Of a stretch of DNA of 57,392 bases, positions 1 through 57,392 are shown in pieces. A model generated the notes under the pieces. It saw nothing but the letters and a program-made list of their open reading frames with translations. It did no database searches and had not been told where the DNA came from. Position 1 is the stretch's first letter, and each line of letters opens with the position of its first letter. The stretch covers positions 1-57,392 of the forward strand of contig JABIFY010000145.1 of NCBI GenBank assembly GCA_018650465.1. Reading direction: 5' to 3'. A program made the translations under genes and the position numbers. This stretch comes from Alphaproteobacteria bacterium. GTDB lineage: Bacteria; Pseudomonadota; Alphaproteobacteria; UBA2966.

Positions 1-51
1 AACGCACCTACAGACGCACCTTGAAAGAGAAAACAAAACAACTCGTCAAAG

Positions 52-84
52 AAAAAACCCCCGAAAACTGTTTGTTTTCAGGGG
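52..84 (-). terminator. Rho-independent terminator after tRNA-Met
   Basis: Read on the minus strand, a CCCC/GGGG plus GAAAAC/GTTTTC stem closes a short loop and is followed by a run of six T. It lies 8 bases beyond the 3' end of the tRNA gene, so it most likely ends that transcript. Confidence 0.8.
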
Positions 85-91
85 CTTATGA

Positions 92-168
92 TGGTAGCGG
101 AGGAGAGACTTGAACTCCCGACACGCGGATTATGATTCCGCTGCTCTAACCAGCTGAGCTACTCCGCC
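92..168 (-). tRNA. tRNA-Met (CAU), elongator
   Basis: The minus strand folds into a complete 77-nt cloverleaf: acceptor stem starting GGCGGAG, D-arm with AGCTCAGCTGGTTAGAGC, a five-pair anticodon stem GCGGA/TCCGC closing the loop ATCATAA (anticodon CAT), a T-arm with GTTCAAGTC, and an encoded 3' ACCA. The first pair is G-U rather than G-C. The body matches elongator tRNA-Met of alphaproteobacteria; a tRNA-Ile(CAU) reading is less likely from the overall sequence but is not strictly excluded. Confidence 0.93.
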
Positions 169-179
169 AAAGTGTCAAA

Positions 180-746
180 ACTACAATTACTTAATATATT
201 AATGAAGTTTTTCTGGTTACCCAAAAACTCTCGTTTTCACCAAGCACGATAAATGCACGGTTTTAGGGTGCACGGCTTACCGCATAATTCAGCCGTAAAA
301 TTGGAAATACACGGTAAATCTGAGGGGTATATAACCAACAATGCAGTTGGCGTCCAGCCTTTAATATGAGAAACCGTGATCTGGATTCATTCAGATGACA
401 CCCGGCACTGCGTTATTGTATCCCCTACTCTTTAATCAACACTCGTCGCCCATTAATAGTGTCAATACATGCGTTCAGAACCCTGGTCTGGTGGTGCCTT
501 TAACGCCAAGCTCATCATTCTTCACATTTTGGATGTTGTTGGGGAAATGAATTGGAGGCAATACCTACTTGTGGGTGCATAGCTCGTTCGGAAATCGGGC
601 AACAAGTTCTACGCTTGGGGCCCCGGCTATCGAACCAGGCATGTCGAAATTGGCCCGCTATGAGGTGGCTAGCCGACTAATTTCAGGAACTGCAAAACGT
701 CCGGAGATGAGCCACAACGGTCATTTCCTGGATCAAACTGGCAGGC
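180..746. other. Gene-free stretch
   Basis: No convincing gene is seen. A 69-codon plus-strand ORF (569-778) has no recognisable family, no clear ribosome site, and runs into the 3' end of the kinase gene on the other strand. The stretch probably carries the tRNA promoter near its left end; nothing else could be assigned. Confidence 0.4.
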
Positions 747-3338
747 TCAACGGTCTTTTTCGTCAAGAGTTTCCCTGATAGTCTGAAGCAACTCATCTCG
801 ATGATATGGCTTGTTGACGAGAGTCACACCTGCATCAAGTTTACCGTTGTGAACGACGGCATTTTCAGCGTATCCGGTGGTGTATATAACCTTGATGTCC
901 GGTTGTAACCTGGTTGCTTCTTTGGCAACGTCTGCCCCGTTCATTCCACCTGGAAGAACAACATCGGTGAACAGCAGATCAAATGATGCCCCACCCTCAA
1001 GAATATTGATCGCCTCGTCGCCGCTCCCGGCTTCAACTACTTCATAGCCTTGTTCGCGTAATATGTTTACCGGGATTTCACGAACCATCTTATCATCCTC
1101 CACGACAAGAATATGTTCAGAACCTCTTGCGTGCGTCTTTCCCTCTCCTTCCAGGGCTTCTTCGAAATTGCCTTCCAGAGACCGCGGCAGATAGAGTTTG
1201 ATCGTGGTTCCATGATCTACTTCACTGTCTAATGAAATATGCCCACCGGATTGCTTGATAAAACCGTAGACCATACTCAAGCCAAGGCCGCTGCCCTTGC
1301 CAAATTCCTTGGTTGTGAAAAATGGCTCGAAGACCTTTTCCAGATCTTCAGAAGACATTCCGCCACCGGAATCGGTTACGACGATCTTTATGTAGTCTCC
1401 GGGGGTCACCTCTTCGTATTGCGCTGCGAAATTTTTATCCAGGTTAACATTGGAGGCCTCAATTATCAGGGTTCCACCCGTCGGCATTGCATCCCGCGCA
1501 TTGATTGCAAGATTGAGAAGTGCATCTTCCAGTTGGTGGGGGTCAACCAATGCCGGCCAGAGGTCAGGTGCGTTGGCGATGTTTACGGCAATGGTTTCAC
1601 CCAAGGTACGCTGAAGCATGTCTTCAAGACTGAAGATCAGTCTGGATACGTCAGAAGCAACTGGTGACAGCGGTTGTTTGCGGGAGAATGCCAGTAGTCG
1701 CGCTGTCAGAGATGATCCACGCTCAACGGCCTGCTTGATAGCACTTGTATGGTGCTGACCTCCATGGTCCGCGCCAATCTTGCGTTGAAGCAATTCTGCA
1801 TGACCGATCACCACCGCCAGCAGGTTATTGAAGTCGTGGGCAATACCTCCCGTCAACTGACCGACAGCTTCCATGCGCTGGGATTGGCGGAGTTGTTCTT
1901 CAAGACGCCTACTTTCTGTCGCGTCGATAATGGTGACAGGAATACTTGAAAAGCCTTCTTTAGTATTAGGTATTCCAAATGAAATAGTGGCATTAATCTG
2001 CTCCCCATCGAAACGTTTGAATATTGCCTCAGACCTAAACGCCTTTTTTTTCTCCCATATTGAACAAAGCTGGTTTTTGAATACTTCAATTGCTCCTGGT
2101 CCGAATGTCGTGTCGATTCGACTAAGAAAATCGCTCTCCGTATCCGCTCCAAATAGCCTCAATGTTGCATCATTAACCTGAATGACTTTAACTTTGGTTG
2201 CGATATCCAACGCAACTTCTTCATTGTCTGCGAGGAATGCTCGAAGATCGGTGACCCCTTCCTCGCGTAGAGCTTTCAGAGCGACATAGACCTCTGATAA
2301 ATCTTCATTCCAAATGGATATTTCACTATTTTCAAATAATCGCCTGAAGCGACGTTCATGTGCTCCCAGAGCTCCCTGAGCCTCTATCAGTTCCTGATGC
2401 TCATCGCGAAGTTCTGACACCAGGCGGCCCGTTTTTCGGTAAGACAACGTATTTGTTGTGGTCGCAAATATGGTCAACGCAACAATAGCGAGGATCAAGG
2501 GAATGGAATTTCTGAATGTTTCGTAGGGATCTACTGTCGCGACCAACTCGAAGGGGCTATTTTCGACGAATTGCAAGCAACTAATAATCGCCAATGAAGG
2601 AAGTAATCCGGCGCTTCTACTTTTGCTGTCACTTGGCTTGGACAAATGTCTTTTACCAATGGATTTTGTGTCATCAGCAAGCTTTTGGTCGATCGACGCG
2701 AAAATTTCCAAACGGTTTTCATTGAATAACCGCAGGGATGAATTGCTATCACCTACGGCGTTGATCAGGAACAATTTGACCTGATCCACCGAAAATGCCG
2801 TGGAAATGACGACCGGGCTATTGTTGAACAGCACCTTGTGAAAAATTGCGATTGTGTCTTTGCCGGTATTTGTATTTTTCGTGCGTGGGCCGTAGGCAAT
2901 TCCCCCCACTTCCATCGATTGCGCGATTTTGAAGTATGGGCGTTTAGAAACATCAAATGAGACGCCAGCATACTTTTCATCCAAAAGCCAAGCCTTCCCG
3001 TCTCCTTCGATTATTGCGATAGCATAAGTATCTTGCTGATCAATGTTCATAACCGGAGAAAGTGCCAGCAAACTCCGGTTCGACCTAAAAACAACCTGGG
3101 GGTTCACCGCCAACCAGGCGGCAACTCCTTTCACAACACGGACAGACTGCTGCGTAACTCTTTCAAGATGTTGGGCGGCAAGGTCCACATTTGATCGGCA
3201 ACGGGCGTGAGTATACTCCGTAGACTCAGAAAGTGTGTGAATTGCCACAACAGCGGCGACCACAAAACCTATGGTCGTTGAGATGAATTTGAGAGCCGAG
3301 ACAGGTGGAAGTTTGGGCACTTTATAAACACCAGGCAT
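747..3338 (-). CDS. Cache-PAS hybrid histidine kinase
   Basis: Membrane-bound sensor kinase of 863 aa. A first membrane segment (about 15-36) and a second (about 278-298) bracket a periplasmic domain with the RPYF motif (133-136) typical of Cache sensors. A PAS-like region follows (about 331-478), then a HisKA domain with phospho-acceptor His501 in [11 protein letters not shown], a HATPase domain with a [11 protein letters not shown] lid, and a C-terminal receiver (from about 742) with phospho-acceptor Asp792. The HDFNN-type kinase core is the kind found in CckA, but the Cache sensor differs from CckA, so I do not call it cckA. Ligand and output are unknown. It is transcribed alone; no cognate response regulator is adjacent. 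Confidence 0.9.
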
Positions 3339-3734
3339 TTCGAGTTCGAGGTGGACGGTTTCATCGCCTTTGTCGCTGGGATCAATCAGCTTCGCGCTGA
3401 CGAGAAACTAGGTCAATACTGTAACGAGATTATTTCAATTCCAATTCGATAGGTGTCCATAAAGTGTAAATTGTATCTGGCGAGTAACACAGAGTGCCGA
3501 CATGTGAGAAGTTGCACGCGACACTTCTTTGTCCGTTCCTGGTTATTTGCAGTAGGCCAAATGTATAAGAATGTCTGTCCGCCTTCTCGCGTCAAGCGGA
3601 CCTGTTCAGTGTCAGAAATTCATCATTCGCAACGAATCGATATACATTGCGTATCAATTTTTTCAGCAACTCAGTGTAAAATGGCAACAATCCGACATGG
3701 TAACGTGCATGGTATGTGACGTGGGCCTCAACGC
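3339..3734. other. Gene-free stretch between kinase and ligase genes
   Basis: About 400 bases upstream of the hybrid kinase and downstream of the ligase gene. Short ORFs here have no family resemblance. It should hold the kinase promoter. The only structure noticed is the palindrome at 3577-3601, listed separately. Confidence 0.4.
3577..3601. repeat. Palindromic intergenic repeat, copy 1
   Basis: GTCCGC..TT and AAGCGGAC are complementary arms around an 8-base loop. Related GTCYGCTT/AAGCGGAC-type palindromes occur at 6790-6814, 6837-6860 and 11259-11284, all outside genes. This is seen in the sequence; the idea that they form one repeat family is inference. Confidence 0.55.
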
Positions 3735-5693
3735 CTACAACTTGATCTCCCCGAGGAGATCCAAAGCCTCGGGATTGGCGAGTGACGAGAGGTCTCCGGG
3801 TGGCAGGTCGAGCAAAACCGAACGGATCAACCGACGCATAATCTTCATGGAGCGGGTGCGCGGCAAATCAGACACCAGATGGACATGCGCCGGGCGGTAG
3901 GCACGACCCATTTTGCTGACCACGGCCTGAGACAGACGACCCTTCAAAACCAACGGGTCAGTTGAAATTGCCGGAATAGCAATGACACAGATGGCCTCTC
4001 CGGACCTTTCATCAGGCAAGCCGACGACGGCGACTTCTCTTGCCTCTCCGGTCGACATAATAATGGCTTCGATTTCCGCTGGTCCCGTGCGCTTGCCGCC
4101 GACCTTGATTGTGTCATCAGAGCGTCCAAGCAGATACCAGTAGCCGTCCTCATCAATCATCGCGAAATCACCGTGCCGCCAGGTATCGGGATAGTCATTC
4201 CAGTAGGTCTCCAGGTAGCGTTCATCTCCACCTTTACCCCAGAAACTTTTCGTCAGACCAATAGAGGGTTGGGTCAGGACCAGTTCGCCAACCCGTCCGG
4301 CTATGATCGGCTCGCCATCAGGATCAAAGACCGCAGCACCTGATCCGAGGGAGGGGCCATTGAAGGCGCAGGGTTTGAGCGGCAGGATCGTCGTTCCTGT
4401 GACGATAGAGCAGCCAATCTCTGTGCCCCCCGAAAGGTTGATAATGGGAATTTTGCTTTTGCCAACGACTTCAAACATCCATTTCCAGGTGTCCGGGGTG
4501 GCAGGTTCTCCTGCTGTGATAATGGCTTTGAGAGACGAAAGATCGTGATTTTCCACCAGCTCACACCCCAGGGCCATGGCCCCCCGGATCGCGGTCGGCG
4601 CAATGCCAAAGTGGCTGATTTTGTATTTTTCGATCAGATGCCAGAAGCGATCCGACCGGGGATGATCCGGGGCCCCTTCGGCGACGATCAGACGTCCACC
4701 TGCGAAACTAGGGACGACGGCACTCATGGCACCCACCATCCAGCCGAAATCACTCAACCAGAAAAAGCTGTCTTGCCCGGTGAAATCAGTCATTAAATTC
4801 AGATCAAGGGCAATCTTTGTGACAAAACCGATATGAGTCTGGACAATGCCTTTGGGCTTGCCTGTAGTGCCCGAGGTGAAGGCCAGAGACAAAGGAGCCT
4901 CGGCGGGTAATTCAACGGTATCAACAAAACCTGTCTGACCGACCGTCAGGTCGTGCCACCAGTGATCGCGACCTTCCATCATGGCCACGTTGACATTCTC
5001 CATCATGTGGCCAACGACAATGATTGCTTCAACAGCAGGCGCGTCGATGCAGGCGTCATCCAGGATCGGCTTCATGGGTTCAGCCTTGCGTCGCCGCCAG
5101 GTGCCATCGGCGGCAATGATGACCCGCGCACCGGAGTCATTCAGGCGGGAGGCAATCGGGCCAGGGCCAAAACCGGAGAACAAAGGCATGCTGATCGCAC
5201 CGATTTTGGCACAGGCAAAAAAGGCGACGTAAACCTCGACTATCATTGGCAAGTAGAGTGCAACAACATCGCCAGGCTTGACACCAAGTTCTTTCAGGGC
5301 GCCCGCCAGGCGGTTTACCTCGATATCAAACGCCTGATATGTCAGCGTGCGGACCCGTTCGTCTTCGCCTTGCCATTCGATAAAGACATCTTCCCACACC
5401 GATGTGTCAGAATGTTTTTCGATGCAATTCAGGTAGGCATTTGTTGTGCCGCCGACACACCAGTTGGTCCAGGCCTTGCCACGGCTGACATCCATTACAT
5501 CTTCGTAGGGTTGGTAAAAACCGATATCCAGATATTTCAGCAGGCCATCCCAGAACCAGGCCGGGTTTGATTCTGCTTTGCCGCCGAGGTCATGATAGTC
5601 ATCAGCCCCCATCTCGCGGATGAAGCCGGTAAGCTGACTGGCGTCGATATGGGGCTTGCTGGGCCGCCAGGTGATTTCAGATGTCTCAACCAT
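3735..5693 (-). CDS. Acyl-CoA synthetase (AMP-forming), acetyl/acetoacetyl-CoA synthetase type
   Basis: Member of the ANL superfamily, expected to activate a carboxylic acid with ATP to an acyl-AMP and then to the CoA thioester in the cytoplasm. Counting from a GTG two codons upstream, the phosphate loop TSGTTGKPKG is at 275-284, the YWND/GD..RHGDFA region follows, and the C-terminal catalytic lysine is Lys619 in TRSMKIMRR (usual form PKTRSGKIMRR, so Gly is replaced by Met). Length (652 aa) fits acetyl- and acetoacetyl-CoA synthetases. I chose ATG at 5693 because GAGGG lies just upstream. The gene follows an SDR gene by 51 bases on the same strand, suggesting one operon in acid or ketone metabolism; the substrate cannot be read from sequence. 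Confidence 0.85.
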   Translation of the reverse strand: MVETSEITWRPSKPHIDASQLTGFIREMGADDYHDLGGKAESNPAWFWDGLLKYLDIGFYQPYEDVMDVSRGKAWTNWCVGGTTNAYLNCIEKHSDTSVWEDVFIEWQGEDERVRTLTYQAFDIEVNRLAGALKELGVKPGDVVALYLPMIVEVYVAFFACAKIGAISMPLFSGFGPGPIASRLNDSGARVIIAADGTWRRRKAEPMKPILDDACIDAPAVEAIIVVGHMMENVNVAMMEGRDHWWHDLTVGQTGFVDTVELPAEAPLSLAFTSGTTGKPKGIVQTHIGFVTKIALDLNLMTDFTGQDSFFWLSDFGWMVGAMSAVVPSFAGGRLIVAEGAPDHPRSDRFWHLIEKYKISHFGIAPTAIRGAMALGCELVENHDLSSLKAIITAGEPATPDTWKWMFEVVGKSKIPIINLSGGTEIGCSIVTGTTILPLKPCAFNGPSLGSGAAVFDPDGEPIIAGRVGELVLTQPSIGLTKSFWGKGGDERYLETYWNDYPDTWRHGDFAMIDEDGYWYLLGRSDDTIKVGGKRTGPAEIEAIIMSTGEAREVAVVGLPDERSGEAICVIAIPAISTDPLVLKGRLSQAVVSKMGRAYRPAHVHLVSDLPRTRSMKIMRRLIRSVLLDLPPGDLSSLANPEALDLLGEIKL

Positions 5694-5744
5694 TTTCACC
5701 CTCTTTTTTAGTTGTCGTTCAGGGGGACTGTCCGGATTTACTGA

Positions 5745-6530
5745 TCAGGTAAAGCTGCCATTGTTCGCGCCGTGACCACCATCGATTGTCACAACCGTGC
5801 CACTTATGTAACTGGCCCGATCGGACGCCATGAAGGTGACAACCGACGCAATTTCCTCCACTGCTGCCGCCCGCCCCAGAGGCAGCTTCGAAAGAAAGCT
5901 CTGCCATTTTTCTCCGTCCCCCAGTTCGGCTTCGGCACGGCTGCGCATAAGCCCGACAAGGCGTTCGGTTGCCACCGCACCGGGACTGACCGAAAGTACG
6001 CGGATACCGTCACCAAGGCTACGGCTGCCAAGCGCCCGGGTAAAAGCGTTGAGACCGGCATTGCCTGTGGTTCCAGCTATATAGTCAGCATCGGTTCGAT
6101 CGCCCGCCAGTCCGGTCACGTTGATAATGACGCCGTGGCCGCGCTCCTTCATGGCAGCATAGAAGGCCCGACACATGTTAATATAACCAAATACCTTGAG
6201 GTCCCACGCTTCGCGCCAGCGGGCTTCATCTACTGTCTCTATCGTTCCACCAGGGATAGCCCCGGCGTTATTGACCAGAATATCAGGGGCACCGATATCT
6301 GAAATCAGTCCTGCGACATCATCACTATTACTCAGGTCCCTGGCATGCACCTGGACTGAGACTTCAAGATCATTTGTGATCTCTTGCGCCAGCTGATCCA
6401 GGTCTTCCTTCGTCCGCGAGACTAGGTGCAGGTTGCACCCTTCGGCGGCCATGGAAAGTGCGATGCCTTTACCAATTCCCTTTGATCCTCCTGTAATCAG
6501 GACAGTCTTGCCTTGTAAATCAAGTTCCAT
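5745..6530 (-). CDS. SDR-family oxidoreductase with altered active site
   Basis: A 261-aa Rossmann-fold protein of the short-chain dehydrogenase/reductase family. The cofactor motif TGGSKGIG is at 13-20 and NNAG at 87-90. The usual catalytic YxxxK is not present: Tyr150 is followed at +4 by Thr154, and the residue that aligns with the lysine by downstream context (TTGNAGLNAFTRALG) is Asn157; the catalytic serine region reads NVTGLAG. A group of SDR proteins shares this GNA variant in my memory, so it may be a real subfamily rather than a decayed gene. First gene of a probable two-gene unit with the acyl-CoA ligase 51 bases downstream. Activity and substrate unknown. Confidence 0.82.
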   Translation of the reverse strand: MELDLQGKTVLITGGSKGIGKGIALSMAAEGCNLHLVSRTKEDLDQLAQEITNDLEVSVQVHARDLSNSDDVAGLISDIGAPDILVNNAGAIPGGTIETVDEARWREAWDLKVFGYINMCRAFYAAMKERGHGVIINVTGLAGDRTDADYIAGTTGNAGLNAFTRALGSRSLGDGIRVLSVSPGAVATERLVGLMRSRAEAELGDGEKWQSFLSKLPLGRAAAVEEIASVVTFMASDRASYISGTVVTIDGGHGANNGSFT

Positions 6531-6789
6531 TTGAGTTGTTCCGGCTGTTGCGTAGGTGACAGTTCCTGATGCAGGCAGATTTCCACCGCACCAAATGAAA
6601 TTTATGTACTGGTTTATCTTGAATCATATCGTAGTGTTTGGTCCCGATTAAATGGTGCAATGGAAATGATTGTGCATGAAATGCTTTATGTCTACCGAGA
6701 CGATGATCTTTTGCGATCATCCAATGACGTTTCAAATTGCTGAAAGTTCACAGTACGGAAATCCAGCCCATACCAATTCAAGATGGATA

Positions 6790-6814
6790 GTCTGCTTGCC
6801 GGAGCAAAGCGGTC
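6790..6814. repeat. Palindromic intergenic repeat, copy 2 (imperfect)
   Basis: GTCTGCTT and AAGCGGTC flank a short loop and pair with two mismatched or wobble positions. It lies in the 349-base gap between the SDR and large kinase genes. No gene was recognised in that gap; it contains this copy and copy 3. Confidence 0.4.
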
Positions 6815-6836
6815 ATGGTTCAGAGACTACATATTG

Positions 6837-6860
6837 GTTCGCTCTTGACCCTAAGCGGAC
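6837..6860. repeat. Palindromic intergenic repeat, copy 3
   Basis: GTTCGCT and AGCGGAC pair (one G-T wobble) around a 10-base loop. It ends 19 bases past the stop codon of the large hybrid kinase, so on the minus strand it could act as a 3'-end hairpin, but there is no T-run to make it a standard terminator. Confidence 0.45.
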
Positions 6861-6879
6861 GTTCTGGAACTTTCAGTGG

Positions 6880-9800
6880 TCAAAGATTTTCGATATAGTC
6901 GCCAATTTTCTGCATAACTCCGGGCAATCGTGGGACGAGTTCATTTATCGTGTTCCAGTCGTCATTCTTGCCTGCGGTTTCAAGCCCGTTGCAAATGTCG
7001 GCGAGTTCCGTAGCCCCGACTGAGCGCGACGACGATTTTAGCTTGTGGGCACCCGCAGCGACATCTGACGCGGATCTGTTTTCGAAGGCAGTTTCGATGT
7101 CTTTGGCATTCGCCATAGAAGGCCCGACGAAGTCCTTCAGAATTTCTCGAAAGGTCTCCTCGTCATCGCCGAAGACGCTCTTGAGCGCACTGGGATCGAT
7201 GGGACCAATTTCACTTATCGCATCATCCCGGGGTTCCGGTGCCGAATCTTGTTCAACGACCGGGTCTGGCTCCAGAGCAATGTCAGTGATCTCGGCGACC
7301 GGCATCCATTTACGCAACTTTGCCCGCAGCTTGTCCATCTCAAGTGGCTTTGCCAGGAAATCATCCATACCGGAAGCAAAACAATTGTCGGTCTCCTCTT
7401 TCATGACACTTGCCGTGACGGCGATGACTGGAAAATGTTCGGGTGACCCTGATTCTTCTTTTCGAATGGCTTTCGTAAGCTCAAATCCATCCATGTTCGG
7501 CATGTGACAGTCGCTGAGCAGGAGGGCGTATGAACGTTTTTTCATGAACGCCAAAGCCTCAACACCGTCATTGGCAATCTCTACGGCGTAGCCAAGAACA
7601 GCAAGCTGGCGTTTGATGACGTTCTGGTTTGTGAGGTTATCCTCGGCCAGAAGAATGAGCTGACCCATGGCTTCCGCTGCTTCCACGGTCGGGGCCTTGC
7701 CTGGGTCCCTGTCGATGTCACTATCTTCATAGACGACATCAGGACTGGCCCGACCTGCTGCAACAGCAACGGCACGAATGAAGGTGCCCCTTTGCATGGG
7801 ATCAGCATCCAGATAGACCGTGTTGCCAAGTACTTTGCGTTCCTTCCTGCTTCGTTTCTGACATGCGAGGACGAACCGGGCAGGGATTGCCCCCAATGAA
7901 CTAAGGTCTTCGACCAAAGAAATCTGTTCGTCTATTGGCCAACTGGACCCCAATACAATGACATCAAAGGGGTCGCTCTCGTCCACCGCCTTCAGCGCCA
8001 ATTTCTTTACATCAGTCAGCTGTTCAGTGATTTCTGTTTTGGCTCCCCAATGTTCAAGGTATCGTGGCATCAAATCACGAAGCTCCGGATCACCGAATGC
8101 CGATAGAACCTTCAAACCTTGAAGGTCTTCGCGGTCACTTTTTAGGCTATGTTCCATCGCAACAGGAAGTGTGACTGTCACATGAAATGTGGAGCCTTCA
8201 CCCTCAACACTGTTCACGCCGATCTCTCCGCCCATGAGTTCAACAAGGCGCTGGCAGATAGAAAGGCCAAGGCCTGTGCCTCCAAACCGGCGCGTTGTTG
8301 ACGCATCGACTTGCGAGAACGCCTGGAACAGGGTCTTTTGTGCTGCCTCTGGAATACCAATGCCATCGTCGATCACCTGCAAACGAACCATGACCTGGTC
8401 ATCATCATCGCCAGGCATTCTGTCGGCACGGATCAGCACCTTGCCTTGCTCGGTGAATTTGATGGCGTTGCCACCCAGATTGAAAATGATTTGCCTCAGC
8501 CGGACCTGATCGCCGATCAGACCATCGGGAATATCGGGATCAACGTAGACACACAGACGTATGTTCTTGTTCCGGGCGGTGACGGCCAGGGCCTCGCCAA
8601 CGCCTTCAACCGCATCGGCGATGGAGATTGGAATTTCTTCCAGGTCCAGCTTGCCAGCCTCGATCTTCGAGAAATCCAGTATGTCGTTAATGATGGTCAG
8701 CAGTGAATAGGCGGAACTCTTGACCGTATCAACCATTTGCAACTGGTCCGCATCCAGGGTGCTTTCCCGCAGCAAATCGATCATACCCACAACACCGTTC
8801 ATGGGTGTGCGGATTTCGTGGCTCATGGCGGACAGAAAGTTGGCCTTGGCTTTGGTTGCTTCTTCCGCAGCATCGCGGGCGTCGTGTAGTTCAGATTCAG
8901 CACGTTTACGGTCGGTAATGTCGCGAACGATTCCGGTGAAAATATGTTCATCGCCGAGCACTGCTTCCCCTACTGCCAAGTCCAACGAGAACTGGGTGCC
9001 ATCTTTACGCAATCCAATGACTTCCCGGTTCTGACCGACAACTCGACCTTCACCGGTTTGCAAATAGTTTTTGAGATAATCGTCATGCTCACTTCGCGTG
9101 GGTTCAGGCATGAGCATTTTAATGTTTTTGCCAATGACCTCACTGGCAGTGAAACCAAATATTTCTTCTGCCGCCGGACTGAAACTCTGAACGAGACCCT
9201 GTTCGCCAATTGTAATGATTCCGTCAGTAGCATTTTCAATTATCGTGCGGGTGCGCAATTCGCTCTCGCGAACTGACTTTTCGGCCTTTTTGTTTCGCAC
9301 AAGAATAATTGCAGCCAACGCGATGGTAAATACCGCGTAAAGACGATTGGTGAGGATCTTCCAAAAAACTGCACCCTCGTCTGGCCCAAGTACCCAACCG
9401 GAAAACACCAGTACAGTGGCAAGAATGGTCAGAGCATAAATACCTTTTTCGCCTGTGAAAAATGCTCCAATAATGAGGAGCGCGATATATGGTATGCCGG
9501 CGGCAACGCCCAACGGCGTAGAGTAGTCGAGAAGGAAAATGAATCCCGCGAACAAAATTAATAAGAAGGATGTGTAATGAAGAATAGACTCGCCGTCTTT
9601 GCTTTTTTCCGATAAAGCAATTTCGGTTTCGTTTCGACGGACAGCTAATAACCCAGTTTCTTCAACGATATGAGGAGCCAGAAGCGTTCCCAGTACGATA
9701 ATAAATATCGACAGACTGACAATTATCAGCGCCGTAAGGAAATACGGATCCTTGATCTCCTTCAAGTCCATCTTGGTGACGAGACCAGCTTTCAAATGTC

Positions 9801-10944
9801 TTATCGGCTGGAAGGCAGCGACCACAGTTACACCACGATAATCAAGATCTTCAATAACGCCGGATTGTCCGGAAAGGGCCCTTCTCATGGGTTCGGCCTT
9901 GGTACCCTCAAAACTAACCGATTGAGAAGGAACACCTGTAAATCGGGAAGGGAGGAGAAATTCAATATCCGTACCGTTCAGGGTTCCCAGAACGATTTCT
10001 CCCGATAATCCGAAACCCGGACTTGTTTTCGCTGCTCGCTTGACTTGAGAAATCGTCGCTTCTGCAGCGTTGGAATTGACGCCACTACCCTTCGGCAGCA
10101 AATCAAAATCAGCAACAGCGCCAATCAATGAAGCCATACCCTCACTCAAACTCAATAGCTCGCCTTTTTGACGGTCAATTTCGGTTGAAAAAACCAATCC
10201 GACGACACTTGCGACTGAGAACGCGCCAACAAAAGTAAGGCATGCAATTAATGCTAATTGCATCGTAACCCGATTTCCCAATCGACTCCTGGTGTGTGTT
10301 GACTTGTCCTGACGAGCTGAACTTGCAACTCCGATCACAACGAAGACCACACACGATAGAACCGACATGGTGATCGCGATAAGGAAACCGACCAAAGCTG
10401 TTGTTTCAAAAGGTTTTCGAATTTCGGATATGTTAATCTTCGCGACAATGCCTGCATCCAAATCGGGGATGGGTTCATACCAAGCAAGCACCTGCCTTCC
10501 CCGGTAGTCTGGCGCGAGCATGGAACCGGACCTGCCAAGCAAGGCTCTTCGCATCGGTTCCGCCGTCTTGGCGTTTTGATCCACGGGGGGGATTTCTGCG
10601 CCTAAAACTCTGGACGGGATGAGAAAATAAATTTTGCCGTTTCTTATTTCGCCGATGACAATTTCGCCGGTACTTCCAAATTCAATATTTTCAAAATGAG
10701 CATTGGTAACTTGATACAGCGTCGCGCCACGAGAATTACCGTTGGGAAACGCTTTGTTGAATTGGGCGTCATACTGAGCCACCGAGTTAATTAGTTTTCC
10801 ATGGCTTTGCGCCAGCGCCTGGAGTTTAGAGATCTCGGTGGTTACCGTTGTGTTGTAAAGAATTGAGATGGAGATCGCGACAGCTCCAACGCCTGTCAAC
10901 AACAGTGCGGTCAAAAGTCTCCAAGGAAGAAATCTTGCCAACAT
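6880..10944 (-). CDS. Large hybrid histidine kinase with duplicated sensor domain, receiver and HPt
   Basis: A 1354-aa membrane phosphorelay kinase. Order: membrane segment (10-30), sensor copy 1 (about 42-178), membrane segment (182-204), membrane segment (228-252), sensor copy 2 (about 263-400), membrane segment (402-423), a multi-pass block (about 458-548), PAS (560-680), HisKA with His709 in SHEIRTPMNG, HATPase (to about 928), a degenerate receiver-like region (943-1066) without a phospho-acceptor Asp, a true receiver with Asp1145 (SDCHMPNMDG), and an HPt with His1300 (GAHKLKSSS). The two sensor copies share AEPMRRAL, an SG pair and DYRG at equal spacing, so they look like an internal duplication. 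The full relay His-Asp-His is in one chain; the partner regulator is not next to it. Confidence 0.92.
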   Translation of the reverse strand: MLARFLPWRLLTALLLTGVGAVAISISILYNTTVTTEISKLQALAQSHGKLINSVAQYDAQFNKAFPNGNSRGATLYQVTNAHFENIEFGSTGEIVIGEIRNGKIYFLIPSRVLGAEIPPVDQNAKTAEPMRRALLGRSGSMLAPDYRGRQVLAWYEPIPDLDAGIVAKINISEIRKPFETTALVGFLIAITMSVLSCVVFVVIGVASSARQDKSTHTRSRLGNRVTMQLALIACLTFVGAFSVASVVGLVFSTEIDRQKGELLSLSEGMASLIGAVADFDLLPKGSGVNSNAAEATISQVKRAAKTSPGFGLSGEIVLGTLNGTDIEFLLPSRFTGVPSQSVSFEGTKAEPMRRALSGQSGVIEDLDYRGVTVVAAFQPIRHLKAGLVTKMDLKEIKDPYFLTALIIVSLSIFIIVLGTLLAPHIVEETGLLAVRRNETEIALSEKSKDGESILHYTSFLLILFAGFIFLLDYSTPLGVAAGIPYIALLIIGAFFTGEKGIYALTILATVLVFSGWVLGPDEGAVFWKILTNRLYAVFTIALAAIILVRNKKAEKSVRESELRTRTIIENATDGIITIGEQGLVQSFSPAAEEIFGFTASEVIGKNIKMLMPEPTRSEHDDYLKNYLQTGEGRVVGQNREVIGLRKDGTQFSLDLAVGEAVLGDEHIFTGIVRDITDRKRAESELHDARDAAEEATKAKANFLSAMSHEIRTPMNGVVGMIDLLRESTLDADQLQMVDTVKSSAYSLLTIINDILDFSKIEAGKLDLEEIPISIADAVEGVGEALAVTARNKNIRLCVYVDPDIPDGLIGDQVRLRQIIFNLGGNAIKFTEQGKVLIRADRMPGDDDDQVMVRLQVIDDGIGIPEAAQKTLFQAFSQVDASTTRRFGGTGLGLSICQRLVELMGGEIGVNSVEGEGSTFHVTVTLPVAMEHSLKSDREDLQGLKVLSAFGDPELRDLMPRYLEHWGAKTEITEQLTDVKKLALKAVDESDPFDVIVLGSSWPIDEQISLVEDLSSLGAIPARFVLACQKRSRKERKVLGNTVYLDADPMQRGTFIRAVAVAAGRASPDVVYEDSDIDRDPGKAPTVEAAEAMGQLILLAEDNLTNQNVIKRQLAVLGYAVEIANDGVEALAFMKKRSYALLLSDCHMPNMDGFELTKAIRKEESGSPEHFPVIAVTASVMKEETDNCFASGMDDFLAKPLEMDKLRAKLRKWMPVAEITDIALEPDPVVEQDSAPEPRDDAISEIGPIDPSALKSVFGDDEETFREILKDFVGPSMANAKDIETAFENRSASDVAAGAHKLKSSSRSVGATELADICNGLETAGKNDDWNTINELVPRLPGVMQKIGDYIENL

Positions 10945-11392
10945 TTATCGATCATCACCTGAATTGCTTTAGATAAACCCACGATTACAAAATTATTATG
11001 TGATCATTCGTCATAGAAGTTCAACAAAGACTATTCAATATGCGGACGAACTCGGAATATTCGACCGGCACAACACAGGTATACCAGGCGCAGTACTGGT
11101 TATTGTTGTGGCAGACGGCTCTCGCCCATCTCTTCCATACAAATCAACATAAATTGCTGCAATCTTTCAAATGTCCGCTCCTGGCTAAAAACGGTCTTCA
11201 ATCTGCATGCCAAACTTCTTCTGCTTTTCTACCCTCAACGGACAATCCGAATAACAAAGTCTGCTTTCGGGGGGTGAAGCGGACGTGGATTGGTTAAGGT
11301 AAAAACTTTGGTTGTTGACCCTTCTTGGAAATCAGTCGTGAGTTTGTATTTCGCTGGATGCGTCAATTACTTCAATAGCTTACTTGAACCGC
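10945..11392. other. Gene-free stretch upstream of the large kinase
   Basis: About 450 bases, AT-rich near 10970-11040, presumably holding the promoter of the leftward kinase. Short plus-strand ORFs (11040-11297, 11290-11487) resemble nothing and overlap the next gene on the other strand. A palindrome at 11259-11284 is listed separately. Confidence 0.4.
11259..11284. repeat. Palindromic intergenic repeat, copy 4
   Basis: GTCTGCTTTC and GAAGCGGAC form a hairpin with one G-T wobble and a G-rich loop. It is the best-spaced partner of copy 1 and lies about 110 bases past the stop of the maleate-isomerase-like gene. Confidence 0.5.
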
Positions 11393-12184
11393 TTAACGAG
11401 ACAGCAAGCGACCATATCCATCAACTTTTGCTTCTATATTCCCCAGCTTCAGACAATGCCACAGACTGGCCTGATTGGCTGAAATAACCGGGCGCTTCAG
11501 GGATTTCTCAAGGGCATCAACGATGGCCACACAGCGAAACCCCGTACCTGCAATCAGTACACCATCGGCATCGTCGGGACAGCCGGCGATGATTTGATCA
11601 TATAGTGGGACAACTTCCTGATCGAACCCCGCGCCGCGCGGATACATCTCGGACGGTGGTATGTCACGCCAGTTCGGCCCCGGGTCATAACTCAGATGTC
11701 CCGCCAGTTCGACATCATGGTCCCGATAATATTTCAGCGCAGCCTCAACCGTCGTTTGACCGAACCAGGCAGGTAGCACAAGGAATGGTCGTTGGAGTTT
11801 CATTTCATTGATCGCTGCAAATATATCCAATCCGTTAGTGGTCACTGCGACTGTATCATCCAACCCTGCAGAAAGTTGCTCTATGATTGCCTCGTCCCAG
11901 CCTCTGCCGCCAATGAAACTGCTGGAACTGTGCCCAATGACAATGGCATCCAGTTTCATGCTCGCGAATTGTTTCAGGCCGCGCGAAAGGTCTTCTGAAA
12001 GCTCTAGGTCATGATGCTCACTATCCCAATTGGCCCAAGGTGCCCTCGCGGTAACACGGGCAGTATGGACCGAGATGTCAGCCGGCATCATCGCCCACCA
12101 TTCTGCTTCCGGTACGGCTTCGCTACCAACAATAAACATTCCAATGCGCGCCCGGTGGCCCCAGTTATCCCTGTTGATGTCCAT
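11393..12184 (-). CDS. Maleate isomerase / Asp-Glu racemase-like protein lacking catalytic cysteines
   Basis: A 263-aa cytoplasmic protein whose layout matches the maleate isomerase/arylmalonate decarboxylase branch of the Asp/Glu racemase superfamily, including GHSSSSFIGGRGWD (84-97) and LIAGTGFRCVAIVDALEK (210-227). Family members normally use a cysteine in each of these places (ACTS- and SCT-like motifs). Here the first site reads Ser-rich and the second has Gly213 where Cys is expected, with a Cys218 five residues later. It may have another activity or none. It stands alone, with no operon partner close by. The family call is from pattern recognition; the function is open. Confidence 0.7.
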   Translation of the reverse strand: MDINRDNWGHRARIGMFIVGSEAVPEAEWWAMMPADISVHTARVTARAPWANWDSEHHDLELSEDLSRGLKQFASMKLDAIVIGHSSSSFIGGRGWDEAIIEQLSAGLDDTVAVTTNGLDIFAAINEMKLQRPFLVLPAWFGQTTVEAALKYYRDHDVELAGHLSYDPGPNWRDIPPSEMYPRGAGFDQEVVPLYDQIIAGCPDDADGVLIAGTGFRCVAIVDALEKSLKRPVISANQASLWHCLKLGNIEAKVDGYGRLLSR

Positions 12185-12477
12185 GATGCTTTCCTCATAT
12201 TCTCATAAAGCTCTGATACATTATAACCAATGGTTTCCCAACGGGTTTGCTGAAATCTGTAACTGATTGAAGGGACAGGATTGTGACAAGCTACTGCGGC
12301 AGTCCATCCTGCGATAATCTATGACCGCTTCAATCACGACCCGCATTTAACTCCTCGTGATGTTTTCAAGGAATGCCGTTCCACTGCCGTGGATGAATGG
12401 CAAATAGCTGCGCGGTGTCGGTGCAGAAACGGAGCAATTCACGCGGCCAGAATCAAGCCTGGCAAGATCAGAACGAC

Positions 12478-13524
12478 TTAATATTTGGCGCGATGCTCAT
12501 CTTCCAGGAAATAGAGATTCATGGGACCAAAACCCTTGATGTCGTATTCACCGCGCGGGGTAAAGACAAAATCGTCTTTCAGGATATCATAGGTGTCCTG
12601 ATTGACCGTGATCTTCATGGGTTCTGACATGGACTCCATGCGTGCCGCCAGATTGGCCCCCGGTCCAAACAGGTCATAAACATATTTCTGAATACCAACG
12701 AGCGATCCGATAACAGGGCCGGTATTGATCCCGATCCGGCACTGCCATTTGTTGGTATGGGCGTTATTGCGTTTGTCGATATAGCGGCGCATGCGCAAAG
12801 CAATTTTGGCGATGTTGACGGCATGATCGGGATTTTCTTCCGGCAGGCCACAGGCCGCCATATAGGCATCACCGATCGTGCGAATGCGGTCACAGGAGAA
12901 CATATCGGCGATCCGGTCAAAGGCAGAAAATATGTCATTGAGTTCCGAGATCAGGGCGCTGGGATCATGGGAAATGGCCATGTCGGTAAAGCCGACAAAA
13001 TCCAGCATCAGGATACTGGCAGAATCAAACCGATGTGGCGTTGTCACGCCAAAATCTTTCAGTTCCTCGTAGACGGCCTTGGGCATGATATTGAGCAACA
13101 GTTTTTCAACACGCGATTTTTCTTTTTCAATTTCGCGGGCATTTTTTTCGGCCATTTTGGAATAGGAATCCAGCATATACTGGGATTCAACTTCCTTGGT
13201 GATATTGACACCTTCAACAATCAGTATTTCACCACCGTCATCGTCTGTCTGGGCCTTGATGGACAGGCGTACAGGAATTGTCCTGGCACCCTTTTTGCCT
13301 TCAACGTCGGTCTCAAACGCCCTGCCCGCTTCGATACGGCTGGCGACACGTTCCCAATCGAGACCGGGAATGCGATCAAACAAAACGCCCGTCGAGACAT
13401 CGCCAGGTGCAAACCAGTCAAAGAACCGGGCATTTTCAAACAGAATAATGCCGGACTCCGGCACAGCGACTGCAACAGCGTGATTAATTCCCTGCAACAG
13501 GACTTTATGGTCAACGTGGGTCAT
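12478..13524 (-). CDS. PAS-class III adenylate/guanylate cyclase
   Basis: A 348-aa soluble protein from the ATG at 13524 (chosen because AGGA lies upstream; a GTG at 13548 would add 8 residues and has no ribosome site). The N-terminal 115 residues look like a PAS domain, then a short helical linker rich in K/E (about 118-145) leads into a class III cyclase domain: metal-binding Asp175 (LDFVGFTD) and Asp219 (IGDAYMAACG), transition-state Asn291 and Arg295 (GANLAARMES). Base-selecting positions are Arg215 (Lys in adenylate, Glu in guanylate cyclases) and Asp284 (as in adenylate cyclases), so ATP is the more likely substrate. It follows a truncated globin gene by 33 bases on the same strand. Confidence 0.85.
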   Translation of the reverse strand: MTHVDHKVLLQGINHAVAVAVPESGIILFENARFFDWFAPGDVSTGVLFDRIPGLDWERVASRIEAGRAFETDVEGKKGARTIPVRLSIKAQTDDDGGEILIVEGVNITKEVESQYMLDSYSKMAEKNAREIEKEKSRVEKLLLNIMPKAVYEELKDFGVTTPHRFDSASILMLDFVGFTDMAISHDPSALISELNDIFSAFDRIADMFSCDRIRTIGDAYMAACGLPEENPDHAVNIAKIALRMRRYIDKRNNAHTNKWQCRIGINTGPVIGSLVGIQKYVYDLFGPGANLAARMESMSEPMKITVNQDTYDILKDDFVFTPRGEYDIKGFGPMNLYFLEDEHRAKY

Positions 13525-13557
13525 TAAATTCGTCGGTCCTGAATGCACTAATCAAAA

Positions 13558-13917
13558 TTATTTGGAGACAATGATACTGCGGCGACTATTAATGTCGCGA
13601 ATGATTGTTGAAACATCTGATGCACTGACGCCGGCATCCTCAAAGGTTTCTGTCAGAACCGCAATCACTTCGTTGAAGTCCGCGTCATTGATTTTCAGAC
13701 GTTCGTGAGAGCGCTGTAGTTGATCATTGGAATAAGAAGCAGGCCCGCCCATCAAAGAAGAAATAAACTTTGACTGATGATCGATCTGGCGCCGCATATC
13801 CGTATCTGCGAAATAGGGTGACAAGCTGTCGGAATCCAGAACGCGGTCGTAAAAAGACGACACAATCCGGCTGACGGCGGCAAAGCCTCCATATCGTTCA
13901 AACATTGATTGTGCCAT
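13558..13917 (-). CDS. glbN: Group 1 truncated haemoglobin
   Basis: A 119-aa protein of full length for the group 1 truncated (2-on-2) globins. Visible signatures are YGGFAAVSRIVSSFYDRVL with a B10-type Tyr23, the HQ pair (47-48), the MGGP turn (56-59) and the proximal haem ligand His71 in RSHERLKI. It should bind haem and O2, NO or CO in the cytoplasm. It is the first gene of a probable two-gene unit with a PAS-nucleotide cyclase 33 bases downstream, which hints at a gas-dependent signal or a protective role for the cyclase; that link is inference. Confidence 0.85.
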   Translation of the reverse strand: MAQSMFERYGGFAAVSRIVSSFYDRVLDSDSLSPYFADTDMRRQIDHQSKFISSLMGGPASYSNDQLQRSHERLKINDADFNEVIAVLTETFEDAGVSASDVSTIIRDINSRRSIIVSK

Positions 13918-14173
13918 TTGATCCCCTTGTATTCGCTATCTTATCCCGGAATGCGGGAGCGCCACCAGTCCCTGAAACAAATCCCTTCAAACCGTTGTAA
14001 ACCGTCGACTTGTTTGTATCAATAAATCGTATAGTGCTGCGCAGAACCTGGACATCCGCTATAAATTCGATATTTTCATCATGGTATCACCGACTTTCAA
14101 TGTGGATAATGCAGCCAGTCGGACCACTCACATTCGGTCCCTTCACATATGGCACTTTCAAAGTGGAATTCAC

Positions 14174-15328
14174 ATGTTGAGAGATCTTTCCTGGGCTACA
14201 TTTTCCGCAGGCACACTTGCTGCCTTTGTGGGCTTCGCTTCATCATTTGCGATTGTCGTTCAAGGTTTATATGGGGCTGGTGCCAACGCCGCCGAAGCAG
14301 CCTCTGGTCTCATGGCGCTGGCCGTGTCCATGGGGCTATGTGCCATCTTCCTCGCGATCAAAACCCGAATGCCTATCAGCGTGGCCTGGTCCACACCGGG
14401 TGCAGCTTTTCTGGCAACATCTGCCCCGATTGAAGGCGGGTTTTCCGTCGCTGTCGGTGCTTTTGTCATCACAGCTGTGCTCATCATTCTTGCTGGCTTG
14501 TGGAAACCGTTTGGACGCCTTGTCTCTGCCATTCCAACACCTCTTGCCAGCGCCATGCTGGCTGGTGTTTTACTGCCGCTGTGCCTGAAGCCCTTTGAAG
14601 CCGTTGCACAATTCCCCTGGCTGGGCCTGCCGATCATCTTGACCTGGGCTGTGGTCTCGCGGATCAATCGTCTGTTTGCAGTCCCTGCGGCTGTGCTTGT
14701 TGCAGCCGTATTGATCAGTGCCACATTTGACATGAGTGCCATACAGGTGACATCCCTCTGGTCGAAACCGGTTCTTGTCACGCCTGATTTCACACTGGCG
14801 AGCGTAATAGGCATCACCCTGCCCCTGTTCATCATCACCATGGCGGGTCAGAACATTACCGGCATAGCGGTCCTGAACAATTTTGGTTACAGGCCGGATG
14901 CAGGTGCCATGTTCAGCTGGACCGGCCTGTTCAGTCTGATATCGACTCCATTTGGTGGCCATGCTGTCAACCTCGCAGCCATAACAACTGCAATTTGTGC
15001 CGGCGATGAAGCCCACAAAGATCCGGCAAAACGGTATTGGTCCGCTATCATCGCCGGCATTACCTACATCCTTTTCGGGCTGTCGGCGGGTGCTGCCATC
15101 GCTTTCATTAGTATTTCGCCACCGGTGCTGATTGCGGCTGTCGCTGGGTTGGCCCTGTTTGGTGCCCTGAGTGGCTCGCTTTTGTCTGCCATGTCGTCCG
15201 AAGCAGATCGCGAGGCAGCGCTGGTCACATTCCTTGTGACTGCGTCAGGCGTTTCCTTCCTGGGCATAGGTGGCGTGTTCTGGGGCTTGCTGGCCGGTGG
15301 GGTGTTATATTTCCGGAACCATCGTTAA
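14174..15328 (+). CDS. benE: BenE-family benzoate/proton symporter-like transporter
   Basis: A multi-pass inner-membrane protein of 384 aa, with the N-terminal SWATFSAGTLAAFVGFASSF pattern and long runs of hydrophobic segments typical of BenE (benzoate:H+ symporter family). The second half contains GQNITGIAVL and a GGHAVNLAAITTAIC stretch, matching the conserved family centre. An upstream ATG at 14081 would add 31 non-hydrophobic residues without a family counterpart or ribosome site, so I prefer 14174. No benzoate catabolic genes are next to it, so the substrate could be another aromatic or small acid. It converges on glnS with a gap of 21 bases. Confidence 0.82.
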   Translation: MLRDLSWATFSAGTLAAFVGFASSFAIVVQGLYGAGANAAEAASGLMALAVSMGLCAIFLAIKTRMPISVAWSTPGAAFLATSAPIEGGFSVAVGAFVITAVLIILAGLWKPFGRLVSAIPTPLASAMLAGVLLPLCLKPFEAVAQFPWLGLPIILTWAVVSRINRLFAVPAAVLVAAVLISATFDMSAIQVTSLWSKPVLVTPDFTLASVIGITLPLFIITMAGQNITGIAVLNNFGYRPDAGAMFSWTGLFSLISTPFGGHAVNLAAITTAICAGDEAHKDPAKRYWSAIIAGITYILFGLSAGAAIAFISISPPVLIAAVAGLALFGALSGSLLSAMSSEADREAALVTFLVTASGVSFLGIGGVFWGLLAGGVLYFRNHR

Positions 15329-15349
15329 ACGGCCAGACGCTGGACTGGA

Positions 15350-17041
15350 TCAGCCCTTCTTTTGTGCCTTGGCCCAGCTGTCCCGCAGTCCGATGGTCCG
15401 GTTAAAGACAGGTGCCGCCGGTGTGTGATCCGGATCGGCACAGAAATAACCCAGCCGTTCAAACTGGATGGCTTCACTAATTGGGGCCTCAGCCAGGGAA
15501 GGCTCCAGCAACGCCGACCGGTTGATGGTCAGAGCGTCCGGATTGATGTCATCCTGGAAATCACCATCGGCGCCGGGATCAGGACGGTTAAACAAAGGAT
15601 CGTAAAGCCGGACTTCCGCCGCGATGGCGTGCTCGGCAGACACCCAGTGTATGGTGCCCTTGACCTTGCGCCCGTCTGGCGGGTTAGACCCGCTCCGCGT
15701 TTCCGGATCATAGGTACATCGCAATTCCACGACCTTGCCGTTCTCGTCTTTGATCGCCTCAGTGCAGGTGACAAAAAATCCATATTTGAACCGGACTTCT
15801 CTCCCGACAGATAAACGGAAGAATTTTTTAGGGGCATCTTCCATGAAGTCGTCGCGTTCGATGTAAAGCTCGCGTGTGAAAGGGACTTTACGTTTACCAG
15901 CGTTCTCATCTTCCGGGTTGTTGACGGCATCCATCCAGTCAACTTCACCTTCCGGCCAGTTTTCGATCACCACTTTCAGGGGATCAAGAACCGCCATGCG
16001 GCGCTGGGCTGACTTGTTCAGCGCTTCGCGCACAAAGAAATCAAGATTGGCCATTTCAACCACAGAATCACCAGACTTGGTGAAGCCCAATTGGCGAGCA
16101 AAGGTGCGAATGGCAGATGCCGGATAGCCCCGACGACGAAAACCGGACAAGGTCGGCATGCGCGGATCGTCCCAGCCGTTCACATTGTTATCGTCGACCA
16201 GTTTTTTCAAGTTGCGCTTGGACAAAACAGTGTGGCTCAGGCTCAGGCGCGAGAATTCATACTGATGGGGTGCGGCGGTCACCGGCAGGTTGGCGACAAA
16301 CCAGTCATACAAAGGCCGATGGTCTTCAAATTCCAGGGTACACAGTGAATGGGTGATGCCTTCGATGGCATCCGATTGCCCGTGGGCAAAATCATAGGTC
16401 GGGTAAATGCACCAGGCGTCCCCTGTCCGGGGGTGTGTTTCATGCAAGATACGATAAATGGCCGGATCGCGCAGATTGATGTTGCCTGCCGCCATATCGA
16501 TTTTGGCACGCACTATTTTTTCACCATTGGCAAATTCCCCGGCGCGCATGCGGGCAAACAGGTCCAGGTTTTCTTCTACGCTGCGGTCGCGGTGCGGACT
16601 GTTACGACCTGGCTCTTTCAGGGTGCCGCGATACTCACGCATTTGCTCGGCATTCAGATCGTCGACATAAGCCTTGCCATTTTCAATCAGATGCACGGCC
16701 CAGGTATACAATTGTTCAAAGTTATCCGAGGCATAATAGAGATGCTCACCCCAGTCAAAACCCAACCAGCTGACATCCTTTTTGATGGCGTCGATATAAA
16801 GTGTTTCTTCCTTGACCGGATTGGTGTCATCAAAGCGCAGATGACAACGTCCGCCAAATTCCTCGGCAACACCAAAATTCAGGCACAGCGACTTGGCATG
16901 GCCGATATGCAAAAAGCCATTGGGTTCTGGCGGAAAGCGCGTCACCAAACCTTCAACCCGCCCGGCATCCAGATCAGACTGGATGATCTCGCGAATAAAG
17001 TCTTTTGGGGCGTCGGCTGAACTGTTATCGGCCTTGGACAT
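15350..17041 (-). CDS. glnS: Glutaminyl-tRNA synthetase
   Basis: Class I aminoacyl-tRNA synthetase that charges tRNA-Gln, 563 aa from the ATG at 17041. The HIGH motif (45-48, in [14 protein letters not shown]), the VLSKR version of KMSKS, and the GlnRS catalytic block [11 protein letters not shown] are all present, followed by the C-terminal anticodon-binding barrels ([21 protein letters not shown]). I chose 17041 because GGAG lies about ten bases upstream; an in-frame ATG at 17113 would add 24 residues outside the family fold. It is the last of three leftward genes after the epimerase and mnmA. Confidence 0.96.
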
Positions 17042-17136
17042 GGCCAAGTACTCCGGAAAAATAATTGCAGATTGGGGCATGTTTAGCACGTCCACCAAAC
17101 GATGGAAGGGCAATTAAAGGATCACTGAACTTGGGG

Positions 17137-18255
17137 TCAGGCAGCGTTGGCGGTTTGTTTGCGGGCATTGGTAATCCAGCCACCACCCATCAGGCGCTCC
17201 CCCGCATAGGCCACACACGCCTGTCCAGGTGCGATGCCGCCCTGTGGAGCCTGTAGAACCACTTCGGCACGGCCATCGGCATGGCGTTGCAGGCTTGCCG
17301 GCACAGGAATGGTTTGCGAGCGTAATTTGACCGTTATATCAGTGTCATCATCAACACTGGCCAGCCAGTTCAGCTCTTTCAAAGTCACCCGTTCACCCAA
17401 CAAGGCATCCTTTGGGCCAACAACAACACGGTGTTGATCAGCCTCCACTGCAATGACATAAAGTGGATCACCGCCACCGATCCCCAGGCCCCGGCGTTGT
17501 CCAACAGTATAATTGATGATGCCTTTGTGCTGGCCCAGAAGGTTGCCTTGCAAGTCGACGATGTCACCTGCTTCCAGGGCACCGGGACGAAAACGCTCAA
17601 CAACTGCGGCATAGCCACCTTCCGGCACAAAACAAATGTCCTGACTGTCCGGCTTGTCAGCAACTGTCAGACCAAGGCGTTCGGCATGGGCACGGACGAC
17701 ATCCTTGGGTAAATTCCCAATGGGAAAGCGCAGGAATTCAAGCTGCTCTTGTGTGGTCGCAAACAGAAAATAGCTCTGATCCCGATTGTGGTCGGCACCA
17801 CGGTGCAATTCTACCTGACCATCCGCATTGCGAATACGTTGCACATAGTGCCCCGTCGCCATGGCACTGGCCCCCAGTTCCTTCGCCCGGATCAGCAGAT
17901 CGCGAAACTTGACGGTTTGATTGCATCGGACACAGGGAATTGGTGTCTCGCCCGCCAGATAACTGTCGACAAAGTCTTCAATCACGTCCTCGCGAAAGCG
18001 CGATTCATAGTCCAGCACATAATGAGGAATATCCAGCAAACTAGCCACCCGGCGGGCGTCCATGATGTCCTGTCCGGCACAGCACGACCCTGGCCGCGTC
18101 ACCGCTGCGCCATGGTCGTAAAGTTGCAAGGTTATGCCCACAACGTCATAACCCGCCTCAGCCAGCAAGGCCGCGGTTACCGACGAATCAACGCCGCCCG
18201 ACATGGCCACCACAATGCGGCTGCCAGGCTCTATATCGCTTAAATCAGGTGTCAT
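17137..18255 (-). CDS. mnmA: tRNA-specific 2-thiouridylase MnmA
   Basis: Makes the 2-thio group of U34 in tRNA-Lys, -Glu and -Gln with ATP and a relayed persulfide. The 372-aa product starts at the ATG at 18255; the open frame extends far upstream but overlaps the epimerase gene and is not family-like. The PP-loop SGGVDSS is at 19-25, the two catalytic cysteines are Cys108 (TPIPCVRCN) and Cys208 (QDICFVPEG), and the GQRRGLG block precedes the C-terminal barrel. It lies 59 bases after the epimerase gene and 95 before glnS. Confidence 0.96.
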
Positions 18256-18314
18256 GCGGGGGTTATATAGGTGTGTTGGGCGTGGAAGCAAGCGGGAATT
18301 AGTCGCAGCAGGGG

Positions 18315-19322
18315 CTATTTGTCCCCCAGATACCTGAACCAGTCTTCTGTCGCTCCATCGATCTGGTCCGGGGTCCAGACGGGGGCGTCGCGCCAGTAGT
18401 CGATATTTTCCAGCATGATACGCACACCATCTTCTATGGGCACCGAAGGTGTCCAGCCGAGGGTGTTTTTGATGTGGGTCATGTCGGCCAGGGTACAATC
18501 TGGTTCACCCGGCCGTTTGGGGATGTTTACGGTTTTTTCAGCGCCCAATAATTCAACCAGGCGGTTAACGCTGACAGAAGCGCCAGAGCCCACATTAAAA
18601 ACATCACCGGATGCGTCACTGTTGGCGGCCGTGACGATGGCATCGACGACGTCTGTGACAAAGGTAAAATCACGGGTTTGTTCGCCGTCACCGACAATGG
18701 TCAGGGGCTCACCCGCCAAAAGTTGCGCCAGGAAGACGCCAAAAACAGCGCCATAGGTGCCGGACGTGCGGGCGCGTGGCCCATAGACATTAAAAAACCG
18801 AAGGGAAACGATAGGCAAATCATAGGTCTGAGCCCAGTGCAGGGCCAGTTGTTCGCCCAGATACTTGGTCAGGGCGTAAGGGTATTGCGGGCGGATATCT
18901 GCATCTTCGCGGGTTGGGTAGGCATCGGGAATGCCATAACAGGACGATGACGCGATATAGACCATGCGGGATATTTCAAAGTCCCGCGCCGCTTCCAGCA
19001 CATTGAATGTACCATCAACATTGGATTCGAAATATTCTCGCGGCTCAACAATAGACGGCACGATATCGGCACGGGCTGCCAGGTGAAAAACGCGATCTAC
19101 ACCGTCGAAGGCCTTTTTGATGGCATCGCGATCACGGATATCCGCCACCATAACTTCAAGCGACGCATTGTCTTTGTGTTGTTCCAGATTGCGCGGGTTG
19201 CCGACTTCAAAATTGTCGATCACACGGACTTGCCTGCCATCGGCCAACAGCCGATCAACCAGGTGACTGCCAATAAAACCGCCACCGCCCGTAACCAGAT
19301 CCAAACCTGTATCAGTCATCAT
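18315..19322 (-). CDS. NAD-dependent sugar-nucleotide epimerase/dehydratase
   Basis: Extended SDR protein of about 336 aa. The NAD site TGGGGFIGS is near residues 10-18, the catalytic YxxxK is in [12 protein letters not shown], and RFFNVYGPR plus the late [13 protein letters not shown] tail match UDP-glucose 4-epimerase and related UDP-sugar enzymes. The track of in-frame codons reaches 19361, but a double ATG at 19322/19319 with AGG upstream fits the family start. Likely acts on cell-surface or flagellar glycan precursors; the exact sugar is not decidable. First of three leftward genes (epimerase, mnmA, glnS). Confidence 0.87.
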
Positions 19323-19407
19323 CAATAAACCTGTTGTTCCACAAACGTAATAAGACCCCACCCGGCAAGATGCCGTGGCAGAGCAATGTTATAGCTCAAG
19401 GACGTGA

Positions 19408-20367
19408 TCAGATGAAGTCAAGCAGAGTTGATCGTGATACCTGGGACAACACACGATAAGAGGCTTCCAGCGCAACCTGGTCTTGCTGCATTTTCGAAAT
19501 GGCCTCACCGATATCGACTTCCTCGATATCTGTAATAAAGACTTTCATAAAGTTGATATCTTGCTGGTGACGTTCCTGGACATCTTCAATTGCCATTTGA
19601 TTGACACCATTTGTCGCATGGAATTTGTCGATTGTATCGATGGTGTTGTTCAAACGTTGCAACTCGCCCTTCAGAAAGCCTGCCTGATCAGCTGTCAGGG
19701 GATTTGAAAATGACCCGCCTGTGGTAAAACCGAAGTTTTCAGTGCCATCATCAAAACGGAACATGCGACGCATGGATTCCATCAAATCCTTGCCGATATC
19801 CTCGCCCAACACGCCATAAACCATGTTCAGATTGTCATCAACCTGGGTTTGTTGCTTGAGGCTGTTATTGGCAAATACATTACCGGGTGTTGTCGACACA
19901 TCTGCTGTGACGGCCGCAAGCGTTGTTGACGTTGTGGTTTTGATAGGCGTCGTATCTGTCCGTGTGCCGGAATAGATAAAGCGACCATTGTCACGCGTGT
20001 TCAGCAGGTTCACGGCAGTATCAAAAAGGTTATCCATTTGGCTGCGTATCGCGATACCGGAATCGGTATTAACCGCTGCCAACACATTATCCCGCATTTC
20101 CTGAGCCACATCACGCAGGCTTTCCATTGTCGCATCGTAAATTGTCAGTCGACGTTCGACTTCAATATTGGAAGAGACAAATTGTTCGGAGCGGGAAAGG
20201 ATTGTCTTGGCACCCGACAACGTCCCCACATCGCGTGCAATACCAGTATAGGTATCCGACTTCATGCCGGTCGTGGTTTGCTTTTGATGATCAAACAAAC
20301 TTTTCTGATTCCGCACAACGTCCTGCAGCAGGAAAGTTGTTTGGCCGAGACTGGATACGCGTGTCAT
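19408..20367 (-). CDS. flgL: Flagellar hook-filament junction protein FlgL
   Basis: Hook-associated protein 3, 319 aa, exported and placed between FlgK and flagellin. The N-terminal flagellin-like helix (TRVSSLGQTTFLLQDVVRNQ) with SDTYTGIARDVGTLSG, and the C-terminal helix (QQDQVALEASYRVLSQVS) are the conserved polymerising ends; the centre is variable and rich in T. Good ribosome site AAGGAG before the ATG. It follows flgK by 24 bases on the same strand, so it is likely read from the sigma-54 promoter upstream of flgK. Confidence 0.92.
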   Translation of the reverse strand: MTRVSSLGQTTFLLQDVVRNQKSLFDHQKQTTTGMKSDTYTGIARDVGTLSGAKTILSRSEQFVSSNIEVERRLTIYDATMESLRDVAQEMRDNVLAAVNTDSGIAIRSQMDNLFDTAVNLLNTRDNGRFIYSGTRTDTTPIKTTTSTTLAAVTADVSTTPGNVFANNSLKQQTQVDDNLNMVYGVLGEDIGKDLMESMRRMFRFDDGTENFGFTTGGSFSNPLTADQAGFLKGELQRLNNTIDTIDKFHATNGVNQMAIEDVQERHQQDINFMKVFITDIEEVDIGEAISKMQQDQVALEASYRVLSQVSRSTLLDFI

Positions 20368-20391
20368 CTTTTTGCTCCTTCAGAGACCGGC

Positions 20392-22560
20392 TTAACCGGC
20401 AATCCTCAGCAGGGTGTCAAACATTTCACGGGCCGTCGTAATCAGACGAGCCGCACCGTTATAGGCATTTTGGTAAAGTATCATATTGGCTAGTTCTTCA
20501 TCCAGGTTGACGCCGGTATCGCCAATAAGTCGGGCTTCAAGTTCCCCACTCAGGGCCGTGCGATCTTCCTTGATGTTTTGTGCAATGGCGGCCTGGGTTG
20601 CCATATCCGACAGCACAGCACCGGCATAAGCGCCAAGCGTTGTTGTCACACCGGCGAGATGACCGCTTCCTTCGAACGTTATCGATTTCTCGGCAAGCTT
20701 CTGGAATTCAACCGCACCCCGACCATCACCTGCCGTAATGGCCGGTGCCGTGCCAGCGAGAACATCAGCAGACAAGTCAACTTTGGCCAGAGCCAGTTTA
20801 ACCGGGTCGGTCAGAATGGCTTGTTTGACCTGAAGTTCCATGGCCCTGTTGGCGCCGAACTTGGGTCCGATACCAAAGAAGTCTGACAGGCTCTGTTTCG
20901 TACCACCACGCAGTGTCGTATCACCGACCACATTGAAGTTATATTTTTCGTACCCTGTCTTGGGTGTCGAAACCAACTTGCCGACACTGTCCATGGAAAA
21001 CGTCGTAAAATTTCCAAAAGCTGTTGTCGCGTTCAGTGCCGCCAATACATCACTCACGTCCGTGCCAAGGGAGGCAAAATCCAGGCTGAACGACTTCTCG
21101 ACCTGGTTCTGCGGTCCACGAAACTCCAGATTGGCAATACCGCTGGTACCAAATCCATGCACAGAGGCCGTTGTCAGGCCCGTGTCATGATGGAAGGGCA
21201 CATTTGCTTTCATGATATTGTTCATGCCAAAGAAATGGGAAAACCCGCGACCCGCACGATCACTGGGCGAGGTCGTATCCTGCAACATGGAAACACCCGT
21301 TGACCCGGTCGGCGCTGTCATCGACATGACGCCGTCGGCAAAAGACAGGGTGGCGGTTCCCATCTGGGCATTCACAACGGAAACCACATCATTGAGCGTC
21401 GTCAAAGTAGCACCGGCAGCAGCGGCGCCGTTTTTACTGATGGTATTGTTGGTGAAGTCGACTTCCAGCCGATTTACCAGATTATTACTGGCGTCCGTTG
21501 TGACAAAAGTTACCTTGCCGGTAAATCCGGTCGTGTCCGTCCCAACAAGTCCAGTGTTAATTCCGGTCAGGGATGAGGGCGGTGGGACGGCAACATTATC
21601 GTTATGGACAAGATTTATCTGATCGGCAACCTTGGCCGAAAACTCACCGAGTTCAGCGGCAAAATTGGGCAGAATTTCATCCCGCATTTCGATCAAGCCC
21701 TTGACCCGGCCTGATTTCAAATTTGTGTCCAGCGTTTCACCGGTCGCCGCCACGGCACCTGTCACCGGGTCTACCTTATTCACGACAACTTGTGAGAATC
21801 GGCTTGCCGATGTGACCGTGCCAGGAGGCGTATATTCCAATTGCCGCGCCAACTGATCGACCAGGACAACACTGCCCGCTGTCGTCACGCCAATTTCTCC
21901 ATTGCCAAATGTAAAAGTATCAACTTCGATATATTCGGATAAAATCCTTAGCGCATCATCACGTTGGTTTTGAAGATCAGGAGCGCCAACACTTGATTCC
22001 AGTTCCACTTTTTGAATTTGCTTATTCAATTGCTGGATGCGTGTGAGTTGCGCATTGATAACTGTAATTGAGTCACCAAGCTGACGGTCGGCTTCACCTC
22101 GTAAATCCTGGATTTGCGCTGCCATGACAGACATGCTGTCAGCAAAACTTTTTAGATCATTTACGGCTGCGGTCCGACGCACCAAAGAATCAGGCTCGAT
22201 GGGTAAGGTGCCAAATGCTTCAAACACTTGATCCATGCGCCCAGCCAGGGAATTATTATCTTCAGGCGATCCAAGTATTGCCTGGAAGCGATCATGCAGA
22301 TCGCTCATGGCGTCATAGCGTTCGGTATCACCAACCGCATCCCGAACCTGACCGGCGAGGAAGATATCGGTTAATCGTCTAATTTCTGCGATCTCAACAC
22401 CAGCACCAACGCCGCCATTGACCTTGCTAGCCAGGTCAACGACCTGTCGCTGATAGCCTTCGGTATTGACGTTCGTAATGTTGTTTGAAGTCGTGCGCAA
22501 TGCAGCCTGGGTCGCGTTGAGACCCGAGATCGCATTGTTCATTATTGCGCCAACTGACAT
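20392..22560 (-). CDS. flgK: Flagellar hook-associated protein 1 FlgK
   Basis: First junction protein between hook and filament, 722 aa. The N-terminal ISGLNATQAALRTTSNNITN motif is the family's rod/hook-type start, and the C-terminus LDEELANMILYQNAYNGAAR is the conserved end. The long middle (about 330-600) is low in conserved motifs. The ribosome site TAGGAG overlaps the stop codon of a short upstream ORF (22570-22734). A sigma-54 promoter lies at 22789-22803, giving a leader of roughly 215 bases. Confidence 0.94.
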   Translation of the reverse strand: MSVGAIMNNAISGLNATQAALRTTSNNITNVNTEGYQRQVVDLASKVNGGVGAGVEIAEIRRLTDIFLAGQVRDAVGDTERYDAMSDLHDRFQAILGSPEDNNSLAGRMDQVFEAFGTLPIEPDSLVRRTAAVNDLKSFADSMSVMAAQIQDLRGEADRQLGDSITVINAQLTRIQQLNKQIQKVELESSVGAPDLQNQRDDALRILSEYIEVDTFTFGNGEIGVTTAGSVVLVDQLARQLEYTPPGTVTSASRFSQVVVNKVDPVTGAVAATGETLDTNLKSGRVKGLIEMRDEILPNFAAELGEFSAKVADQINLVHNDNVAVPPPSSLTGINTGLVGTDTTGFTGKVTFVTTDASNNLVNRLEVDFTNNTISKNGAAAAGATLTTLNDVVSVVNAQMGTATLSFADGVMSMTAPTGSTGVSMLQDTTSPSDRAGRGFSHFFGMNNIMKANVPFHHDTGLTTASVHGFGTSGIANLEFRGPQNQVEKSFSLDFASLGTDVSDVLAALNATTAFGNFTTFSMDSVGKLVSTPKTGYEKYNFNVVGDTTLRGGTKQSLSDFFGIGPKFGANRAMELQVKQAILTDPVKLALAKVDLSADVLAGTAPAITAGDGRGAVEFQKLAEKSITFEGSGHLAGVTTTLGAYAGAVLSDMATQAAIAQNIKEDRTALSGELEARLIGDTGVNLDEELANMILYQNAYNGAARLITTAREMFDTLLRIAG

Positions 22561-22569
22561 CGCCCGCTC

Positions 22570-22734
22570 CTAAATTTTAGCCGTGAAACCCAGTGATACA
22601 ACGGCAACATCTGCCGCAATCACATGGTTGTTCCGACCGCCATGGCAGTTATTGCCGCTCTCAACACTACGCGCAATAAATGCTTGCAGTATCTCGCAAC
22701 TAACTGATTTGTATATGTTTTCCAAGGCAGCCAT
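22570..22734 (-). CDS. Possible 54-aa leader ORF before flgK
   Basis: The frame MAALENIYKSVSCEIL... is the only ORF of this size between the sigma-54 promoter and flgK. It has a weak GGGA ribosome site, ends in a TAG that is part of the flgK ribosome site, and stops 9 bases before flgK, an arrangement suited to translational coupling. It matches no family I know. Against it, GGCA/TGCC palindromes (22602-22656) that may be regulator sites lie inside it, so the region may simply be a regulated leader. Frame length alone is weak evidence. Confidence 0.3.
   Translation of the reverse strand: MAALENIYKSVSCEILQAFIARSVESGNNCHGGRNNHVIAADVAVVSLGFTAKI
22602..22656. promoter_or_regulatory. Two GGCA-N5-TGCC palindromes in the flgK leader
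   Basis: CGGCAACATCTGCCG (22602-22616) and GGCAGTTATTGCC (22644-22656) are palindromes with the same half-site. Similar palindromes occur before the fliK sigma-54 promoter. They may be binding sites for FlbD, whose gene is in this window; in Caulobacter FlbD binds enhancers that can also lie downstream of the start. The assignment is inference. Confidence 0.4.
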
Positions 22735-22788
22735 TTGTTTTCCCGGTTTCGGCACATTTTGCGCCAGAAGAATTTCGAGAAGAACAAT

Positions 22789-22803
22789 GCAACATAGGGG
22801 CCA
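22789..22803 (-). promoter_or_regulatory. Sigma-54 promoter for flgK-flgL
   Basis: On the minus strand TGGCCCCTATGTTGC has GG and GC exactly 10 bases apart and matches the -24/-12 consensus TGGCACG-N4-TTGC at all key positions. A start would be near 22777, about 215 bases before flgK. Flagellar late genes in alphaproteobacteria are read by sigma-54 with FlbD. Confidence 0.75.
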
Positions 22804-22892
22804 GAAACAGCCAGAAGATTCCAACTCCTTGCAATCAGTATCTGCCGGAGGTATTCAGACGAGATGTTCAGAAGAAGGTTTTCAAATGACGA

Positions 22893-22914
22893 AGGCCGCC
22901 CCGAAGGACGGCCT
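22893..22914 (-). terminator. Hairpin after the Sel1-repeat gene
   Basis: AGGCCG and CGGCCT arms plus two inner G-C pairs close a four-base loop with one internal mismatch. It sits 35 bases past the stop of the Sel1-repeat gene on the minus strand. There is no strong T-run after it, so termination may be partial. Confidence 0.45.
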
Positions 22915-22948
22915 CTAGGGCTTGTACTTTAATTCGTGCGATCTCGCT

Positions 22949-23626
22949 CTATGTTTTCCCACGCAGAGCTGCTAACTCGGTCTTGGCTTCGTTATGCCCC
23001 TGTTCTGCAGCTTTACCAAACCAATATCGGGCTTGCTCCATATTGCCCCCCTCACCGGCATCTTTCTCAAGGATGGCACCAAGATTAAATTGTGCCGCAG
23101 CCAATCCAGCCTCAGCTGCCATTTGATAGAAATTTGTTGCCTTCTGAATGTCCGCGTCCAGGCCGATGCCATTTTCCCACATCACGGCTAAATTATAAAT
23201 CGCGACAACGTAACCTTGCTCCGCAGATAGCCGATAAAAATCAACGGCTTTTACATAATCCCGGGTGACACCTTCACCTGTCTCATATAATCCGGCCAGA
23301 TTACATTGTGCCTGTGGATGCCCCTTGTCGGCAGCGCGGGTATACCAGTAGGCCGCTTCCGCACTATCAGGTTCCATCCCAAGACCCACCTGGTGCAAAA
23401 CCCCCATACTGTACTCCGCCTCCATATAACCGTCTTCAGCCGCCGGTGTGAAAAGCTCCAGGGCCTTTTCAAAATCCTGCTCGACGCCATTCGCGTTCGC
23501 ATACATAAGGCCAAGATAATACTTGGATTCCAGATCACCTGTTTCTGCGGTTTTCGTCCAGATATCCATAGCCTTGTCATAATCTTCTTCTTCGTAGGCT
23601 TTGGCCCCATCTTCGAAACTCGACAT
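22949..23626 (-). CDS. Sel1-repeat (TPR-like) protein
   Basis: A 225-aa soluble protein built of about five to six 36-residue Sel1-like repeats, each with an A..G....YNLG.MY..G.GV..D..KA..WY..AA pattern (for example CNLAGLYETGEGVTRDYVKA). No signal peptide is seen with the chosen start. The ATG at 23626 has AAGGAAG 8 bases upstream, whereas the longer frame opens with TTG. Such proteins are protein-protein adaptors. It stands between the fliK and flgK units but its role in motility is not shown by sequence. Confidence 0.85.
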   Translation of the reverse strand: MSSFEDGAKAYEEEDYDKAMDIWTKTAETGDLESKYYLGLMYANANGVEQDFEKALELFTPAAEDGYMEAEYSMGVLHQVGLGMEPDSAEAAYWYTRAADKGHPQAQCNLAGLYETGEGVTRDYVKAVDFYRLSAEQGYVVAIYNLAVMWENGIGLDADIQKATNFYQMAAEAGLAAAQFNLGAILEKDAGEGGNMEQARYWFGKAAEQGHNEAKTELAALRGKT

Positions 23627-23841
23627 GTCGTTCTTCCTTTGACTCAATCAAGCGGCGGAATCATCACTTGATGCTCCGCCTTGAAATTTGTTTTCCTCCC
23701 GGGCGATTTCAGTAGGCCCGGAAACACTCTGTTGTTCGCAGCTAAACTTCCCCGCCGCTCATCCCGTGGCTTAACTCCACACTATCTTGCTTAACGAACT
23801 CTAAACGCCGCCTCCAGAACACGCCTCCTCATCAAGGTCGT

Positions 23842-23889
23842 GCGGCAATATTGACGCGGCCAACAGGGGCATATTTGCCGATCCGGCAA
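23842..23889. promoter_or_regulatory. Paired palindromes upstream of the fliK sigma-54 promoter
   Basis: GCGGCAATATTGACGC (23842-23857) and TTGCCGATCCGGCAA (23875-23889) are near-perfect palindromes with GGCAA/TTGCC half-sites, 77 to 124 bases upstream of the -24 element. That is the usual distance for a sigma-54 enhancer. FlbD is the obvious candidate binder. The rest of the 23627-23965 stretch shows no gene. Confidence 0.5.
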
Positions 23890-23965
23890 TTATGCCCTCC
23901 CCTTCTGGAAAACATAATTTACAATAATTTGTTTATTTACAGTTACTTACACAATATTCAAAAAC

Positions 23966-23980
23966 TGGCCCGCTGTTTGC
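23966..23980 (+). promoter_or_regulatory. Sigma-54 promoter for fliK-flgD-flgE
   Basis: TGGCCCGCTGTTTGC matches TGGCACG-N4-TTGC with GG and GC exactly 10 bases apart. It is 68 bases before the fliK start codon and points at fliK, flgD and flgE, hook-stage genes expected to use sigma-54. Confidence 0.8.
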
Positions 23981-24048
23981 TTTAATCCCGCTGAACAGTT
24001 TTTAGTCTTTGCCCGAAATGGGTGAATTTTTTCAACAGAGGTTATCGA

Positions 24049-26010
24049 ATGCAAATCCTTGAGCTTCTTGGTTCGACCGCATCAACGGCAAAAGTCCAGC
24101 AAGTGGACCTGACGTCGCAGAAAGATGCGTTCGCCAAACATCTGAATGACGTCATGAGTCACAGGGACAATATGCGTACTGAAGAGGCAAAGGTACGTGC
24201 TCTAAAGCAGGATGACAGAAGTGAAGCGCGTCCGGATCGTATTGATCGACCTGAGCATGAAGAACAGGTTGAAGCAGCCGACCCCGAAGAAGCGCCTGAC
24301 TCAGACACCCAGGAAGAAAATGCTGTCAGCACTAAGGGAAACGAGAAATCTACAGATGCCTCAGGTTCTGAAACCAAGGTGGCAACACCAGGTATGGAGA
24401 TCGTAAAAAGCCTTGAAGCTGGAATGAAGCCTGACGTCGCGCTTGAAGCTACGATGAAATCTGAAATTTCGGAAGACACAATTATCGGCCATGCGGCATC
24501 AGACGTCCTTGAGGAAGTTGTCGCTGAAGACGCCTCCGGCATCGTCGCTGCCCTGGACATGGCAAACAAGGCAAGCCAGGCAGCAGCCATTAATAGTAAT
24601 GCAAAAGCTGCCGACTCTGAAAAAATGAGCGAAAAAGCAGGGCCATTCAAGTCCGCCGCCAATGCCGATACTCTTGATCCGGCAGCAGCAGCCGTGACGC
24701 CAGACGATGCAATCAATAAAGTTTCAGGTCTCGCGATGGAAGTCGCAGCCAAGACCGATATGGCCGACCTCAGCGATGATGTACAGGTTATTTCCCAGGC
24801 CGCCGTTCAAAGCAGCACACAGCAAACAAATGTGCCTGCAGTAAAAGGCCAGGAACGCGCTCAGTCTGTGGAAAAAGGAAAAGTTGAGCAAGTCGTCGCT
24901 GAATCACCTTTGATCAAGGATGCCAAAATTGCAGTTGGCCCTGATCCCCGACTGACGGAAATGCAGATTGCCCAGGCCCTGGTTGAGGAAGCCGCCGCAG
25001 AAAAGATACATGCCCAGTTTATGGTCGGCACCGGTCCCACCAATAATATGGCTGCCTTTAATCAGGTCGCTTCAGTTCAAAGTAGTGGAGCGCTTGAAAC
25101 GGCTGCCCCAGCAGGGCTACAGGCAGCGCAAAACAAACCGACAGGTCCTGTTCGTCTTCCGGAAAACGAGGGCATGGGACAATTGGCTGATGCAGTGGCA
25201 AAACCCGAAGCAGCCCCAAAGCCAGCAATTCAGATTGCCCAACCAGTACCCGGTCAAAATGGCCTCGCCAATATGGACGGTAGTGCCCAAGCTTCCATGA
25301 GTGAGCGGGCCGCCAATACTCTGGCACAATTAACCGCCCAGGCCACACAAGCCACACAAGCCGCACAAGGCCAAAATGGCAGCAAACCATCACAAGCTGC
25401 TTTGCCAGCTGCTGTTGCGGGTGCGGAAGCCGTCGGTAACGCCATGAATAATTCAGCCACGACAGCCCCCTCCGCTGCAATCGCAGAAGTCGGCGCACCA
25501 ACTGGCACACAAATGGCCAACGCCGCCAAACCGGCGACACCGCCACCACCTCCAACACAGCAACCACCACAGGCGCAGGTGGCCATGCACATCGCCAAAG
25601 CAATGCAAAATGGCGCCGATAAAATCAGCATCCGACTTAATCCGTCAGAGCTCGGTCGGGTCGACATCAAGCTTGAGATTGCACGAGATGGTGCTGTTAC
25701 GGCAAGCGTGACCGTCGAGCGTCCAGAAACTCTGGAACTTCTTAAAGGCGACGCCCGTTCGCTCGAACGCGCCCTCGCCAATGCCGGACTGGACCCGGAT
25801 TCCGATAAATTGAGTTTCAATCTACGGGACCAGAATAACAGTGGTAACAGCTTCGCCAAAAATGCCGACGGAGATGGCAAAGGTACCGGTCAAAGTCAGG
25901 ACGGGAACAATTCAGCCAATGGGGAAGAAAATGACCTGGATGTCGAGGCCTTGTTGGCCGAGGCCAGAGCGAGTGCAAGTCATGATCGCGCCCTTGATAT
26001 TAACGTCTAA
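24049..26010 (+). CDS. fliK: Flagellar hook-length control protein FliK
   Basis: Secreted ruler that sets hook length and switches export specificity. From the ATG at 24049 (AGAGG upstream; an upstream GTG at 24022 is less likely) the product is 653 aa. Residues up to about 500 are low-complexity, rich in A, Q, E, T and P, as in other FliK rulers, and include a run of prolines before PTQQPPQAQ. The C-terminal Flg_hook domain (about 505-600) reads ISIRLNPSELGRVDIKLEIA, then ERALANAGLD. First gene after the sigma-54 promoter; flgD follows after 48 bases. Confidence 0.9.
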   Translation: MQILELLGSTASTAKVQQVDLTSQKDAFAKHLNDVMSHRDNMRTEEAKVRALKQDDRSEARPDRIDRPEHEEQVEAADPEEAPDSDTQEENAVSTKGNEKSTDASGSETKVATPGMEIVKSLEAGMKPDVALEATMKSEISEDTIIGHAASDVLEEVVAEDASGIVAALDMANKASQAAAINSNAKAADSEKMSEKAGPFKSAANADTLDPAAAAVTPDDAINKVSGLAMEVAAKTDMADLSDDVQVISQAAVQSSTQQTNVPAVKGQERAQSVEKGKVEQVVAESPLIKDAKIAVGPDPRLTEMQIAQALVEEAAAEKIHAQFMVGTGPTNNMAAFNQVASVQSSGALETAAPAGLQAAQNKPTGPVRLPENEGMGQLADAVAKPEAAPKPAIQIAQPVPGQNGLANMDGSAQASMSERAANTLAQLTAQATQATQAAQGQNGSKPSQAALPAAVAGAEAVGNAMNNSATTAPSAAIAEVGAPTGTQMANAAKPATPPPPPTQQPPQAQVAMHIAKAMQNGADKISIRLNPSELGRVDIKLEIARDGAVTASVTVERPETLELLKGDARSLERALANAGLDPDSDKLSFNLRDQNNSGNSFAKNADGDGKGTGQSQDGNNSANGEENDLDVEALLAEARASASHDRALDINV

Positions 26011-26058
26011 CCCGATGCCCTTTGCCACCCAAATATCCCTTGAAAGAGGACAGGAATA

Positions 26059-26742
26059 ATGGATATCGCCAGCGCCGCTAGCGCAGCACAATCAGCATCA
26101 TCAGGTGTTGCAGACAAAGGTTTCGCCGATCTGGCCGAGAACTTTGAAAACTTCCTGACGATCTTGACCACCCAGCTACAGTATCAGGATCCGCTTGATC
26201 CCATGGACTCGAGTGAATTCACCAGTCAATTGGTTGAATTCACAGGTGTTGAACAGGCCGTTGCCCAGAACAAGAACCTGGAGGACATTGTTTCTTTGCT
26301 CAGTGCAGAGAAATTCCTTGGGGCCACCGGCTACATCGGCAAAACCGTCGAAGCCAGCGGCAGCACCACCGAAAAGCACAAGGGCGTGGCCTCCTGGACC
26401 TACACCCTGCCCAACGACGCGAACACGGTTAATCTGACGATCCGGAATGCAGACGGTCAGGAAGTTGCCCATGTTCCGTACGAGACGGAAGAAGGTAGCC
26501 ATGACTTCACCTGGGATGGTCGGGGCGATGACGGCCTCACCCTGCCTGATGGGCAATACCACCTGACGGTCGACGCAAAAACTTTCAGTGGCGAATCTAT
26601 CTTCGCAGAAATGAAGCTCAACGGTGTTGTCACCGGCGTAGAGAGCACTGAACAGGGAGAAATCCTGATGGTCGGAGATCTTAGAATTCCGGCAAATGCT
26701 GTCACCGTGGTCAAGGAAGCACCACTGATTATTACTCAATAG
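26059..26742 (+). CDS. flgD: Flagellar hook assembly (cap) protein FlgD
   Basis: Hook-cap protein, 227 aa, needed for FlgE polymerisation. The conserved N-terminal block NFLTILTTQLQYQDPLDPMD and SQLVEFTGVEQAV is present at about 31-75, followed by an FlgD Ig-like/Tudor region (TWDGRGDDGLTLPDGQYHL). GAGGACAGGAATA precedes the ATG as ribosome site. Middle gene of the fliK-flgD-flgE unit. Confidence 0.94.
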   Translation: MDIASAASAAQSASSGVADKGFADLAENFENFLTILTTQLQYQDPLDPMDSSEFTSQLVEFTGVEQAVAQNKNLEDIVSLLSAEKFLGATGYIGKTVEASGSTTEKHKGVASWTYTLPNDANTVNLTIRNADGQEVAHVPYETEEGSHDFTWDGRGDDGLTLPDGQYHLTVDAKTFSGESIFAEMKLNGVVTGVESTEQGEILMVGDLRIPANAVTVVKEAPLIITQ

Positions 26743-26762
26743 CAGAACACATAAGCACGCGC

Positions 26763-26828
26763 ATCAGCAGGCCGGTCCGGCATTGCTGATCAAGGAAACG
26801 AAGGAAACTTTCACCTTTTCGGTGAAAG
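26763..26828 (+). other. Two intercistronic hairpins between flgD and flgE
   Basis: ATCAGCA/TGCTGAT arms enclose a GCCG/CGGC inner stem (26763-26790), and CTTTCACC/GGTGAAAG (26808-26828) is a perfect 8-pair hairpin. The second ends a few bases before the flgE ribosome site. Neither has a T-run. They may protect or adjust the flgE message, which is needed in far greater amount than flgD; this is inference. Confidence 0.5.
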
Positions 26829-26847
26829 ATAATGAAGGAGAGAGAGA

Positions 26848-28566
26848 ATGAGTGTATTTGGAGCCATGTTCTCCGGCGTATCAGGCCTTGCGGCACAATC
26901 GCAAGCCATGGCCATGATCGCCGATAACATCACCAACGTGAACACGGTCGGTTACAAGGAAACCACAGCGCGGTTTTCGACACTGGTTACCAGTGCCGCA
27001 TCGGCCACAAGTTACGCACCAGGTGGCGTGCAATCGTCGCCCTTGGCGCTGATTGATCGTCAGGGTTTGTTGCAGGCTTCCGCCTCGCCAACTGATCTGG
27101 CCATTTCCGGCGACGGCTTCTTTGTTGTCAACGAATTGGCTACACCGACAGCCACCCAAGGCACATATATGTTTACCCGTGCCGGTGCCTTTACGGCCGA
27201 TGAAAACGGTGACCTGCGCAACGCTGCCGGCCATTACCTGCAAGGCTGGGTGGTCGATTCTTCCGGTAACATCCCATCAAACCGGAGTGCCTTGACCACC
27301 CTCGCACCTGTGAACATTCTTGGACTGTCTGGTACGGCGACGGCATCAACAAGTGTTGCCCTGAAAGCCAACATGCAGGCGTCACAGACGGTAACTGTCA
27401 CAGGCCCACAAAACGTAACAAACCAGATTGGTGGTTCAGGTATTACCTCAACTGCAGCTCTGTCCGACGGTGTCGGTGGTGGCACGATCACTGGTTTGTT
27501 AAATGGTGATTCATTCACAATTGCCACAGGTGTCGCTGGACCGCCGTCAACAGCATCGACGACGACGTTTACCTACAATGCCACGCCATCGACCACCACA
27601 TTCTCGACATTGGCGGAACTTTCGGCTCTGGTTAATAAAGTTGATGGTTTGAGTTCTTCTATCGCTGGTTCTTCAGATTCTCGCCTTACCGTAACCGGTG
27701 ACCCAGGCAGTGACATGGTCATGGCGGAAGGTACCAACACGCCGATTGGAGATTTGTTCGCAACAGCTGCTGGTACCATTACAAAAACATATGATGCTGC
27801 GACTTCAGCCAAGAACATGGCCTCCAACACCCTGACACCCGATTTCGAACGAAGCGTTCAAATCTTCGACTCCAAGGGTGGTGCCCGTCAGTTGACCATG
27901 GGCTTCATGAAGCAGGCATTTTCCAATAAATGGCATGTAGAGGCCTATATTGAACCAGCTGGTGATACCACAGCCACAGACGGCTTGCTGGCAAGTGGAA
28001 CGATCAGCTTTAACGCGGACGGTACTGTCGACCTGGTGAACACATCGACAGCACTGACGGCGGCCATAAGTATTCCATGGGCGCCCACCCTGGGTTTGTC
28101 AGCCCAATCCGTTACCTTGAATTTCGGCACTCAAAACAAGGCTGACGGTCTCAGTCAGTTTGACGGACCTTCCCAGTTGAAAGGTAGCTCCGTTGATGGT
28201 GCCCTGTTTGGTGAGTTAAGCACCATCCAGGTTGATAGCCTGGGCTTTGTAACCGCATTGTTCGAAAACGGTGTGACGCAGAAAATCTATAAACTGCCGG
28301 TTGCCATGTTCAAAAACCCGAACGGACTATCTGCCAAAACGGGTAACGCTTACATTTCTACTGACGCATCTGGCACTTTCAACCTTCAGGAAGCCGGTGT
28401 CGGTGGCTCTGGACAGGTTGCGCCTTCAACCCTTGAAGCTTCGACGGTGGATATCGCCAAGGAGTTTACGAATATGATCCTGGCCCAGCGTGCTTTTTCG
28501 GCCTCTTCAAGGATCATTACCACTGCTGATGACATGCTTGACGAATTGATCCGATTGAAACGTTAA
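26848..28566 (+). CDS. flgE: Flagellar hook protein FlgE
   Basis: Structural protein of the hook, 572 aa. It opens with MSVFGAMFSGVSGLAAQSQA and DNITNVNTVGYKET, and ends with VDIAKEFTNMILAQRAFSAS, both diagnostic of rod/hook axial proteins. The FISGDGFFVV-type loop (ISGDGFFVVNE) and a long T/S-rich exposed middle domain fit an alphaproteobacterial FlgE. AAGGAGAGAG precedes the ATG. Last gene of the unit and followed by a strong terminator. Confidence 0.95.
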   Translation: MSVFGAMFSGVSGLAAQSQAMAMIADNITNVNTVGYKETTARFSTLVTSAASATSYAPGGVQSSPLALIDRQGLLQASASPTDLAISGDGFFVVNELATPTATQGTYMFTRAGAFTADENGDLRNAAGHYLQGWVVDSSGNIPSNRSALTTLAPVNILGLSGTATASTSVALKANMQASQTVTVTGPQNVTNQIGGSGITSTAALSDGVGGGTITGLLNGDSFTIATGVAGPPSTASTTTFTYNATPSTTTFSTLAELSALVNKVDGLSSSIAGSSDSRLTVTGDPGSDMVMAEGTNTPIGDLFATAAGTITKTYDAATSAKNMASNTLTPDFERSVQIFDSKGGARQLTMGFMKQAFSNKWHVEAYIEPAGDTTATDGLLASGTISFNADGTVDLVNTSTALTAAISIPWAPTLGLSAQSVTLNFGTQNKADGLSQFDGPSQLKGSSVDGALFGELSTIQVDSLGFVTALFENGVTQKIYKLPVAMFKNPNGLSAKTGNAYISTDASGTFNLQEAGVGGSGQVAPSTLEASTVDIAKEFTNMILAQRAFSASSRIITTADDMLDELIRLKR

Positions 28567-28624
28567 GCCTGAGCAAAGGCAATCGACGACGCCTTATTCA
28601 ACCGTCGTCACTCTCTACCTTCAG

Positions 28625-28659
28625 CCGACCCGGAGAAATCCGGGTCGGTTTCCTTTTTT
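28625..28659 (+). terminator. Rho-independent terminator after flgE
   Basis: A perfect 10-pair stem (CCGACCCGGA/TCCGGGTCGG) with a GAAA tetraloop is followed by TTTCCTTTTTT. It lies 59 bases after the flgE stop. Confidence 0.93.
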
Positions 28660-28660
28660 G

Positions 28661-28903
28661 GGTTTTTCCCTAAAAAACCCTGGGCTCACGGCGATGTCGC
28701 TTCGCGACCGCCTCCGCAGGGGCGTAGCATTCGCTTCGGGGCTGCGATTGCAGCCCGGGTGTGCAGGTCTTTGCTGTAAGGTATTCCGTCTGAAACAGAG
28801 TTCATCCGGGCGACAAGCGTCGCCCCGGCGCGACTGCGCCGCCCCTGCGGAGCTGGCGCCGAAGGCGCACCAGCGTGAGCCCAGGGTTTTTCAGGGAAAA
28901 ACC
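28661..28903. repeat. 243-bp palindromic multi-hairpin element
   Basis: The first and last 30 bases (28661-28690, 28874-28903) are inverted repeats with one mismatch. Inside, a second inverted pair (CTCCGCAGGGGCG and CGCCCCTGCGGAG) continues the arms, and small perfect hairpins follow: GTCGCTTCGCGAC, GCTGCGATTGCAGC, GCGACAAGCGTCGC, GGCGCGACTGCGCC. Base composition is far more GC-rich than the flanks. It resembles a non-autonomous inverted-repeat element (MITE-like) or a large structured repeat; no transposase is present. An 83-codon frame through it is most likely not a gene. Confidence 0.65.
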
Positions 28904-28919
28904 ATATAAGTGATTCAAA

Positions 28920-28939
28920 AGATTCAATAATTTGAATCT
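28920..28939. other. AT-rich perfect hairpin
   Basis: AGATTCAA-TAAT-TTGAATCT is a perfect palindrome, followed on the plus strand by CTTAGCACTTTTTT. It could be a weak terminator or a binding site. The 28904-29139 stretch otherwise holds only the 11-base repeats listed next. Confidence 0.35.
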
Positions 28940-29075
28940 CTTAGCACTTTTTTAAAGCCCTTGGACTACCCTTGTCATTGCTCACATCGGCGTTGCGCAG
29001 AAGGCTTCGACATCGGCAGGGCACCCGGGAATAACTGATCATTTTCCCGATATGTCGTTTAAGTCTTCGCCGGAA

Positions 29076-29108
29076 CTTATTCTGAACTTATTCCGAATTT
29101 ATTCCGAA
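29076..29108 (+). repeat. Three tandem 11-bp repeats before sciP
   Basis: The unit YTTATTCYGAA occurs three times in a row, ending 31 bases before the sciP start codon. The position is that of a promoter or operator. The repeats differ at only two positions, so they may be recent slippage copies or a regulator site. Confidence 0.5.
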
Positions 29109-29139
29109 ATTTTTCTCCAGACCGGAAAATCAAAACGCC

Positions 29140-29448
29140 ATGCCGAACGCAATGATGAACACCCGAAAACTTGTCTCAAGCGCCACTGTACCCGGTCCTG
29201 ATGGCCGAATGCTGACTGTCGGGGATTTGCCACCTGCCAATACAAGACGCTGGGTTGCCCGGCGCAAGGCCGAAGTGGTTGCCGCTGTCCGCGGTGGTTT
29301 GATCAGCCTTGATGAAGCTTGTCGTCGGTACACTCTTTCAGTTGAAGAATTCCTCTCCTGGCAGCGGGCGATCGATCACCACGGCCAAAGTGGGCTTCGC
29401 ATCACCCGATTGCAGCGTTATCGCACTTCGGCGACGAATCCAGGCTAA
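29140..29448 (+). CDS. sciP: CtrA inhibitor SciP
   Basis: Small DNA-binding protein of the DUF1153/SciP family, 102 aa. GPDGRMLTVGDLPPANTRRWVARRKAEVVAAVRGG (split over residues 20-54) and DEACRRYTLSVEEFLSWQRA are near-diagnostic; the fold is a winged or Trp-repressor-like helix-turn-helix. In Caulobacter SciP represses CtrA-activated genes after division. Here it sits between flgE and fliF, both flagellar, and 14 kb from ctrA. The start ATG at 29140 is followed by two further ATG codons at residues 5 and 6, so the start may be slightly later. Confidence 0.92.
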   Translation: MPNAMMNTRKLVSSATVPGPDGRMLTVGDLPPANTRRWVARRKAEVVAAVRGGLISLDEACRRYTLSVEEFLSWQRAIDHHGQSGLRITRLQRYRTSATNPG

Positions 29449-29522
29449 TATCACCTGTATTAAGCATCAGAAACGGTTCTTGCGAGACTCTAGCTCATTT
29501 GGTAGGCAAAAATTGCCGCCTG

Positions 29523-29537
29523 TTAACTATTAATTCA
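29523..29537 (+). promoter_or_regulatory. Weak CtrA-like box before fliF
   Basis: TTAACTATTAATTCA is TTAA-N7-TTCA, one base from the CtrA consensus TTAA-N7-TTAA. fliF-type operons are CtrA targets in Caulobacter. No sigma-54 pattern was found in this 233-base gap. Confidence 0.3.
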
Positions 29538-29681
29538 CTTCCAAATCGCTAAACTACTGTTGTAAAGCAGGAAAATAGCTACTTTCCGTGGCAGAGGTCG
29601 TTTGATCCAGATCTGCCCGGAAAAAGTATCTGTATCCTGTCCGTTGCATAAGTCGTCCGTCGATATGGAAGGTCCTGGCCC

Positions 29682-31358
29682 GTGAACCCGCTATTTAACC
29701 TTATCCAAAGTCTGGGTCCCGCCCGTGTTATCGCCATGGCTGGTGTTGCCGCAGGCCTTATTGGCTTCTTCATTTTCCTGACTGCGCGCGTAACTGCACC
29801 CCAGATGTCCCTGTTATACAGTGACCTGGACACAACAGACAGCAGCCAGATTGTTGCACAACTTGAATCGCAGCAAATTCCATTCGAAATAAGGGCCAAC
29901 GGTACACAAATCCTCGTACCTGACCAACAAGTCGCCAGAGTCCGTCTGCAAATGGCTGGCGAAGGGCTTCCTTCCGGCGGCTCAATTGGCTATGAAATCT
30001 TTGATCGCGGCGACACTTTGGGTACAACCAGCTTTGTTCAGAACATCAACAAGGTCCGCGCCCTGGAAGGTGAACTGGCCCGCACGATCAAATCACTCGA
30101 CCGGGTTTCCGGTGCTCGCGTGCACCTGGTCTTGCCTGAACGCGAACTCTTTACCCGCGAACGCCGCCAGCCCACAGCGTCCATCGTCCTGAAACTAAAA
30201 GGCGGATCACGCCTTGAATCAGGCCAGGTCGCTTCCATTCAGCATCTCGTAGCGGCGGCAATTCCCGATCTCAGCACCTCACGCGTCTCTATTATCGATG
30301 ACCGCGGCAATTTGCTGGCCCGGGGCGACGGCGATGAAGATGGTGGAGCTTCAGCTGTCAGTTCCATTGACGAATTTCGCAGTAAATACGAATCCAAAAT
30401 AAAATCCGCCGTCGAAAAATTGCTGTCCCGCTCCGTTGGCAACGGCAAGGTCCGTGCGGAAGTCGCGGCTGATCTTGATTATGATCGGATCACAACAAAC
30501 TCGGAGACTTATGATCCGGACGGTCAGGTCGTCAGATCCACCCAAACAGTTTCAGAGAACGCCAGTTCGACAGACAGCGAGGGCAATGCCCCGGTTACCG
30601 TTGCCGGAAGCCTGCCCGAAAACCGCGGTGGGCAAGGCGATCAGGGCAATACAACCTCTACCAGCAATGATCGTTCAGAAGAAACCGTCAACTTTGAAAT
30701 CTCTAAAAGCAATACGGTAAAGGTTACTGAATCCGGGGTTCTCAAACGCCTGTCCGTCGCCATTCTGGTAGACGGCGTTTATGAAGGCGAAGGACAAAAC
30801 AAAACCTATAAACCACGTCCGCCAGAAGAAATTGAACAACTGGCCACCCTGGCACGTTCGGCCGTTGGGTATAATGAAGGTCGTGGTGACGTACTTGAAG
30901 TCGTCAACTTACGCTTTGCACCATTAAACATACTCGATATTCCTGATGAAGAAGCCGCTTTCCTGGGTTTGGGTAAAGACGACTATTTCCGCGTTGCTGA
31001 AATCATCATTTTTGCAATTGTCGGCTTGCTGGTCGTCTTGCTGGTCCTGCGCCCACTGGTTAGCAGAGCCTTGTCTATCGCCCAGGCACAAGCTGAGGCC
31101 GTTGCCGCGGCGCGCACGGCGCAAATTGAAGCTGAGCGGGCCCAACAAGCCGCCCTTTCAGCACCCAAGGGACCCGATGGGCAACCTCTGGCTGTCACAG
31201 ATGGTTCTGAAGAGGGAGAAGATGTGGATTCCATGATAAATATGGCTCAGGTCGAAGGTCGGGTTCGGGCCTCTTCCGTGAAAAAGATCGGCGATATTGT
31301 CGACAAACACCCTGAAGAAGCGCTGGCAATCATGCGTACCTGGATGTATCAGGAATAA
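29682..31358 (+). CDS. fliF: Flagellar MS-ring protein FliF
   Basis: Inner-membrane ring of the basal body, 558 aa. Two membrane segments (about 16-36 and 442-462) bracket the ring-building motifs: MSLLYSDLDTTDSSQIV, RVRLQMAGEGLP, SFVQNINKVRALEGELARTI and RVHLVLPERELF. The short cytoplasmic tail ends in EGRVRASSVKKIGDIVDKHP..., the part that in other species binds FliG. The start is GTG with GGAAGG upstream. First gene of the fliF-fliH-fliN-motA-flbD run. fliG does not follow, which is unusual. Confidence 0.94.
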   Translation: MNPLFNLIQSLGPARVIAMAGVAAGLIGFFIFLTARVTAPQMSLLYSDLDTTDSSQIVAQLESQQIPFEIRANGTQILVPDQQVARVRLQMAGEGLPSGGSIGYEIFDRGDTLGTTSFVQNINKVRALEGELARTIKSLDRVSGARVHLVLPERELFTRERRQPTASIVLKLKGGSRLESGQVASIQHLVAAAIPDLSTSRVSIIDDRGNLLARGDGDEDGGASAVSSIDEFRSKYESKIKSAVEKLLSRSVGNGKVRAEVAADLDYDRITTNSETYDPDGQVVRSTQTVSENASSTDSEGNAPVTVAGSLPENRGGQGDQGNTTSTSNDRSEETVNFEISKSNTVKVTESGVLKRLSVAILVDGVYEGEGQNKTYKPRPPEEIEQLATLARSAVGYNEGRGDVLEVVNLRFAPLNILDIPDEEAAFLGLGKDDYFRVAEIIIFAIVGLLVVLLVLRPLVSRALSIAQAQAEAVAAARTAQIEAERAQQAALSAPKGPDGQPLAVTDGSEEGEDVDSMINMAQVEGRVRASSVKKIGDIVDKHPEEALAIMRTWMYQE

Positions 31359-31359
31359 C

Positions 31360-31446
31360 GTGGCCTACTTCAAAAACATGTTGTCCTCTCAACCAGTTGA
31401 AATCAGGCTCTGCGGTATAAGCAGCCCTGAAGGTGTGGTGACATAA
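31360..31446 (+). CDS. 28-codon ORF filling the fliF-fliH gap
   Basis: A GTG one base after the fliF stop opens a frame of 28 codons ending in TAA two bases before the fliH start. Such exact packing could be chance, a tiny coupling ORF, or the scar of a deleted fliG, whose usual place this is. It resembles no FliG end I know, so the function is unknown. Confidence 0.2.
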   Translation: MAYFKNMLSSQPVEIRLCGISSPEGVVT

Positions 31447-31448
31447 TC

Positions 31449-32270
31449 ATGTCTGATCACGCAAAGTTCGATTTTTCCACCGTGTTCACACCGGGGTCTC
31501 CTCACCCCGACGATGATCCTCTTGCCTTGATGGACCCGGCTGACATTCCGGTCTATTCACAAAATCAATTCAATGCCGCCTTGGCTGAAGCCCGAAATGA
31601 AGGGGCTGTTGTCGCCTCGGACGAAGCCTCCCAAAATGCAGATTCGGTGGCGAACCAGATACTTGCTACAATTGAACAGCAATTTGATCGGCTTGGCACG
31701 TTTCAGGACAGCGTAGTGACATCTATTCACGCTGACGCAGTTGAACTGGCGCTGGTTATCGGACAAAAACTGGCCCGGTCTTTGTTGTCGCGTGAGCCAC
31801 AGGCAGAAATTGAAGCCTTGATCCTCGAGATGCTGCAACAACATAGTGAAATTGGCAGCGCACCTAAAATCATGATCCGCGTGCATCCCGTAATTGCCCC
31901 GAATGTGATGGCCAGGATTGAAACTCTGAAAAATAATGTCGCATTCACTGGTGAAGTTTCGGTCTTGCCTACGGAAGGTTTTGGTCCAACAGATTGCGCT
32001 GTTGAATGGTCCGAAGGCGGTGCTGTTCGTAATCTTAAACAGCTGGAAGAAGAAGTAACGGCAACGATCAAAAGGTACCTCAGTGCCATCGGTGCCCCGG
32101 CGACGACCGCCGCCAGCGACGAGACGCCTCAATCAACTCCAGAAGCGGCATCAAATGCTGAAGTTGTGGAAGAGATTGCGCCCGCGCCTGTTCAGCAACA
32201 AAGCTCTGTAATAGACGAGATTGCGGCAGAAGCCCACCTAACGGCTGCTTCCCCGGAAACTGGATCGTAA
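31449..32270 (+). CDS. fliH: Flagellar export ATPase regulator FliH (FlbE)
   Basis: Negative regulator and anchor of the export ATPase FliI, 273 aa. The central helix (QFDRLGTFQDSVVTSIHADAV) and C-terminal domain (VHPVIAPNVMARIE, GPTDCAVEWSEGGAVRN) match FliH; Caulobacter calls it FlbE. The last 55 residues are an A/P/E/Q-rich tail beyond the usual domain. The partners fliI and fliJ lie 10 kb away on the other strand. It is followed by fliN after 82 bases. Confidence 0.85.
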   Translation: MSDHAKFDFSTVFTPGSPHPDDDPLALMDPADIPVYSQNQFNAALAEARNEGAVVASDEASQNADSVANQILATIEQQFDRLGTFQDSVVTSIHADAVELALVIGQKLARSLLSREPQAEIEALILEMLQQHSEIGSAPKIMIRVHPVIAPNVMARIETLKNNVAFTGEVSVLPTEGFGPTDCAVEWSEGGAVRNLKQLEEEVTATIKRYLSAIGAPATTAASDETPQSTPEAASNAEVVEEIAPAPVQQQSSVIDEIAAEAHLTAASPETGS

Positions 32271-32352
32271 ATATGCCACTGAACACCAAACTTGATGTTT
32301 CAAATTTCAGGACTTCCTATCAAATGGAAAACCAAAGATCAGGAGATCAACC

Positions 32353-32724
32353 ATGACTGATATCACTGCTGCCGGTGAATCCGGTGACCTGAGCCTCCAG
32401 GAACTGGAAAGCACAGCTGAAAACGCGCCCGAACCGATCTTGTCTACGAATGAACTTGAATCCGATATGGTCCGCACAGCAGGTGAACTGGAGGCGGTGT
32501 ATGACATTCCGGTTCAAGTATCTGCCGTTCTGGGAAAATCACGCATGCAAGTCAGTAATCTGATGAAGTTGGGTCGTGGTGCTGTTGTCGAACTTGACCG
32601 CAAGGTTGGTGAGGCAATCGACATTTATGTCAATAACCGACTGGTCGCACGTGGCGAAGTTGTTGTCGTCGACGAAAGACTGGGCATCACGATGACAGAA
32701 ATCATCAAGTCGGACAGACAGTAG
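32353..32724 (+). CDS. fliN: Flagellar motor switch protein FliN
   Basis: C-ring protein, 123 aa, a SpoA-domain protein. YDIPVQVSAVLGKSRMQVSN, LGRGAVVELDRKVGEAIDIYVN and RLVARGEVVVVDERLGI are the conserved core; the first 45 residues are an acidic, variable extension. AGGAGATCAACC precedes the ATG. Placed between fliH and motA. Confidence 0.93.
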   Translation: MTDITAAGESGDLSLQELESTAENAPEPILSTNELESDMVRTAGELEAVYDIPVQVSAVLGKSRMQVSNLMKLGRGAVVELDRKVGEAIDIYVNNRLVARGEVVVVDERLGITMTEIIKSDRQ

Positions 32725-32777
32725 TAATCAATGGGGTTCTTCAGGGTGTCAATAATAACAGCTAGTAGTTACACAAA

Positions 32778-33545
32778 ATGGACATAGCCACTCTCATTGG
32801 CCTGCTCGCGGGTTTCGGACTTGTATCCAGTGCGATTATTCTTGGTGGGTCGGTAAGTTCGTTTATCGACATCCCAGCGATCCTGATCGTCATTGGCGGT
32901 ACATTCGGGATAACGATGATCAGCTATTCGCTACGGGAAATCCTGTCTGCGCAGGGCGTGATCCTGAAAACAATTTTTCACAGCCTGCCCGATGCCGCTG
33001 AAGCCGCTGAAGATGGCTTGAGAATGGCGATCCAGTCACGTAAAGACGGCGTGCTCGCTTTGCAGAAAGTCGTCGCGGCTCTGGACCATAATCCCTTTTT
33101 GAAAAAGGCTTTGAGTCTGGCGATTGACGGCAGCACGGGTGACGATATTGAACGCGTCATGGGCCACGAGCTGAGCGGCATGGCGGAAAGACATTCAAGA
33201 GGCGTTGGTATCCTGCGGCGTTCAGCTGAAGTCGCCCCAGCCATGGGATTGATCGGCACGCTGATTGGTCTGGTGCAAATGTTGGGAAAACTGGATGATC
33301 CGTCATCTATTGGTCCTGCCATGGCTGTTGCGTTGTTGACAACATTTTACGGTGCCGTCCTCGCCAACATGGTGTTTTCGCCGCTGGCTGGAAAGCTGGA
33401 GCGCAATTCCAAAAGCGAACTTGTGGTCAATCGCCTGTACATCATCACAGCTGCTTCCATTGGCAGGGGTGAAAATCCACGCCGCCTGGAAATGCTGCTG
33501 AATACGATATTGCCACCTTCACAACGGCTTCATTACTTCGAATAG
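32778..33545 (+). CDS. motA: Flagellar motor stator protein MotA (PomA-like)
   Basis: Proton or sodium channel subunit of the flagellar stator, 255 aa, with four membrane segments. The N-terminus MDIATLIGLLAGFGLV, the LIVIGGT segment, and the paired RRSAEVAPAMGLIGTLIGLV and AVALLTTFYGAVLANMVF helices resemble PomA (sodium-type) more than E. coli MotA. The ion cannot be settled from sequence. Its partner motB is not downstream; flbD follows after 35 bases. Confidence 0.9.
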   Translation: MDIATLIGLLAGFGLVSSAIILGGSVSSFIDIPAILIVIGGTFGITMISYSLREILSAQGVILKTIFHSLPDAAEAAEDGLRMAIQSRKDGVLALQKVVAALDHNPFLKKALSLAIDGSTGDDIERVMGHELSGMAERHSRGVGILRRSAEVAPAMGLIGTLIGLVQMLGKLDDPSSIGPAMAVALLTTFYGAVLANMVFSPLAGKLERNSKSELVVNRLYIITAASIGRGENPRRLEMLLNTILPPSQRLHYFE

Positions 33546-33580
33546 AGCGTAACAACGGTAAGAATACCGGGAGACAAAAT

Positions 33581-34981
33581 ATGAGACTCATGATCATTGG
33601 ATCACTTGATGGTCAAATCGGTGCTGCCAGCAAGATCGCCATGCAGCGCGGTGCCAAAGTTGCCCATGTACCAGACCTGGATGCTGGCCTGACAGCCCTG
33701 CGCTCTGGCCAGGGCGCTGATCTGGTCATGATGGATGCAACGCTGGATGTCGGCGGTTTTATTCGCAGTCTTGATCAGGAACGTATCAGTATTCCTGTTG
33801 TGGCCTGCGGTGTGGGCACTGACGCGTCCATTGCCGTCTCTGCCATCAAGGCCGGGGCCAAGGAATATATCCCCCTGCCGCCTGAGCCCGAACTGATTGC
33901 AGCCGTCTTACAGGCCGTGACTGAAGAGACCAAAACCATGGTCTTCCGCGACGATGCCATGGCCAAAGTCATACGCCTTGCCGATCAGGTCGCCCCCAGT
34001 GATGCCAGCATCCTGATCACCGGCGAGTCCGGAACCGGTAAAGAAGTCATGGCGCGCTACCTGCATTCAAAAAGTGCACGTGCCGGCAAGCCGTTTATTT
34101 CGATCAACTGCGCCGCTATTCCAGAAAATTTGCTTGAATCTGAACTTTTTGGTCATGAAAAAGGCGCCTTCACGGGTGCTGCCACCCGTCGGGTAGGCAA
34201 GTTTGAAGAAGCCAATGGCGGAACCCTGCTGCTGGACGAAATCAGTGAAATGGACACCCGTCTGCAGGCCAAACTTCTGCGTGCCGTTCAGGAACGTGAG
34301 ATCGACCGGGTTGGTGGTTCCAAGCCTGTTTCCGTTGACATCCGTGTGCTGGCAACAAGTAACCGAAACCTTCTGGAGGAAGTCAAAAAAGGCAACTTCC
34401 GCGAGGATCTGTTATTTCGCCTGAATGTGGTCAGTCTGGAATTGCCGCCACTGCGTGATCGGCCTATGGACCTTGAAGCCCTGTCCCAGCACTTCATCGA
34501 AAAATATTCCGAAGCAAATGGTGTAGCCCTTCGTCCTCTGGCGAGCACGACCCAGCAAGCCATTCGCAGTTATGGCTGGCCTGGCAATGTCCGTGAACTT
34601 GAAAATACCATGCACCGCGCCGTGCTGTTGGCTAACGGGCCCGAGATTGAAATCGACGCCATAATGTTGCCGGACGGCAGTAAACCTGGTGACCACGCTG
34701 GCGCCACAGATAGTCCTTCTGCAATACCCATGGAAGACACCACAGGGCAAATTCAGGATAGTGCTGCCCTCATGGGGGCGTCTTCTCTTGTGGGCCGAAC
34801 GGTTGCCGATGTGGAGCGCGACCTGATCATCAATACCCTTACTCATTGTCTTGGCAACAGAACCCACGCGGCAACAATTTTGGGTATTTCGATCCGCACC
34901 TTGCGCAACAAACTGAAACTATATTCAGACGACGGCACCGCCGTGCCGGCTCCTGGCGAACATAATGCTGCGCCTGCCTGA
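33581..34981 (+). CDS. flbD: Sigma-54-dependent flagellar regulator FlbD
   Basis: Transcription activator of the NtrC family, 466 aa. A receiver-like domain (1-115) lacks the usual N-terminal acidic pair (it reads MIIGSLD) but keeps Asp52. The AAA+ domain has Walker A GESGTGKE (148-155) and the sigma-54 contact loop GAFTGA (195-200), and the end carries a Fis-type helix-turn-helix (ATILGISIRTLRNKLK). CGGGAG precedes the ATG. Two sigma-54 promoters in this window, before flgK and fliK, are its natural targets. Confidence 0.92.
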   Translation: MRLMIIGSLDGQIGAASKIAMQRGAKVAHVPDLDAGLTALRSGQGADLVMMDATLDVGGFIRSLDQERISIPVVACGVGTDASIAVSAIKAGAKEYIPLPPEPELIAAVLQAVTEETKTMVFRDDAMAKVIRLADQVAPSDASILITGESGTGKEVMARYLHSKSARAGKPFISINCAAIPENLLESELFGHEKGAFTGAATRRVGKFEEANGGTLLLDEISEMDTRLQAKLLRAVQEREIDRVGGSKPVSVDIRVLATSNRNLLEEVKKGNFREDLLFRLNVVSLELPPLRDRPMDLEALSQHFIEKYSEANGVALRPLASTTQQAIRSYGWPGNVRELENTMHRAVLLANGPEIEIDAIMLPDGSKPGDHAGATDSPSAIPMEDTTGQIQDSAALMGASSLVGRTVADVERDLIINTLTHCLGNRTHAATILGISIRTLRNKLKLYSDDGTAVPAPGEHNAAPA

Positions 34982-35062
34982 AAACATTCCTGGATGTGAC
35001 CACCCCGGTTACATGATGAGAACTGATTGCGAGAATGCCGACAATGACAGTCGAGCCTGACC

Positions 35063-37153
35063 ATGTCTGAACAAGCGACAACACCAGACGGCGAAGCTGT
35101 CGGAATGTTTTCGTTCATGCGGGGGGATATTGCCTTTGCCCTGGGCATTATGGCGATCCTCACTGTTCTGTTCATCCCGCTGCCACCCTGGCTGCTGGAT
35201 ATATCCTTTTCGATATCCATCACCTTTTCTGTCCTGATTTTGATGACCGCCTTGTTTATCGCCAAGCCCCTGGAATTCAGTGCTTTTCCGACCGTTCTGC
35301 TAATAGCAACGCTGTTGCGGCTTTCCCTGAACGTTGCCTCGACCCGCCTGATCCTGTCTGAAGGGCACCACGGGGGTGCCGCCGCCGGTCGGGTCATTCA
35401 GGCATTTGGTGACTTTGTTATCAGTGGTAACTTTATTATCGGTATCGTGGTCTTCGGTATTCTGGTGATTGTGAACTTTGTCGTCATCACAAAGGGTTCA
35501 CAACGTATCGCGGAAGTCGCTGCCCGCTTCACCCTGGATGCCATGCCCGGTAAACAGATGGCAATTGATGCCGACCTTAGTTCTGGTTTGGTTGATGAGA
35601 ACGAAGCCCGGGACCGGCGCAAGAATCTGGAAGACGAAAGCAACTTCTTTGGTGCCATGGATGGTGCGTCCAAGTTCGTTCGTGGTGATGCCGTTGCCGG
35701 GCTGCTGATTACTTTCATTAACATCATCGGTGGCATCATCATTGGTGTGGCTCAGAAAGATATGAGCTTCGGCGGCGCCAGTGAATCGTATACACTGCTA
35801 ACAGTTGGCGACGGACTGGTCTCCCAGATTCCCGCTTTGATCGTCTCCATTGCTGCCGGTATTTTGGTCTCCAAGGCGGGTGTATCAGGCACCGCTGATA
35901 AAGCTATCTTTTCCCAGTTGGGCGGTTACCCAAAAGCACTGGGCGTCAGTTCTTTCTTGATGATCGGCCTTGCCATCATTCCGAATATGCCGATGTTCCC
36001 CTTCCTTCTGTTATCCGGCATAACGGGCACGCTTGCATTTGTGGCCATGCAAAATAATGAACGGGCTGTAATTGAGGCAGATGAAGCGGAACGTGAACAG
36101 ATAGATTCCACCCCTGTCGAAGAACCCATTTCAACAGCATTGGCCATCGATGATTTGCGGCTGGAACTGGGCTATGGCCTACTGCCCTTGATCAATGATG
36201 AGCGTGGATACAAACTGACAGATCAGATCAAAGCCCTGCGCCGTCAGTTGGCGAGTGAGATGGGCTTTGTTATGCCATCAGTCCGTATTCTGGATAACAT
36301 GCAATTGCCGGCAAACGGCTATGTGATCCGTGTCAAGGAAATTGAAAGTGGCGCCGGCGAAGTCCGTCCAGGTCAGTTGCTGGTCATGGACCCCAGGGGC
36401 GAGCCGATTACCCTGCCCGGCGAAGAAACCACCGAACCAACTTTTGGTCTGCCGGCGACTTGGGTCGACGAAGCCCATCGCGAAGAAGCTTCTTTCCGGG
36501 GCTATACAGTTGTCGATCCATCCACCGTCGTTAGCACACATTTGACTGAAACCATCAAGGAAAACATGTCGGACCTGTTGTCCTATGCGGAAACCCAGAA
36601 ACTGCTGGATGATCTTCCCAAGGAGCAGCAAAAGCTTATAGGCGATATTATTCCGGCACAGATTTCCACGTCCGGCGTCCAGCGCATTTTGCAAAATCTG
36701 TTGAACGAACGCATTTCCATTCGTGACCTGCCAACTGTTCTTGAAGGCGTTGCCGAAGCCACAGCCTTTACCCAGAACTTCACACAAGTAACCGAACATG
36801 TTCGCTCGCGTCTGGCCCGACAGATCAGCAACAGCCAGGTTTCAGCAGGCGGGTATATCCCGTTAATTACCCTGTCACCTGAATGGGAACAGGCCTTCGC
36901 CGAATCCATCATTGTTCAGGGTGACGACCGTCAGCTTGCCATGGCGCCGATGAAACTACAGGAATTTATTACCAAGGTTCGCCAGGTTTTTGAACGCACC
37001 CAAAATGAAGGCGAAGCCGCTGTTTTGTTGACAAGTCCGGGTATCCGGCCATTTGTTCGCTCTATCATCGAGCGCTTCCGTCCGGCGACTGTTGTGATGT
37101 CGCAAAATGAGATTCACCCCAAGGCGAAAATTCGCACCCTTGGGCAGGTCTAG
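35063..37153 (+). CDS. flhA: Flagellar export apparatus protein FlhA
   Basis: Inner-membrane component of the flagellar type III export gate, 696 aa. The N-terminal half carries seven or eight membrane segments and family motifs (LLIATLLRLSLNVASTRLIL, FVVITKGSQRIAEVAARFTLDAMPGKQMAID in parts, GDGLVSQIPAL); the C-terminal half is the cytoplasmic docking domain (LGYGLLPLI, YAETQKLLDDL). It follows flbD and precedes flhF by 10 bases, so flhA, flhF, flhG and the next gene are one run. Confidence 0.96.
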   Translation: MSEQATTPDGEAVGMFSFMRGDIAFALGIMAILTVLFIPLPPWLLDISFSISITFSVLILMTALFIAKPLEFSAFPTVLLIATLLRLSLNVASTRLILSEGHHGGAAAGRVIQAFGDFVISGNFIIGIVVFGILVIVNFVVITKGSQRIAEVAARFTLDAMPGKQMAIDADLSSGLVDENEARDRRKNLEDESNFFGAMDGASKFVRGDAVAGLLITFINIIGGIIIGVAQKDMSFGGASESYTLLTVGDGLVSQIPALIVSIAAGILVSKAGVSGTADKAIFSQLGGYPKALGVSSFLMIGLAIIPNMPMFPFLLLSGITGTLAFVAMQNNERAVIEADEAEREQIDSTPVEEPISTALAIDDLRLELGYGLLPLINDERGYKLTDQIKALRRQLASEMGFVMPSVRILDNMQLPANGYVIRVKEIESGAGEVRPGQLLVMDPRGEPITLPGEETTEPTFGLPATWVDEAHREEASFRGYTVVDPSTVVSTHLTETIKENMSDLLSYAETQKLLDDLPKEQQKLIGDIIPAQISTSGVQRILQNLLNERISIRDLPTVLEGVAEATAFTQNFTQVTEHVRSRLARQISNSQVSAGGYIPLITLSPEWEQAFAESIIVQGDDRQLAMAPMKLQEFITKVRQVFERTQNEGEAAVLLTSPGIRPFVRSIIERFRPATVVMSQNEIHPKAKIRTLGQV

Positions 37154-37163
37154 GAACTGAGCA

Positions 37164-38153
37164 ATGCGCCTCAAGACCTTCTCAGCCGCAACCATGCCAG
37201 AGGCCATGGCAGAAGTGCGTCAGGTCCTGGGGCGGGACGCTGTTATCGTTTCAACATTTGAGGGCCGACGTGGAACAGGTGTCCAGGTTACAGCCGCCCT
37301 TGAAGAAGCCTTGCCGCAACCAGAAGAAATTCAGGAACAAGCCCCGCATCCAGGTGCCGACGGCAGCGCTAACCCGTTGGGCGAAGCCTTGCAGTTTCAT
37401 GGCTTACCCGAGCGTCTAGCGTCACGGCTGATCAGCCTGGCCCAATCTATGGACGTTGAAGACCCTGAAGCCCAGCTGGCTGGTGCCCTGGATGCCGGAT
37501 TTGACTTTGCCCCTTTGAATTTGATGCCGCGCCAGCCTGTCATGCTGGTTGGTCAACCCGGTGCCGGTAAAACCGTGACCGTGGCCAAACTGGCGGCCAG
37601 GGCGGTCATGGCTGGCAAAAAGGTTCGGGTTATTACGACAGATACCATTCGTGCCGGAGGTGTTGCACAATTGCGTGGCTTCACCGACATTCTGAATACC
37701 GAGCTGGAAAAAGCTGATGCGCCGGATATCTTGCGCAATGCCATATCCTATGCCGGAGAAGATGAACTAGTCCTGATCGACAGCCCAGGCACCAATCCAT
37801 ACAACAGCATCGAAATCCGGGACCTGAAGCGCTTTTTGGATATTGAAGGCATCGAGCCCGTTCTGGTTATTGCGGCCGGAGGCGATGTCGCTGAATCCAG
37901 TGATATTGCGTCAGCCTGGCGGCCTTTGGGTATTCGGCGTGTGATCTTTACCAGACTGGACGCGACGCGTCGTTATGGCGCGATTATCGCCGCCGCGGAC
38001 GCCACTGGATTTATCCTCGGCGATGTCAGCCTGTCACCTTATGTCGCGGAAGGCATGAAAGTTCTTAACCCTGTCACCATGGCGCGGCTGTTGCTGCGCC
38101 AGGAAACCCTTACGACCACCTTGTCCGATAACGAGGAGAAAGCAGCACAATGA
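37164..38153 (+). CDS. flhF: Flagellar GTPase FlhF
   Basis: SRP-type GTPase that sets the site and number of polar flagella, 329 aa. MRLKTFSAATMPEAMAEVRQ is the typical start; the P-loop GQPGAGKT is at 130-137, followed by the RVITTDTIRAGGVAQLRGF block, DSPGTNPYN and TRLDATRRYG. The region between the start and the G domain is short for the family. Its stop overlaps the flhG start by 4 bases. Confidence 0.92.
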   Translation: MRLKTFSAATMPEAMAEVRQVLGRDAVIVSTFEGRRGTGVQVTAALEEALPQPEEIQEQAPHPGADGSANPLGEALQFHGLPERLASRLISLAQSMDVEDPEAQLAGALDAGFDFAPLNLMPRQPVMLVGQPGAGKTVTVAKLAARAVMAGKKVRVITTDTIRAGGVAQLRGFTDILNTELEKADAPDILRNAISYAGEDELVLIDSPGTNPYNSIEIRDLKRFLDIEGIEPVLVIAAGGDVAESSDIASAWRPLGIRRVIFTRLDATRRYGAIIAAADATGFILGDVSLSPYVAEGMKVLNPVTMARLLLRQETLTTTLSDNEEKAAQ

Positions 38154-38941
38154 CCACCGATATCAGTTCAGCAGCGGAACAGGCTCCTGCGCCACGCGGT
38201 CGCAACATTGTCACTGTCGCCTCAGGTAAAGGTGGTGTCGGCAAAACGTGGCTTTCTGTCACCCTGACCCACGCCATTGCAGCCAGAAACCGCAAGGCCC
38301 TGTTGTTTGACGGTGATTTGGGTCTGGCCAATGTGGACATTCAGTTAGGCATTATGCCCAAATATGACCTGGGCGGTGTCGTTGCAGGACGCATCGATCT
38401 GAAGTCCGCCATTACCAAATACCCTGAAGGCAATTTCGATATTCTGGCGGGTAAATCCGGGTCCGGCGCTCTCGCCTTGCTGTCGGGACCCCGCGTTTCG
38501 GAACTGCGCGAAGACCTGCTGGATCTTGCGGACCAATATGATCGGGTAATTGTAGATCTGGGTGCCGGTGTGGAAAGCGGTGTGAGAGCCCTTGTTGGTA
38601 ACAACGGCACGATACTTGTCGTCACCAACGAAGAGCCAACAGCCATCACTGACGCTTATGCCTTCATCAAGGTCACGGCCATGAAACATCCAGGGGCGGA
38701 CCTGCGCATTGTGGTCAACCAGGTCAGTGGTGCCCAGGATGGCAACCGTACCTATGGTGCCTTGAAAAAAGCCTGTGAAAGTTTCCTGAAAATCTCACCG
38801 CCACTTGCGGGAATGATCCGTCGCGATGACAAGGTCCGGGATTCGATTCGGCATCAGACCTCCATCCTGCTCCGTCATCCCGGCAGCAAGGCTGCTGATG
38901 ATGTGGAAGCCCTCGCTGCCCGGCTTTTATCTGAACCATGA
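38150..38941 (+). CDS. flhG: Flagellar number regulator FlhG (MinD-like ATPase)
   Basis: ParA/MinD-type ATPase of 263 aa that works with FlhF to limit flagellum number. The deviant Walker A is KGGVGKT (27-33), the switch region reads LLFDGDLGLANVDIQLG, and VIVDLGAGVESGVRA follows. The start overlaps the flhF stop by 4 bases and the stop overlaps the next start by 4, so the three genes are translationally coupled. A C-terminal amphipathic helix typical of the family is not obvious. Confidence 0.9.
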   Translation: MTTDISSAAEQAPAPRGRNIVTVASGKGGVGKTWLSVTLTHAIAARNRKALLFDGDLGLANVDIQLGIMPKYDLGGVVAGRIDLKSAITKYPEGNFDILAGKSGSGALALLSGPRVSELREDLLDLADQYDRVIVDLGAGVESGVRALVGNNGTILVVTNEEPTAITDAYAFIKVTAMKHPGADLRIVVNQVSGAQDGNRTYGALKKACESFLKISPPLAGMIRRDDKVRDSIRHQTSILLRHPGSKAADDVEALAARLLSEP

Positions 38942-40959
38942 CCAACGTTCCACCAGCCACACCACCGCAACCGACCGGTGCGCTAACAGCCTCTCCCAAT
39001 CCTCAGGGAGGCCAGACGCCGCAGCAGCAAAATGCGGGTCAGCGGCCAGCTGGTGGTCAAGTCCCTAAAGAAGCGCCGCCACCCTCCTCACCCGCGGTTA
39101 CCATCGCGGCCTCTATTGCAGGGTTGCGCGAAGGCATGCGTTTCAAAGGCACCATGACGGGTGCAGATGCCAATGGGCTGCCAGTGCTGCGAACACCCAA
39201 CGGTACGTTTATCCTGTCCCAGGCGCTGGAACAGCTTGTCCTGAACGGCGAGGTTGATATTGAAATACGTGTTGCCGGCAATAAAATAAGTGCGCTGATT
39301 CTCTCGATCGGCGGCAGGGTCCAGCATCCTCCGAAAGAAATTGGTCTGACCATGACCAGCGTTAGCGGGGAAAACCTTACTGGAAAAACTCTGGCTGGCG
39401 GCTTGGCTGCTGGCCTGGTCCCGCGGGGTGGCCAGACAGCGACTTTGAACATTGGCACACAGCTGACAGCCAATATTCTGAGTTCGCCGACGAAAGCCAG
39501 TGCAAGTTCAACACTGGTTCCCGGTGGTACACTGATCCTGAAAATATCTAACGTCGCATTAACCCTCCCCAAGGGCAGCGTTTCATCAGTGCCCGCCAGT
39601 ACGGCCGTATCTCAGTCTGGCACGACAGAAACAGCATCTTCAACATTGGCCAACGACATCAAAACCCAGCTGGCAGCTGGCAAATCGAATGCGATGTCCA
39701 ACCAGGGTGTTCTTGGCGGCAACGCCAGTCGTCTGGCGGGGACAACAGTTGCCAATCCCACAGTGAATGCCCCTGTTGCGCCTCTGGCAAATCAGGCAAC
39801 AACTCAGGCCACTGTCCTGTCTTCCGCCCAGGCACCAGGTTCTCCCCCTGGCACGACGACATCGCCAAATCCATCTCTAACGATCAACCAAGGGACCAAT
39901 TCTGCCCTGTTGGCGAGTGGAAATGCCGCTACTTCGCCGACGACCGCGCCGTTATCTCCAAGTCCTTCTCTCAGTGCAGCGATAAGTCAAACGGCATTGC
40001 TGTCCCAGCAAGATACCGACAATGCCCCGCCAGCAACCGCAGCAACTGTTGCAGCAACAAAGACCATTCAGGGCGAAGTCATTGGCCCACATCGTGATGG
40101 TGGCTTGTTGGTCAGAACGCCTGCGGGTGATATTTCCTTGATGACCCGTGCAGTTCTACCCAAAGGCAGCCAATTGACCTTTGAAACGGTTGCCACCAGG
40201 GCACCGGAATCAGTGCAGCGCCCGATAGCGCAGGGCCAACCCGTCCCCATGGATGGGGGCGTGGTCGCACCGGAAACCAAGGCAGCCATCAAGGCTTTCG
40301 CAAACGAATGGCCAGCCATGAAGGAAGTTATGACTGCCCTCCAGGCCGCCAGCCCGGCAGTGGCGCAAAATATGATCGCATCAATACTGCCCGGCGCAAA
40401 TTCGTCACTGGCAAGTTCAATATTGTTGTTTCTGTCAGCGATCAGAGGTGGCGACATGAAAGGCTGGCTTGGAGTAGATGCGACAGCCTTGCTGGAGCGC
40501 GGCGGGCATGACGATTTGCTGAACCGGCTAACGGCAGATGCGGGCCAAATGGGCCGCGCCAGTGAAACACCGGGACAAGGTGATTGGCGCGCCCTGCCCT
40601 TTCCACTGTTTGATGGCAGTGATTTGCAACAAATATGGGCCTTTGTCCGGGAGCATCGCCGTTCCGGAGATATGGCTGACAAAAAGGCACTTAGATTTGT
40701 CGTGGAACTGGACCTGACGGCGTTGGGCGGTATGCAACTGGATGGTTTGATTCAGGATAAGCAGTTTGATCTGATTGTTCGCAACAGCCGCGCCTTGCCA
40801 ACAAATATTCGACAGGACCTGTCCGGATTATTTGAAAGTTCCGTTGAGGCCACCGGGTTCAGCGGCAGTATCATTTTTCAGTCGGACACAGCGTGGCCTG
40901 TTTCTCCGTTCCGTGAAGCCCAACAGGAAGCCGCAGGACATGGCGAAATCGTTGCCTGA
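38938..40959 (+). CDS. Second FliK-like (Flg_hook-like) protein
   Basis: A 673-aa protein translated in coupling with flhG. It has a P/Q/A-rich start, a beta-rich segment (about 65-230), a low-complexity S/T/A/P/Q middle (about 230-380), and a C-terminal part whose last 110 residues (RFVVELDLTALGGMQLDG, NIRQDLSGLFESSVEATGFS) resemble the Flg_hook domain of FliK. The true fliK is 13 kb away, so this could be a second ruler-like or export-switch protein. The resemblance is pattern-based, and a flagellar role follows mostly from context. Confidence 0.6.
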   Translation: MTNVPPATPPQPTGALTASPNPQGGQTPQQQNAGQRPAGGQVPKEAPPPSSPAVTIAASIAGLREGMRFKGTMTGADANGLPVLRTPNGTFILSQALEQLVLNGEVDIEIRVAGNKISALILSIGGRVQHPPKEIGLTMTSVSGENLTGKTLAGGLAAGLVPRGGQTATLNIGTQLTANILSSPTKASASSTLVPGGTLILKISNVALTLPKGSVSSVPASTAVSQSGTTETASSTLANDIKTQLAAGKSNAMSNQGVLGGNASRLAGTTVANPTVNAPVAPLANQATTQATVLSSAQAPGSPPGTTTSPNPSLTINQGTNSALLASGNAATSPTTAPLSPSPSLSAAISQTALLSQQDTDNAPPATAATVAATKTIQGEVIGPHRDGGLLVRTPAGDISLMTRAVLPKGSQLTFETVATRAPESVQRPIAQGQPVPMDGGVVAPETKAAIKAFANEWPAMKEVMTALQAASPAVAQNMIASILPGANSSLASSILLFLSAIRGGDMKGWLGVDATALLERGGHDDLLNRLTADAGQMGRASETPGQGDWRALPFPLFDGSDLQQIWAFVREHRRSGDMADKKALRFVVELDLTALGGMQLDGLIQDKQFDLIVRNSRALPTNIRQDLSGLFESSVEATGFSGSIIFQSDTAWPVSPFREAQQEAAGHGEIVA

Positions 40960-40996
40960 ATTGCGCCAGCCAAGATACTCTGTGGAAAAATAAACT

Positions 40997-41410
40997 ATGT
41001 CTGAATCCAGCCCAAACTCCGTTGAGCGACGAAACCTGATCTCCGCCCATGCCAACACTTCAATGGCGGTGGATTTTGTTACAACATTTTCCGGACAAAT
41101 CTCCCACAGCAACGGCCCCGAAATAGCGACGATAAAAATTGATGTTCGCTACGTGCCGGACAAGCTTGTCATGGATATGACTCCGCTACCGGACTATCTG
41201 ATGCGCCTTAATGACCTTGCACATTATCCTCTGGAAAAGCTTGCGGGGGTGATCCTGGAAGACCTCAGCAATGAGCTGGTGCCTCGCTGGTTGCACGTCA
41301 CGGCAGCAATCGGTGATTCAGCCAATCCAATTTGTCACAGTGTTTCCTTTGAAGACCGTCAACCCAATTGGGACAACCCCACATTGCTGGCGCGACTGAC
41401 ATCAATTTAG
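40997..41410 (+). CDS. QueF-like T-fold protein without QueF catalytic residues
   Basis: A 137-aa protein that I align to QueF (7-cyano-7-deazaguanine reductase) by order of short matches: an F-x-G/T site, PEIATIKIDVRYVPDK against the QueF PDFATI...Y-PD stretch, L-x-x-YL, then ILEDL and PRWLHV near the end. The QueF catalytic Cys (in CPxTGQPD) and the ESK motif are replaced (SHSNGPE and DMTPLP). It sits 37 bases after the FliK-like gene and its stop overlaps the fliJ stop by 4 bases. A T-fold or binding role is suggested; function is unknown. Confidence 0.45.
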   Translation: MSESSPNSVERRNLISAHANTSMAVDFVTTFSGQISHSNGPEIATIKIDVRYVPDKLVMDMTPLPDYLMRLNDLAHYPLEKLAGVILEDLSNELVPRWLHVTAAIGDSANPICHSVSFEDRQPNWDNPTLLARLTSI

Positions 41411-41829
41411 TTCTGCGGATTGTTGCGGCGAAACATGTTCAGTCCCATTTCATCCAGTTCGATCTGGGCCACACGATCTTCCTCTTTGCGTTGACGTTCT
41501 TTTGCCCGTTCCAAAGCGGTTTCGTATTTTTTGACTTCTTGATAGGCATGATGAACTTCGTCAGTGGCGGCGTTGACCGCTTCCTGCGCTTCTTCAATGG
41601 ACTGCCGCAAAACCCGACGCCGTTCGATAACGGTGACAGCATAGTGCCCATAGGTTTGTGCGATTTCGGGCGACGTCGCCGCTGCGGCCTGGTTCAGAAT
41701 CAATTGCTCCTCAAAATGTGCAATCTCTCGGTAAAAGCCTGCTCTCAGGTCTTCAAGGTCCGCCAATTGTCGCCGCTTTTCATCCAGCGTCCAGGAATTA
41801 ACCCGGATCAGTGTTTCCAACCCCTTCAT
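41407..41829 (-). CDS. fliJ: Flagellar export chaperone FliJ
   Basis: Small coiled-coil protein of 140 aa that works with FliI and FlhA in export. Nearly all of the chain is helical and rich in E, K, R and Q (for example EEAQEAVNAATDEVHHAYQE), as in FliJ. The start overlaps the fliI stop by 4 bases, and its stop overlaps the convergent gene's stop by 4. No other family fits this place and length. Confidence 0.85.
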   Translation of the reverse strand: MKGLETLIRVNSWTLDEKRRQLADLEDLRAGFYREIAHFEEQLILNQAAAATSPEIAQTYGHYAVTVIERRRVLRQSIEEAQEAVNAATDEVHHAYQEVKKYETALERAKERQRKEEDRVAQIELDEMGLNMFRRNNPQN

Positions 41830-43151
41830 TCGTCAAAGCTACCTTCCAGCAGGTCATCAAGACCAGCGTAACAAGAGGCAAGATCGCCCCGCTCGTGCAT
41901 ATCCTGGGTCAGGAATTCCTCGATACGGTCCCGATATTCAATCGCCAGATCTACCTTAGGGTCTGAACCTTGCCGATAGGCACCCAAGCGGATCATTTCT
42001 GACATGTCTTCGTAGGTCGCAACCATTTTCTTGGCCTGATTAACAATCCGGTTTTCGTCAGCGGTATTACAATCCGGCATGGTTCTGGACAGGCTGCGCA
42101 AGACATTCACGGGTGGATATCGTCCCCGCTCGGCAATTGACCGATCCAGTACGATATGGCCATCGAGAATACCGCGAACAGCATCTGCGACAGGTTCATT
42201 ATGGTCATCACCTTCGACCAGGACGGTAAACAGACCGGTGATCGAGCCGATCCCGGTTCCCGGCCCTGCCCGCTCCAACAGCTTGGGCAACTCGGCAAAT
42301 ACAGTTGGTGTATAACCTTTGCTGGCTGGTGGCTCCCCCCCCGTCAGGCCGATTTCACGCTGGGCCATGGCAAAGCGGGTCACACTATCCATCAGGCAGA
42401 GCACCTGCTTTTCCTGATCGCGAAGATATTCCGACAAGGTCAAAGTCAAGTACGCGGCCTGTCTGCGCATCAAAGCAGATTCGTCTGATGTGGCGACAAC
42501 GACAACTGAACGGGCCAAGCCATCTTCGCCCAGGTCATCCTGAATGAACTCCTGGACCTCGCGACCACGTTCGCCAACCAGGCCGATAACGTTGACATCC
42601 GCATCCGTGTAACGTGCCAGCATGGACAACAAAACAGATTTACCAATGCCTGATCCGGCAAAGATGCCCATGCGTTGGCCCTGACAACATGTCAAAAATG
42701 TATTGATGACCCGGACACCCAGATCCAGTTTGGCGCCGGTACGGTTACGTGACGCAGCAGGTGGCGGTTCTGAGCGAACGCGATAGCCCACAGGGCCCCG
42801 CAACAAGGGTGGTCCGCCATCCAGTGGCTCTCCGACAGCATTAACAACTCGTCCGAGCCACGAGATATCAGGGTAGATGACGGAATCATGTTCTGCGACC
42901 AGCACCCGACAGCCAAGGCCAACCCCATCCAGACTGCCATAGGGCATAAACAGGGCGCGGTCATTGCGAAAGCCAACAACTTCGCAGGCCACTTCCTCGT
43001 CCCCGCGGATCAGTATATGGCAGCGTGAACCTATGCTGACGCAACGTTGTAAGCCGGACACTTCGACAAGAAGTCCCTGAATGCCGACGACGCGGCCGTA
43101 ACGCTCATATTCCTGAAGTGAATTCAGTTCCGCAAGAACGCTTTTCAACAC
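41826..43151 (-). CDS. fliI: Flagellum-specific ATP synthase FliI
   Basis: ATPase that energises flagellar export, 441 aa. Walker A GSGIGKS is at 166-172, Walker B lies in VLCLMDSVTRFAMAQRE, and GLVGERGREVQEFIQDDL, ASKGYTPTVFAELPKLLERAGP and GSITGLFTVLVEGDD fit the family. The start is GTG with GGGAG upstream. It is the first gene of a two-gene fliI-fliJ unit, divergent from ctrA across a 291-base gap. Confidence 0.95.
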   Translation of the reverse strand: MLKSVLAELNSLQEYERYGRVVGIQGLLVEVSGLQRCVSIGSRCHILIRGDEEVACEVVGFRNDRALFMPYGSLDGVGLGCRVLVAEHDSVIYPDISWLGRVVNAVGEPLDGGPPLLRGPVGYRVRSEPPPAASRNRTGAKLDLGVRVINTFLTCCQGQRMGIFAGSGIGKSVLLSMLARYTDADVNVIGLVGERGREVQEFIQDDLGEDGLARSVVVVATSDESALMRRQAAYLTLTLSEYLRDQEKQVLCLMDSVTRFAMAQREIGLTGGEPPASKGYTPTVFAELPKLLERAGPGTGIGSITGLFTVLVEGDDHNEPVADAVRGILDGHIVLDRSIAERGRYPPVNVLRSLSRTMPDCNTADENRIVNQAKKMVATYEDMSEMIRLGAYRQGSDPKVDLAIEYRDRIEEFLTQDMHERGDLASCYAGLDDLLEGSFDE

Positions 43152-43320
43152 CGTCTCCCGTCAAACCAGGCGTTTGGTATGACTGCCTGGCACAATTGTT
43201 ATTTCTCAGTTTCACAGATAATGCACCAACGGGATTTAAGGATGTGTAAACTACACATGCAAGGCAGCCCCTCACCGGGACCCATCTGGGCTCAAGTGAA
43301 ATAAGGCCAAAAAATGGAAA

Positions 43321-43381
43321 AGGTTAATTTTTCACGCCGGAACTTGCCGCGTTAACCTTTTTGGGCTACATAATGGTTAAC
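43321..43381 (+). promoter_or_regulatory. GGTTAA/GTTAACC sites upstream of ctrA
   Basis: GGTTAA (43322-43327), GTTAACC (43351-43357) and GGTTAAC (43375-43381) crowd the 120 bases before ctrA; the last two form an inverted repeat 17 bases apart. They carry the TTAAC half-site known for CtrA but not its exact TTAA-N7-TTAA spacing. Autoregulation is an inference. Confidence 0.45.
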
Positions 43382-43442
43382 AAAGTGTGCTGAAAGCCGA
43401 TTATCGGCCCCATTTTACACCTGGATGTTGGGGGTAACCGCC

Positions 43443-44144
43443 ATGCGAGTACTTCTTGTAGAAGATGATGTATCGACCTCGAAAAGCCTTGAGCTCATGC
43501 TTGGCTCGGAAGGTTATAACGTTTATTGCACGGATCTGGGCGAAGAAGGCCTCGATCTGGGCAAGCTTTATGACTACGACATAATCATTCTAGATCTCAA
43601 CCTGCCCGATATGCATGGTTATGATGTCTTGAAAAAACTCCGGCTTGCCAAAGTCGAAACACCGATCCTGATTTTGTCTGGCATGAAAGAGGCTGACGAC
43701 AAAGTAAAAGGTCTGGTCTTCGGCGCTGACGACTATCTAACCAAACCATTTGACAAAGCAGAGCTGGTTGCCCGGATCAATGCGATTGTGCGGCGCTCAA
43801 AAGGGCACGCCCAATCGATTATTCAAACCGGCCGCCTTTCTGTCAATCTGGACACGCGGGCCGTTGAAGTTGATAACGAGTCAGTTCATCTGACAGGCAA
43901 GGAATATGGCATTCTTGAATTGCTGTCCCTGCGCAAAGGAACAACCCTGACAAAGGAAATGTTCCTGAATCATCTCTACGGTGGTATGGACGAGCCCGAA
44001 TTGAAGATTATTGACGTTTTTGTTTGCAAACTACGCAAGAAGATTGCCACGGCAACAGACGGTGACCACTATATTGAAACGGTCTGGGGTCGAGGTTATG
44101 TATTGCGTGATCCAGTAGCAGAAAGCCAGTCTGGCGCTGCCTGA
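43443..44144 (+). CDS. ctrA: Cell-cycle response regulator CtrA
   Basis: OmpR-type regulator of 233 aa. From the ATG at 43443 (GGGGG upstream; an ATG at 43425 would add six residues) it begins [20 protein letters not shown]. The receiver has Asp51 ([13 protein letters not shown]) and the lysine in YLTKPF; the winged helix ends in [11 protein letters not shown], both matching CtrA. It is the master regulator of cell cycle or motility in alphaproteobacteria. Its phosphodonor ChpT and inhibitor SciP are also in this window. The usual C-terminal degradation tail is short: QSGAA. Confidence 0.95.
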
Positions 44145-44191
44145 TATTCAGAGTGATATTCAGGGCGTTTCCTGATTTAGACAGTATCGCC

Positions 44192-44222
44192 AGAGCATTT
44201 CCGGATTTATCGGATACGCTCT
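44192..44222. repeat. AGAGC-type palindrome overlapping the cheR stop
   Basis: AGAGC and GCTCT arms with an inner TCCG/CGGA pair bound a hairpin, which includes the cheR stop codon. Similar AGAGC...GCTCT palindromes are common between alphaproteobacterial genes. A related phrase, GCGTTTCCTGATTTA, lies just upstream at 44165, perhaps a decayed second copy. It may end both ctrA and cheR transcripts. Confidence 0.5.
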
Positions 44223-45033
44223 AACGGTCAATCATGTAAACACCGCGCTGTCCAGGAATAGGCTTGAACTCATCTGACACGCCTAATACTGTCTCGGCGC
44301 CACCAAGAAATAACACACCTTGATCCGGCATCTGATTTGATATGCGCGCCAACACCTCACTTTTTGTGTCGCGTTCAAAATAGATCAGAACGTTCCGACA
44401 AAACACGACATCAAAAGCGCCCATGGACTTGAAATCTTCCAGCAAGTTGCCCGGGCGGAAACTTACCATCGCCCTGATGGACGCATCGATTTGCCAGAGT
44501 TCGTTCACCTGAGAAAAATATTTCACGAGATATTGAACCGGCAACCCGCGCTGTACTTCAAACTGTGAATAGACACCGGCTTTGGCTTTTTCCAACACTT
44601 TTGGTGATAAATCGGTGCCAACAATCTCGATCCGCCAACCGGCGAGTTTTGCTGCATTTTCCTTGAGAATCATCGCAAGGGAATATGCCTCTTGTCCCGT
44701 CGAACAAGCAGCAGACCAAATTCTGATATGTTTTCTGCTGGCACAACTTTCCAACAAGGAAGGCAGTGTATGTTCTTTAAACGTATCGAAGGGCGTATTG
44801 TCCCTGAAAAAAAACGACTCATTTGTCGTCATGGCTTCTGTAATATCAAAAAGCAAATTTTCGCTGGGCCTGTTTTTAACCGCAGCGACCAAGCCTTCCA
44901 GATCAGTCAGGTCATGTTTTTTGGCAACAGGAACGAGTCGGCTTTCCAGGAGGTAGGTCTTGTTATCGCCCAGAATCAGCCCGGAACGATCCTTCAATAT
45001 TTTTGCCAATAAGGCGAATTCTGCATCATTCAT
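44221..45033 (-). CDS. cheR: Chemotaxis methyltransferase CheR
   Basis: Transfers methyl groups from SAM to receptor glutamates, 270 aa. The N-terminal helical domain (LAKILKDRSGLILGDNKTYL) precedes the SAM-binding domain with SAACSTGQEAYSLAMIL and FDVVFCRNVLIYFE. The ATG overlaps the cheB stop by 4 bases. Last gene of the che run. Confidence 0.95.
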   Translation of the reverse strand: MNDAEFALLAKILKDRSGLILGDNKTYLLESRLVPVAKKHDLTDLEGLVAAVKNRPSENLLFDITEAMTTNESFFFRDNTPFDTFKEHTLPSLLESCASRKHIRIWSAACSTGQEAYSLAMILKENAAKLAGWRIEIVGTDLSPKVLEKAKAGVYSQFEVQRGLPVQYLVKYFSQVNELWQIDASIRAMVSFRPGNLLEDFKSMGAFDVVFCRNVLIYFERDTKSEVLARISNQMPDQGVLFLGGAETVLGVSDEFKPIPGQRGVYMIDR

Positions 45034-46202
45034 GCTGCATCTCCTGCGATCAGGCGTTTAATTGCCGGCCCAATTTTCGGAAGTGGCAGAACTGCGGTAC
45101 AGACCCCTCCTGTTGCGACAGCGCCTGGCATACCCCAAACCACGCTCGTATTATCATCTTGGGCAACAACCGTACCGCCGGCCTCGACAAGCCCCTTACT
45201 ACCATAAAAGCCGTCTGCCCCCATACCTGTCAGAATAACACCTAACACACGTCCTCCATACGCTTCATTCAGCGTCCGAAACATAGGGTCGACAGCAGGT
45301 CTGCAAAAATTCTCTGGCGGGGACTGATCAAGCTGGATTTGCTTTGTCGTCCCTTTGGAAACAATCTTCATGTGAAAATCACCAGGGGCCAGATAAATTC
45401 GGCCCTCTTTCACGATCTCCCCATCAATCGCTTCAGCGCAGTTATTGCCAGTCAAACGACCGATACGTTCGGCAAGAATTGTCGTGAACGTTGGTGGCAT
45501 ATGCTGGGTTATGAAAATTGGTAACCGAACTGTGTCCGTGAGTTGGCCAAACAAATCAAATAATGCTTGTGGGCCGCCTGTTGAACTACCAATTGCCAAA
45601 ACTGTCGGCAACAACTTACCTCTTTCGCGCAATACAATCGGTTTGTCGCGGTACACGCCTGGTCTATGTCCGCCCGACACATTCTCTTCTGTCTTTGGAC
45701 GTTCACGCTTGGCAAATTCAATTTTTGATTTTTTGGGTACTGATGTCAGATCTGGCACACCGGCATGATGCCGCCGGGCGGTCCCTAACGCGCGTACTTT
45801 TTCCACAAGGTCATGACGAAAATCCTGCGAACCGCTTACACCTGTCATGGAAGATGGTTTCGGGATGTAATCTGCAGCCCCCATGGACAGTGCCTTGAGG
45901 CTGATATCGGCATTCTGCAGGGTCAGTGTCGATGACATGATGATTTTGATATCAGGTCGAATTTCGATCAGTTTTGGCAATGCCGTCAATCCATCCATGA
46001 CCGGCATTTCGATATCAAGCACGACAACTTCAATCGTCTCGTCCAGTTCTACGGTTTTTATGGCCCTGGCGCCGTCGCTCACGGAAGCGACGACTTCAAT
46101 GTCCTTGTCTGCCTCCAGGATTCGCGTCGACAAACCGCGAATTACGGCTGAATCATCTACGATCATTACACGGATCGGAGGGACAGATGTTGCACTGCTC
46201 AT
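45030..46202 (-). CDS. cheB: Chemotaxis response regulator methylesterase CheB
   Basis: Demethylates receptors and deamidates Gln, 390 aa. The receiver has Asp63 (VVLDIEMPVMDG). The methylesterase domain shows Ser207 (GSSTGGPQAL), His234 (ITQHMPP) and Asp330 (GMGADGFYG), the full catalytic triad. A linker of about 60 residues rich in K and R joins them. Overlaps cheR by 4 bases and follows cheY by 32. Confidence 0.96.
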   Translation of the reverse strand: MSSATSVPPIRVMIVDDSAVIRGLSTRILEADKDIEVVASVSDGARAIKTVELDETIEVVVLDIEMPVMDGLTALPKLIEIRPDIKIIMSSTLTLQNADISLKALSMGAADYIPKPSSMTGVSGSQDFRHDLVEKVRALGTARRHHAGVPDLTSVPKKSKIEFAKRERPKTEENVSGGHRPGVYRDKPIVLRERGKLLPTVLAIGSSTGGPQALFDLFGQLTDTVRLPIFITQHMPPTFTTILAERIGRLTGNNCAEAIDGEIVKEGRIYLAPGDFHMKIVSKGTTKQIQLDQSPPENFCRPAVDPMFRTLNEAYGGRVLGVILTGMGADGFYGSKGLVEAGGTVVAQDDNTSVVWGMPGAVATGGVCTAVLPLPKIGPAIKRLIAGDAA

Positions 46203-46234
46203 GTCAGTATACTTCGGCTATTATTGTCAAAATT

Positions 46235-46600
46235 CTATATCAAGCCGACCTGGGTGAATTTTGCTTCCAGGATATCACTGTCAAAAGGCTTCATAATATA
46301 TTCGTTGGCACCTGCTTCCATGGCCTCTCGAATATGTTCCATGTCATTTTCCGTTGTGCAAAAAACAACAACAGGTGCATCGCCACCATCTGTTTTACGC
46401 AGTTCCCTGAGAAACTCGATACCGCTCATGATTGGCATGTTCCAATCCAGCAATACGGCATCCGGCATGGTTTCAAGACAGCGATCAAGCGCATCTTTAC
46501 CATCAACAGCCTCAATAACTTCAAAACTCAATCCTTCAAGAATCCGCCTTGCAACCATGCGGATGACTTTTGAATCATCGACGACGAGACACGATTTCAT
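46235..46600 (-). CDS. cheY: Single-domain response regulator CheY
   Basis: Receiver protein of 121 aa that carries the signal to the motor. VVDDSKVIRMV with the acidic pair, Asp52 in LLDWNMPIMSG, Thr in FCTTEND and the lysine of YIMKPFD are all present. The ATG at 46600 has GGAG nine bases upstream; one codon earlier is a GTG. Between cheB and cheW. Confidence 0.93.
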   Translation of the reverse strand: MKSCLVVDDSKVIRMVARRILEGLSFEVIEAVDGKDALDRCLETMPDAVLLDWNMPIMSGIEFLRELRKTDGGDAPVVVFCTTENDMEHIREAMEAGANEYIMKPFDSDILEAKFTQVGLI

Positions 46601-46701
46601 CACTGTAACTCCAGTAAATCTTCACCAGTCACCTGCCAGGAATAGCCAGATAACAGAACAATTTCCATTTTCAACCTGATGGCTTTCAACTCCGGATCAA
46701 A

Positions 46702-47174
46702 TCAGCTTGCTTCCGCCCGCCTCATAAAATCCAGAAGCCTTTCGACATCAAGAACTACTAACAACGTACCATCCAGACGGAAAATTCCGCCCGAAACCTC
46801 GCGCCAGCGCGGGTCAAGCGTACCCGGGCTTCGTTCAAGTGCATCAACCGGCAGGGTCATAACCTCGCCGACGCTATCTACCATAAGGCTATACAGTTCA
46901 TCGAACTCTTCGACAACCACGTACATGCCCGGACCGCCTTCTTTTCTTGCTGGCAGGTCAAGACTACGTCGCATATCGATCGCTGTAACGATACGCCCAC
47001 GCAAGTTCAGGGCTCCGGCAACTTCGGGCGGCGCCAATGGTATGGGCGTGGTTTTCTGGGCGACAAGCACATCCCGCACAGACAAAACAGGTATTCCAAA
47101 CAGTTGCGAACCAATTGTGACGGTGACGAACTGATCTTCGGCAGCACTGGTTGTCACATCTTGTTGAACATCCA

Positions 47175-47175
<1 letters not shown>
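46702..47175 (-). CDS. cheW: Chemotaxis adaptor CheW
   Basis: Couples receptors to CheA, 157 aa. The CheW barrel core is visible: QFVTVTIGSQLFGIPVLSVRDV, PPEVAGALNLRGRIVTAIDMR and VLDVERLL. The start ATG shares one base with the cheA stop (TGATG), a coupled arrangement. Confidence 0.94.
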
Positions 47176-50090
<2,915 letters not shown>

Positions 50091-50401
50091 ATCAACATGT
50101 CCTAAATAATAATAACCAATCAGTGGTCTTGATCACCGATCGTTCCCCCCAAATCAAAGTGTCCTGAAAATACAGTTCGACCTTGATTTAACCAATTTTG
50201 TTTCTTGCCAACACAACAATATCCAATATGACCAATATCACAAACAACAACCCGCTCTTTTCCTGCTTGAGAATCTTCAAATATACAAAAATCAATGGAA
50301 TTTCCTATAGGTACCCTTGTGACAAGACAAGGAAACCCTCAGAACGATAGTTATGTCTCAGTGGAAAAAATCAAGGCTGTTAGATACTTTTTCTATTAAT
50401 T
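50091..50401. other. Gene-free stretch upstream of cheA
   Basis: AT-rich, likely the promoter region of the che run. A TTTAACCA box occurs near 50187-50194, but no full CtrA or sigma-54 pattern was found. chpT ends at its right border and may be read separately. Confidence 0.4.
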
Positions 50402-51049
50402 TCAGTCAGATACTTTAAAAAGCGGGCCTGCTTGCAAGAAAACCTGCTCATTCTTTGAATTATCAACCGAAATCTCCGCACCGATCTCCCGTGCAACTGA
50501 GGCACTAAACCAAGGTTGAACAGTCCGGGAATCGAGGGATTCCAACTTGGTTTGACCAGACAAAGCGGCCAGGTCATCTTCTCTCAGAGCCGCATTTCGA
50601 CCACTGGCCTGGATCGATATGCCGGTGCCATCGGCGGCTAACTCGACTTCTATCTGACCACCACGAGGCAGAGCTTCTCCGGCCAGCAGAATCAAATTCA
50701 AAACAAGTTGAACGACCGACTGCGGTATGCGCAAGGCCTCCATATGGCCAACAGGCCAATTCAGGTCTTGTTTTCGTCCCTCAAAAAAGCCAGCCGCTGC
50801 CCTTTGCGCTTCTCCCAGACTGGTGACAGCATCCGGCCCACCTGCGGCACCAAAACATAGCCGGTAAAATTGTAGACGCCGGGATGTTTCAGCTGCGCTG
50901 AAGGCCAGGAGTTCCAGCGATTGTTCTCGCATGCTGAGGTCGCTTTCCTCACCCAGAAGTTCCACCCCATTTGAAACAGCACCGACCGGGCCCGTCAAAT
51001 CGTGGCATATCCTGGAACTAATCAAAGCTGCGAGAAGGAAATCGGACAT
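50402..51049 (-). CDS. chpT: Histidine phosphotransferase ChpT
   Basis: Dimeric phosphotransferase that passes phosphate from CckA to CtrA, 215 aa from the ATG at 51049 (GAGG about ten bases upstream; an upstream in-frame codon at 51106 adds 19 residues). The phosphorylated His16 is in SSRICHDLTGPVGAVSNGVELL, near-diagnostic for ChpT; the second half is a degenerate ATPase-like domain without an ATP site (SVVQLVLNLILLAGE). It is 311 bases upstream of cheA on the same strand and divergent from the DUF3553 gene. Confidence 0.9.
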   Translation of the reverse strand: MSDFLLAALISSRICHDLTGPVGAVSNGVELLGEESDLSMREQSLELLAFSAAETSRRLQFYRLCFGAAGGPDAVTSLGEAQRAAAGFFEGRKQDLNWPVGHMEALRIPQSVVQLVLNLILLAGEALPRGGQIEVELAADGTGISIQASGRNAALREDDLAALSGQTKLESLDSRTVQPWFSASVAREIGAEISVDNSKNEQVFLQAGPLFKVSD

Positions 51050-51169
51050 ATTGATGGTGCCTCGGATTGCTGGAAAGTCAATTATTCGACAAACTCCTTC
51101 AACCAATCAATAATGCCTTAATAATTCCCTTAGAACCCCGTAAACAATTGCCATAAACCGAAATAAATT

Positions 51170-51352
51170 ATGATTACATCTTTGATTCCCGGCGACTGGG
51201 TTGAACACCCCTCGGAAAAAGACTGGGGCCTTGGTCAAGTCCAGTCTGTCGACGGTGCACGCGTTACCGTTAATTTTGAACACCAAGGTAAGGTTTTGAT
51301 CAACATCAAGGTCATTGATTTACATAAAGTAAAATCTGATGATCGGAAGTGA
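51170..51352 (+). CDS. DUF3553 family small protein
   Basis: A 60-aa protein with GDWVEHPSEKDWGLGQVQSV and VNFEHQGKVLIN, matching DUF3553, a small beta-rich family similar to the CarD/Tudor type fold. Function is not known to me. It starts 120 bases from the divergent chpT ATG. The pairing with chpT is conserved in other alphaproteobacteria as far as I recall. Confidence 0.78.
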   Translation: MITSLIPGDWVEHPSEKDWGLGQVQSVDGARVTVNFEHQGKVLINIKVIDLHKVKSDDRK

Positions 51353-51490
51353 CAGCAAGTTTTAGTGATCAGATTAACGACAGGCATCGCAATTGTTTGA
51401 ATGACCGTCGTTTCTATGATAGCCCGATACTCTTAATGCCGTCATTAACCAATAACTCTTGCAGAACAACTCATCTAGTAAAGCGCTGAT

Positions 51491-53191
51491 ATGTCCATTG
51501 AAAAATTGCCCGCCCGAAAGCACAGACATCCCGGCACCGGGAAACTCAAGGCGCTGGCCCATCCCAAGGGTCGAGGTGCAGACCCGCAGGCTGTTTCGGA
51601 CCTCCGGGCATTGATGGGTTACCGGACGCCACTGCGCGATGAACTTATCGAATATCTGCACCTGATCCAGGATACCCACCATCATATTTCATCGCGCAAT
51701 CTAGCCGCTCTGGCCGAAGTGATGGAACTGTCCATGGCCGAAGTTTTTGAGACCGCGACGTTTTATGCCCATTTTGATGTTGTTGGTGATGAAGACACAC
51801 CGCCACCGGAATTGACCATTCGCGTGTGTGACAGCCTGAGCTGCCAGATTTCAGGTGCGGCGGAACTTAAAGCCCTGCTTGATGAGCGAACGGACGACAA
51901 CGTGCGGGTCATTACTGCGCCCTGTATGGGCCGTTGTGACCGGGCACCTGTTGTCGCGGTGGGTGAAAATCACCTGACAGCCGCAGACGCCGAAACCATC
52001 GTTCGTGCTGTTGATGCGGGGGAACGGGAAGCTGTCGTCGCAGGCTATGTTGATCTCGAAGACTATGCCCGTGGCAAGGGATATGACTTGTATCAACAAT
52101 GTGCGACCGGCAAATACAAGCCTGATGACATTATGACAATCCTGGAAAAAGCCGGATTGCGTGGCCTGGGTGGTGCCGGATTTCCGGCGGCAACCAAGTG
52201 GAAGTTTGTCCGGGCTGAAAAAGGACCGCGCTATCTGGTCGTGAATGCCGATGAAGGAGAACCCGGGACATTCAAGGACAGGCATTATCTGGAATCTGAC
52301 CCCCATCGCTTTCTGGAGGGCGCCTTGATCGCGGCCTGGGCTGTTCAGGCGGATGATATTTATATCTACCTGCGTGACGAATACCCGCATATCAAAAAGA
52401 TTCTGGAAAAGGAAATTGACCGCCTGCGCAAGCGCAATTTGACCCGCCCGACCTTCCATTTACGTCGCGGTGCAGGTGCATATATATGTGGCGAAGAGTC
52501 GGCATTACTGGAGAGTTTAGAGGGCAAACGCGGGCTTCCACGCCATAAACCGCCCTTCCCCGCCCAGAAAGGCCTGTTCGGCAAACCGACCCTGATTCAC
52601 AACGTAGAGACCCTGTACTGGATCAGGGATCTGGTCGAAAAGGGCCCGGAACTATTTACCAGTAGCGGCCTGAATGATCGTACGGGCCTCCGTTCTTTTT
52701 CGGTTTCGGGTCATGTCATGGAACCCGGCGTCAAACTGGCCCCGGCAGGCATTTCCGTTCAGGAGTTAATCGACGAGCATTGCGGCGGCATGGCTGAAGG
52801 CCACAAGTTCAGGGCCTACCTGCCCGGTGGTGCCTCAGGCGGTATTCTGCCGTCGACCCTGGGCAAACTGCCGCTGGATTTTGGTACACTAGAAGAATAT
52901 GGCTGCTTCATCGGATCCGCTGCCGTAATCGTTCTGTCAGATCAGGATGATCTGGCAGAAGTCGCCCAAAACCTGATGAGGTTTTTTGAACATGAAAGTT
53001 GTGGCCAGTGCACGCCTTGCCGGGTCGGCACAGAAAAGGCTGTGCAAATGCTGGCACAACCAACCTGGGACAAACCTTTACTGGAAGATCTCGCCAATGC
53101 CATGACGGACGCCAGCATATGTGGTCTGGGTCAGGCAGCCTGTAATCCAGTTCGATCCTTGCTCAAGTATTTTCCGGAGGTCGGCCAATGA
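51491..53191 (+). CDS. fdsB: NAD-dependent formate dehydrogenase, fused gamma-beta subunit
   Basis: A 566-aa fusion of a NuoE-like 2Fe-2S part (residues 1-160, cysteines in CDSLSC and APCMGRC) with a NuoF-like part that binds FMN and NAD (GLGGAGFPAATKWK, VVNADEGEPGTFKDRH, GAYICGEESALLESLEG) and a 4Fe-4S cluster (ESCGQCTPCR). In many bacteria these are separate fdsG and fdsB genes. It passes electrons from FdsA to NAD+. The stop overlaps the fdsA ATG by 4 bases (ATGA). Confidence 0.93.
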   Translation: MSIEKLPARKHRHPGTGKLKALAHPKGRGADPQAVSDLRALMGYRTPLRDELIEYLHLIQDTHHHISSRNLAALAEVMELSMAEVFETATFYAHFDVVGDEDTPPPELTIRVCDSLSCQISGAAELKALLDERTDDNVRVITAPCMGRCDRAPVVAVGENHLTAADAETIVRAVDAGEREAVVAGYVDLEDYARGKGYDLYQQCATGKYKPDDIMTILEKAGLRGLGGAGFPAATKWKFVRAEKGPRYLVVNADEGEPGTFKDRHYLESDPHRFLEGALIAAWAVQADDIYIYLRDEYPHIKKILEKEIDRLRKRNLTRPTFHLRRGAGAYICGEESALLESLEGKRGLPRHKPPFPAQKGLFGKPTLIHNVETLYWIRDLVEKGPELFTSSGLNDRTGLRSFSVSGHVMEPGVKLAPAGISVQELIDEHCGGMAEGHKFRAYLPGGASGGILPSTLGKLPLDFGTLEEYGCFIGSAAVIVLSDQDDLAEVAQNLMRFFEHESCGQCTPCRVGTEKAVQMLAQPTWDKPLLEDLANAMTDASICGLGQAACNPVRSLLKYFPEVGQ

Positions 53192-55929
53192 TCGGGCCTG
53201 TCAAATTCACCCTGGACGGGGTCGAGGTCATCTCGAATTCAGGTGAGAGCATCTTTGATGTGGCCCGACGTAAAGGCACAGAATTGCCGCACATGTGCTC
53301 TGGCCTTAACGATCACTATCGGGCCGATGGCAATTGCCGGTTATGCGTTGTTGAAATCGAAGGCGAACGTGTGTTGGCCGCCAGCTGTATTCGCCAGCCC
53401 ACCGACGGCATGAAAGTGTCAACCGGGTCAGACCGGGTGAACAAGGCCCGCAACACCGTAATGGAATTATTGGTTGCAGATCAGCCCGCCCGCCAGACCT
53501 CGCACGATCCGCATTCCAGGTTCTGGAAGCTGGCAGAAAGTATGGCCCAAACCGAAAGCCGCTTTCCGTCGCGCCAGGGACCAGTTTCAGACACCAGTCA
53601 CCCCGCTATTGCGGTGAACCTGGACGCCTGTATTCACTGCACCAATTGTGTGCGTGCCTGTCGTGAACAGCAGGTCAATGATGTGATCGGCTTTGCCTGG
53701 CGCGGCAGCCACGCCAAGGTCGTATTTGATTTCGATGATGGCATGGGTGCCAGTACCTGTGTGGGCTGTGGCGAATGTGTCCAGGCCTGCCCAACTGGCG
53801 CCTTGTTGCCCGCCATCGGCAACAGCAAGCCCATCAAGGAAACGATCGTCGACAGCCTGTGTCCTTATTGCGGTGTCGGCTGCCAGACGCGCTTTCATGT
53901 CAGTGGCGACAAGATTACCAAAGTCGAAGGTCGTGACGGTCCCGCCAACAAGGGCCGGTTGTGCGTCAAGGGACGCTTCGGCATGGACTATGTCAATCAC
54001 GCCCACCGTCTGACGAAACCCTTGATCCGCAAGGAAGGCGTTGCAAAATCTGCCGCACAGGATGTGGACCCGGCAAATCCGCTGGAACATTTCCGCGAAG
54101 CCAGTTGGGAAGAAGCCCTGGATTTAGCAGCCTCTGGTCTGCGCGATATTCGTGATGCTGACGGCGGCGATGCGCTGGCTGGATTTGGCTCAGCCAAAGG
54201 ATCCAACGAAGAAGCTTATCTCTTCCAGAAACTGGTCCGCACCGGCTTCCGGACAAACAATGTCGATCACTGCACCCGCCTGTGTCACGCATCTTCTGTG
54301 GCCGCCTTGATGGAAACCATCGGATCAGGCGCTGTTACGGCTCCCTTCGCTGAAGCCACCAATGCTGACGTCATTATCGTTATTGGTTCCAACACGACGA
54401 GCAATCATCCGGTCGCTGCCAGCTTCATCAAGAATGCGGCTGAGGCCGGGGCCGACCTGATCGTGCTTGACCCGCGTGGCAACGGCCTCTCGCGTTATGC
54501 TACGCACGATCTGCAATTCAAACCGGGTGCTGACGTGGCTTTGTTAAATGCCATCATGCACGTGATCGTGACCGAAGGCCTATACAACGTCGACTATATC
54601 AAGCGTATGACGGAAGGTTTCGAGGAACTGAAAACTCATCTGCGTGACTTTTCCCCGGCAGCCATGGAACAGTTTACTGGCATCGAAGCCGAAGCAGTGC
54701 GCAGTGTCGCCCGTGCCTATGCGACCGCTGACAAGGCCATGATCTTTTGGGGCATGGGCGTGGCACAACATATTCATGGCACCGACAATGCCCGTTGCCT
54801 GATCAGCCTTGCCTTGATGTGCGGCCAGATCGGACGCAAAGGCACTGGCCTGCATCCCCTGCGCGGCCAAAACAATGTGCAGGGCGCATCTGATGTGGGC
54901 CTGATCCCCATGTTGTATCCAGATTATCAGGCGGTAACTGACAGCAAAGTCCAGGCAAAGTTCGAAGCCTATTGGGGCAAGGAACTGGACAGCAAGGCGG
55001 GCCTGACAGTCGTCGAGATTACCGAGGCTATTTACGAAGACAAAATTCGCGGCATGTATGTCATGGGCGAAAATCCGGCTATGTCGGATCCCGATGCCAA
55101 TCACGCCCGCGGTGCCTTGGCGAAACTGGATCACCTCGTGGTCCAGGATTTGTTCATGACCGAAACCGCCGCCTATGCCGATGTGATTTTACCAGCCTCT
55201 GCCTTCCCGGAAAAAGACGGCACCTTCACCAACACGGACCGGCGCGTGCAGCTGGGCCGGGCCGCCCTGCCCTTGCCAGGCGATGCCCGCCAGGACTGGT
55301 GGATCATTCAGGAAATCGCTAATCGCTTTTATCTGGAATGGGAATACACCCACCCGCGCGACGTCTTTGCAGAAATGAACGGCTGTATGCCGTCGATCCG
55401 GGGTATTACCTGGGAACGACTGGAGCGTGAAGGGGCTGTAACTTATCCCTGTTCAGATGAAATCAAGCCGGGGAAGGAAATCATCTTTGGCGACCGCTTC
55501 CCGACCAAAACCGGCCGTGGCAAGTTTGTCCCGGCGAGCGTCATTCCGCCCGACGAGCAGCCTGATCAGGATTACCCCTATGTGCTGACCACAGGCCGCC
55601 TTCTGGAGCACTGGCACACCGGATCCATGACCAGGCGCACCACCGTCCTAGATACCTTGGAGCCCCAGGCCGTGGCCCATTTGTCGCCGAGTGATTTGCA
55701 GAAACTGCAATTACATGCGGGCGGCACTATCCGCGTCAGCACACGCCGCGGTGAAGTTGAACTCATCGCCCGCGCCGACCCCTGGGTCCCGGCGGGCATG
55801 GTCTTCATCCCCTTCTGTTTTTCAGAAGCCGCCGCCAACCTGCTGACCAATCCAGCACTTGATCCTTATGGCAAGATACCGGAATTCAAATTCTGCGCGG
55901 CGCGAGTTGAAGCGAGTGATCAGGGGTAG
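53188..55929 (+). CDS. fdsA: Formate dehydrogenase alpha subunit (Mo/W)
   Basis: Catalytic subunit of 913 aa that oxidises formate to CO2. It holds a 2Fe-2S domain (Cys37, Cys50, Cys53, Cys67), two 4Fe-4S clusters (CIHCTNCVRAC, CVGCGECVQAC), the 4Fe-4S at CPYCGVGC (225-232), and the MGD domain. Cys366 (TRLCHASS) is the Mo/W ligand, a Cys rather than selenocysteine. The last domain includes TTGRLLEHWHTGSMTRR. Accessory genes fdsC (FdhD) and fdsD do not follow and must be elsewhere. Confidence 0.94.
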   Translation: MIGPVKFTLDGVEVISNSGESIFDVARRKGTELPHMCSGLNDHYRADGNCRLCVVEIEGERVLAASCIRQPTDGMKVSTGSDRVNKARNTVMELLVADQPARQTSHDPHSRFWKLAESMAQTESRFPSRQGPVSDTSHPAIAVNLDACIHCTNCVRACREQQVNDVIGFAWRGSHAKVVFDFDDGMGASTCVGCGECVQACPTGALLPAIGNSKPIKETIVDSLCPYCGVGCQTRFHVSGDKITKVEGRDGPANKGRLCVKGRFGMDYVNHAHRLTKPLIRKEGVAKSAAQDVDPANPLEHFREASWEEALDLAASGLRDIRDADGGDALAGFGSAKGSNEEAYLFQKLVRTGFRTNNVDHCTRLCHASSVAALMETIGSGAVTAPFAEATNADVIIVIGSNTTSNHPVAASFIKNAAEAGADLIVLDPRGNGLSRYATHDLQFKPGADVALLNAIMHVIVTEGLYNVDYIKRMTEGFEELKTHLRDFSPAAMEQFTGIEAEAVRSVARAYATADKAMIFWGMGVAQHIHGTDNARCLISLALMCGQIGRKGTGLHPLRGQNNVQGASDVGLIPMLYPDYQAVTDSKVQAKFEAYWGKELDSKAGLTVVEITEAIYEDKIRGMYVMGENPAMSDPDANHARGALAKLDHLVVQDLFMTETAAYADVILPASAFPEKDGTFTNTDRRVQLGRAALPLPGDARQDWWIIQEIANRFYLEWEYTHPRDVFAEMNGCMPSIRGITWERLEREGAVTYPCSDEIKPGKEIIFGDRFPTKTGRGKFVPASVIPPDEQPDQDYPYVLTTGRLLEHWHTGSMTRRTTVLDTLEPQAVAHLSPSDLQKLQLHAGGTIRVSTRRGEVELIARADPWVPAGMVFIPFCFSEAAANLLTNPALDPYGKIPEFKFCAARVEASDQG

Positions 55930-56023
55930 CTGCCGAAATCAAAAAGGACGACACCCCCGCATACAGAACAGGTAACACGCGCCATTGAGGCGCGAGCCAA
56001 AAGCGGCGCTTGAGCGTAATATC

Positions 56024-56046
56024 AAATCTCCCTGGAAGGGAGATTT
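56024..56046. other. Perfect hairpin after fdsA
   Basis: AAATCTCCC-TGGAA-GGGAGATTT is a perfect nine-pair hairpin about 95 bases past the fdsA stop. There is no T-run on either side, so it is only a possible terminator. The 55930-56320 stretch has no other supported feature. Confidence 0.4.
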
Positions 56047-56320
56047 GGAAAAAGGCCGGTGTGGATTACGACCGGACCAGGTTCAGCGCGTGAAGCAATC
56101 ATTGGCAATAAATTTTTGCACAAAAGAAAGCGTCCCCTTTATCTTCCCTTTGATTCTTAGATTTCTGCATATGCTCTCAAGTGCCACCAATGAAACCACT
56201 ACTGGCCTTCAGGTGGTAATGCGCGATGTGGAGAACCGGGGGAAACCAATTGTAGAGGGAACATATCCCATTCTACGGTCGAGACTGAGTAGATCATCAG
56301 GGGTTGATGCGGGAGCCAAG

Positions 56321-56470
56321 ATGAATACCAAGCCAAAAAGGAATTCAACCGACCTTCAATTTAAATGTGAAGAATGCGATGGGTCAGGTAAAGTGCGGTC
56401 GCAAGAAGGGTTCTTCACTGTGGAAAGGACTTGCATTTTATGCGGTGGTGCTGGAGCAGTGTCGGAATGA
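56321..56470 (+). CDS. Small DnaJ-type zinc protein (two CxxCxGxG)
   Basis: A 49-aa protein with CEECDGSG and CILCGGAG, two CxxCxGxG-type zinc-binding motifs as in the DnaJ cysteine-rich domain. The ATG at 56321 has GGGAG six bases upstream; a longer in-frame ORF from 55985 runs through non-coding-looking sequence and is not used. Such small proteins are conserved in alphaproteobacteria but have no firm function. Confidence 0.65.
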   Translation: MNTKPKRNSTDLQFKCEECDGSGKVRSQEGFFTVERTCILCGGAGAVSE

Positions 56471-56969
56471 AACGTGGCATCGCATTCATATTCGAACGTG
56501 AATAAAGCGGATTAAAGGGAACGCTTCCCTTTATCTCCTTCGAAAAAACATCCTCATCCTACAAACCATAAAACACCCCCTCAGATCCCTGTGTCGAACA
56601 ACTGCGCTGATTACGAAAGCGTGGAGTGGTTTAGGGACAAGTGTGTGAACAGGCAGTATCAGACAACCATCTTTTTGTAAGAACAATCTACAGTTTTTAC
56701 CTTTTCTGCATAATTTTGCTTGCAATTTATGCATAAAACATATATAAATTTGAAGCGTAGCAAATCGCCCACACATTTTTTCCCTGTGGGGAAAAGTGTC
56801 TCTGGTCCCTGCATAGAGGAGGGTATGGAATTAATGCAAACAAAATTGCGATATTCGACGGCTTTGTGCCCAAGACTTGAAGAGCAAGCATTGTCTTCAA
56901 AACCTTTCTCCTTGTACCAACATTGCATCCATTTCCTAAATGCATCTAGGCCTTGAAAAGTTGATAGAT
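56471..56969. other. AT-rich gene-free stretch with a hairpin
   Basis: TAAAGGGAA-CGC-TTCCCTTTA (56513-56533) is a perfect hairpin, perhaps the end of the zinc-protein message. The 56690-56770 part is strongly AT-rich and looks promoter-like. A 43-codon ORF (56824-56956) has a GGAGG just upstream but resembles nothing known. Confidence 0.4.
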
Positions 56970-57392
56970 ATGGAAAATCCCATAAAAGAAACTCTGCCGG
57001 TAGTCAGGTTTTTGACCAAGCTGTTTGTGTTCCTGATGGTTCCAGGACTTCATTTATTTTCAATTGGAAAAAGAATAATCGGCTCGGTATTTGTGATCCT
57101 GTTTCTGACCACTCTGATAGTACCTTTCAGCCCTCAACTTGAATCGGCTTGGCTCAACTATCTGACAGCGATATATCCCATTGTGACAGGCCTGATTGTT
57201 TCAATTGTGGTCCTAGTTTTCATTGTTGTAGATTTACCAAACATTGGCAGACGATCAATCTCGCAAGTTGGTCTTCTGGTATTTGTCCTTTCCATTGCGC
57301 TCTTTATCACCGTTCCTGAGCCGGGCCGAAATATTGCATTATCGAATGCCGACCATATGTGTCCAGAAATTTGCTATGGAGATGTGGTTGTC
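56970..57392 (+). CDS. Membrane protein resembling signal peptidase I (cut by window end)
   Basis: An open frame of 141 codons without stop reaches the window edge. It has four hydrophobic segments (about 13-27, 36-53, 64-88, 98-112) and then NADHMCPEICYGDVVV. The placement of M, P, and GD-V matches the SxMxPT...GD box of signal peptidase I, but the residue before Met, normally the catalytic Ser, is His. The VPGLHLFSIGKRIIGS loop also resembles the PGLGQLYNG type region of some alphaproteobacterial S26 proteins. Partial, so function is unsure. Confidence 0.45.
   Translation, partial: MENPIKETLPVVRFLTKLFVFLMVPGLHLFSIGKRIIGSVFVILFLTTLIVPFSPQLESAWLNYLTAIYPIVTGLIVSIVVLVFIVVDLPNIGRRSISQVGLLVFVLSIALFITVPEPGRNIALSNADHMCPEICYGDVVV

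Follow-up and report, generated by a model that had tools for sequence, protein, structure and literature searches.

QFL, a QueF-related T-fold protein encoded in alphaproteobacterial flagellar gene clusters

Introduction

Unimodular QueF (preQ1 synthase; PF14489/TIGR03139) is a T-fold nitrile reductase of tRNA modification that uses NADPH to reduce preQ0. Its described hallmarks are the residues Cys55, Asp62 and Glu97 together with an NADPH motif, E(S/L)K(S/A)hK, and Glu97 is given as the substrate anchor (PMC5372742). The archaeosine synthase QueF-L (QueF-Like; structures 5jyx and 5k0p) is a QueF relative of the same fold with another job; 5jyx is titled as a covalent thioimide intermediate, which indicates that QueF-L keeps a catalytic residue. 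GTP cyclohydrolase I (FolE) also has a T-fold. The placement of flagella is described as depending on FlhF, FlhG and polar landmarks, and a DQAxxLR helix of FlhG, described as conserved, as the element that activates FlhF (review PMC12826062).

In this study, a stretch of 57,392 nucleotides (hereafter the window) from the genome of an alphaproteobacterium (GCA_018650465.1, contig JABIFY010000145.1) was analyzed, following up an earlier note on a small protein encoded among its flagellar genes, here referred to as QFL. QFL represents a real, conserved and unannotated flagellar-cluster family whose fold is surprising for its place. Among the matches listed in a search of open-licence full texts, no QueF-like or T-fold flagellar protein was found.

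QFL has the T-fold, the YVPD-type strand, the helix pair, the anchor Glu and one tyrosine (Y67, at Y85 of QueF) in common with unimodular QueF, whereas it scores under both curated cut-offs for that enzyme, is without the catalytic Cys and E(S/L)K(S/A)hK, and has a C-terminal EDRQPxWxN motif and flagellar neighbors of its own. Its likeness to QueF-L is that of a second QueF relative with another job on the same fold (VIA Z 12.6), but QFL has no Cys at the place of the covalent intermediate of 5jyx. FolE proteins are the next structural matches after QueF, although QFL has no FolE Pfam match and the genome contains a separate FolE gene (named from its sequence). Finally, QFL is encoded beside the FlhF/FlhG placement switch in nearly all testable loci; it belongs to neither of these families and would be an added, lineage-specific part. 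The reading that we favor, with moderate confidence, is that QFL, a T-fold protein, carries out no QueF reaction and serves part of the alphaproteobacteria as a dedicated accessory of the FlhA/FlhF/FlhG module.

Results and Discussion

Relationship and Fold of QFL

40997–41410, + strand: QFL, T-fold protein of 137 aa with an ATG start, similar to QueF but lacking its catalytic Cys and NADPH motif

Only QueF models matched QFL in the Pfam and NCBIfam scans, and no other family was reported by either. PF14489 was matched at E 7e-5 with 23.4 bits, below its cut-off of 27.3, and the QueF-II model TIGR03139 at E 2.1e-7 with 30.8 bits, below its equivalog cut-off of 86.9. A phmmer search of the PDB with QFL returned three QueF chains at E 0.11–0.12. 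Named genomes were then scanned with a QFL alignment of 11 rows and without regard to neighboring genes, which gave 121 confirmed relatives (some with titles that read only "Proteobacteria") and 80 loci that were kept. The window QFL (P0001) and 52 of these loci form the 53-row alignment A4, whose rows are referred to below as the 53 relatives; five loci without a script-found start, the wrongly cut L066 and 22 usable loci, mostly near-copies, were omitted.

In a search with the profile of the 53 relatives, chains of QueF from B. subtilis came up at E 2.4e-6, and hhalign paired the profile with the true QueF of a congener (genome G003) at E 2e-5 and probability 77. At E <= 0.1, TIGR03139 matches 52 of the 53 relatives and PF14489 matches 48, which, together with low dN/dS, indicates that the likeness to QueF is more than chance. 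Over 11 close QFL pairs (12 were taken and one of unequal length was left out), dN/dS was 0.025–0.454, with eight pairs below 0.1 and three at 0.27–0.45, and the computation shows purifying selection on QFL. In a tree of 27 QFL sequences drawn from the rows of A4, 13 QueF and six FolE sequences, QFL forms one clade (support 96/92) beside QueF (86/87), and FolE is separate. QFL is thus shown by computation to be a distant QueF relative that shares ancestry with unimodular QueF, and the relationship to QueF that the earlier note had read from the 137-aa product is borne out by both family models and by the searches with the profile of its relatives.

The T-fold that had been claimed for QFL was recovered as well, so that neither of the outcomes named beforehand as refuting, a predicted structure lacking this fold or a profile match to a different family, was obtained. 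The AlphaFold2 model built on the 53-row alignment (mean pLDDT 92.1, pTM 0.85) has two strands, two helices and two strands in this order, i.e., the beta-beta-alpha-alpha-beta-beta domain of T-fold proteins, with a short additional helix at each end. Its top match in Foldseek, and the best among solved structures, is B. subtilis QueF (4fgc_B, E 3.1e-8, TM 0.70), followed by GTP cyclohydrolase I and then QueF-Like. VIA-align superposed the model on QueF 4f8b_A with Z 14.1 and rmsd 3.4 over 125 aligned residues. The VIA rows shown comprise QueF, GTP cyclohydrolase, QueF-L, dihydroneopterin-type (DHNA) and uricase folds, and the lack of other folds among these rows carries no weight.

Flagellar Gene Neighborhood

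33581–34981, + strand: flbD, sigma-54 flagellar regulator
35063–37153, + strand: flhA
37164–38153, + strand: flhF, SRP-type GTPase
38150–38941, + strand: flhG/fleN, MinD-like ATPase, no DQAxxLR seen at the N-terminus
38938–40959, + strand: X673, 673-aa protein without annotation, encoded immediately before QFL, with a possible (weakly matched) FliK/YscP-type switch domain
41407–41829, − strand: fliJ, convergent with QFL
41826–43151, − strand: fliI

The tail-to-tail arrangement with fliJ that the earlier note had pointed out is found in the window, where the two genes overlap by 4 nt (41407–41410). The note had also placed QFL after the flhF-flhG run, and QFL does lie downstream of this run but not directly, with X673 intervening. 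In other genomes, the flhA-flhF-flhG and X673 context is conserved but fliJ is not constant. The 80 loci include Thalassospira, Azospirillum, Terasakiella, Magnetovibrio, Caenispirillum, Telmatospirillum, Hwanghaeella, Pacificispira and many MAGs, and for each neighbor only loci with sufficient flank were scored. X673 ends within 400 bp upstream of QFL in 75 of 79 loci, and in 66 of 68 if up to 1.5 kb is allowed. Of the testable loci, 60 of 62 have FlhG no farther than 4 kb upstream, and 58 of 60 have FlhA no farther than 5.5 kb upstream. A convergent fliJ is at most 800 bp away in 32 of 75 loci and at most 7 kb away in 47 of 64. QFL is the last gene of the flhA-flhF-flhG-X673 run, and its link to flagellar genes is strong.

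Independent annotations of A. lipoferum 4B and A. thermophilum read flhA, GTPase, MinD/ParA, hypothetical (X673) and hypothetical (QFL). On Azospirillum plasmids, unrelated genes of the opposite strand follow QFL. Among 12 plasmid records with QFL, three annotate it, as a hypothetical protein; in the remaining nine, either no gene is given at this place or annotation is missing (the table being incomplete). In L073, L077 and other Thalassospira loci, fliJ-fliI is about 6 kb from QFL or unseen in the flank, and flhA-flhF-flhG-X673-QFL is intact. A scan of promoters and terminators yielded six promoter-like sites (5.1 expected) and 14 terminator-like sites (9.1 expected), and nothing from it was used.

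The Upstream Neighbor X673

The C-terminal ~240 aa of X673 are conserved in synteny. X673 has no Pfam or NCBIfam match, the Flg_hook domain (PF02120) included, and its C-terminal profile found no match in the PDB. Comparison by hhalign gave E 0.11 against the FliK type, which is within noise, and nothing against the FliK of the window. VIA matched the C-terminal model (pLDDT 82.9) best to 5cuk, the switch domain of PscP (Z 5.2, rmsd 3.2, 75 aligned), and FliK 2rrl reaches Z 4.1; both are within noise (Z < 8). In Foldseek, PscP stands at rank 10 (E 0.065, probability 0.99). The identification of X673 as FliK was rejected, there being no FliK domain in X673 and a Flg_hook protein (FliK) elsewhere in the window (24022–26010); what stays is a weak likeness in structure to PscP/FliK.

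Distances between the X673 stop and the QFL start were measured in 72 loci and, after the miscut L066 had been set aside, evaluated in 71, with start codons chosen by script; the overlap is exactly 4 nt in 16 of the 71 loci and of another length in seven. Fused X673-QFL frames, considered from open-frame lengths, were dismissed because the coordinates place the two genes in different frames. In the Thalassospira loci L081 and L108, about 1 kb (1058 and 1059 bp) separates the two genes.

It might be that QFL mainly assists X673 as its partner or chaperone and acts in export specificity or hook length and not with FlhF/FlhG; X673 would then perhaps be a second switch protein of FliK/YscP type. 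The close and frequent adjacency of the two genes, their 4-nt overlaps and the leading structural match to PscP, with FliK behind it, point in this direction. However, the likeness of X673 to FliK is within noise in every comparison above, and QFL is kept without a detected X673 in six of the eight genomes in which X673 is unseen or weak beside it; in five of these six (L032, L044, L045, L048 and L051), QFL directly follows flhG. X673 is therefore a frequent and not an obligatory partner of QFL, and we consider a role confined mainly to X673 rather unlikely. An accessory function of QFL in the FlhA/FlhF/FlhG module remains the favored reading.

Distribution of QFL

The QFL profile matched 113 of 385 genomes of the class, of which 34 were counted as QFL genomes by a score of at least 39 bits and a reach to profile position 118 or beyond, with hand sorting; QueF matches end at about position 94 of the 131 in the profile. 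Two borderline cases (G302 and a short fragment in G021) and 77 QueF-type matches, recognized by their coordinates and not read singly, were left out. Of the 34 QFL genomes, 32 have FlhA, compared with 188 of the 351 others (p 7.7e-7, phylogeny ignored), and in the two FlhA-less QFL genomes (G073 and G135) fliI and fliJ lie beside QFL (L030 and L037). Among the 220 FlhA-positive genomes, an FlhF match was obtained in 25 of 32 with QFL versus 62 of 188 without it (p 1.9e-6, phylogeny ignored; the threshold of 1e-25 misses the FlhF of G242 and G121, and a few matches are probably FtsY or Ffh by their coordinates).

QFL is not a core flagellar part, since it went undetected in 188 of the 220 FlhA-positive genomes, and the 62 QFL-less genomes with an FlhF match indicate that FlhF in general needs no QFL. 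In the family of the window genome, QFL occurs only in its own genus (two of seven genomes), and some families are mixed, containing genomes with and without it (f53, f58). Across 388 genomes of the phylum, no full-length match was seen outside Alphaproteobacteria, and the only full-length, high-scoring matches were four from this class. The six top matches from outside the class that were read (L162–L167) are true QueF with CPxTGQPD and ELKSLK. In the sets searched, QFL is seen only in Alphaproteobacteria.

Residues Kept and Lost

41147–41161, + strand: RYVPD segment, residues 51–55, similar in QueF, with invariant P54 and D55
41234–41236, + strand: Glu80, aligned with the substrate anchor Glu97 of B. 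subtilis QueF
41270–41290, + strand: NELVPRW segment, residues 92–98, with invariant R97
41351–41377, + strand: EDRQPNWDN, the QFL C-terminal motif, residues 119–127, with invariant D120, P123 and W125

The NADPH motif of QueF is present in none of the 53 relatives, and the QFL-QueF profile alignment has no Cys at the place of the catalytic Cys55 of B. subtilis QueF, in agreement with the loss of the catalytic Cys and the ESK motif that had been reported. Residues 17–63 contain no Cys in 37 of the 53 relatives and a Cys at scattered positions in the other 16. The QueF loop that bears the catalytic Cys and Asp62 aligns with a turn of variable length in QFL, and the RGG segment of QueF is missing, as judged by eye. 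One amendment to this picture is that the substrate-anchoring Glu is kept, as E80, in all 53 relatives and, by visual count, in 26 of 30 sequences from a broader unnamed set. E80 was assigned to Glu97 with the help of chain 5udg, an E97Q variant that shows Q in the same column.

D26, P54, D55, E80, D89, R97, D120, P123 and W125 are identical in 53 of 53 relatives, Y67 (52/53) stands at Y85 of QueF in the alignment, and the C-terminal consensus EDRQPxWxN is almost invariant. By the features examined at the sequence level, QFL is not a QueF enzyme and appears to have lost the QueF reaction. An enzyme of different T-fold chemistry that is merely co-expressed with flagellar genes could account for the invariant charged residues (D26, D55, E80, D89, R97 and D120), which include the substrate-anchoring Glu of QueF, but the tabulated columns hold no invariant Cys or His (H114 in 47/53), and QFL keeps its place among flagellar genes and tends to occur in genomes that have FlhA, so that we regard such an enzyme as very improbable in comparison with a flagellar accessory.

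QFL and Queuosine Synthesis

A true QueF over the cut-off was found in 24 of the 34 QFL genomes, and QFL is therefore no replacement for QueF; this candidate was rejected also for its lost catalytic residues. The congener G003 carries a full QueF in addition to QFL. In the window genome (G000, 98.9% complete), no QueF reached the cut-off. Tgt is present in both genomes and QueC over the cut-off in neither, and Tgt without QueC perhaps reflects salvage of a queuosine precursor. That QFL converts preQ0 to preQ1 in the window genome, as Tgt without another QueF over the cut-off might suggest, we dismiss as extremely improbable in view of the absent Cys and NADPH motif, the true QueF that accompanies QFL in G003 and in most QFL genomes, and the signs of salvage in both congeners.

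Proposed Role

With the QueF reaction set aside, QFL is very probably a flagellar accessory without QueF activity. Its genomic context and distribution suggest that it probably has a role in building or placing flagella. In the mechanism that we propose, a protein of common ancestry with unimodular QueF would have lost the QueF reaction and would assemble into a T-fold ring, whose old substrate pocket may now take a guanine-type ligand or a partner peptide. This ring would be an adaptor or regulator of FlhF/FlhG, and so of the number and placement of flagella, in many cases with X673 as a partner.

The single parts of this proposal are held less firmly than the accessory role. Action on or with FlhF/FlhG is a serious but tentative possibility, and continued binding of a purine-type ligand by the pocket is conceivable at slightly lower confidence; action mainly through X673 and export seems somewhat doubtful. 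The most specific version, a ring that senses a guanine ligand and tunes the FlhF GTPase/FlhG ATPase switch, or the export gate via X673, so that nucleotide state would bear on flagellar number and position, is speculative and on balance unlikely.

QFL, whose gene accompanies flhA-flhF-flhG in Azospirillum, Thalassospira, Terasakiella, Magnetovibrio and their relatives, would be a new lineage-specific flagellar part. It would also exemplify a T-fold enzyme lineage that has taken on a structural or regulatory role. Some hosts can be cultured, which makes the proposal directly testable. Genes for QFL should not be given the name QueF.

The FlhG Activating Helix

The FlhF-activating helix bears on how QFL might work with FlhG. 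DQAxxLR was found in none of the 63 FlhG proteins encoded beside QFL, in none of the 19 readable FlhG of QFL-plus genomes (20 regions fetched, one without a found FlhG) and in none of the 18 readable FlhG of QFL-minus alphaproteobacteria (20 regions fetched, two without a found FlhG); the set of 63 and the two smaller sets overlap in organism and are not independent, and the strictness of the motif pattern differs slightly between the set of 63, these two sets and the positive control below. A substitution of QFL for the missing helix is unsupported, the helix being absent in the class with or without QFL.

Alphaproteobacterial FlhG as sampled here (38150–38941 of the window; L053–L132; L171–L210) is without the DQAxxLR enhancer helix that the review calls conserved. 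As a positive control, the motif was recovered in four of five non-alphaproteobacterial FlhG, with FleN of P. aeruginosa as the exception.
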